From: Clostridia bacterium
GTDB taxonomy: Bacteria > Bacillota > Clostridia > Christensenellales > Aristaeellaceae
Reading direction: 5' to 3'
DNA length: 32,645 nucleotides
Assembly (NCBI GenBank): GCA_017434775.1
Contig: JAFSGG010000011.1
Coordinates: 1-32,645 of the forward strand
The position numbers were made by a program, and so were the translations under genes. Below are positions 1 to 32,645 of this stretch, in pieces; the stretch's first letter is position 1, and each line of letters opens with the position of its first letter. The notes under the pieces were generated by a model. That model ran no database searches. It was not told the origin of the DNA and was given only the letters and a program-made list of their open reading frames with translations.

Positions 1-347
1 ACTTCAATTAAGTTGCCATCCAAATCGTAGAATCGGACTACTCGTTGCCCCCAGCTGTGAATCATCAAGTGATTGACATATTCGATTTCAGGGTAAAGTG
101 ATTCAAGACGCTCTACAAATTGTTCTATGTTGGGCTCTTCAAAATACAACTCAGATTGATTGCTGTTTGGAATTACACTTCTTTTTGTGAATTGTTCCCA
201 ATATTTCAATTCCTGTAAATATATATTATTCGTCAATTCCATATTCCCATCGTTGTCTTGAAGAAGTTGAAACCCAAACATATCACTATAGAACTTTAAC
301 GCACGATTACAATCTTTAACAACAATAAGCGTTCCTTTGTATTTCAT
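1..347 (-). CDS. VOC (glyoxalase/bleomycin-resistance fold) family protein, 3' end outside window
   Basis: Reading leftward from ATG at 347 gives about 115 residues beginning MKYKGTLIVVKDCNRALKFY and still open at base 1. The N-terminal 'VxDxxRALKFYxDxFGF' pattern and a later 'VVRFYDLDGNLIEV' strand are typical of VOC-fold proteins (glyoxalase I / dioxygenase / bleomycin-binding relatives); the D-G-N-x-I-E element usually supplies a metal-binding Glu. The substrate cannot be named. A second in-frame ATG lies at 353, but the SD GAGGA sits about 8 nt from the 347 start and only about 2 nt from 353, so 347 is preferred. A promoter lies just upstream (385-413). The gene is AT-rich compared with the ssrA-glg block, and it lies beyond the duplicated ssrA 3' end, so it may belong to an acquired segment. 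Family confidence is good, function unknown. Confidence 0.75.
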   Translation of the reverse strand, partial: MKYKGTLIVVKDCNRALKFYSDMFGFQLLQDNDGNMELTNNIYLQELKYWEQFTKRSVIPNSNQSELYFEEPNIEQFVERLESLYPEIEYVNHLMIHSWGQRVVRFYDLDGNLIE

Positions 348-384
348 ATACATTTTCCTCGTCAAATTCAAGTTTGTCTAACTG

Positions 385-413
385 ATTATATCATAGTATC
401 GTAAAAATAGCAA
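385..413 (-). promoter_or_regulatory. Promoter of the VOC gene
   Basis: On the minus strand, TTGCTA (408-413) is followed by a 17-nt spacer and TATAAT (385-390), with TG one base before the -10 (extended -10). It lies about 40 nt upstream of the VOC start. Confidence 0.6.
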
Positions 414-466
414 AATAACAGACCGACCATTCAGATACTTTTCGCATCAAGATGCTCGGTCTTATT

Positions 467-573
467 TGGTGGAGGTGAGGGGAATTGCTCTCGCCTAACG
501 GCTCGGTCACCGCGGCTCTGACAGCCCACCGGGCTGTCATTCACTACCGCTCCAGTTCAATTCCCCGCACCTC
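467..573. repeat. Palindromic element carrying a second copy of the ssrA 3' end
   Basis: Bases 467-487 repeat exactly the 21 bases at 619-639, which encode the tmRNA CCA end, the acceptor strand and the start of the T arm. Near 558-573 an inverted copy (gaggtgcggggaattg as complement) pairs with 472-487 with one mismatch, making a palindrome of about 100 bp. Inside it lies a second hairpin, ACAGCCC-acc-GGGCTGT. No gene is encoded. The element lies just outside the ssrA terminator. It may be an attachment-site remnant of an element that integrated at the ssrA 3' end, or a small palindromic repeat that happens to share this end. Confidence 0.6.
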
Positions 574-583
574 TTATTCGCAC

Positions 584-617
584 AAAAAACAACCGCCATA
601 TAGGCGGTTTGTTTTTT
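584..617 (-). terminator. Rho-independent terminator of ssrA
   Basis: On the minus strand, AACCGCC-tatat-GGCGGTT is followed by G and six T residues, starting right after the encoded CCA end of tmRNA. It is a strong intrinsic terminator. Confidence 0.85.
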
Positions 618-618
618 C

Positions 619-967
619 TGGTGGAGGTGAGGGGAATTGAACCCCTGTCCGAAGATTCAGTTGTACAGGTTTCTCCGAGCGCAGTCAGGATATTGACATT
701 CCCTCCGCTGCACGCCCCCTGACAGGCTTACAGCTTCAGTAGCTTCATGATACCGGGCACGCCGCAAAGCTTAGGCGGCCCTGTTCCCTACTTAAATCAC
801 GCCGGGATCCTGAGCCGTAGGCAACTCAGGGCCGACGCGCCGCCATTAGGCAGCGAAAGCGTACTGATTATTGTCAGTTAATTTTAAGTTCCCCGTTTTT
901 AAGCGGCCAGGGTCCGCTGCTCGCTTCCCATACCCCCGACGATCCCCGTCGAAACCAGTACACCCCC
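619..967 (-). ncRNA. ssrA: Transfer-messenger RNA (tmRNA)
   Basis: The 5' end GGGGGTGTACTGGTTTCGAC is the conserved tmRNA start. The 3' end has the T-arm GGGGTTCAATTCCCC and an encoded CCA. The acceptor strands GGGGGTG and CACCTCC pair over 7 bp, allowing one G-U. The tag frame ends DNNQYAFAA followed by TAA (stop at 846-848). By comparison with the UUAGUC|GCA context of E. coli, the resume codon is probably GAC at 873-875, but this is inferred. tmRNA, charged with alanine and bound by SmpB, rescues stalled ribosomes and tags the nascent chain for proteolysis. It starts 16 nt after the smpB stop in the same direction, so the two may be cotranscribed and the RNA processed. A strong terminator follows. 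Confidence 0.96.
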
Positions 968-983
968 GGGCAGTACGCTTATT

Positions 984-1451
984 TTATTCGGCACGGCCCC
1001 GCATGGCCCTCTCCATTTCCCTTTTTACATCCTTTTCCGCCATGGTAGCCCGCTTATCATGCAGGTGCTTACCGCGGCAAAGGCCCAGGTTCATTTTCAT
1101 GCGGCCGTTTTTCAGGTACACGTCCAAGGGAATCAGGGCGTACCCCTGCCGCTGAACCAATGCGCCAAGCTTGCGGATCTCACTTTTGTGAAGCAGAAGT
1201 TTTTTGGGGCGCAGCGGATCCGTATTGAAGATGTTCCCCTGCTCATAGGGGCTGATGTGCATACCCTGCACCAGCACTTCCCCATTTTTCACCATGGCAA
1301 AGCTCTCCTTCAGGTTCACCTTGCCCTGGCGCATGCTCTTTACTTCCGTGCCCTTCAGTTCAATGCCGCATTCCAGCGATTCTTCAATGAAGTAATCATG
1401 GCGTGCTTTGCGGTTTTGTGCGATGGGCTTAATGCCCGGCGTTTTCGGCAT
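984..1451 (-). CDS. smpB: SsrA-binding protein SmpB
   Basis: This 155-residue protein starts [20 protein letters not shown] and contains the SmpB signatures '[30 protein letters not shown]' (written here in parts: [18 protein letters not shown], then [12 protein letters not shown]) and the basic C-terminal stretch that enters the mRNA channel. SmpB binds the tRNA-like domain of tmRNA and is needed for trans-translation. An upstream ATG at 1472 is in frame, but GGAGGG lies 6 nt before the 1451 ATG, so the shorter start is chosen. It has its own promoter at 1484-1512 and is followed after 16 nt by ssrA, its RNA partner. Length and motifs are normal for the family. Confidence 0.97.
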
Positions 1452-1483
1452 CACACGCCCTCCTTTCTTCATTGCAGGAATAT

Positions 1484-1512
1484 ATTATACAGGAAAGCTG
1501 CAAAAAATGCAA
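1484..1512 (-). promoter_or_regulatory. Promoter of smpB-ssrA
   Basis: TTGCAT (1507-1512) and TATAAT (1484-1489) on the minus strand with a 17-nt spacer, between the luxS stop and the smpB start. Confidence 0.75.
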
Positions 1513-1521
1513 ACATTTGTT

Positions 1522-1989
1522 TTAGTCGGGATACACAAACCGTTTGTTCTGCCGCAATTCCTGTTGATACCGGGCGATATAGAACTTGGCCATGTTCAGG
1601 TTCTGCTCGCTGTAATTGCCGCATTCTTCCGGCTTGGCTCCGGGAATATCCCCTTCAAAATGCACAATGAATTCGCACATTTCGTCCACCAGCGGGAAGG
1701 CTTCTTCCGCCGTCCAGTCACCGAACAGAAGCAGATAGCAGCCCGTGCGGCAGCCCATGGGACCAAAGTACACCACATCGCCTTTCTTTGCGTGGTTGCG
1801 CAGGAAGGTGGCGCCCAAATGCTCAATGGTGTGCAGCGCCGGTACGTCGATCACCGGTTCCCGGTTGGGAGCCGTGATGCGCAGGTCAAATGTGGTTACT
1901 ACCTGACCACCCTTTTCATCCCGGCGGGAAACATAGAGCCCGGGAAACAAGGTCAGGTGGTTGATCTGAAAGCTGGCAATTCTCTCCAT
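1522..1989 (-). CDS. luxS: S-ribosylhomocysteine lyase LuxS
   Basis: This 155-residue enzyme begins MERIASFQINHLTLFPGLYV. It splits S-ribosylhomocysteine into homocysteine and the AI-2 precursor DPD in the activated-methyl cycle. The metal ligands are visible as H53 and H57 in HTIEH and C123 in EECGNY; E56 and C84 (in RTGCY) match the catalytic pair of the family. The length is typical. A TTG at 2004 also opens the frame, but it lies inside the SD; GGAGGA about 8 nt before the ATG at 1989 sets the start. It follows glgA after 59 nt that hold a hairpin. No separate promoter is seen in that gap, so it is probably transcribed by read-through from glgA. Confidence 0.97.
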   Translation of the reverse strand: MERIASFQINHLTLFPGLYVSRRDEKGGQVVTTFDLRITAPNREPVIDVPALHTIEHLGATFLRNHAKKGDVVYFGPMGCRTGCYLLLFGDWTAEEAFPLVDEMCEFIVHFEGDIPGAKPEECGNYSEQNLNMAKFYIARYQQELRQNKRFVYPD

Positions 1990-2006
1990 GTATTCATCCT
2001 CCAAGG

Positions 2007-2037
2007 AAAAGGGAGGCGGCTGTTTCTTCCGCCTCCC
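2007..2037 (-). terminator. Hairpin between glgA and luxS, partial terminator
   Basis: On the minus strand GGGAGGCGG, a 9-nt loop and CCGCCTCCC form a perfect 9-bp stem followed by only four T residues. It may reduce rather than stop transcription into luxS. Confidence 0.5.
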
Positions 2038-2048
2038 GTATTCATTCC

Positions 2049-3662
2049 TTACGCTTCGGTCTTCTTTTTCCGGGGTGCACGGGGTTTCTTTTCCGCAGCG
2101 GGCTTTTCAGCCGTTTCCGCCTTGGGCTTGCAGGTGCGCTTCCGGGGCTTCTTTTCCACAGCCACTTCCACCACAACTTCCACTTCAGGCTTTTCTTCTT
2201 CCTTCACTTCGCCCTTTTCTTCCGGCTTTTTCAGCATATCCTGATAGAGGGAGAGGTAGGTTTCCGCGGAATGTGCCCAGGAATAATCCCCTTCCATGCC
2301 CCGCTTTTGCAGCATCTTCCACACTTCCTTGTTCTTGTTGTAGAACATCAGGGCGCGGCGGATGGTGAAGAGCATATCATGGGCATTGTAATTGAAGAAG
2401 GTGAAGCCGTTGCCGGCGTTATTGGCTTCATTATAGGAAAGCACGGTATCTCTGAGGCCGCCGGTTTCGCGCACGATGGGCAGGGTGCCGTAGCGCAGGG
2501 CGATCATCTGGCTCAGACCACAGGGCTCAAACTGGCTGGGCATCAGGAACATATCGGACGCCGCGTAAATGCGGTGGGCCAGGGCACCGTCCATACGGAA
2601 ACGGGCCGCCACACGGCCGGGATAATGCTGTTCGGCCCAGCTGAACAGGTTCACATACCGGGCATCGCCCATGCCCAGCACCACCAGCTGCACATTTTCG
2701 GCCATGATTTCGCCGATCACACGGTCAATCAGGTCCAGACCCTTCTGATTGCTCAGGCGGGTAATCAGGGAGATCACAGGCACATCCGCATTTACTTCCA
2801 GGCCCAGTTCCTTCTGCAGTTCAGCCTTGCACACAGCCTTGCCGCTCATATCGTCCACGGTGTACCGGGCAGGAATCAGCGGATCGTTGGCAGGATCATA
2901 TTCGCCCACATCGATGCCGTTGAGCACGCCGGACAGGCTGTGCTTGCGGGCACGGAGCAACCCTTCCATCCGTTCGCCGTAGTACGCCGTCTGAATTTCT
3001 TCGGCGTAGGAGGGGCTGACGGTGGTAATTTCATCGGAATACACCAGGGCAGCCTTCATGAAATTGGCACAGCCATAGCATTCCAGCTTGTCATTGGTGA
3101 ACACTTCATCCCCAAGGCCCAGCACATCCTGCACTTCCGGAATGCCGAAAATGCCCTGATACTGCAGGTTGTGGATGGTGAACACCGTCTTGATACCGGC
3201 ATAGAAGGGCAGGTGCTGATACTGGATTTTCAAAAGCGCCGGGATCATGCCAGCCTGCCAGTCATGGGCATGGAGGATATCGGGCGCAAAGTCCAGCAGG
3301 GTCAGGGCGTTCAGGCAGGCACGGTCAAAGAAACCATAGCGTTCGTATTCATCGCCGCCCATACCGTAGATGTAGCTGCGGCCGAAATAATACTTATTAT
3401 CAATGAAGTAGTAGGTCACGCCGTCTTTTTCCAGCGCTTCAATGCCGCAATACTGCTTGCGCCAGCCCAGTTCCACTTCAAAATCCAACACATGCTTCAT
3501 CTGGCTCACATAGTCCTGGGGGATCATGCTGTACAGGGGAATCATCACCCGCACGTCATGGCCCTTTTTGGCCAGCACAGGGGCCAGGGCGCCTACAACG
3601 TCCGCCAGGCCGCCGGTTTTGCAAAAGGGAACACATTCAGAAGCAGTAAAGAGAATCTTCAT
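2049..3662 (-). CDS. glgA: Glycogen synthase GlgA with a 58-residue charged C-terminal tail
   Basis: This 537-residue GT5 glycogen synthase transfers glucose from ADP-glucose to the growing alpha-1,4 chain in the cytoplasm. The start MKILFTASECVPFCKTGGLA holds the ADP-glucose-binding KTGGLADV (K15). The C-terminal Rossmann domain has 'MPSQFEPCGLSQMIALRYG' and 'VRETGGLRDTV', the usual donor-site segments. The usual GlgA end (near SLYQDMLKK) is followed by about 58 extra residues rich in Glu, Lys, Pro and Ala, ending KKPRAPRKKKTEA; this histone-like tail is not part of the catalytic fold. ATG codons occur at 3668 and 3662; GAGGTG lies 7 nt before 3662 but only 1 nt before 3668, so 3662 is chosen. 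It has its own promoter (3764-3793), overlapped by a perfect inverted repeat. Confidence 0.96.
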   Translation of the reverse strand: MKILFTASECVPFCKTGGLADVVGALAPVLAKKGHDVRVMIPLYSMIPQDYVSQMKHVLDFEVELGWRKQYCGIEALEKDGVTYYFIDNKYYFGRSYIYGMGGDEYERYGFFDRACLNALTLLDFAPDILHAHDWQAGMIPALLKIQYQHLPFYAGIKTVFTIHNLQYQGIFGIPEVQDVLGLGDEVFTNDKLECYGCANFMKAALVYSDEITTVSPSYAEEIQTAYYGERMEGLLRARKHSLSGVLNGIDVGEYDPANDPLIPARYTVDDMSGKAVCKAELQKELGLEVNADVPVISLITRLSNQKGLDLIDRVIGEIMAENVQLVVLGMGDARYVNLFSWAEQHYPGRVAARFRMDGALAHRIYAASDMFLMPSQFEPCGLSQMIALRYGTLPIVRETGGLRDTVLSYNEANNAGNGFTFFNYNAHDMLFTIRRALMFYNKNKEVWKMLQKRGMEGDYSWAHSAETYLSLYQDMLKKPEEKGEVKEEEKPEVEVVVEVAVEKKPRKRTCKPKAETAEKPAAEKKPRAPRKKKTEA

Positions 3663-3731
3663 ATTCATTCACCTCGTTCGTTAATGAGCAACCCATGCCG
3701 TGCCATTGCAAAAAACGTCCAAACACAGCAT

Positions 3732-3762
3732 ATGCAGGGCACAAGAAACTTATGCCCTGCAT
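3732..3762. promoter_or_regulatory. Perfect inverted repeat at the glgA transcription start, operator-like
   Basis: ATGCAGGGCA (3732-3741) and TGCCCTGCAT (3753-3762) are separated by 11 bases. The repeat begins one base downstream of the -10 box, so the predicted start site near 3758 lies inside it. That position fits a dimeric regulator's operator better than a terminator, since no T run follows directly. A 5' leader hairpin is the alternative. Confidence 0.5.
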
Positions 3763-3763
3763 G

Positions 3764-3793
3764 ATTGTATCATTTTGTGCGGGCAAGGGTCAA
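3764..3793 (-). promoter_or_regulatory. Promoter of glgA
   Basis: TTGACC (3788-3793), an 18-nt spacer and TACAAT (3764-3769) on the minus strand, just after the glgD stop codon. Confidence 0.65.
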
Positions 3794-3798
3794 GCGGA

Positions 3799-4920
3799 TT
3801 ACACGATCAGATCCTTCGCCACCACGATGGGATAATTCCGGGGACCGATGAGCCGGGTTTCCTCCCGGATCACCGCTTGTTTGTCCAGAATGCAATGGTC
3901 AATTTCCGCATCCTTCTGCACGCAGCCATCCTGCATGATGATGGAATTCTTTACCACAGCGCCCTTTTCAATATGCACGCCGCGGAAGAGAATGCTGTTT
4001 TCCACCGTGCCTTCGATGACGCAGCCGTCGGCCACCAGGCAGTTTTTCACATTGGCACCAGCCACATAGCGGGAGGGCATTTCGTCGCGCAGCTTGGTCA
4101 GCACGGGGCGATCGGTATCGAAGAAATTGCGGCGGGTTTCGGCATCCATCAGTTCCATGGAAGCTTCGAAATAGGCCTGTACGGAATCGATGAACCAGGC
4201 TTTGCCGGTGTATTCATAGCCGTACACACGCAGGGTGCCTTCGTAAATGCCGTTCATGAGCAGATCACGGGTCAGATGATACTGGCCGCGGGAAACAGCA
4301 CGGTCCACCAGGTCAATCAGAAGTTCACGGCGCACGCACATGCATTCCATGTAGGTATAGGGCATGCGGGCGATGGTGGGATCCACTTCCAGGCCGGTTA
4401 CGCGGCCGTTTTCGTCCACTTCGATGTAGCGGCCGGCACCGTTGCGGCGCATGGAAGGATCGGCGGTATAGAGCATGGTGACGTCCGCATTCTTATCGAT
4501 GTGGGCGGCCAGCATGTCGTCATACTTGGCGGAATAGAGGATATGGGTGTCGGTCACGATCACATAGCGTTCCTTGCTGCGGCGCAGGTAATGCAGGTTG
4601 GAGCGCACGGCATCCAGGAAGCCGGCATACACGCCCACGTTATCCCGGGTCATGAAGGGGGGCAGCATCACAAGGCCGTTGCGCTTGCCGTGCAGGTCCC
4701 ATTCGCGGCCGGAGCCCAGATGGTCCATCAGGCTGTTGTAATTGCGCTGCAGGATCACGCCCACATTGCGGATACCGCTGGAAACCATGGCGGACAGCGG
4801 GAAGTCAATCAGACGATAGCGGCCGTAAATCGGCACGGCAGCCACGGCGCGGTTGGTGGTCAGTTCACGTAGCTGAGCGTCGCGTTCACCGGTATAAATG
4901 ATACCCATCATGCTTTTCAT
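3799..4920 (-). CDS. glgD: Glucose-1-phosphate adenylyltransferase regulatory-type subunit GlgD
   Basis: This 373-residue protein begins MKSMMGIIYTGERDAQLREL and resembles GlgC (NTVRAVAAVPIYGRYRLIDFPLSA-like segment, DxHILYSAKYDD), but it lacks the GGxGxRLxxLT nucleotide-binding loop that GlgC carries; 'GERDAQLRELTTNRAVAA' takes its place. This is the known Firmicute GlgD pattern: a GlgC paralogue that forms heteromers with GlgC and tunes its activity. The C-terminal part has the hexapeptide-like repeats of a left-handed beta helix ('ILFRGVHIEKGAVVKNSIIM'). It lies 17 nt after glgC in the same direction and is surely cotranscribed. AAGGAAGGGGGA precedes the start. Confidence 0.94.
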   Translation of the reverse strand: MKSMMGIIYTGERDAQLRELTTNRAVAAVPIYGRYRLIDFPLSAMVSSGIRNVGVILQRNYNSLMDHLGSGREWDLHGKRNGLVMLPPFMTRDNVGVYAGFLDAVRSNLHYLRRSKERYVIVTDTHILYSAKYDDMLAAHIDKNADVTMLYTADPSMRRNGAGRYIEVDENGRVTGLEVDPTIARMPYTYMECMCVRRELLIDLVDRAVSRGQYHLTRDLLMNGIYEGTLRVYGYEYTGKAWFIDSVQAYFEASMELMDAETRRNFFDTDRPVLTKLRDEMPSRYVAGANVKNCLVADGCVIEGTVENSILFRGVHIEKGAVVKNSIIMQDGCVQKDAEIDHCILDKQAVIREETRLIGPRNYPIVVAKDLIV

Positions 4921-4937
4921 TGTCTCTTCCCCCTTCC

Positions 4938-6113
4938 TTAATTTTCGGCGTATTGTTCGCCGGCCTTGACCTGGGTGTTTTCAGGCATTTTCACGCCGGG
5001 GCCCACCACAGCAATAAGGCCTTCGTTTTCGCCCACAACGCAGCCGGATGTCACTTCCGCATTTTCGGCCACGATGGCACGGCGGACCACAGCACCCTTG
5101 CGGATCACAGCACCGGGCATGATCACAGAATCGATCACTTCAGCGCCATCTTCCACAATCACGCCGGAAGAAAGGATGGAATGCTTCACACAGCCCATAA
5201 TCTCGCAGCCTTCGGTGATCAGGCAATTTTCCACCACGGCACCGTCCACGATGTGATGGGGCGGCATGCCCAGGTTACGGGCATAGATGCGGAATTTTTT
5301 GTCATGCAGGTCAATTTCCGGCTTGTCGGCCAGCAGGTCCATATTGGCTTCCCACAGGCTTTCAATGGTCCCCACGTCCTTCCAGTAATCGTTGAAGGAA
5401 TAGGCTACCATCTTCTGGCCGTCACCCAGCATGGCGGGGATGATGTTCTTGCCAAAGTCGTTGGAGGAGGTGGGGTCTGCTTCGTCCTGAATGAGGTACT
5501 TGCGCAGCTTTTCCCAGGTGAACACATACACGCCCATGGAGGCGTTATTGGACTTGGGATTCTTGGGCTTTTCTTCGAATTCCACGATGTTGAAGTTTTC
5601 GTCGGTATTCATGATGCCAAAGCGGCTGGCTTCTTCCCAGGGCACCTGGCGCACGGCGATGGTGGCATCGGCGCCCATCTTTTCGTGATGGTTGATCATG
5701 GCGGCATAATCCATCTTGTAGATATGGTCGCCGGAAAGGATCAATACATAATCGGGGTTATACTGGGCGATGAAAGCCAGGTTCTGATAGATGGCATTGG
5801 CGGTACCCTTGTACCATTCGCCGCTGGCACCGGAATGATAGGGGGGCAGCACAAATACGCCGCCGGACACAAGGTCCAGATCCCAGGGTGCACCGCTGGC
5901 GATATAAGCATTCAGTTCCAAAGGACGATACTGGGTCAGCACGCCCACCACGTCAATATTGGAATTGGTGCAGTTGGACAGGGGGAAGTCAATGATGCGG
6001 TACTTGCAGCCAAAGGGCACGGCAGGCTTGGCCATTTGCTTGGTCAGGATGCCCAGACGGCTTCCCTGGCCGCCGGCCAGCAGCATGGCCACGCAACGTT
6101 TTTTAGCGGGCAT
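4938..6113 (-). CDS. glgC: Glucose-1-phosphate adenylyltransferase GlgC
   Basis: This 391-residue enzyme makes ADP-glucose from glucose-1-phosphate and ATP, the committed step of glycogen synthesis. The N-terminal loop '[20 protein letters not shown]' is the pyrophosphorylase signature. '[17 protein letters not shown]' and '[11 protein letters not shown]' are catalytic-domain motifs, and '[13 protein letters not shown]' is the sugar-phosphate region. The C-terminal end is a hexapeptide-repeat beta helix. It lies 128 nt after glgB with an extended -10 promoter in the gap, and 17 nt before glgD. SD AAGGGAG is about 9 nt from the ATG. It should form a heteromer with GlgD and feed GlgA. Confidence 0.97.
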
Positions 6114-6191
6114 ATGGAAAAACTCCCTTCTTTATTAAGCTTTTTACCGCTGATGGCAGGGCAAAAAGGCTTACTTTTTTAGTCATTATTG

Positions 6192-6200
6192 ATTATAACA
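6192..6200 (-). promoter_or_regulatory. Extended -10 promoter before glgC
   Basis: TGT-TATAAT on the minus strand (TATAAT at 6192-6197, TG at 6199-6200). The -35 region is weak (TTCCAA-like at 18 nt). It would give a leader of about 70 nt. Confidence 0.45.
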
Positions 6201-6241
6201 CATTTTTCGCCAATTTGGAAGATATTTGGCCATTTTTTGCA

Positions 6242-8206
6242 TTATTTCTTTTTCGCTTTTTTCTTTACCTTGAAATACACCGTGGACAAGGGCGGCACAC
6301 ATACATTGCAGCTGTAAGGCAGATCATTGCAGGGCACTTCCTCCGCCCGGATGGTCCAGGCATTGTACTGATTGCTGCCGGAGAATTCTTCCCTGTCGGA
6401 ATTGAGCACTTCCGTCAGTTCGCAATCATAGGGCAGGCCGATGCGGTACTGGCCATGGAACTGGGGCGTGAAATTGGTAACGCTCACAATGGGCGTATGC
6501 TTACCGGCGGAACGCATGAAAGCCAGAATGCTGTTATCCGCATCGTTCACACTGAGCCACTTGAATCCGTCCCAGCTGTCGTCCACCATATACATAGCCG
6601 GATGGCTGCGGTAGAATTTATTCAGCTTCTCCACATACTTTTGCATCTGCGGATGCCTGTCATAAGCCAGCAGGAACCAATCCAGCTCAATATCGTCCTT
6701 CCATTCGATATAGTGGCCGAATTCGCCGCCCATGAACAAAAGCTTCTTGCCGGGGTGGGCCATGGTGTAGCCGTACAGCGCTCTGAGCCCTGCAAACTTC
6801 TGCCACAGATCGCCGGGGTTTTTATCCAGCATGGAATGCTTGCCATGCACCACTTCATCATGGGAAAAGGGCAGCACATAGCTTTCCGAAAACGCATAGT
6901 AGAGAGAAAACGTCATTTTATCATGGTGATACTTGCGGTAGACGGGATCCTTTTCGATGTAGAACAGGGTATCGTTCATCCAGCCCATATTCCACTTGAA
7001 CCCAAAGCCCAGGCCGCCCATATCCGTGGGTTTTGTTACCATGGGCCAGGCGGTGGCTTCCTCGGCGATCATCATGATACCGGGGCATTCCCGGTACGCC
7101 GCCGCATTGAGCCGGCGGATGAAATCAATGGCCTCATAGTTTTCCTTGCCGCCATCCCGGTTGGGCGTCCAATTTCCGTCTTCCTTGCAGAAATTGTGGT
7201 AGAGCATGCAGCTCACCGCATCGCAGCGCAGGCCGTCTGCATGGTATTCCTTCAGCCAGAACAAAGCATTGCTGGTAAGGAAAGAGCACACTTCCCCCCG
7301 GCCATAGTCAAACAACATGGTTCCCCACTGGGGCATCTCTCCCCGCAAGGGATCAGGGTGTTCATAGCAGGGTGTGCCGTCAAACCGGCGCAGGCCGATT
7401 TCGTCCCGGGGAAAATGGGCCGGCACCCAGTCCAATATCACGCCGATGCCGGCCCGGTGCAGCCGGTCGATCAGTTCCTTCAGGCCGTCCGGATCACCAT
7501 ATCGGGCGGTGGGGCTGAAATACCCCGTTACCTGATACCCCCAGCTGCCGTCAAAGGGATGTTCCATTACCGGCAAAAATTCCACATGGGTGTACCCCAT
7601 CTTTTTCACATAGGGCACCAGCCTGTCCGCTATTTCGGGATAGGTGTAAAACACTTCCGGCGCCGGCTGCCGCCAGGTGCCCAGATGCATTTCGTATATA
7701 TTCACGGGGCTGCGGTAAGCGTTCCATTCCTTACGCTTTTCCATCCAGGCATCATCCTGCCACTGATAGGCACTCATGTTCCACAGCCGGTTGGCTGTAT
7801 TGGGCCGGCATTCGGTGGAAAAACCATAGGGATCGCCCCGGTAATGCCATACGTTATCGGCTCCCAAAATGGCATACTTGTAGCTTTTCAGTTTTTCATC
7901 CGCATCGGGATAATTGTATTTTTCCGGGTCGCTTTCCGCGGAAAAAACAGAGGCCGGCAGCCGCAATTCCCAGATGCCGTCATACTGCTTTTCCATGGGG
8001 TAGCGTTCTGCTTCCCAACCCGAAAATTCCCCAGTCAGGCATACTTTGATGGCATTGGGCGCCCACACGGCAAAATGCCAGTGCAGCTTTTCATCCTGCC
8101 ACACCGGGTGTGCTCCCAGATATTCATACGCTCTTTCAGAGTAACCGGCATGAAACCGGTCACGCTCCTGTGCATCAGGTGGATTGTACCACACGGTTTT
8201 ATTCAT
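6242..8206 (-). CDS. glgB: 1,4-alpha-glucan branching enzyme GlgB
   Basis: This 654-residue GH13 enzyme cuts alpha-1,4 chains and rejoins them as alpha-1,6 branches. The N-terminal CBM48-like part holds 'HFAVWAPNAIKVCLTGEFSG'. The GH13 motifs follow: 'VILDWVPAHFPRD', 'DGLRCDAVSCMLY' with nucleophile D329, 'IAEEATAWP' with acid/base E382, and 'LPFSHDEVVHGK' with the transition-state Asp. The C-terminal all-beta domain is present. The SD AAAGGAGG directly abuts the ATG, a very short spacing; no better in-frame start is seen. It is the first gene of the glycogen group and is transcribed from 8243-8271, divergent from the glucan synthase gene. Confidence 0.97.
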   Translation of the reverse strand: MNKTVWYNPPDAQERDRFHAGYSERAYEYLGAHPVWQDEKLHWHFAVWAPNAIKVCLTGEFSGWEAERYPMEKQYDGIWELRLPASVFSAESDPEKYNYPDADEKLKSYKYAILGADNVWHYRGDPYGFSTECRPNTANRLWNMSAYQWQDDAWMEKRKEWNAYRSPVNIYEMHLGTWRQPAPEVFYTYPEIADRLVPYVKKMGYTHVEFLPVMEHPFDGSWGYQVTGYFSPTARYGDPDGLKELIDRLHRAGIGVILDWVPAHFPRDEIGLRRFDGTPCYEHPDPLRGEMPQWGTMLFDYGRGEVCSFLTSNALFWLKEYHADGLRCDAVSCMLYHNFCKEDGNWTPNRDGGKENYEAIDFIRRLNAAAYRECPGIMMIAEEATAWPMVTKPTDMGGLGFGFKWNMGWMNDTLFYIEKDPVYRKYHHDKMTFSLYYAFSESYVLPFSHDEVVHGKHSMLDKNPGDLWQKFAGLRALYGYTMAHPGKKLLFMGGEFGHYIEWKDDIELDWFLLAYDRHPQMQKYVEKLNKFYRSHPAMYMVDDSWDGFKWLSVNDADNSILAFMRSAGKHTPIVSVTNFTPQFHGQYRIGLPYDCELTEVLNSDREEFSGSNQYNAWTIRAEEVPCNDLPYSCNVCVPPLSTVYFKVKKKAKKK

Positions 8207-8242
8207 CCTCCTTTATGCGTTGTTTGATTTTCTCTGTTTTTC

Positions 8243-8271
8243 ATTATACCATACTCCCGGCAAAAATTCCA
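8243..8271 (-). promoter_or_regulatory. Promoter of glgB (glycogen group)
   Basis: TATAAT at 8243-8248 on the minus strand, preceded by TGG (extended -10), with a weak TGGAAT at -35 after 17 nt. A weak plus-strand promoter for the divergent gene may overlap it (TTGATT at 8224, 17 nt, TACCAT at 8247). Confidence 0.65.
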
Positions 8272-8331
8272 GTAATTTATTTGGCATTTCCGCACACACT
8301 AACAAAAAATCATGTGTCCGGAGGTTTTTTT

Positions 8332-11300
8332 ATGCCTTTTCCCTTTTTCCCTTCTGCAAGGCGGCTGCAGGCCCCCATGGCGTTTCAGAAACGGCTGTTC
8401 CGGCTGATGAAGCATCCGGCTGTATCCCGGGAAAACACAAGCGGCGCTCTGCAGGCAATGGCTGATGACGCAGCCTTTCTGCACAACCGCTTTTTATCCC
8501 TCAGACGGGAATTGAACGCCTGTCCGCTTCTGCCATTCCGCGAAAAAGTGCCCCGTCTTCTTTCGGCTGCCCGGCAGATCATTTCCGCCCTGCCCCTGAC
8601 TCCGGGCGGCATTCTGCGCACCTTCCGGGCCTGTTACGAAGATGCGGAGCCCCTCACCCGGGAAATTGATTACCTGTCCCAGGCAATTGCCTGCGCCTTG
8701 TTTGAAAAGCTCTCGGATACAATGGAAAAAGCCATGCAGCCCATGGATGAAGCAGCGGCTCTTCAATGCCATCAGGAAACGGCGCTGCTCATCCAGGCCC
8801 TGCACGCCCTGCCCCGTCTGCCCATGGATACCCTGCAGGAACATTTGTCTGCGGTGGCGCAGGTGCTGCGCAAAGAAGAAACCTACCGCCGGATGGACAG
8901 GGAAAGCAGGCGGTATTATATCGCCTGCGTGTGCCATATTGCCCGGAAATGGAACCTTTCCGAAACGGCCGTTGCCCGGGCTGCCCTGACCCTCACCGAA
9001 GGCAAGGAAGGGGCGGAAAAGGAAGCGGGGTATTACCTGACGGAGCAGCCGGAAAAAATCGCCGCTTATCTGATGAAAACCGCTTTCCCCAAAAATTTCC
9101 GCCGGAAAACCATCCGCTATCTGCTGCCGCTGTTTCTTTCAGCCGGTTTATTTGCCCTGCTGTTTTTCCTGCTGAAAGCACCTGTTTTGCTTTTTCCTTT
9201 CGCCGTGCTTGCCTTTTCTGAACATACACGATGCCTGTATTACCGTCTGCTGCGCCGCCTGTATCCGCCCCGGATGCTGCCGAGGCTGCAAAAGCGGTAC
9301 ATCGAAAAGGAGCGTCTGCTGGTGGTGGTGCCCACCCTGCTCACCGATGAAAAACAAGCCCTTCAGATGGCCCGTCAGTTGCAAATCCTTCGCGCCGCTA
9401 CCCCCCACGCTCATTTCATGCTGCTGGGGGATTTTGCGGACAGTGCCCAGCATTTGTCTGCGGAAGATGAAGATACCTGCCGCATGGCAGCCGCCGCTGT
9501 GGAAGAAATGAACCGGCAGAAAAACGGTACCTTCTATTACCTGCACCGGCAGCGCAGATGGGACGAAAAGCAGCAGCTTTTCACCGGCCGGGAACGCAAG
9601 CGCGGTGCACTGGAAGCACTGAATCTGCTGCTGACCGGTGCCGAATGCCCGGATGAATTCTTCTATGCTTCCCATCCCCTGAACCGCCTGAAAAATGCCT
9701 ATGATACCGTCATCACCCTGGATGCGGATACCTTTCTGCCCCCTGGCGCTGCAGCCAAACTGCAGGGTGCCCTTGCCCATCCCCTGCAAAAGGGGCGGAT
9801 CAACGTCATTCAGCCCCGGATGGCCACCCTGCAAATGGATATCCGTACACGCACCCAGGCTTTCTTCACATCATCCGGCGCAGTGGACAGCTACCACACC
9901 TTCGTCCAGAATGTGTATCAGGATGTTTTTGGCCGGGGTTCCTTTACCGGCAAGGGCATTTACCGCCCGGCAGAATTCCTTGCCGCCACCAAAGAAAAAC
10001 TGCCATCCGGCCGCATCCTCAGCCACGATCTGATCGAAGGGGAATTGGCCGGGGCCGCCATGGCAGAAGATATTGTGCTCTTTGACACCCAGCCCACCCG
10101 GGTTTCCGGCTGGCAAAAACGGCTGCATCGCTGGACCCGGGGCGACTGGCAGCTGCTGCCTTTTCTGAAAGATACATCCCTTTCTCTCCTGTCCCGATGG
10201 AAAATATATGATAATCTGCGTTCTTCCCTGGTACCCCTGAGTGAGATGATTCTGATGCTTGTGGGTGCTTTATTGCAAAACCCTTTTCTCATGCTGTTGG
10301 GGCTTCCCTACCCCTTCCGCGGCCTGCTGCGGCGGCTGATCACCCTGCCCGGCAAAGCCCTGACTCAGCTGGACGCCGCCTGCCGTGCGGTATACCGGCT
10401 GTTCATCAGCCGGAAAAATTTGCTTTCCTGGGTGACCGCCTCCCAGGCAGAAAGCAGCATGGGACTGAATATTCCCAGCACCGCCGTGATGCTGGCAAGC
10501 GGCCTTTTCATGCTCATCCTGTCCCTTCTGCCCGGCGGTGTGCTGCCTGCGCTGATTCCGGGCGCACTGTGGCTTGTATCCCCCCTGTTGGTACCCTTCA
10601 TGGATCAGCCAAAACGCACGCTGCCGGAATTAACAGAGGAAGAAAAAGAAAGCGTACGCGTCCTCTGCCGGGATACCTGGCACTTTTTTGAAAAGCATGT
10701 ACACAGCCGCACCTTCTTCCTGCCGCCGGATAATGTGCAGCTGAACCCGGAAAAAGGCCCGGCCCTGCGCACTTCCCCCACCAATATCGGCCTGTATCTT
10801 CTGTCCGCCCTGGCCGCCCGGGAGATGGGCATCATCACCTCCGCCCAGATGGCGCGCCGCATGCTGGATACCGTGGAAACCCTGGAAAAGATGGAAAAAT
10901 GGCAAGGCCATCTCTACAACTGGTATGATCTGAATACCCTGAATCCTCTGTCGCCCAAGTTTGTTTCCACCGTGGATTCCGGCAATCTCTGCGGCTGCCT
11001 GATGGCCTGTGCCCAAGGGGTTCGCGCCCATCTGACGGAATTGGGCGATGCCTTTCATTCCCTGCCGGAAAGGCTGGATCATCTGGCAAAGGGAATGAAT
11101 TTCCGAAAACTCTATGATCCAGACCTTTCCTTGTTTTTTATCGGCTTTGATGCAGAAGCAAACACCCACGCTCCCAGCCATTATGATCTTTTGGCCAGCG
11201 AATGCCGCCTCACTTCCTTTATCGCCGTGATGCAGCGGCAGGTGCCCTTGAAGCACTGGTTTTCCCTGGGCAGGCAGACCGTGCGCCGGGGCGGCGGTGC

Positions 11301-14300
11301 AGCGCTCATTTCCTGGGGCGGCACGGCCTTTGAATACCTGATGCCCCTGCTGCTCATGCCCCTGTACCCCAACACCCTGCTCCATGATGGCTGCACAAGC
11401 GCCGTCCGTGCCCAGATCGCCCACGAGAAAAACCGACCCTTCGGCATCAGCGAAAGCGGCTATTACGCCTTTGACACGGAAATGCAGTACCAGTACCGCA
11501 CTTTCGGCCTGCCCTCCCTGTCCCTTTCCGGCCGCTCCGGCGGCCATGTGATTGCCCCTTATGCTTCCATGCTTGCCCTGCCCTTCTTTCCAAGGGCTGC
11601 CATCCGCAATCTCAAATGGATGCGGCGGCTTTCCTGGTATTCGGAAGACGGGCTGTATGAAGCTGCGGACTATACCCCCACCCGGCTGGAACAAATGCCC
11701 AGGCTGGTGGAAAGCCATATGGCCCACCATCAGGGGATGATATTATGTGCCGGATGCAATCTGCTCACTTCCTTTTCCCTGGTACGCCATTTTATGCAGC
11801 CAGCCGCCGCCCGGGCATACAGTTATCTGCTCTGCGAAGGGAAGCAGTCCTTGCCGCCCCTGTCCCCGGCACTGCCTGCACTCCCCCCGCCTTCTCCGTC
11901 CGTTCCTGATTTCAGATGGACGGCCAAGCCCATGGATGCCCACGCACTCAGCGGAAGCGGCACCTGCTGGCTCATCAACCATCAGGGAAACGGCGTGCTC
12001 CTCAGCCACGACAGGCTGTGGACCCGCTTTTTCCCGGATGCGCCCTGCGGCCCTCAGTTTTACCTGCGCAATGTGCAGACGGGCGCCTGCATCCGCCCGC
12101 AGGCGCAGGGCAATCTGCTTTTTGAAAACGGCTGCGTCCGCATGCCCCTCCATGCTTTCCATACAGAGGGGGAAATGCGCTTTTTTGTGCTGCCCTTAAA
12201 CGGCCATGCCGTGGCTGATATCCGGCTGACCAACCGAAACACCCTGGATGCGGAGCTGGAAGTGATCTCCTTTCTGGAAACGGCCCGTACCGGCTATTTT
12301 GAAGATGCTGCCCATCCCCATTTTCGGGATCTTTCCATCCTGACGGAACCCTTCGGCGACGACGGCATCCTTTGCCGCAGGCTATCAGACAAAGTACAGC
12401 CCCTGCTTCTCCACCGGCTGCTGGGGCCGGTGCAGAGCCTCCGGCGGCAAGGAGACCGGCTGTTGTTTCTGGGCCGGAAAGGCACCTATGATTCCCCGGA
12501 GCAAACCACCCGACCCGCTGAAAAATGCCGCTTCCGCACCGGGGCCACCATCGCTCCCTGCCTGTCCCTGCGGGGGCTTATTCGCCTGCGTCCCGGAGAA
12601 AGCGTTCATTTGCAGTTCATTACTGCCGAATACGCCCTGGAAGCGGATATCCCGCCCAACAGACAGCTACTGCCGGAAGCTGCGCTGATGCTGGCTGCCG
12701 AAAAGGCCGCCATGACACTGCAATTCTTGCAAATCAAAGCAGAATCGATCCCACTCTACATGAAAATGCAGGGGGCGCTTTGCTTTGGCACGCTCTTATC
12801 GCACGGAACCCAGGCTGCCCCTTCCCTTGATAGCCTGTGGCGAAACGGCATTTCCGGCCGGGAGCCCCTTTGCACCGTATACCTGAAAGAAGCGGATAAA
12901 CCCCTGATCCGCCATGCCCTGCTATCGCATATCCTGATGGAAGAAAGCGGCGTGAAAACGGTGCTCCTGTTTGTATGCGATGAAGGCGCAGAAAAATACC
13001 TGACCCCGGTACAAACAGCCGTCCGGGAGGTGATGGACAGCCTGCACGGCTGCAGGGAGCGGATTGTGATCACAGCCGGAAAAGAGGCAGAGGCCATTCA
13101 AATAAAACCCATGAGCCGGCTGTATCTGAAAAGCGGCGCTCCTCTTTCCGAACAGCTGGCTGCCCTGCCGGCACCGCCGCATTCTGCGCCTGTGCCGCCG
13201 GCCGGCGCAGCACCCTTGCCTCCGCCGCTCGCCTGTCAAAACCCCTGCGGCGGCTTCACCGAGGAAGGGGATTACTGCATCTTTGCCCCCACCCCTGCCC
13301 CCTGGCACAATCTGCTGATTGGGCAGCGGTTTGGCACCCTGGTGTGTGAAAATGCCATCCTTCATTCCTTCTGCGATAACAGCCACCTGAACCGCTTTAC
13401 CCGGAAAGCAGCCGACGTGCACCGGCCCGAATGCGCCGAAATGTATACCCTTTCGGACGATGAAGGCCATGCTTTCTCCCTGACCGGCGGCTTGTGTTTC
13501 CACCAGCCCGGGGTAACGGAATATCATTCCCTGCCCCTTGGCGTGAAAGCAAAACTGACCCTTTGCAGTCACCCGGAACGGCCATCCGGTCTCCGGCTGA
13601 TCACCCTGCAGGCGGAAGAAAACCGCTCCCTTACCCTCACCTGCACCCTGCATTTTGCAAGGAACTGTCTTCTGCACAAACGGCCGGGGCAGCAGATGAT
13701 CCTTGCCCAAAGCATCGCTTTCCCCGGCTGCGCCTTTGTGTTCATGCCGGAGGGAGAAGAAGCATCTATCCAAAACAACACCGTCGTTCTGCGCTGCCGC
13801 ATTTTTCTTGGGCGCCGTAAAAGCCAGTCCATCCCCCTGTATCTTGGCTGGGCGCAGCAGGAGGAAGAGGCCGTCTGCCTGGCCGCCGCTCTCTTGCAGC
13901 AAAGCCCGGCCGGTTTTCTTCGCAGCACCCAGGTATTCTGGCAGCAGCAATTGGAAAAACTCTTGCTCTTTGGCGCTGCGCCCTGGCTTTGTGTGTACAT
14001 GAACCGCTGGCTGCCTTACCAAACCCTCTCTGCCCGGCTGATGGGCCGCACCGGCCCCTATCAGGATGGCGGTGCGTTCGGCTTCCGGGATCAATTGCAG
14101 GATCTGCTCTGCTGCCTGCATACACAGCCGGAAAAAGCCCGGGATCATCTGCTGCTTTTTGCTGCCCATCAGTTTCCGGAAGGGGATGTGCAGCACTGGT
14201 GGCATCCGCCCCGTACCGGCGTTCGCACCCGCATCAGCGATGACAAACTGTTTTTGCCCTTCCTCGCCGCTGTGTATGTGCAGATCACCGGGGATGAAGC

Positions 14301-15390
14301 AATCCTTTCGGAACAGGTACCTTTCCTTCTCTCTCCTCCCTTAAAGGAAAACGAACACGACCGTTACGAAACCCCGGAAATATCCCGGCACACCGCCTCC
14401 CTGATGGAACACTGCCTGCTGGCTATTGCCAGCGTGAATCTCGGCTCTCACGGCATTCCCCTGATGGGCAGCGGCGACTGGAACGACGGCATGGACAAAG
14501 TGGAAGGCGAAAGCGTATGGCTGGGGTTTTTCCTGTGTTTGGTGTACCGGATGTTTTCTCCCCTGTGTTCCCCGGAAACAGCGCAAAAATACATGCAAAA
14601 ACGTACAACCCTTCTTACAGCCCTGGAAAGTGCTTGGACGGGGCAATGGTATCTGCGCGCCTGGTACAAAGACGGCGAACCTCTGGCCGGTCCCCATACC
14701 CATCCGCCCCGGATTGACCTGATCACCCAGGCCTTCGCCTGCCTTGCCGGTGCCCCCCGGGATCATGCCCGGCAAGCTCTTTCCCAGGCCGTGCAAAAAT
14801 TGTACAAACAAGAGGACGGCATGGTGCTGCTATTGGATCCGCCCTTTACGCCGGTGGAAAAAGCCGGCTACATCGGCCATTATGTACCGGGGGTACGGGA
14901 AAACGGCGGCCAGTACACCCATGCCGTACCCTGGCTGATCATGGCATTGTGCAACGTGGGCGAAAGCCGCCTGGCCTGGCAGATGGCCCGGGATATCCTG
15001 CCCCTTTTCCATACCGATACGGAAGAGAAACTTCGCCGCTACCGGCTGGAGCCCTATGTGCTGTGCGGCGACGTATACGCCGGGGAAAACCGGGGCCGGG
15101 GCGGCTGGAGCTGGTACACCGGCAGCGCTGCCTGGCTGTATTATGCCATCCTCACTCATCTGCTGGGCTTTGAAAAGCGGGGAAACAAGGTGCGCCTTGT
15201 TCCCTGCCCCATGGAGAACGCAGAAGAATTCACGCTGGTGTACCAATGGGAAAATACCGCCTTCCACCTCACAGCCTCTCCGGATGTACCCTTTGCTACC
15301 CTGGACGGCGAGAAGCTGAAAGACGGCTGGGCCGCGCTTGTTCCCGATCATCGCACCCACGAAATGCGTTTCCCCTGGCGAAAAGTATGA
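8332..15390 (+). CDS. Cyclic beta-1,2-glucan synthase-like protein (GT84 + GH189 + GH94)
   Basis: This 2352-residue membrane protein has the domain order of NdvB/Cgs enzymes, which build beta-1,2-glucan from UDP-glucose and close it into a ring. Hydrophobic segments lie near residues 261-297, 630-660 and 715-760. The glycosyltransferase part has 'VITLDADTF' (D464, D466), 'MAEDIVLFD' (E579, D580) and 'RLHRWTRGDWQ' (R600-W601). The middle region, 'TSPTNIGLYLLS', 'YNWYDLNTLNPL' and 'VSTVDSGNL' (D882), matches the cyclising transglycosylase (GH189). The C-terminal region has the GH94 pattern 'GPYQDGGAFGFRDQLQD' and 'GSGDWNDGMD' with probable acid D2052; in known enzymes it trims chain length. Proteobacterial relatives are longer (about 2800). 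GGAGG lies 7 nt before ATG 8332; the open frame upstream has no SD. A bidirectional terminator follows. Confidence 0.88.
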   Translation: MPFPFFPSARRLQAPMAFQKRLFRLMKHPAVSRENTSGALQAMADDAAFLHNRFLSLRRELNACPLLPFREKVPRLLSAARQIISALPLTPGGILRTFRACYEDAEPLTREIDYLSQAIACALFEKLSDTMEKAMQPMDEAAALQCHQETALLIQALHALPRLPMDTLQEHLSAVAQVLRKEETYRRMDRESRRYYIACVCHIARKWNLSETAVARAALTLTEGKEGAEKEAGYYLTEQPEKIAAYLMKTAFPKNFRRKTIRYLLPLFLSAGLFALLFFLLKAPVLLFPFAVLAFSEHTRCLYYRLLRRLYPPRMLPRLQKRYIEKERLLVVVPTLLTDEKQALQMARQLQILRAATPHAHFMLLGDFADSAQHLSAEDEDTCRMAAAAVEEMNRQKNGTFYYLHRQRRWDEKQQLFTGRERKRGALEALNLLLTGAECPDEFFYASHPLNRLKNAYDTVITLDADTFLPPGAAAKLQGALAHPLQKGRINVIQPRMATLQMDIRTRTQAFFTSSGAVDSYHTFVQNVYQDVFGRGSFTGKGIYRPAEFLAATKEKLPSGRILSHDLIEGELAGAAMAEDIVLFDTQPTRVSGWQKRLHRWTRGDWQLLPFLKDTSLSLLSRWKIYDNLRSSLVPLSEMILMLVGALLQNPFLMLLGLPYPFRGLLRRLITLPGKALTQLDAACRAVYRLFISRKNLLSWVTASQAESSMGLNIPSTAVMLASGLFMLILSLLPGGVLPALIPGALWLVSPLLVPFMDQPKRTLPELTEEEKESVRVLCRDTWHFFEKHVHSRTFFLPPDNVQLNPEKGPALRTSPTNIGLYLLSALAAREMGIITSAQMARRMLDTVETLEKMEKWQGHLYNWYDLNTLNPLSPKFVSTVDSGNLCGCLMACAQGVRAHLTELGDAFHSLPERLDHLAKGMNFRKLYDPDLSLFFIGFDAEANTHAPSHYDLLASECRLTSFIAVMQRQVPLKHWFSLGRQTVRRGGGAALISWGGTAFEYLMPLLLMPLYPNTLLHDGCTSAVRAQIAHEKNRPFGISESGYYAFDTEMQYQYRTFGLPSLSLSGRSGGHVIAPYASMLALPFFPRAAIRNLKWMRRLSWYSEDGLYEAADYTPTRLEQMPRLVESHMAHHQGMILCAGCNLLTSFSLVRHFMQPAAARAYSYLLCEGKQSLPPLSPALPALPPPSPSVPDFRWTAKPMDAHALSGSGTCWLINHQGNGVLLSHDRLWTRFFPDAPCGPQFYLRNVQTGACIRPQAQGNLLFENGCVRMPLHAFHTEGEMRFFVLPLNGHAVADIRLTNRNTLDAELEVISFLETARTGYFEDAAHPHFRDLSILTEPFGDDGILCRRLSDKVQPLLLHRLLGPVQSLRRQGDRLLFLGRKGTYDSPEQTTRPAEKCRFRTGATIAPCLSLRGLIRLRPGESVHLQFITAEYALEADIPPNRQLLPEAALMLAAEKAAMTLQFLQIKAESIPLYMKMQGALCFGTLLSHGTQAAPSLDSLWRNGISGREPLCTVYLKEADKPLIRHALLSHILMEESGVKTVLLFVCDEGAEKYLTPVQTAVREVMDSLHGCRERIVITAGKEAEAIQIKPMSRLYLKSGAPLSEQLAALPAPPHSAPVPPAGAAPLPPPLACQNPCGGFTEEGDYCIFAPTPAPWHNLLIGQRFGTLVCENAILHSFCDNSHLNRFTRKAADVHRPECAEMYTLSDDEGHAFSLTGGLCFHQPGVTEYHSLPLGVKAKLTLCSHPERPSGLRLITLQAEENRSLTLTCTLHFARNCLLHKRPGQQMILAQSIAFPGCAFVFMPEGEEASIQNNTVVLRCRIFLGRRKSQSIPLYLGWAQQEEEAVCLAAALLQQSPAGFLRSTQVFWQQQLEKLLLFGAAPWLCVYMNRWLPYQTLSARLMGRTGPYQDGGAFGFRDQLQDLLCCLHTQPEKARDHLLLFAAHQFPEGDVQHWWHPPRTGVRTRISDDKLFLPFLAAVYVQITGDEAILSEQVPFLLSPPLKENEHDRYETPEISRHTASLMEHCLLAIASVNLGSHGIPLMGSGDWNDGMDKVEGESVWLGFFLCLVYRMFSPLCSPETAQKYMQKRTTLLTALESAWTGQWYLRAWYKDGEPLAGPHTHPPRIDLITQAFACLAGAPRDHARQALSQAVQKLYKQEDGMVLLLDPPFTPVEKAGYIGHYVPGVRENGGQYTHAVPWLIMALCNVGESRLAWQMARDILPLFHTDTEEKLRRYRLEPYVLCGDVYAGENRGRGGWSWYTGSAAWLYYAILTHLLGFEKRGNKVRLVPCPMENAEEFTLVYQWENTAFHLTASPDVPFATLDGEKLKDGWAALVPDHRTHEMRFPWRKV

Positions 15391-15394
15391 AAAA

Positions 15395-15422
15395 AGAGCA
15401 GCTCCGTTCACGGAACTGCTCT
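15395..15422. terminator. Bidirectional terminator between convergent genes
   Basis: AGAGCAGCTCCG-ttca-CGGAACTGCTCT, a 12-bp stem with one mismatch on the plus strand and a G-U pair on the minus strand. On the minus strand it is followed by six T residues and ends the MFS gene; on the plus strand by TCTTT and ends the glucan synthase gene. Confidence 0.85.
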
Positions 15423-15436
15423 TCTTTCAAGATGTT

Positions 15437-16732
15437 TTAGTCCCTTCTTTCCTGAAAAGAAGGGGTTTTGATGCACAGGGCACACACTGCAAAACCGGCA
15501 ACCGATACCAGCAGGAAAAGCAGCGCAATGCCGGCCCCTTGCCCATCGCCCACAAGGGGCAGAAACAGGGAACGGATGGCAGCATCCTTGGCCATCATGG
15601 GTTCAAATACCCGATCCGTCATAAAACCGCCCAGATAAAGCCCCAGAGGAATGGTGCCATTCTGGATGGTATCCCGGGTGGAAAACACGCGGCCCTGCAT
15701 CTCCACAGGCACGGCCGTCCGCATTTTGGCGCCCCAATCCACATTCATGATCGCTGCGCACAGATACTGCAGGAACGCGAAAACACACCAGAACACCGCA
15801 TTCCGGCTCACCGCCAGGAAAATTCCGGTCAGGAAAATCAACATACAGAAAACAAGGATCCGCCGGGTATCGTTCCCGGTGGTCTTCAGCAGGGTCATCA
15901 GGCTGCCACCGGCCAATATCCCCAGGGCCATAGCTGATTGCACAGCCCCCAGAATGCTCTGATTATTCTCCGTCCGGCTGAGGATGAAGGCCGGCATCTG
16001 TCCGTCCGGTCCCAGCTTGGCCAGGAAATTCACAAAGGCAATCAACAAAATCAGCCGCAAAAGCACCGGCTGTTTTTTCAGGAAGCGAAACCCTGCGCCG
16101 ATGTTCTGCCACAGGGATTCCTTTCCCGGCTGCCCCTCCATTTTCAGCGATGGAATGGGCAGGAAAAGCAGCGTGATCCATGCAATGGCAAAGGTACACA
16201 GATCCACCATCAGTACGGCTTCCAGCCCGCCTGTTGCCACCAGTACGCTGCCCAGCACCGGGGACAGGATGGAAATCAGTGCACCGGATGCCGCCTGAAG
16301 GCCGCCTGTTTTTGTGTAATATTCCTTGGGCACCAGCAGACTGGTGGCCACATACGCCGCCGGCACCTGAAACGCATTCATCAGGCTCAGCAGAAAATTG
16401 ATGATATACAGCCATCCGACCGTCAGGGCAGAGGATGCATAGAGCAGCAAAATAACCAGCGATCCGCAGGCGGAAAATCCATCCGCCGCCAGCAGAATCC
16501 CTTTCTTGTTCCAGCGGTCCGCCACTGCCCCGGCAATAAAGCGGAACAGAATGGTGGGCAAAAAAGAGCAGAGGGTCAACAGGGTTAAGCTGGTGGCTTT
16601 TCCGGTTTGTTCATACGCCCAGATTACCAGGGCATATTCTGTCATGGCTGTTCCCATGGCGGAAATCCCCTGGGATGACCACAGCCAAAGAAACGGGCGC
16701 AGGGATGCGCACGCCAAATGATTCTTTTTCAT
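15437..16732 (-). CDS. MFS efflux transporter (MFS_3 / macrolide-efflux-like)
   Basis: This 431-residue membrane protein has about twelve hydrophobic segments. The start 'LRPFLWLWSSQGISAMGTAM' and the loop 'GAVADRWNKKGILLAADG' (motif A: G-x-x-x-D-R-x-x-x-K) are typical of the MFS group that includes Mef-type macrolide exporters and enterobactin exporter-like proteins. It probably exports a small molecule or drug by proton antiport; the substrate cannot be read from sequence. AAGGAG lies 8 nt before the ATG. The 180 nt upstream hold a promoter, a 20-codon leader ORF and competing hairpins, as in antibiotic-inducible resistance genes, which supports a role in drug efflux. A strong terminator follows. 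It is monocistronic. Confidence 0.85.
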   Translation of the reverse strand: MKKNHLACASLRPFLWLWSSQGISAMGTAMTEYALVIWAYEQTGKATSLTLLTLCSFLPTILFRFIAGAVADRWNKKGILLAADGFSACGSLVILLLYASSALTVGWLYIINFLLSLMNAFQVPAAYVATSLLVPKEYYTKTGGLQAASGALISILSPVLGSVLVATGGLEAVLMVDLCTFAIAWITLLFLPIPSLKMEGQPGKESLWQNIGAGFRFLKKQPVLLRLILLIAFVNFLAKLGPDGQMPAFILSRTENNQSILGAVQSAMALGILAGGSLMTLLKTTGNDTRRILVFCMLIFLTGIFLAVSRNAVFWCVFAFLQYLCAAIMNVDWGAKMRTAVPVEMQGRVFSTRDTIQNGTIPLGLYLGGFMTDRVFEPMMAKDAAIRSLFLPLVGDGQGAGIALLFLLVSVAGFAVCALCIKTPSFQERRD

Positions 16733-16781
16733 CGCTTTTGCTCCTTACTTTTTCATGATGATGTAAGCAGCACAAAGCCTG

Positions 16782-16851
16782 CCGGACGGTATTCCCTTTC
16801 AGGGGGCACCGCTCCGCACACACACCGTCCGGTTCAAGCCCTGTGCGGAGC
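16782..16851 (-). promoter_or_regulatory. Alternative hairpins of a ribosome-dependent attenuator
   Basis: On the minus strand, GCTCCGCAC inside the leader ORF (16843-16851) can pair with GTGCGGAGC (16811-16819). CCGGACGGT (16824-16832), which lies in the loop of that hairpin, can instead pair with ACCGTCCGG (16782-16790). The two 9-bp helices interleave, so they exclude each other unless a pseudoknot forms. A ribosome paused near the end of the leader would block the first and allow the second. Neither is followed by a clear T run, so control may act on translation or on later folding. Confidence 0.65.
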
Positions 16852-16896
16852 AAAGCCTTGGGCAGCGCGAGCCCTGTTAAAAGCACCTAAACACAT
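16834..16896 (-). CDS. 20-residue leader peptide of the MFS gene
   Basis: ATG at 16896 opens a 20-codon frame, MCLGAFNRARAAQGFAPHRA, ending with TGA. GAGGTG lies 6 nt before the ATG. The -10 box at 16917-16922 places the transcription start about 15 nt upstream, so the SD of the leader is almost the first thing transcribed, as in erm- and mef-type leaders. Its last codons overlap one arm of the upstream hairpin. The peptide is Ala/Arg-rich and has no signal sequence; its role is most likely the act of being translated. The family was not recognised with certainty. It begins 164 nt upstream of the MFS start. Confidence 0.7.
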   Translation of the reverse strand: MCLGAFNRARAAQGFAPHRA

Positions 16897-16916
16897 GAAA
16901 TTCACCTCTTGTATCC

Positions 16917-16945
16917 ATTATAGCACAACGCTTCCCCGGCTGCAA
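16917..16945 (-). promoter_or_regulatory. Promoter of the leader-MFS transcript
   Basis: TTGCAG (16940-16945), 17 nt, TATAAT (16917-16922) on the minus strand, with TGC directly before the -10 (extended -10). Confidence 0.75.
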
Positions 16946-16993
16946 CGCCGGATAAATTCCATCCTGACGCTTCAGGCTGCCCTGCGCCAAAAG

Positions 16994-17019
16994 AAAAGTG
17001 GGCATATTCACCCACTTTT
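16994..17019. terminator. Terminator downstream of shikimate kinase, both directions
   Basis: AAAAGTGGG (16994-17002), an 8-nt loop, CCCACTTTT (17011-17019), with A/T tracts on both sides. On the minus strand it ends the aroK transcript and insulates the MFS promoter. Confidence 0.75.
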
Positions 17020-17101
17020 TCTTCGTTTTGATACATTTTTGTATTATTTTAGAAATATTTTGCTTTCATCAGACGTTTTTTCACCCACCCGTGCGCCACT
17101 T

Positions 17102-17617
17102 TCACCATTCCAGGTTTTCCACCATTTCGGTGAGATTGCGCACCCCCAGCACATAGCCCTTGGAATTATCCAAGCGATAATCCGCCGCCGCTTTATAGTG
17201 GCCGATGCAGCGGTTATACAGGTCGATCACGTCTTCATAGGTGCCGCCAGCCAGGGTGGGCCGCCGGTCCATCTTGATATCGGAGAGAATCTGATCCAGC
17301 GGCCGGTCAATATGGATGATCACCCCATGATTCTTCATAATCAGCACATTATCCGGGTTGGTGGCTGCGGTGCCGCCGGTGGAAATAATGCAGGGCGGCT
17401 GGCCCACCATGCTGATGAGGATGCCGGTTTCCGCATTGCGGAAAAAGGGTTCCCCCAGCGTGGCGTAAATTTCATTCACCGTCAGGCCGCCCATCAGTTC
17501 CTGCACCTTCTGGTCCGTATCCACAAAACGCACATTCAAATTCTGCGCCAGCTTTTTTCCCAGGCTGGTTTTACCTGCGCCGGACATGCCCACCAGAAAA
17601 ATATGCGATTTCAGCAT
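17102..17617 (-). CDS. aroK: Shikimate kinase
   Basis: This 171-residue P-loop kinase phosphorylates shikimate at O3 in the chorismate pathway. The ATP loop GMSGAGKT is at residues 10-17. Shikimate-contact residues match the family: D33 and D35 in VDTD, R60 in FFRNAE, G81-G82 in ISTGG, the lid arginines in DRRPTL (118-119), and a C-terminal Arg near residue 148. The length is standard. The SD is weak (GAAGG abuts the ATG; AAGGATGGG lies further back). It stands alone with its own promoter (17670-17698) and terminator. No other aro gene is in the window. Confidence 0.93.
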   Translation of the reverse strand: MLKSHIFLVGMSGAGKTSLGKKLAQNLNVRFVDTDQKVQELMGGLTVNEIYATLGEPFFRNAETGILISMVGQPPCIISTGGTAATNPDNVLIMKNHGVIIHIDRPLDQILSDIKMDRRPTLAGGTYEDVIDLYNRCIGHYKAAADYRLDNSKGYVLGVRNLTEMVENLEW

Positions 17618-17669
17618 CCTTCATTCCCATCCTTCGCGGCCTTTGCCGCCAGTTTGTATCCTTGTGCTT

Positions 17670-17698
17670 ATTTTACCATACAAGTTTTTATCCTTCAA
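17670..17698 (-). promoter_or_regulatory. Promoter of aroK
   Basis: TTGAAG (17693-17698), 17 nt, TAAAAT (17670-17675) on the minus strand, with TGG before the -10. Confidence 0.65.
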
Positions 17699-17743
17699 GC
17701 CCATCCGCCATATTTTTGTCACCCAATCCGCACCGCCGAAAAC

Positions 17744-17774
17744 AAAAAAGCAGAGGGCATTCCTCTGCTTTTTT
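17744..17774. terminator. Terminator of the first lipocalin-like gene
   Basis: AAAAAAGCAGAGG, a 5-nt loop and CCTCTGCTTTTTT: a perfect 13-bp stem counting the A/T flanks. It works on both strands and here ends the minus-strand gene at 17784. Confidence 0.85.
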
Positions 17775-17783
17775 TGTTGCATC

Positions 17784-18452
17784 TTATTTCATCCGGGCAA
17801 AGATCTGTTCAACGCCACCCGCCTTAATCGTCAGACGATCCCCATCCAGCATATATTCCGCAGCCGTTCCGTCCACGATGATCGTATTGCCTTCCACCGT
17901 ATAGGTAGCGGTATGTGTATCATTATAGTCCATCACGGTTAAAGTATAGGTAAATGTGCCGTCTTCCGTCAATTCCAACACGCAGAACACATCGCCAAAG
18001 CCATAAAGTTCAGCCGCACATTCCGGGGTCATCTGCCAGCGGCCGATAATGGTAGCTTCCGTCACTTCTTCGCCGCCCATCAGATCCAACAGTTGCATAT
18101 CCAGAGTACCATCAACAAGCTTTAAGACAGGCTGTCCCGTTTGCGAATCCGTCTCGTATACATACATGGAAACGGTTGCATCTTCTCCGCCGGAGTGCTC
18201 GATCAAATCTTTGATTTCAGCAGGAACAACCACCGTTACTTCCACAGGCGCAGCGTCAGCGCCATCTGCAACCGGTTCATTCACATCCATCGGCTCATTC
18301 TGCACCGGGCTGGTTGCAACCGCCGTAGCCAGAGGAGCCGTATCTTCCTGAGGAGCTACCCAATCCGAAAAGAGGGCCACGCCGGCCACCACGGCAGCCA
18401 CGGCCAATACCATAATCAACACATGCAAAAGTTTTTGCTTCATATTCTGCAT
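17784..18452 (-). CDS. Membrane-anchored protein with one lipocalin-like domain (array member 1)
   Basis: This 222-residue protein begins MQNMKQKLLHVLIMVLAVAA; residues 8-30 form a signal anchor without a lipobox Cys. An acidic, Pro/Ala-rich linker follows (about 32-75). The C-terminal half has the repeat seen throughout the array: 'IIGRWQMT' then 'LELTEDGTFTYTL', 'YTVEGNTIIVDG' and 'YMLDGDRLTI', read as the strands of a small lipocalin-like barrel. AGGAGG lies 7 nt before the ATG at 18452. It has its own promoter (TGGACA-17-TATAAT) and terminator. It differs from its paralogues in being anchored by a helix and in having an extra region (about 76-130) before the domain. Function unknown; ligand binding at the outer face is only an inference from the fold. 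Confidence 0.8.
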   Translation of the reverse strand: MQNMKQKLLHVLIMVLAVAAVVAGVALFSDWVAPQEDTAPLATAVATSPVQNEPMDVNEPVADGADAAPVEVTVVVPAEIKDLIEHSGGEDATVSMYVYETDSQTGQPVLKLVDGTLDMQLLDLMGGEEVTEATIIGRWQMTPECAAELYGFGDVFCVLELTEDGTFTYTLTVMDYNDTHTATYTVEGNTIIVDGTAAEYMLDGDRLTIKAGGVEQIFARMK

Positions 18453-18481
18453 TCCCCTTCCTCCTATCGTTCGTTCCTTCT

Positions 18482-18510
18482 ATTATAGCGGCCCTGTACG
18501 CCTTTGTCCA
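18482..18510 (-). promoter_or_regulatory. Promoter of array member 1
   Basis: TGGACA (18505-18510), 17 nt, TATAAT (18482-18487) on the minus strand. Confidence 0.75.
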
Positions 18511-18523
18511 TCCCTTTTCATGC

Positions 18524-18553
18524 AAAAACCCTGCCTCTTTTGCAGAAGCAGGG
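18524..18553 (-). terminator. Terminator of array member 2
   Basis: On the minus strand CCCTGCTTCT, a short loop and AGAGGCAGGG (one G-U pair) followed by TTTTTG. Confidence 0.8.
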
Positions 18554-18572
18554 CATTTGAAAACAACGGAAA

Positions 18573-19661
18573 TTACTTGGTCAGGGTCAGGTCCATGCCG
18601 CCGGCGCCATTGATCTTCAGGGTGTTGCCTTCCAGCACAAACTGATTGGGGGAGCCGTTCATGTACAGGGTGTTGCCTTCAACGGAATAGCTCATTTCTT
18701 CCCGGTTGGTTTCTTCACCCAGGGCGCTCACCACCATGATGCAGCGGCCATCAGCGGTGAATTCCATGGTGGCGCTCATCAGGGCGATGAGGGGCTTCAC
18801 TTCTTCCAGTTCTTCAGCGGACATCTGGCCGCTCATTTCCAGCACAGACAGCACGTCCAGCTTCCACACGCCCACAACGCTGCCGGCAGAGGCAGCAGGA
18901 GCAACAGGCGTGACGGTGGGTTCGGCGGTGGTGTTCCGGGTCAGGGTCATGGTAATGTCACTTTCGGTGATGGTCAGGGTATTGCCTTCCAGAACATAGG
19001 TGGCAGGATCGCCTTCCAGTTCGATGGTATTGCCATACACCTTATAGGGAGCTTCCTGGCGGCTGACTTCCTGACCCATGGCAGTGGCCACCAGGATGCA
19101 GCGGCCATCGGCAGTGAATTCCATGGTGGCGCTCATCAGACCCATCAAAGGTTCCATTTCGGCAATTTCTTCATCGGAAGCGCCGCTCATCTTCATCACA
19201 GCCATGATATCAATATCCCACACGCCCACAATGCCGTTATCGGCAGCAGGAACAACGGGGGCAGCGCCGGCGCCATGCAGGGTCATCACGATGGTGGTAC
19301 CGTCGGGGTCCTTCATGGTCAGTTCGTTGCCGGTGCGCTTGAGGGTGGAGCGCATGTTGCCGTCCGCCACAATGTAATCACCGGTGAGGGTGTAAGCATA
19401 TTCTTCCGTGCTCACTTCGCCGGCAGCATCCGTCTTCATGATCATTTTCTGATCCGCGGTGAATTCGATGGTCATGCTCATATCAACAATCGCCAGAAGA
19501 GCTTCCACGTCAGCAGCCTCAAGGCCCTGAGAAATAAGCAGTTCCTTCACGTCCACATCCCACACACCCTGGATTTCGCTCTGGGTGATCGCCTGGGCGG
19601 AGCAGCACAGAGCCAGCATCAGGGCCACTGCAAGCACAAAAATACGCATGGTCTTTTTCAT
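18573..19661 (-). CDS. Secreted protein with three tandem lipocalin-like domains (array member 2)
   Basis: This 362-residue protein begins MKKTMRIFVLAVALMLALCC and has a signal peptide probably cut after AQA (near residue 24). No proper lipobox is present, so it is likely secreted or wall-associated. Three repeats of about 110 residues follow. They start at 'IQGVWDVDVKELL', 'IVGVWDIDIMAVM' and 'VVGVWKLDVLSVL', and each has a 'MEFTADGRC'-type strand and a 'YVLEGNTLTI'-type strand near its end. Repeats 2 and 3 are closest to each other, and to the 128-residue lipoprotein at 20516; repeat 1 has diverged. Pro/Ala/Thr linkers separate them. A TTG at 19676 is in frame but sits in the SD; GGAGG is 8 nt before ATG 19661. 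It has a fully consensus promoter. Confidence 0.82.
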   Translation of the reverse strand: MKKTMRIFVLAVALMLALCCSAQAITQSEIQGVWDVDVKELLISQGLEAADVEALLAIVDMSMTIEFTADQKMIMKTDAAGEVSTEEYAYTLTGDYIVADGNMRSTLKRTGNELTMKDPDGTTIVMTLHGAGAAPVVPAADNGIVGVWDIDIMAVMKMSGASDEEIAEMEPLMGLMSATMEFTADGRCILVATAMGQEVSRQEAPYKVYGNTIELEGDPATYVLEGNTLTITESDITMTLTRNTTAEPTVTPVAPAASAGSVVGVWKLDVLSVLEMSGQMSAEELEEVKPLIALMSATMEFTADGRCIMVVSALGEETNREEMSYSVEGNTLYMNGSPNQFVLEGNTLKINGAGGMDLTLTK

Positions 19662-19719
19662 TTTTCTTTCCTCCAAATCTTTCCATCACCGCCTTTACAG
19701 GCAGCATTTCGCTGTGTTT

Positions 19720-19748
19720 ATTATACGATTGTTTATTTTCCGTGTCAA
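19720..19748 (-). promoter_or_regulatory. Consensus promoter of array member 2
   Basis: TTGACA (19743-19748), 17 nt, TATAAT (19720-19725) on the minus strand; all twelve bases match the sigma-A consensus. Confidence 0.88.
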
Positions 19749-19762
19749 TGGCTTCCACATAG

Positions 19763-19788
19763 AAAAAGAAGGCTTACGCCCTCTTTTT
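19763..19788 (-). terminator. Terminator of array member 3
   Basis: On the minus strand AAAAAGAGGGC-gtaa-GCCTTCTTTTT, an 11-bp stem with one G-U pair and a terminal T tract. Confidence 0.85.
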
Positions 19789-19806
19789 ACAATTTGAAAA
19801 AAGGAT

Positions 19807-20400
19807 TTATTCGTGGGTAACAATGGTCAGTTTGCCGTCTTCAATACGGAAGAAGTTGGGCTCGGCGCCGCCGATGCTCACGCGGTAATTACCATCTTCA
19901 TAAGTAGCGGTGTAGGCTTCTTCGGAAACCACGGTTTCGCCGTTGGCGGTCACCTTGATGAGCATCTTGCCGGTCTGGGTAAAATCAGCACCGGGGGCCT
20001 TGGCAGCCTCCTGCTGGGCAGCAGCGGCAGCGGCGGCTTCATCAGCAGCAGCCCGGGCCTGAAGGGCAGCTTCCTGGGCGGCGGCAGCTTCTTCTTCCGT
20101 TGCCTGGGCAGCAACAGCTTCTGCTTCCTGGGCAGCGGCTTCGGCATCCTGGGCAGCGGTCACAATATCATCGGTGAATTCGATGACAACAGACAGATCT
20201 TCCACCAGATACAGGATATCGCCAAAGTTATCCGTATTCACACCGGCAAATGCATTCAGGACATCCAGATCCATCTTCCATTCGCCCACGATGGACGTAT
20301 TTTTTTCAACAGGAGCAGCTTCCTTGGTGTCGCAAGCAGTCAGGGAAAATGCCAAAACAACCAATACCAAAATAACAGCCAGTTTCTTGCTCAGTTTCAT
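19807..20400 (-). CDS. Lipoprotein, lipocalin-like domain split by an Ala-rich coiled-coil insert (array member 3)
   Basis: This 197-residue lipoprotein begins MKLSKKLAVILVLVVLAFSL and has the lipobox LTAC, so it should be anchored to the outer face of the membrane through Cys23. The domain opens normally with 'IVGEWKMDLDVLNAFAG' and 'VVIEFTDD'. Then about 60 residues of Ala/Glu/Gln follow, with heptad-like spacing (for example AAQDAEAAAQEAEAVAAQAT), before the domain resumes at 'TGKMLIKVTANGETVV'. In the paralogues the two halves are adjacent (EFTADGKM), so the helix is inserted in the turn between two strands. The end 'FFRIEDGKLTIV' closes the domain. GGGAGG lies 9 nt before the ATG. It has its own consensus promoter and terminator. 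Function unknown. Confidence 0.82.
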   Translation of the reverse strand: MKLSKKLAVILVLVVLAFSLTACDTKEAAPVEKNTSIVGEWKMDLDVLNAFAGVNTDNFGDILYLVEDLSVVIEFTDDIVTAAQDAEAAAQEAEAVAAQATEEEAAAAQEAALQARAAADEAAAAAAAQQEAAKAPGADFTQTGKMLIKVTANGETVVSEEAYTATYEDGNYRVSIGGAEPNFFRIEDGKLTIVTHE

Positions 20401-20435
20401 GCTTATGTTCCTCCCGTATGTATCAATCCTTGTCT

Positions 20436-20464
20436 ATTATACGATGATTTTTGTCCGCTGTCAA
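20436..20464 (-). promoter_or_regulatory. Consensus promoter of array member 3
   Basis: TTGACA (20459-20464), 17 nt, TATAAT (20436-20441) on the minus strand. Confidence 0.88.
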
Positions 20465-20480
20465 CTTGTTTTCCGGCACA

Positions 20481-20508
20481 AAAAAAGAAGGCGTTGCCGC
20501 CTTCTTTT
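20481..20508 (-). terminator. Terminator of array member 4 (shared hairpin type)
   Basis: AAAAGAAGGCG (20483-20493), TTGC, CGCCTTCTTTT (20498-20508). On the minus strand a run of T follows. Nearly the same hairpin occurs at 21481 and 22341. Confidence 0.88.
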
Positions 20509-20515
20509 AAATTCT

Positions 20516-20902
20516 TTACTTGCGGGTGAGCGTCAGGCTCATGCCGTTTTCGGTGATGGTCAGCTTGTTGCCGTCGATCTTGAAGGTGGCAGGAGAGCCG
20601 CCGTCCAGGGTGATCTTATCGCCTTCCACTTTGTAGGTGCCTTCCTGCGTTTCGCTCTGGCCCATCATGGTCATGGTCATCACCATCTTGCCGTCAGCCT
20701 TGAATTCCATGGTGCCTTCCATGGCGCCAACCAGGGCTTTCACCTGTTCGTATTCTTCTGCGCTCATGCCGGCCATCTGCAGGATAGCGTCAATATCCAT
20801 CTTCCATACGCCAACGATGCTGTTGTTGCTGCCGCAGGCTGCCAGGGAGAACACCATAACCACCAGAAGAAGAAGGGCTACCAGTTTTTTGTTCAGTTTC
20901 AT
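20516..20902 (-). CDS. Single-domain lipocalin-like lipoprotein (array member 4)
   Basis: This 128-residue lipoprotein begins MKLNKKLVALLLLVVMVFSL and has lipobox LAAC. After a short SNN linker the whole mature protein is one domain: 'IVGVWKMDIDAILQMAGMSA', 'TMEFKADGKMVMTMTM', 'YKVEGDKITLDGG', 'FKIDGNKLTITENGMSLTLT'. It is the most compact member and shows the repeat unit clearly. It is close to repeats 2 and 3 of the 362-residue protein, with the same helix 'MSAEE' and the 'GAMEGTMEF' strand. A TTG at 20917 is in frame but lies in the SD; GGAGG is 7 nt from ATG 20902. It has a consensus promoter. Function unknown. Confidence 0.85.
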   Translation of the reverse strand: MKLNKKLVALLLLVVMVFSLAACGSNNSIVGVWKMDIDAILQMAGMSAEEYEQVKALVGAMEGTMEFKADGKMVMTMTMMGQSETQEGTYKVEGDKITLDGGSPATFKIDGNKLTITENGMSLTLTRK

Positions 20903-20935
20903 TTGTTTTTCCTCCAATTATAATTTGGTACAATC

Positions 20936-20964
20936 ATTATACCCCAATACAGCTGTTTTGTCAA
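20936..20964 (-). promoter_or_regulatory. Consensus promoter of array member 4
   Basis: TTGACA (20959-20964), 17 nt, TATAAT (20936-20941) on the minus strand. No clear terminator separates it from the upstream gene at 20998, so some read-through is possible. Confidence 0.88.
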
Positions 20965-20997
20965 TTGATAAGAAAGTACTATCCCTTTCCGGATGCA

Positions 20998-21408
20998 TCA
21001 TTGACGGATAAGATGCAAGGGGGTACCGCCCTCAATCGTCAGCTTATTGCCGTCCAGTTTATAGGCCACCGCTTCATTGTCCACGATAATCTGATTGCCG
21101 TCCACGGTATAAACACCTTCCAAAAAAAGCTGCTTATCACTGCCGGTAATTTTATATAAATACAGCTTCCCGTCCGCAGTAAACTCATAACTCATTCCAA
21201 TGTTTCCATGCTGTTCCATTGCCTGTTCATAGCTTTCTTCTGTCAAGCCCACAAAATCCATCAGCGTTTCTTTTTCCATTGCCCACACGCCCACCAGCGC
21301 CGTATCGGAACCGCCGGGGGTTGCTTCCTCCTGTTCGCCGCAGGCCGTCAGGGCAAAGGCCGCCACAATCAACAGGATAATTGCAACCCATTTTTTGTTC
21401 TGTTTCAT
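20998..21408 (-). CDS. Single-domain lipocalin-like lipoprotein (array member 5)
   Basis: This 136-residue lipoprotein begins MKQNKKWVAIILLIVAAFAL and has lipobox LTAC. The domain runs 'LVGVWAMEKETLMDFVGLTE', 'MSYEFTADGKLYLYKITG', 'YTVDGNQIIVDN', 'YKLDGNKLTIEGG'. It resembles the 140-residue member at 22367 in the stretch 'EFTADGKLYLYK' versus 'EFTADGTLYMYIK', so these two may be a separate sub-group. GGGAGG lies 9 nt before the ATG. It has its own promoter (TTGACA-17-TATACT). No convincing terminator follows it: only a weak GAAAG/CTTTC pair lies before the next gene. Function unknown. Confidence 0.84.
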   Translation of the reverse strand: MKQNKKWVAIILLIVAAFALTACGEQEEATPGGSDTALVGVWAMEKETLMDFVGLTEESYEQAMEQHGNIGMSYEFTADGKLYLYKITGSDKQLFLEGVYTVDGNQIIVDNEAVAYKLDGNKLTIEGGTPLHLIRQ

Positions 21409-21443
21409 AGTCTGTTGCCTCCCATGTTCTTTTGTTACGCTTC

Positions 21444-21472
21444 AGTATACGCATCCTTCTACCCTTTGTCAA
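21444..21472 (-). promoter_or_regulatory. Promoter of array member 5
   Basis: TTGACA (21467-21472), 17 nt, TATACT (21444-21449) on the minus strand. Confidence 0.82.
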
Positions 21473-21473
21473 A

Positions 21474-21500
21474 CAAAAAAAGAAGGCGTTGCCGCCTTCT
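21474..21500 (-). terminator. Terminator of array member 6 (shared hairpin type)
   Basis: AGAAGGCG (21481-21488), TTGC, CGCCTTCT (21493-21500), with a T tract on the minus strand. It overlaps the -35 side of the promoter for member 5 by only a few bases of spacing. Confidence 0.85.
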
Positions 21501-21510
21501 TCTGTCATTC

Positions 21511-22269
21511 TTACTTAATCCGGTTGAAGATAAGCAAATTTGAATCATCTTTCAGAATTAATCTGTCATTTCCTTCCAGGACATATTCAACTGTAGCAAC
21601 ATTATCTATTGTACATTGGTTTCCGTCCAAGGAATAAGTTGATTCTGAAATTTGATATACGCCAAAAATCGTTTCCTCGCAGATAACCCTTCCATCTGCC
21701 ATAAACTCAAAGCGCCCGCTCATATTACCGCTATTTACCTTTTCTTCTTCCAGATCTTCAGGCAATACACCGCTGGCCAGCAAAACTTCATCCATGTCAA
21801 GTTCCCACAAGCCAACAATAGTAGACTGCTGCGCTTCAGTAGCTGTGGCTTCTTCCTTTGTTAGAATCATGAACGATGTTCCTTTACTTTCCACATCAAT
21901 TGTCATGACATTTCCTTCAATGCTAAATAAATGAGCGTTATTTTCCATTTCAAACTGAAGTTTATTTCCTTCAATAGTATATTTTGAAGCATTTTCTCTA
22001 ATGATAATTCCATTCAGCACTACTTTTGTCTTTGCCACATAATCTGCTCCGAATTCATAGTAGCATTCAGTTCCTTCTTCAGCACCATAAGGAACACCAT
22101 TCAATTTCCACAAACCAAACAGAGGATTTTGTTCCGTTTTTGTATCTAAGAGCAATTCCTTATTTTCCGTGGTTTGAGAAGCTTCCACATTCGTTTCGCT
22201 GCAGGCCGTCTGACAAAGCGCCACTATAACCAGCAGCAAAACAGCCATCCATTTTTTATTCGGTTTCAT
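21511..22269 (-). CDS. Two-domain lipocalin-like lipoprotein (array member 6)
   Basis: This 252-residue lipoprotein begins MKPNKKWMAVLLLVIVALCQ and has lipobox QTAC. Two divergent copies of the array domain follow. The first starts 'LFGLWKLNGVPYGAEEG' and holds 'YTIEGNKLQF' and 'FSIEGNVMTIDV'. The second starts 'IVGLWELDMDEVLLASGVLP' and holds 'FEFMADGRVIC', 'YSLDGNQCTIDN' and 'YVLEGNDRLILKD'. The coding sequence is clearly more AT-rich than its neighbours, which suggests either an older divergent copy or later arrival. ATG 22275 is only 2 nt from AGGAGG, so ATG 22269 (8 nt) is preferred. It has a promoter TTGACA-17-TATACT and a terminator. Function unknown. Confidence 0.82.
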   Translation of the reverse strand: MKPNKKWMAVLLLVIVALCQTACSETNVEASQTTENKELLLDTKTEQNPLFGLWKLNGVPYGAEEGTECYYEFGADYVAKTKVVLNGIIIRENASKYTIEGNKLQFEMENNAHLFSIEGNVMTIDVESKGTSFMILTKEEATATEAQQSTIVGLWELDMDEVLLASGVLPEDLEEEKVNSGNMSGRFEFMADGRVICEETIFGVYQISESTYSLDGNQCTIDNVATVEYVLEGNDRLILKDDSNLLIFNRIK

Positions 22270-22298
22270 TTGCATTTCCTCCTATGTTGTTTTTTTTC

Positions 22299-22327
22299 AG
22301 TATATGCCTGCGGCTTTCATTTGTCAA
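22299..22327 (-). promoter_or_regulatory. Promoter of array member 6
   Basis: TTGACA (22322-22327), 17 nt, TATACT (22299-22304) on the minus strand. Confidence 0.82.
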
Positions 22328-22333
22328 TGCAAA

Positions 22334-22358
22334 GAGAAAAGAAGGCGTTGCCGCCTTC
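22334..22358 (-). terminator. Terminator of array member 7 (shared hairpin type)
   Basis: GAAGGCG (22341-22347), TTGC, CGCCTTC (22352-22358); on the minus strand CTTTTCTCTTT follows. Confidence 0.78.
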
Positions 22359-22366
22359 CTGATTTT

Positions 22367-22789
22367 TTACTTTCTCCGGGTATAGGTAATGCTGATGCCG
22401 CCCTGCACCAACGTCAGCTTATCCCCCTCGATGGTATATGTGCCGGAGGTGCCCACGAAAGCCAGCTGATTGCCGCTGACGGTATAGGTAGTTTCTCGGG
22501 TATCGGACATATCACCGGCCTTGATGTACATATACAATGTACCGTCGGCAGTGAATTCCATCGCCACTTCGGAAGAATCATACAATTCTTTATTGGCTTC
22601 GTATTCTTCCTGAGAAACGCTCTGCATCATCTGTTCCCTGTCCTGCACCCACACACCCACAATGGGATGCACGGCAAGCTTGGGGGCTTCAGTGGGTTTT
22701 GCTTCTGCTTTCTGATCGCCGCAGGCGGTCAGAGAAATCATCACTGCAACCAGCAGCAGGGCTGCCATCCACTTTTTATACTGTTTCAT
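22367..22789 (-). CDS. Single-domain lipocalin-like lipoprotein (array member 7)
   Basis: This 140-residue lipoprotein begins MKQYKKWMAALLLVAVMISL and has lipobox LTAC. After a linker of Lys/Ala/Glu/Pro the domain reads 'IVGVWVQDREQMMQSVSQ', 'AMEFTADGTLYMYIKAG', 'YTVSGNQLAFVG', 'YTIEGDKLTLVQGGISITYT'. It is the first gene transcribed at the right end of the array and diverges from the ABC exporter gene. An ATG-like start at 22810 is in frame, but AAGGAGG sits 8 nt before ATG 22789. It has a fully consensus promoter. Function unknown; the divergent exporter may be related in function or merely adjacent. Confidence 0.84.
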   Translation of the reverse strand: MKQYKKWMAALLLVAVMISLTACGDQKAEAKPTEAPKLAVHPIVGVWVQDREQMMQSVSQEEYEANKELYDSSEVAMEFTADGTLYMYIKAGDMSDTRETTYTVSGNQLAFVGTSGTYTIEGDKLTLVQGGISITYTRRK

Positions 22790-22822
22790 ATCGTTATCCT
22801 CCTTGTACACTGAACAGAAAAA

Positions 22823-22851
22823 ATTATACAGGAATCATTTCCCTTTGTCAA
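22823..22851 (-). promoter_or_regulatory. Consensus promoter of array member 7
   Basis: TTGACA (22846-22851), 17 nt, TATAAT (22823-22828) on the minus strand. Confidence 0.88.
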
Positions 22852-22912
22852 TGAACACACCCAATTCCATGAACCAACACATGAACAATCGCAAACTTTT
22901 TCTTTGGGTTTA

Positions 22913-22941
22913 TTTACAACAGCAGTACGTTTTGGTACAAT
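22913..22941 (+). promoter_or_regulatory. Promoter of the ABC exporter gene
   Basis: TTTACA (22913-22918), 17 nt, TACAAT (22936-22941), with TGG directly before the -10. It diverges from the promoter of the neighbouring lipoprotein gene. Confidence 0.75.
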
Positions 22942-22977
22942 AAAGACGATTTATTTGCCAAAGAGAGGTGGATCCAC

Positions 22978-24816
22978 ATGCAGCGTTTTCGCGGACCCAG
23001 CCGTTTTCTGACGGATGACGAAAAAGAAAACATGCCGAAAATTTCCAAAGAACTGATTTTCCGTATCCTTTCCTATCTGAAACCCTACTGGAAGCAATTC
23101 CTGCTGGTGTTTGCAGCCATCCTTCTGTCCGCTGCCATCGGCCTGCTGCCTTCCATCATCACCGGTAAAATCGTGGACGAAGCGCTGGTGAAAGATGGCA
23201 CCATGGCAAATCTCATCCAGCTGCTGCTTGCGGCCTTTGTCACCATGACGGTGAGCCAGGTGATCGGCGTGCTGGAAAGCTACATCAACGCCTGGATTTC
23301 CCAGCGCATCATCTTCGATATGAAGAATCAGATGTACGATCATCTGCAGCACATGCCCCATTCCTTCTTTACCACCGAAAAGCAGGGCGATATCGTCACC
23401 CGCATGAACAGCGATATCGGCGGTGTATCCTCCGTGATTTCCGGCACCCTGACCAGTATCGTCAGCAATATTGCCACGGTGGTCACCACCCTGGTGGCCC
23501 TCTTCACCATGAGCTGGCAGCTGGCACTGGTGGGCATTGTGGTGATTCCGCTGCTCATTCTGCCCACCCGTTCCGTTGGCAAAACCCGTTGGAAGCTGCT
23601 TTCCGAAAGCCAGGCCAAGCATGACGAAATGAACCAGCTGGTGAACGAAACCCTATCCGTTTCCGGCAGCATGCTGGTGAAGCTGTTCACAAGGGAAGAA
23701 AAGGAATACGAACGCTTTGTCAACGTCAACGAAGAAGTAACCCAGCTGAACCTGAAAGAACAGCGCAGCGGCAAATGGTTCCATGTGATCATGGGCATGT
23801 TCACCCAGATCGGCCCCTTGCTTATCTACTTCGCCGGCGGCTATTTCATCATCATGAAGTCTGATCCCACCCTGACGGTGGGTACCATCACCGCCACCGT
23901 GGCGCTGATCAACCGGCTCTACCGCCCGGTGCAGAGTCTTCTGAACCTGCATGTGGATTTCACCCGTTCTCTGGCCCTGTTCACCCGCATTTTTGATTAT
24001 TTTGATAAGGAAAACTCCATCCAGTCCCCCAAGGACGGCAAAAAGCCCAAAGTGGAAAGCGGCAATATCGTGTTCAATCACGTGGCTTTCTCCTATGTGC
24101 CTGAAAAGCCCCTGCTCACCGATATCAATTTCACCGTACCCGCCGGGCAGATGTATGCCATTGTGGGTCCTTCCGGCAGCGGTAAATCCACGGTGGTGAA
24201 CCTGATCCCCAGGCTCTACGACGTACTCGCCGGCAGCGTGACGGTAGCCGGAGTGGACGTAAGGGATATGGACCTCACTTATCTCCGCTCCTGCATCGGC
24301 GTGGTCACCCAGGACACCTACCTCTTCAACGGCACCATCCTGGAAAATTTGCGCTACGCCAACGAAAACGCCACCATGGAAGAAATTGAAGAAGCCTGCC
24401 GCATTGCCAGCATCCATGAATTCATCCTCAAGCAACCCGACGGCTACAATACCATGGTGGGCAACCGGGGCCTGAAGCTCTCCGGCGGTGAAAAGCAGCG
24501 CCTGTCCATCGCCCGGGTGATCCTGAAAGACCCCAAGATCCTCATTCTGGACGAAGCCACTTCCGCCCTGGATTCCATTTCCGAAAGCGCCATTCAGGAC
24601 GCCCTGGAAGTGCTCATGCAGGGCCGCACCAGCATCGTCATCGCCCATCGCCTGTCCACCATCCTCAAGGCCGATCAGATTCTGGTGCTCAAGGACGGCG
24701 AAATCCGGGAACAGGGCACCCACGAAGCTTTGCTGGAACAGAACGGCATCTACCGTGACCTGTACGAAACCCAGTTCCGCAAGATTCTGGATATGGAAAG
24801 CGGCACAAACGACTAA
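22978..24816 (+). CDS. ABC exporter, fused membrane and ATPase domains
   Basis: This 612-residue half-transporter should work as a homodimer, or with a partner encoded elsewhere, to export a lipid, peptide or drug. After a basic N-terminus, six membrane helices span about residues 35-330 (first one 'FLLVFAAILLSAAIGLLPSI'). The nucleotide-binding domain has Walker A GPSGSGKST (397-405), signature LSGGE (501-505), Walker B ILILDE (D525, E526) and the H-loop His557 in IAHRLST; all are intact. AGAGGTGG lies 6 nt before the ATG, and a promoter is present. Its relatives (MsbA/LmrA/BmrA type) are too varied to name the substrate. A GC-rich hairpin follows without a T run. Confidence 0.93.
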   Translation: MQRFRGPSRFLTDDEKENMPKISKELIFRILSYLKPYWKQFLLVFAAILLSAAIGLLPSIITGKIVDEALVKDGTMANLIQLLLAAFVTMTVSQVIGVLESYINAWISQRIIFDMKNQMYDHLQHMPHSFFTTEKQGDIVTRMNSDIGGVSSVISGTLTSIVSNIATVVTTLVALFTMSWQLALVGIVVIPLLILPTRSVGKTRWKLLSESQAKHDEMNQLVNETLSVSGSMLVKLFTREEKEYERFVNVNEEVTQLNLKEQRSGKWFHVIMGMFTQIGPLLIYFAGGYFIIMKSDPTLTVGTITATVALINRLYRPVQSLLNLHVDFTRSLALFTRIFDYFDKENSIQSPKDGKKPKVESGNIVFNHVAFSYVPEKPLLTDINFTVPAGQMYAIVGPSGSGKSTVVNLIPRLYDVLAGSVTVAGVDVRDMDLTYLRSCIGVVTQDTYLFNGTILENLRYANENATMEEIEEACRIASIHEFILKQPDGYNTMVGNRGLKLSGGEKQRLSIARVILKDPKILILDEATSALDSISESAIQDALEVLMQGRTSIVIAHRLSTILKADQILVLKDGEIREQGTHEALLEQNGIYRDLYETQFRKILDMESGTND

Positions 24817-24822
24817 ACGAAG

Positions 24823-24966
24823 CAGGGGGCTGCTCGCCCCCTGTACCCCCCGGCAGGAGCATTGCCCCTGCACCCTTCTCCGCGATATTACAAAACAGTG
24901 GAACAAACACTTTCCGCGCGAAATAAGAAACAATAAACATTGTAGGGGCGGCCATTGGCCGTCCTT
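24823..24966. repeat. Three GC-rich intergenic hairpins (REP-like)
   Basis: CAGGGGGC-tgctc-GCCCCCTG (24823-24843), GCAGGAGC-att-GCCCCTGC (24853-24871) and a palindrome within GGGGCGGCCATTGGCCGTCC (about 24945-24964) lie in a row downstream of the ABC gene. They encode nothing recognisable and look like dispersed intergenic palindromes. The rest of the gap to 25179 is AT-rich; it shows no convincing gene. Confidence 0.5.
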
Positions 24967-25179
24967 CTTTCTTATGGAAAAACCTGTGCATGCACAAGGA
25001 TAATCAAGCCCTCCACGGGCATAATGAAAATACAAAAATGGCGAAGGAGAAAGTGTTTTGTCAAGGGTATTTTTATCTTTTAAGTATAGTGGCTTTTTGT
25101 TCTCCTGTTCTACCAGAAGGAAAGCGATGAAATTACAGCATTATAGGTGCTTACTCAACCTTTTCAGTTAATATTATTG

Positions 25180-25230
25180 AAGAATTCACCCCATACCTGT
25201 TCTGCAAAAACATGTATGAGGTGAATTCTT
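25180..25230. terminator. Long hairpin, terminator after the AAA15 ATPase gene
   Basis: AAGAATTCACCCCATAC (25180-25196) pairs with GTATGAGGTGAATTCTT (25214-25230), 17 bp with one non-canonical position (G-U on the minus strand). The T-rich flank is better on the plus strand (TTATTTATT), but the hairpin directly follows the minus-strand gene. Confidence 0.6.
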
Positions 25231-25234
25231 TTAT

Positions 25235-26629
25235 TTATTGAGTTGTTTGCGAAGAATGAGTAATCAGGTTTCTACCATTCATCTGAGGGATTGCTCCATA
25301 CTCTCCTTCCAAATATGCCTTTCGAATACGCTTGTCAAAACGGGCACCAAATTTTTCAAGTTCGTAGATTTTGGATGTACCATCAGTGTCGCGTTTGCTA
25401 ATAAAACTTATCTCGTCCTGTCTCAGTATGTCTAAATCCATTAGATCAGCTTCATGAGTAGTAACAATTAATTGGATGTTTCGTTCTGCTGCGAGAGAAA
25501 GAAAATCAACAATAAATTTCTTTGTAAGCAGTGGATGAAGGCAACGACTTACTTCATCAATAATGTATACAGTATCAGAGCTATTAGAAAGCAATACTTC
25601 GAGAAGGTCAAGCAAACGAATTGTTCCATCGGATTCTTCTTTAAGAGAATACAGTGATTGGCCGTGCTGATGTTGAAACTTTAATGTCTTGCATTTTATT
25701 TCGTCTTCTACCAATTCCAAAATATACATCGAATGATCTTCTCGGCTACGCAACATAATAGCAGGGACTCGCTCGGGATGGTTCTCAGCATACCGTTTTT
25801 TCTGTTCTGTCAAGTTATCGGTAAGTTCGGACCAAAGATGCTTCGACATTTGGGTTGTCAACTTTTCAATCGGTTCGTCGCACACATGTACTTTAGCAAT
25901 GCCGGTTCCAAAGCGTGCCAGTAGCTCTTCAGCAGCAGCACTTCCTTGACTATCGAAGAAATAATTAAATTGAGTTATGGGTTCATCAGGGAAGTTGACA
26001 CTTAATTTAAATTTGAACCAGTGGTATACACTTTTGTAAGCCGATAAAACAGAATAAGTATCATAGAGAGTATCTTTATTCTTGTTCATAACAAGCAGGA
26101 AAAGGATAGTTCCATCGCACTTTACATCATCAGCATAGAAGTTTAGTCTTTCGGCAAGCTGAATATCGTCAATGTATGTTGCAACATCAAAGTATCCAGT
26201 AATAGTATCACGAAAAAAAATCGTTTTACATTTGTTTTGTCTTACTTCGTGCATCCATTCTTTCGTAAATTGCCCGGAAGATAGAATAGCTTCAAAGCCA
26301 TATATATAGCGAACTTTATTAATAACAAGTTCGACAGAAAATCTTGACGGCTGTTCCTCATTGATATCCGATAGGCGACAATAACTCATGTTTGTATCTT
26401 TGGGTATCCCGTGTAAAACGGAATTTTGCATAAAATCAATAGCTCGAACCAAATTTGATTTTCCTGATGCGTTCGCGCCATAGACTGCTTTAAATTTTGT
26501 TAATTTCACATTAGCACTTGGAATACGAATGGTACGTTCAGAGAAATTGCGTGTCTTTCCTGCAACCATCGAAAAGCGTTCTTCCTGTCCAAATGAACAA
26601 AAATTTCTTACAGTAAAATTAATAAGCAT
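25235..26629 (-). CDS. AAA15-family (COG1106-like) ATP-binding protein, possible defence ATPase
   Basis: This 464-residue protein begins MLINFTVRNFCSFGQEERFS, the standard opening of the SMC/RecF-like AAA15 group. Walker A GANASGKSN is at 51-59, the signature-like 'EESDGTIRLLDLL' at 331-343, Walker B 'VYIIDE' at 354-359 and the switch His392 in TTHEADL. All elements are intact, so it should bind and hydrolyse ATP as a dimer. Relatives include AbiLi and RloA of phage-exclusion modules, normally next to an RloB-type partner; none is seen here. AAGGTG precedes ATG 26629. It has its own consensus promoter, back to back with that of the 298-residue gene at 27050. The coding sequence is AT-rich relative to the glg and array regions, which fits an acquired segment. 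A defence role is inferred. Confidence 0.85.
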   Translation of the reverse strand: MLINFTVRNFCSFGQEERFSMVAGKTRNFSERTIRIPSANVKLTKFKAVYGANASGKSNLVRAIDFMQNSVLHGIPKDTNMSYCRLSDINEEQPSRFSVELVINKVRYIYGFEAILSSGQFTKEWMHEVRQNKCKTIFFRDTITGYFDVATYIDDIQLAERLNFYADDVKCDGTILFLLVMNKNKDTLYDTYSVLSAYKSVYHWFKFKLSVNFPDEPITQFNYFFDSQGSAAAEELLARFGTGIAKVHVCDEPIEKLTTQMSKHLWSELTDNLTEQKKRYAENHPERVPAIMLRSREDHSMYILELVEDEIKCKTLKFQHQHGQSLYSLKEESDGTIRLLDLLEVLLSNSSDTVYIIDEVSRCLHPLLTKKFIVDFLSLAAERNIQLIVTTHEADLMDLDILRQDEISFISKRDTDGTSKIYELEKFGARFDKRIRKAYLEGEYGAIPQMNGRNLITHSSQTTQ

Positions 26630-26661
26630 GCCATCACACCTTCTTTCTTCTCTTCTGCACT

Positions 26662-26690
26662 ATTATACGTGATGTTTTCTCCGTTGTCAA
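26662..26690 (-). promoter_or_regulatory. Consensus promoter of the AAA15 gene
   Basis: TTGACA (26685-26690), 17 nt, TATAAT (26662-26667) on the minus strand. Confidence 0.85.
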
Positions 26691-26708
26691 CAAGCACGGC
26701 ACAGAAAT

Positions 26709-26767
26709 ATTCAAGCATTACCGATGTATATTTTGCTACGAATGTGATTTTTTCACATTCAAGCATT
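26709..26767. promoter_or_regulatory. Operator-like palindrome and direct repeats between divergent promoters
   Basis: GAATGTGA (26740-26747), TTTTT, TCACATTC (26753-26760) is a perfect 8-bp inverted repeat ending 5 bases before the -35 of the rightward promoter. ATTCAAGCATT occurs twice, at 26709-26719 and 26757-26767; the second copy overlaps the palindrome and the -35. The layout suits a regulator binding both sites, but no regulator gene is seen in the window. Confidence 0.5.
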
Positions 26768-26794
26768 GACTAATGTAAGACAATATCGTATAAT
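26766..26794 (+). promoter_or_regulatory. Promoter reading toward the 298-residue gene
   Basis: TTGACT (26766-26771), 17 nt, TATAAT (26789-26794). The start codon lies about 250 nt downstream, so the transcript has a long leader. Confidence 0.75.
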
Positions 26795-26858
26795 AAATGC
26801 TGTCAGAACGCCTTTTGTATCCAAGGCTGTCAAACAAACCCATGTGACAACGGGATCG

Positions 26859-26882
26859 AAAAAACACCGAGTTCCCTCGGTG
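26859..26882 (-). terminator. Minus-strand terminator inside the leader region
   Basis: On the minus strand CACCGAG-GGAA-CTCGGTG followed by six T residues. No minus-strand protein gene precedes it, which suggests that a short RNA ends here. Confidence 0.6.
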
Positions 26883-26961
26883 CTCAAGACGACAAAGCCC
26901 AGCGAATGGTACTTCATCGATGCGACACATTGAGTTTACCATGATTCGAAGCTGATTTCAA
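26859..26961 (-). ncRNA. Possible small antisense RNA with its promoter
   Basis: On the minus strand TTGAAA (26956-26961), 17 nt and TAAACT (26933-26938), with TGG before the -10, would start an RNA near 26926. It would end at the terminator at 26859-26882, about 65-70 nt in all. It would be complementary to the leader of the 298-residue gene. A short reading frame crosses this stretch but passes through the terminator, so a protein is unlikely. This is a prediction from promoter plus terminator only. Confidence 0.35.
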
Positions 26962-26989
26962 GACCATAGTCGCCGGAAAGGAGGAAAAA

Positions 26990-27022
26990 TTGAGCGTCTC
27001 CCACGAGTCCATGCTCCTATAG
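26990..27022 (+). CDS. Possible 10-codon leader ORF
   Basis: AAAGGAGG is followed after 5 nt by TTG and the frame MSVSHESMLL, ending in TAG at 27020-27022; the real SD of the next gene begins 12 nt later. The strong SD is the main support. It could be a translated leader that affects access to the next start, or the SD may be fortuitous. Confidence 0.3.
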   Translation: MSVSHESMLL

Positions 27023-27049
27023 ATATTATATATGAAAGGAGATGGAAAA

Positions 27050-27946
27050 ATGAATATTTCCACCTACCTGGGAGTCCCTCGGGGACACAAAAATTTCGAC
27101 TTTGTAGATATCACCACAAATACGGACACAGAACTGTTTATTGATCCATGTTTGATCGAATTTGGTAAAGATCGGTTTAGCCAAGAAGCTGCAATGACTT
27201 TTTCAGACTTTGCTGATCGACTGTATCGTGAGATGCGTGCTTCACGGTGGCGTGGTTCGTCGATTTTTGATGAGGCGCATGAGGTTCATGAAACAAGACT
27301 TGGATATGGCAATGGCCATAACGGAAAAGGAAAAACGCCGCAGGGAATGAGAAACAGTTTGAATGAGCTATGCCGTCTTGTGAATGATATCCCGACCATT
27401 TCGCGCATTCAAGATATTCCAGTCTTTGTTAAAGATTTTGCAGAAGATTGCATGAGTGATTTGCTTACAAACATACTGCGCCGTCTTCTGAGCCAATTTA
27501 CAGCGGAACAAATGGAACACTATGGCTGCAATCCTGATGGTTACCATACGATCCGTTATTGGGATTGTGAGTGTCATGATTGGGCATTATCTCAGGAACC
27601 ATATTGGCTGGTGAATGGACGGAAGGTGCTGTTAGTTCCGAAGCGTTGGGTTCGAAAGAATTTCCTCTTTAAGGCACATCAGTATCTCTTTGTAGTTATT
27701 TTGGAACGTCTAAAAGAGGAACCTGCTTTTCTCGATCTCCCCAAACAGGTAATTTGGAAAAACATCGAACGCAATTCACCTCATTGGGAATACGATAAAG
27801 TTAAAGCGTATACTCGCGAAAATCCTGAAGCCCTTGAAGAGTATCATCAGAGAATGCCACTATACTACGCTCGGTCTTACGGGACAATGAGCGATGACGA
27901 ACTGGATGAAGCGGTTTATCAGAATCAGTCCTGTAGAACTGCGTAA
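27050..27946 (+). CDS. Unrecognised 298-residue protein, possible defence or nuclease-like function
   Basis: The product begins MNISTYLGVPRGHKNFDFVD. Parts that look conserved-like are 'TELFIDPCLIE' (28-38), a Gly/Asn/Lys-rich stretch 'RLGYGNGHNGKGKTPQGM' (83-100), 'VFVKDFAEDCMSDLLTNILR' (125-144) with closely spaced Asp residues, and 'VNGRKVLLVPKRWVRK' (188-203). Acidic residues followed by a Lys-containing strand can occur in metal-dependent nucleases, but the pattern is not decisive. There is no signal peptide or membrane helix, so it should be cytoplasmic. AAAGGAG lies 8 nt before ATG 27050; the ATG at 27032 has no SD. A 41-codon basic gene follows after 24 nt, and the AAA15 ATPase gene diverges from it. 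No family name can be given with confidence. Confidence 0.75.
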   Translation: MNISTYLGVPRGHKNFDFVDITTNTDTELFIDPCLIEFGKDRFSQEAAMTFSDFADRLYREMRASRWRGSSIFDEAHEVHETRLGYGNGHNGKGKTPQGMRNSLNELCRLVNDIPTISRIQDIPVFVKDFAEDCMSDLLTNILRRLLSQFTAEQMEHYGCNPDGYHTIRYWDCECHDWALSQEPYWLVNGRKVLLVPKRWVRKNFLFKAHQYLFVVILERLKEEPAFLDLPKQVIWKNIERNSPHWEYDKVKAYTRENPEALEEYHQRMPLYYARSYGTMSDDELDEAVYQNQSCRTA

Positions 27947-27970
27947 TTGATAATGAAAGGATGTGAGCAT

Positions 27971-28096
27971 ATGGCTGTTCATCATGGCGGCAAAGTTGGA
28001 AAAGCTGGAAAAACTTTGGCTTCTAAAGGATCGTCCAAAAGTTCCAAGAGCCAAGCCGGAAAGACTTTGGCAAACCATAAAGCTGATAAGCATTAA
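27971..28096 (+). CDS. 41-residue Lys/Ser/Gly-rich basic peptide
   Basis: ATG at 27971 opens MAVHHGGKVGKAGKTLASKG and continues with SSKSSKSQAGKTLANHKADKH to TAA at 28094. The segment AGKTLA occurs twice (residues 12-17 and 29-34). Eleven lysines and four histidines, with no acidic residue until Asp39, suggest binding to nucleic acid or to an acidic partner; there is no membrane segment. The start is 24 nt after the stop of the 298-residue gene, with AAAGGA about 9 nt upstream. A strong terminator follows, so the two genes form one operon. It is too short for most gene finders. It could be a co-factor, antitoxin-like or trigger peptide of its neighbour; none of this is shown. Confidence 0.7.
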   Translation: MAVHHGGKVGKAGKTLASKGSSKSSKSQAGKTLANHKADKH

Positions 28097-28131
28097 TCCA
28101 AATCGGTATCACATTTGGAAATGCTTTCGTT

Positions 28132-28162
28132 GGGCGTCTACCTATTGGGTGGGCGCCCTTTT
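28132..28162 (+). terminator. Terminator of the two-gene operon
   Basis: GGGCGTCTACC, tatt and GGGTGGGCGCCC form a long stem with two G-U pairs, followed by TTTTCTCG. A smaller hairpin (CCAAAT/ATTTGG, 28099-28118) precedes it. Confidence 0.8.
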
Positions 28163-28244
28163 CTCGTAAAAAAGCTAGTCCATATAGGCGTAGTTTTGCA
28201 TTTGGCTATCCAAATGCCCTGCTTGCCACAATTGTTTTTCTGTA

Positions 28245-28403
28245 ATGGTCGAGGGGCGAAAGGTGTTATCCTGCCATATCATCACTGCTTTGAATGCTGA
28301 TGATTTCTCCGCTAAGGAGATCGATGCATACGATGCAGAACCGCCACCCGGATGGGTGGCGGATAGAAGATTGATTCAGAAGAAATGGCGGAAAGAAGCA
28401 TGA
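28245..28403 (+). CDS. Short hypothetical ORF or gene remnant (52 residues)
   Basis: ATG 28245 to TGA 28401-28403 gives MVEGRKVLSCHIITALNADD and ends EPPPGWVADRRLIQKKWRKE-A. The composition looks protein-like, but no SD or promoter is clear. A perfect 9-bp inverted repeat (CCGCCACCC-ggat-GGGTGGCGG, 28341-28362) lies inside it. It may be the 3' remnant of a longer gene; the rest of 28163-28409 shows nothing else. Confidence 0.3.
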   Translation: MVEGRKVLSCHIITALNADDFSAKEIDAYDAEPPPGWVADRRLIQKKWRKEA

Positions 28404-28409
28404 AAAAGA

Positions 28410-29084
28410 TTACATATCCGAAGGATTGAGTAATAATTTTCCGTCCTTCAAGTGAAGCACGATGTCTGCCTGTTTTGCCATTTCGGGATCATGTGTGACC
28501 ATGATGATTGTTTTCTTCTCTTCATGTGCAAGGTGGGAAAAAATAGATGCAATGTGCCGGGCGTTTTCGCTGTCCAGATTGCCGGTGGGTTCATCAGCGG
28601 TCAATACTGGGGCACCTGTACACATTGCTCTGGCAATGGCTACTCGCTGCTGTTCACCGCCGGAAAGCATGGAAGGCATGCGTTTGTGGTATGTTGCATC
28701 CAGCCCCAATGTTTCCAACTGCTTTATTGCCTGTATGCGGGCTTCCTGCTTATTGATTTTCAGCAAGGAAGTGGGGTAGAGCACATTTTCCAATACATTC
28801 AGAAAAGGCAGCAGGCAGAAGTTCTGATGGATCAGGGAAACATATTTCAGACGGTATTCGTTGGGGCGAAATGTTTCAATGGGCTTTCCTTGATACAGAA
28901 TACTGCCCTGTGTCGGCTGTACAAGCGCATTGATCAATTGCATCAATGTGCTTTTTCCGCTGCCGCTGGGGCCCATAAGCGCATAAAATTTACCTTTTTC
29001 AAAATGACAGCTGATGGATTTGACGGCATCTACTCTTACATTTTTACCGATATAGGAATAGGATACATTTCTTAATTCGATCAT
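28410..29084 (-). CDS. ABC transporter ATPase (MacB/LolD type)
   Basis: This 224-residue ATPase begins MIELRNVSYSYIGKNVRVDA. Walker A GPSGSGKST is at 38-46, the Q-loop at 'LIHQNFCLLPFLNVLENV', signature LSGGEQQRVAIARAM at 140-154, Walker B with D164-E165 in TADEPTGNLD, and switch His198. The 'SGGEQQRVAIARA' plus 'DEPTGNLD' combination is typical of the MacB/LolD/FtsE group, which work with FtsX-fold permeases by mechanotransmission rather than classical transport. It is the last gene of a three-gene operon, 3 nt after the first permease. The partner genes are both FtsX-like, which fits. The substrate is unknown; antimicrobial peptide resistance and lipoprotein or peptide release are the usual options. 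Confidence 0.92.
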   Translation of the reverse strand: MIELRNVSYSYIGKNVRVDAVKSISCHFEKGKFYALMGPSGSGKSTLMQLINALVQPTQGSILYQGKPIETFRPNEYRLKYVSLIHQNFCLLPFLNVLENVLYPTSLLKINKQEARIQAIKQLETLGLDATYHKRMPSMLSGGEQQRVAIARAMCTGAPVLTADEPTGNLDSENARHIASIFSHLAHEEKKTIIMVTHDPEMAKQADIVLHLKDGKLLLNPSDM

Positions 29085-29087
29085 GAC

Positions 29088-30296
29088 TTATTCCTCCAAT
29101 TCACGGATTTGCCGGGCCAGGGGGGTGTGCGCAAAAACCAGGATGCTGATTGCGGCCCCCAGTATAAATGCAATGCCAATGTACAGGCCGAAAATACTGA
29201 GTGCTGAAGAGACTATTAAACATGCAGCCAGATTGACCGGCAGGCAGATGAGCAAATATTCAAGCAGGCAGCAAAGTGCTGCGTGGAAAGCGGAAGCACC
29301 CATGGAACGGATGGAGGCCAGTTCCTTTTTTCGGCTTCGCATTTGCATCATCACCAGCATGATGCCGGCACCCATGGCAGCTAAATACAGGATGGGGCGG
29401 AGGAACAGCATCATTTGTAAACTGCGGTTTGCTTCATTTGTCAATTGCAGGAACTGTGCATCCTGTAACAGCACAGCATATGTCTGCGATGCGGATGTGT
29501 TGACATGATCCACCGCAATGAATGATTCGCTGAGCATATCCCGAAGGAGAGGAAGCTGATCATTGTCCCTCACAATGAAGGAAAGAGCATTGGCACGCAG
29601 CACCATGTTTGAATTCTCTGCTTTCACCGTTTGCAGATAGCGGAAGGGACAAAAGATGGTTTTTTCGCCTGTGACCGTGCCAATGACCCGCAAGGACAAA
29701 GGAACCGCTGTCTTGATGCCAAGTGCCGCAGATGTCCAGGTGCCGGAGGAAGCGTTGAAAGCTTCCGGACCGCTTTCGTTGGATTCAAACATGCCGTTGA
29801 TATCAATCCAGGCATCGCCGTGTTCATCTGTATGAATCTTGGACATCAAATCCATTGTAAGGACACAGACACATTCTTCTGACATCCAGACATTTTCAAT
29901 GCAATCGGTGTATTCAATGGGATGATATCTTGTAATATAATCTGCGTTTTCATCGGTGATTGCAACAAGGGAACCGTTTATATCATCCAATGTAAAGGAG
30001 TGAGCGGAACGAAGGCGTACTTCGCTCAAATACGGAGCATATTGTCCATCTGGCAGAAATGCCTGATAGCTTTTTTCCGGCATGTTCAGATCATCCGGTT
30101 TCTCTCCTCCGGGATGGGATACAACGCCTTGAACCTGAAGGGTGTCCAGCATACGCAGAAGTGTATCCTGTCTTGAAAACATCATTTGTTGAAAAGACAT
30201 CAGCAGTAGGAAAATGACCAGATACACAAGCAGGGAAATCAACGTATTCTTTTTGCTGCGGATCATGTGTACTAGCGTATAGCGCAGGATATTCAT
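29088..30296 (-). CDS. FtsX-like ABC permease
   Basis: This 402-residue membrane protein begins MNILRYTLVHMIRSKKNTLI. One helix lies near residues 19-36 (LISLLVYLVIFLLLMSFQQM). A large extracellular part covers about 40-270. Three more helices lie at the C-terminus ('LFLRPILYLAAMGAGIMLVM', 'CLLEYLLICLPVNLAACLIV', 'SIFGLYIGIAFILGAAISIL'), with the FtsX motif-like 'SRKKELASIRSMGAS' between the first two. This 1+3 helix plan is that of MacB/FtsX permeases. Its start overlaps the stop of the upstream permease by 4 nt (ATGA), so translation is coupled. It should pair with the ATPase at 28410. Substrate unknown. Confidence 0.85.
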   Translation of the reverse strand: MNILRYTLVHMIRSKKNTLISLLVYLVIFLLLMSFQQMMFSRQDTLLRMLDTLQVQGVVSHPGGEKPDDLNMPEKSYQAFLPDGQYAPYLSEVRLRSAHSFTLDDINGSLVAITDENADYITRYHPIEYTDCIENVWMSEECVCVLTMDLMSKIHTDEHGDAWIDINGMFESNESGPEAFNASSGTWTSAALGIKTAVPLSLRVIGTVTGEKTIFCPFRYLQTVKAENSNMVLRANALSFIVRDNDQLPLLRDMLSESFIAVDHVNTSASQTYAVLLQDAQFLQLTNEANRSLQMMLFLRPILYLAAMGAGIMLVMMQMRSRKKELASIRSMGASAFHAALCCLLEYLLICLPVNLAACLIVSSALSIFGLYIGIAFILGAAISILVFAHTPLARQIRELEE

Positions 30297-32128
30297 TTGT
30301 TTTCCTCCTTTCTGTGGAAGCAGATAAAGAGAAAGGCAGCGGTAAGGGAGGGGAGCATACCTGCACCGATGAACCAGATAGGCGGCTGATTGGTGCCTGT
30401 AACAGAAAGGAGATCCCCGGTGTTGGTTAATTCTGAAAAGCGGGGAGCAGATGTGGTATACATCCGGGAAATGCGTTCAAGTAAGGGTTCATAGATGGAA
30501 CCGCAGAGGATATAGGCAAGGCATGAAGCCAGAATAACCAAGGGCAACGTACAGCCTAATCTGAACGCTTTTCTCTGCTTGCGGGTGGCTCCTAATTTGC
30601 TCATAACCAGAGTATCTTTTTTCAAATGAACGTCCAGCAAATACAGGGCAGAAAAACACACAATAACATTGACAATACAGCAGGCGATCAAGGCCAGGAG
30701 CGTATCGTTTTGCATTGCATTTAGGCTTCCTTTGTATGCCAGATATCCATCTTCAATGATTTCAAATGTTCCGGATGGCAAGCCGGCGGCCTGTGCATCG
30801 TTCAGGAATTGCTGCTGTGTTCCGTTCTTCAATAAATAACTATTGGCATAGGAAACGCCGGGCAGACCATCAGCCGGTAAGCCGGCCTTGGGAACAAAAA
30901 CAGTATTGGGCGAAAAGCAGTGCAAAAGATTCACATATTCCGGGGCTTGGTAGATGCCGATGATGGTATATTCTTTTTCCATTCGTTTTTCCGGGATGGG
31001 AAAAGTTTGCATCAGAGCAGCATGCGCGCCGTCTGCACCATATTTTTCTGTGAATGTAGCCGGGTAGAGAGAAAGCGATACTTGCTGGCCAACTTGTAGA
31101 TTGTTCTTATTTGCCAGAGATTGACTAACCAGGCAGACGGCGGCACCATTTTTACTTTCTTCCTTTGTAAAAGAGCGCCCATCAACGATGTAAGCATCTC
31201 CTTTGGCAAAGAACGGAAGGACATCCAATGTGTCCACTCCTGTACACCCAAGCATGGTCTGATTGAAACGCAGGATATCCAGCATGGAACCACTGCCGGG
31301 ATGATCCGGCTGCATATAAAGCGGGTACTCGGGCTGGTGCAGGGCACCCAGTTTCAATTTACCCATTGTGTTTTTTGCCAGATGTTCTTTGATCGGATAG
31401 CCCGTGATTTCCAGATACAGAACACCGGAGAGATTTTGCATTTCGGCTTCGTTTTGCGGCTGGAATGGGGAAAAGCGGCCTGCAACCGTGTATGTATTGC
31501 CAACTTCGAAAGGAATGCTGCCATCTTCCTGAACGAGCGTACTATGAATCTGGAGCTGAGCCGGATGCCCATAATCCGGATTCAGTACGTTTACCTCCAG
31601 CACATCCGCTTCCATCACATAATAGATCTTTTCCACCATTTCGATTTTTCCCTGAAGAACCTTTCCTGTTTTCAGGTTCCGCTGCTCAATGCTGCGGATG
31701 CTTACGGTCAAAGCTGCACTGTTTTCGGCATCCAGATAATTTCCGGACGCCCGCTGCAATGCATCAAAGGAGGATGGAACAACGGGAGTGACGCTCTTTA
31801 TCTGTGCGGCAAAACTGATGCTGGTATCGGCATTCCGGACACTTTCGGACAACCCGACTTTTTCTATGAGAACAGGATCACGTTCTTGCTTCCAGACATT
31901 CACCTGATCCGGTATGGTGGAATCGGCGGACATAATATAGCTCACTTCGTAGGGAGAAGTGGGAACCGCCAGCGTTACGGCATTTTCCTCAATTTCTCTG
32001 GCACTGATGACTGCTTGAACATATACCTGCCCTACCAGATAACAAAGCAACATGACAAACATGAGAATCAGAAAAAGCAAAAGAAACCTTGGCCAATGTC
32101 TCATTATCTTTTTCGGAATAGTTTTCAT
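30293..32128 (-). CDS. FtsX-like ABC permease with a large external domain
   Basis: This 611-residue protein begins MKTIPKKIMRHWPRFLLLFL and has a first helix near residues 13-38. The following 420 or so residues are extracellular and include 'AVPTSPYEVSYIMSAD'. Three C-terminal helices follow ('LIACCIVNVIVCFSALYLLD', 'CTLPLVILASCLAYILCGSI', 'FIGAGMLPSLTAAFLFICFH'), with 'VMSKLGATRKQRKAFRLG' between the first two, matching the FtsX ExxxxxLGAxxxxI-type coupling segment. ATG 32128 is preferred; GGAGG lies 11 nt upstream, a slightly long spacing, and the in-frame ATG at 32188 has no SD. It is the first gene of the operon; two unequal permeases would form a heteromer on the ATPase dimer. No convincing promoter was found upstream. 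Confidence 0.82.
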   Translation of the reverse strand: MKTIPKKIMRHWPRFLLLFLILMFVMLLCYLVGQVYVQAVISAREIEENAVTLAVPTSPYEVSYIMSADSTIPDQVNVWKQERDPVLIEKVGLSESVRNADTSISFAAQIKSVTPVVPSSFDALQRASGNYLDAENSAALTVSIRSIEQRNLKTGKVLQGKIEMVEKIYYVMEADVLEVNVLNPDYGHPAQLQIHSTLVQEDGSIPFEVGNTYTVAGRFSPFQPQNEAEMQNLSGVLYLEITGYPIKEHLAKNTMGKLKLGALHQPEYPLYMQPDHPGSGSMLDILRFNQTMLGCTGVDTLDVLPFFAKGDAYIVDGRSFTKEESKNGAAVCLVSQSLANKNNLQVGQQVSLSLYPATFTEKYGADGAHAALMQTFPIPEKRMEKEYTIIGIYQAPEYVNLLHCFSPNTVFVPKAGLPADGLPGVSYANSYLLKNGTQQQFLNDAQAAGLPSGTFEIIEDGYLAYKGSLNAMQNDTLLALIACCIVNVIVCFSALYLLDVHLKKDTLVMSKLGATRKQRKAFRLGCTLPLVILASCLAYILCGSIYEPLLERISRMYTTSAPRFSELTNTGDLLSVTGTNQPPIWFIGAGMLPSLTAAFLFICFHRKEENK

Positions 32129-32491
32129 GTTCTCACAAGCCTCCCTATCTTCGTCATGCCACATTCTTTGGACAGGAATATAAAGCATCCGTCATTTTGA
32201 TTTGTTTTGCAGAAATGTTTTATCCTAGACTAGTTTTCATTTGTCGGTTAATCTTTCCATCTATATAGACGCGAAAGCGCTATGTTTTGACTAACGGCAA
32301 TTGAAAATTTTTTCAGAAATCAATTTTCATAGGAAAAAAGCTGTATTAAATTGAAAAAATTCTTTACTGTTTTCTTATCCTCTTGTCTCCACAGTTTATT
32401 TGGGGATTCTCCCATTTATTTGTAAACGAATGGACATGGAAAAGCGTTACATATCTGAAGGGATAATTTACACTTGTAACAACTCTTCCGG
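32129..32491. other. Intergenic region between the permease operon and the sigma-like gene
   Basis: AT-rich, with no gene seen. It holds an inverted repeat TGAAAATT (32302-32309) / AATTTTCA (32322-32329) with 12 bases between, and a small GCGC-type hairpin near 32270-32281. A promoter for the leftward operon must lie here or nearby, but no clear -35/-10 pair was found. Confidence 0.4.
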
Positions 32492-32520
32492 ATGACAATA
32501 GAAGCCTGCTGTGATACAAT
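32492..32520 (+). promoter_or_regulatory. Promoter of the sigma-like gene
   Basis: ATGACA (32492-32497), 17 nt, TACAAT (32515-32520), with TGA before the -10. The start codon is 26 nt after the -10. Confidence 0.6.
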
Positions 32521-32546
32521 AGAAACCAGAAAGAACGGATGGTGTG

Positions 32547-32645
32547 ATGCAAATGATGATCCCCATGGTAATAATGGCCATCGAATCGGATGATGACCGG
32601 GCATATATGACCGTGCTGTATGAGCGGCATTATCCTTTGATGCTG
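32547..32645 (+). CDS. Sigma-70/ECF-like factor, N-terminal part only
   Basis: Thirty-three codons are visible from ATG 32547: MQMMIPMVIMAIESDDDRAY, then MTVLYERHYPLML. The pattern 'D-D-R-A-Y-M-T-x-L-Y-E-R-H-Y-x-L-M' matches the region-2 opening of small sigma-70-family proteins in Firmicutes (compare 'FEQLYLKYRGLM'). The SD is weak (GGATGG). An ATG two codons later is also possible. The rest is outside the window, so the family call rests on little sequence. Confidence 0.5.
   Translation, partial: MQMMIPMVIMAIESDDDRAYMTVLYERHYPLML

Follow-up and report, generated by a model that had tools for sequence, protein, structure and literature searches.

The window analysed here, a 32,645-nt stretch of Clostridia bacterium DNA, carries on its minus strand a gene for a 431-aa MFS protein that is preceded by a promoter, a short leader ORF and a series of complementary RNA segments. 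The protein matched TIGR00900 (E 2.9e-56; 191 bits, cut-off 319.6), the NCBIfam Mef(A) model (E 1.7e-34; 119.6 bits, cut-off 675) as well as Pfam MFS_1 and MFS_3. All of the matches to TIGR00900 and the Mef models fall under the curated cut-offs, and the protein is, judged from its sequence, Mef-like. A hairpin resembling an intrinsic terminator lies directly 3´ of the gene, so the transcription unit is probably single-gene. We also noted, at 17784-22810 on the minus strand, several small lipoprotein-like ORFs in a row, their ends being similar, one of which gave a weak DUF5640 match under the cut-off. The features of the MFS locus are as follows.

16917..16945, minus strand: whole putative promoter, from -35 to extended -10; transcript start expected at ~16910
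16945-16940, minus strand: TTGCAG, read from the sequence as the -35, with a 17-nt spacer to the extended -10
16925-16917, minus strand: extended -10, TGCTATAAT, read from the sequence
16908-16902, minus strand: leader Shine-Dalgarno GAGGTGA, read from the sequence, close to the expected transcript start
16896-16834, minus strand: leader ORF MCLGAFNRARAAQGFAPHRA, 20 codons plus TGA (ATG at 16896, TGA at 16836-16834)
16855-16847, minus strand: CTTTGCTCC, overlapping segment 1a and complementary to the MFS Shine-Dalgarno (GGAGCAAAG) in the window MFE fold
16851-16843, minus strand: segment 1a, GCTCCGCAC, within the final codons of the leader; 5´ arm of P1, opposite segment 2 (by covariation)
16824..16846, minus strand: segment 1b, the predicted anti-sequestor, made of GCACAGGGCTTG (16846-16835, the leader end) and CCGGACGGT (16832-16824)
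16819-16811, minus strand: segment 2, GTGCGGAGC, 3´ arm of P1 (by covariation)
16790-16782, minus strand: ACCGTCCGG, 3´ arm of the second 9-bp helix, corresponding to upper P3 (sequence reading and MFE)
16781-16763, minus strand: segment 3, CAGGCTTTGTGCTGCTTAC, with segment 1b (P3, Shine-Dalgarno free) or segment 4 (P2, Shine-Dalgarno closed) as partner
16748-16734, minus strand: segment 4, GTAAGGAGCAAAAGC, including the MFS Shine-Dalgarno AAGGAGC (P2, by covariation)
16732-15437, minus strand: MFS protein gene, the putative controlled gene (TIGR00900, Mef(A) model, Pfam)
15429-15388, minus strand: intrinsic-terminator-like hairpin (terminator scan)

Reading of the coordinates on the minus strand bore out the layout given in the preliminary description, namely an extended -10 followed nearly at once by a Shine-Dalgarno and a 20-codon ORF, and two interleaved 9-bp helices, one of which has an arm in the last leader codons. 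The promoter, whose -35 is weak, was assigned from the sequence and is not among the calls of a consensus promoter scan of the window. A 21-base exact match to the promoter region at G000:C21 by eye lacked a following -10 and was set aside. The two helices pair GCTCCGCAC with GTGCGGAGC and CCGGACGGT with ACCGTCCGG, and their arms follow one another on the minus strand in the order A-B-A'-B', so that they are mutually exclusive except as a pseudoknot. The minus-strand fold of 16733-16925 reached -75.4 kcal/mol versus -60.7 kcal/mol (sd 4.6) for shuffled sequences (z -3.2; equalled by one of 200 shuffles), and a plus-strand fold of 16760-16960 was ordinary (z -0.67).

Two elements had been overlooked in the preliminary description. 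One is segment 3, which can pair with either the leader end (P3) or the MFS Shine-Dalgarno (P2); the other is the region of the 5´ arm of the first helix, CTTTGCTCC, which is complementary to the Shine-Dalgarno. Both are engaged in the window MFE, where segment 3 pairs with the leader end and CTTTGCTCC with the MFS Shine-Dalgarno. In P3, segment 1b pairs with 16790-16770, as seen by covariation over the leader-end part and by MFE. For the CTTTGCTCC pairing found in the MFE, covariation is uninformative because the Shine-Dalgarno hardly varies. A mini-ORF, ATG AAA AAG TAA (16756-16745, minus strand), lies in the P2 loop and overlaps the start of the MFS Shine-Dalgarno. The MFS protein also begins with MKK, and the mini-ORF as such was not seen in L003, a close relative that is a goat-rectum Clostridia MAG.

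The MFS protein search matched 33 of 60 near relatives, with the own genome counted, and 29 of 395 genomes of the order at E 1e-45. The own genome holds a second leader copy, MFLAIALAPCKG, before an MFS paralogue (39% identical) on contig 104. Upstream DNA was examined at 56 MFS loci including the window, and an alignable leader was found in 44. The 44-row alignment omits L007 and L010 (leader start unclear), L015 (two serial matches in R1, which together with R2 denotes our leader searches), L052, L068, L069, L021, L053 and L055 (hairpins or leaders of unlike sequence), and L049, L054 and L056, where the leader was not seen upstream. By eye, no leader was seen at L022-L026 (26-30% identical); L027 and L029-L033 fell outside the inspection. 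A further alignment, A3, corresponds to A2 minus four weak or antisense matches. At L015 (G029:C32:43330-43449 and 43469-43586) and L204 (G553:C42:41320-41441 and 41510-41645), two R1 matches in series precede one MFS gene, possibly as tandem leaders. The DNA upstream of the leader at L012 resembles the 3´ end of a group II intron, and this gene may adjoin a mobile element.

Given the 44 leaders, RNAalifold, unaided, predicted P1, between the leader end and segment 2, as well as P2, between segment 3 and the Shine-Dalgarno, and 5 of the 15 pairs in its structure change on both sides. For P1 and P2 together, 91.3% of cells are paired compared to 86.4% in shuffles (reached by 0 of 500) and a maximum of 47.4% for slid versions, and 58 cells show both-side change versus 21.4 in shuffles. 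P3, which joins the leader end to segment 3 and shares columns with both P1 and P2, behaves likewise, with 94.0% of cells paired (88.7% shuffled, reached by 0 of 500; slid maximum 48.6%) and both-side change in 18 cells versus 3.2. Counted as pairs, both-side change did not go beyond the shuffles, either for P1 and P2 (8 versus 5.9; 27 of 500) or for P3 (4 versus 2.4; 60 of 500, with one slid version giving 5). A wider alignment of 57 leaders, which was fitted to the model and hence is biased towards it, has both-side changes in 17 of 19 P1/P2 pairs and in 88 cells versus 24.6. Column 34 is A in 8 of the 44 leaders: column 61 is U in 7 of these 8 (P1 kept), and column 115 is U in 6 including the window (P3 kept), the exceptions being L047 and L057. 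The covariation that the preliminary description had hoped to find in relatives is thus present in its first helix (P1) and in two further helices, P2 and P3. These patterns indicate, at the level of aligned sequences, that the Shine-Dalgarno would be closed in one of two exclusive structures, with P2 and P3 covarying and sharing segment 3.

For analysis of the leader peptide, we parsed 135 distinct loci with a P1-like arm pair. In 119 of the 135, an ORF ends five codons past the Ala codon (113 TGA and 6 TAA); in 12 it ends at another position, and 4 loci lack an ORF in the usual frame. At L063, outside the parsed set, the usual stop is lost. Of the 119 ORFs, 58 were parsed as 12 codons, such as MLLAIAFAPCKA and MKLCIAFAPRRV, and 48 as 15-22 codons, with 35 of these being 20 codons long like the leader in the window (for example those of L003, L034, L035 and L036); these counts lean to 12 because the parser favoured starts near 12 codons. 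When the start was chosen by Shine-Dalgarno alone, 12 codons were obtained in 23 of 38 MFS/CatA leaders. In the unpaired upstream codons, one-base differences are synonymous in 51% of cases for the 12-codon leaders and 55% for those of 15-22 codons (expected 30% and 29%), compared to 9-22% in the other frames. The shares are 53% and 48%, respectively, without codon -4, which lies four codons upstream of the Ala in the Ala-Pro pair. This excess is a contrast and not a p-value, as sequence pairs are non-independent. At codon -4, the 48 leaders of 15-22 codons have Ala (47) or Thr (1), and the 58 of 12 codons have Cys (23), Ala (20), Ile (7), Thr (5), Met (2) or Ser (1). We know of no erm or mef leader peptide that the parsed peptides resemble. 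These features point to a short upstream leader ORF that appears to be under selection as a peptide. The preliminary description had also asked for a leader ORF kept beside MFS or other resistance genes, as is found here with the common stop and lengths of mostly 12 or ~20 codons, and had named a lack of conservation of ORF or helices in relatives as grounds for abandoning its reading; upon examination, both proved to be conserved.

With the own genome included in each count, R1 gave matches in 109 of 300 family genomes, 26 of 245 class genomes and 13 of 398 phylum genomes, and R2 in 10 of 235 phylum genomes. Among 111 loci examined from the R1 family and phylum matches (L071-L103 and L132-L209), an MFS gene could be recognised downstream of the leader in 101 (95 through an ORF and 6 through translated search). 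The other 10 comprise four CD3324 genes as well as L103, L097, L201, L202, L208 and L209, of which L201 and L202 have P1 alone. We observed that the leader is kept before an MFS remnant at L103/L270 (G879:C12) and before an interrupted MFS start at L097 (G660:C3). The R1 matches L109, L110, L112, L208, L209, L231 and L232 and the R2 matches L109 and L273 were judged to be chance; the R2 match L274 has a CD3324-like start, but the reading frame breaks off as found, and it was not counted. Named carriers include Subdoligranulum variabile OY725846.1 (leader MKLCIASAPCKV, GTG start) and Monoglobus pectinilyticus NZ_OY725739.1 (leader MKLCIAEALCKV).

The 26 class loci divide into 15 MFS, 6 CD3324, 2 CatA-type, 1 Lsa ABC-F and 2 chance matches. 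The CatA-type genes after L224 and L225 score 210 and 212 of 270 bits, under the cut-off, and the ABC-F at L235 matches Lsa at 763 bits, above the cut-off of 750. In the phylum, CD3324 follows the leader at L104-L108 (NCBIfam) and, by likeness alone, at L111, where the frame runs for 36 residues before it breaks off. The leaders at L114, L272 and L275, all in genomes of one family (f66), precede genes for FusB-type proteins that have EF-G-binding and zinc-finger domains; the NCBIfam fusB/C/D/F models match L114 far under their cut-offs. A CatA family search gave 31 places in 28 of 216 genomes, two alone of which score above the family cut-off, and an R1 scan of 30 CatA loci gave one full match, L266 (the place of L225), so the family is mostly without the leader. 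A 15.9-bit match at L248 consists of a P2-like hairpin alone directly before the CatA start and was not counted. The CD3324 family search gave 17 places in 15 of 149 genomes. Among the 16 viewed, which include L120, near a contig end and off the gene, L118, L125 and L131 bear the element by eye; L118 and L131 coincide with L107 and L108. By eye, CD3324 genes of other families (L115-L117, L119, L121-L124 and L128) have other inverted-repeat leaders of unlike sequence, some of which reuse the start region of the gene itself (for example CGTTGGC...GCCAACG...CGTTGGC), and these are possibly analogous attenuators.

Across these genes, the same RNA is apparently read in different frames. Most MFS leaders and both CatA leaders read the stretch CTCCATGCAARGCC as P-C-K-A-stop. 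About half of 17 CD3324 leaders have H-A-K-P or similar there, as do L235 (Lsa), L275 and the MFS leaders L223 and L234, and other CD3324 leaders use the third frame. Starts in this survey were picked mechanically and some are uncertain: L012, L020 and L045, which have 12-codon ORFs, were mis-picked, and for L106 and L207 one of two candidate ORFs was taken. The use of several frames suggests that the stretch is kept as RNA and that the part of the peptide involved in sensing is to be expected upstream; a C-terminal A-P-C-K-A as stall motif was rejected because other leaders read this RNA in a different frame. The four CD3324 leaders from the family of the window (L203 and L205-L207) have an upstream N-E/Q-A/V in common.

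We then computed, for 112 leaders, the energy required to open five Shine-Dalgarno bases in the RNA downstream of a ribosome leading edge moved base by base, with positions given relative to m, the first C of CTCC. The median was 5.8 kcal/mol without a ribosome, 6.4-7.9 kcal/mol at edges m-14..m-2 and m+7..m+21, 4.0-5.1 kcal/mol at m-1, m+0 and m+6, and 2.1-3.2 kcal/mol at m+1..m+5, a span of 5 nt. An edge 16 nt past the first base of the P-site codon corresponds to codon -4 in the P site, and an edge 14 nt past it to codon -3 in the P site with codon -4 penultimate. In 12 CD3324/FusB-type leaders, the drop at m+1..m+5 exceeded 1.5 kcal/mol in five (L105, L108, L125, L205 and L207), was 1.2 in L203, and was below 1 or absent in L104, L106, L107, L111, L114 and L206. 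For the window itself, the calculation gave an open Shine-Dalgarno with a probability of 0.033 at the best ribosome codon and of 0.0 when unoccupied, low because a small CTTAC-GTAAG helix persists; in these calculations, the model would be favoured in the window solely by the relative change in Shine-Dalgarno opening.

Collectively, the conservation, the three competing helices, the selection on the leader peptide and the narrow computed ribosome position that opens the site make it most likely that the element acts as a translational attenuator responsive to ribosome stalling, which would free the MFS Shine-Dalgarno. The resistance-like character of the genes downstream of the leader speaks for the same reading. 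Without a stall, P1 would tie the last leader codons to segment 2 and P2 would tie segment 3 to the Shine-Dalgarno, such that the site is closed; alternatively, following the window MFE, segment 3 would lie on the leader end and CTTTGCTCC would close the Shine-Dalgarno. A ribosome halted inside the leader would hide segment 1a and leave the leader end (1b) free to capture segment 3 (P3), whereupon little would remain to close the Shine-Dalgarno and the MFS protein would be made. The attenuator placed before the MFS gene by the preliminary description is therefore strengthened by the conservation, covariation, kept ORF and computed switching, but that description gave half of the mechanism, the arm that closes the Shine-Dalgarno having gone unseen. 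The stall would be caused by a ribosome-targeting drug, probably of the peptidyl-transferase-centre type, at the small residue of codon -4, and the MFS protein would export the stalling drug. Chloramphenicol and linezolid are reported to arrest best with a penultimate Ala and less with Ser or Thr (PMC8987054), and it is from this rule that we infer peptidyl-transferase binders as the inducer class. Cys, Ile and Met at codon -4 fall outside the published phenicol/linezolid rule (Cys in 23 and Ile/Met in 9 of the 58 12-codon leaders).

Other explanations account for parts of these data. The 12-codon leaders, of which 48 of 58 have Leu at -5 and 44 of 58 have Ile at -3, could belong to an amino-acid attenuator that senses a shortage (e.g. 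of Ile, Leu, Cys or Ala) and controls an MFS protein that moves a metabolite. However, the leader has no run of one codon type, the 48 leaders of 15-22 codons have Asp (33) or Gln (14) at -3 and not Ile, and the genes downstream encode CatA-type, Lsa ABC-F, FusB-type and Mef-like MFS proteins, with no biosynthesis gene in the examined loci; we regard an amino-acid attenuator as quite improbable. Slightly less probable again is a transcriptional attenuator, in which a competing hairpin would stop transcription short of the MFS gene. In the window, the leader hairpins are not followed by a U-run, the terminator scan made no call between the leader ORF and the MFS gene on the minus strand, and the Shine-Dalgarno is itself inside the covarying P2, all of which speak against this arrangement despite the kinship of the MFS protein with the Mef models and the attenuation of this kind reported for mef(E)/mel (PMC4335068).

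The varying frames raise the question of whether the leader ORF is incidental to a riboswitch or protein-binding element, since the RNA arms persist across gene groups that differ in the frame used there, and L007 and L202 have P1 but no ORF in the usual frame. The synonymous excess in unpaired leader codons, even without codon -4, and the common stop position argue otherwise, as do the lack of any Rfam match and the 18 invariant columns of alignment A1, 17 of which are in arms or the Shine-Dalgarno (the exception, by reading, is one leader G). We consider this explanation the least likely of those discussed.

For the translational attenuator, the findings on reading frames suggest an extension on which we are evenly divided: that one RNA switch is an interchangeable chassis placed before genes of five or more families (the MFS exporter, the CatA-type acetyltransferase, Lsa ABC-F, the FusB-type protein and the CD3324 Mor-like protein). 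The helices of this switch would be kept, and with its three leader frames and different upstream stall peptides it could read different drugs, with a small residue (Ala/Cys) as the sensor of peptidyl-transferase drugs in the exporter and most other MFS-frame leaders. Such RNA, kept while read in three frames, would be a clean test bed for RNA versus peptide constraints in attenuators. If the attenuator reading is true, these leaders form a family of stall-sensing RNA switches that is as yet unlisted and is widespread among gut Clostridia and other Bacillota, MFS genes in uncultured bacteria are marked as likely inducible resistance genes, and the uncharacterised Mor-like family CD3324 is tied to translation stress. 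It would also offer a candidate answer to the regulation of some FusB homologues, stated as unknown in PMC12493156. For the leader described here, Rfam 15 gave no coverage, with tmRNA as the sole match over the window and no family reaching its gathering score over 11 leader loci, and searches of the open-access literature listed no description of the leader or of CD3324.

The element can be compared with several known systems. In ermC, a short leader ORF is followed by competing hairpins and a ribosome stalled on the leader frees the Shine-Dalgarno, with segment 2 of four freeing the site by taking segment 3. The leader here shares the short ORF, the competing hairpins and, as predicted, the opening of the Shine-Dalgarno by a leader stall, but its anti-sequestor would be the end of the leader itself, and the peptide and target gene also differ. 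The cat leaders, which are very short and encode a different peptide, have one sequestering hairpin; reportedly, cat translational attenuators are covered in a review by Lovett. The leaders described here are likewise very short and are borne by the CatA-type genes at L224 and L225, but differ in having three competing helices, common to other gene families. The fusB gene of pUB101 is reported to be controlled by translational attenuation and induced by fusidic acid (PMC12008383, PMC12493156), and the FusB-type genes at L114, L272 and L275 bear the leader, a likeness at the level of description. For mef(E)/mel (msr(D)), a leader region similarly governs a Mef-type MFS gene, but there it is reported to attenuate transcription (PMC4335068), whereas the controlled site here would be the Shine-Dalgarno. 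On our best reading, the way of working is that known from ermC, cat and fusB, and what is new is the use of the leader's own end as anti-sequestor in an element absent from Rfam 15.
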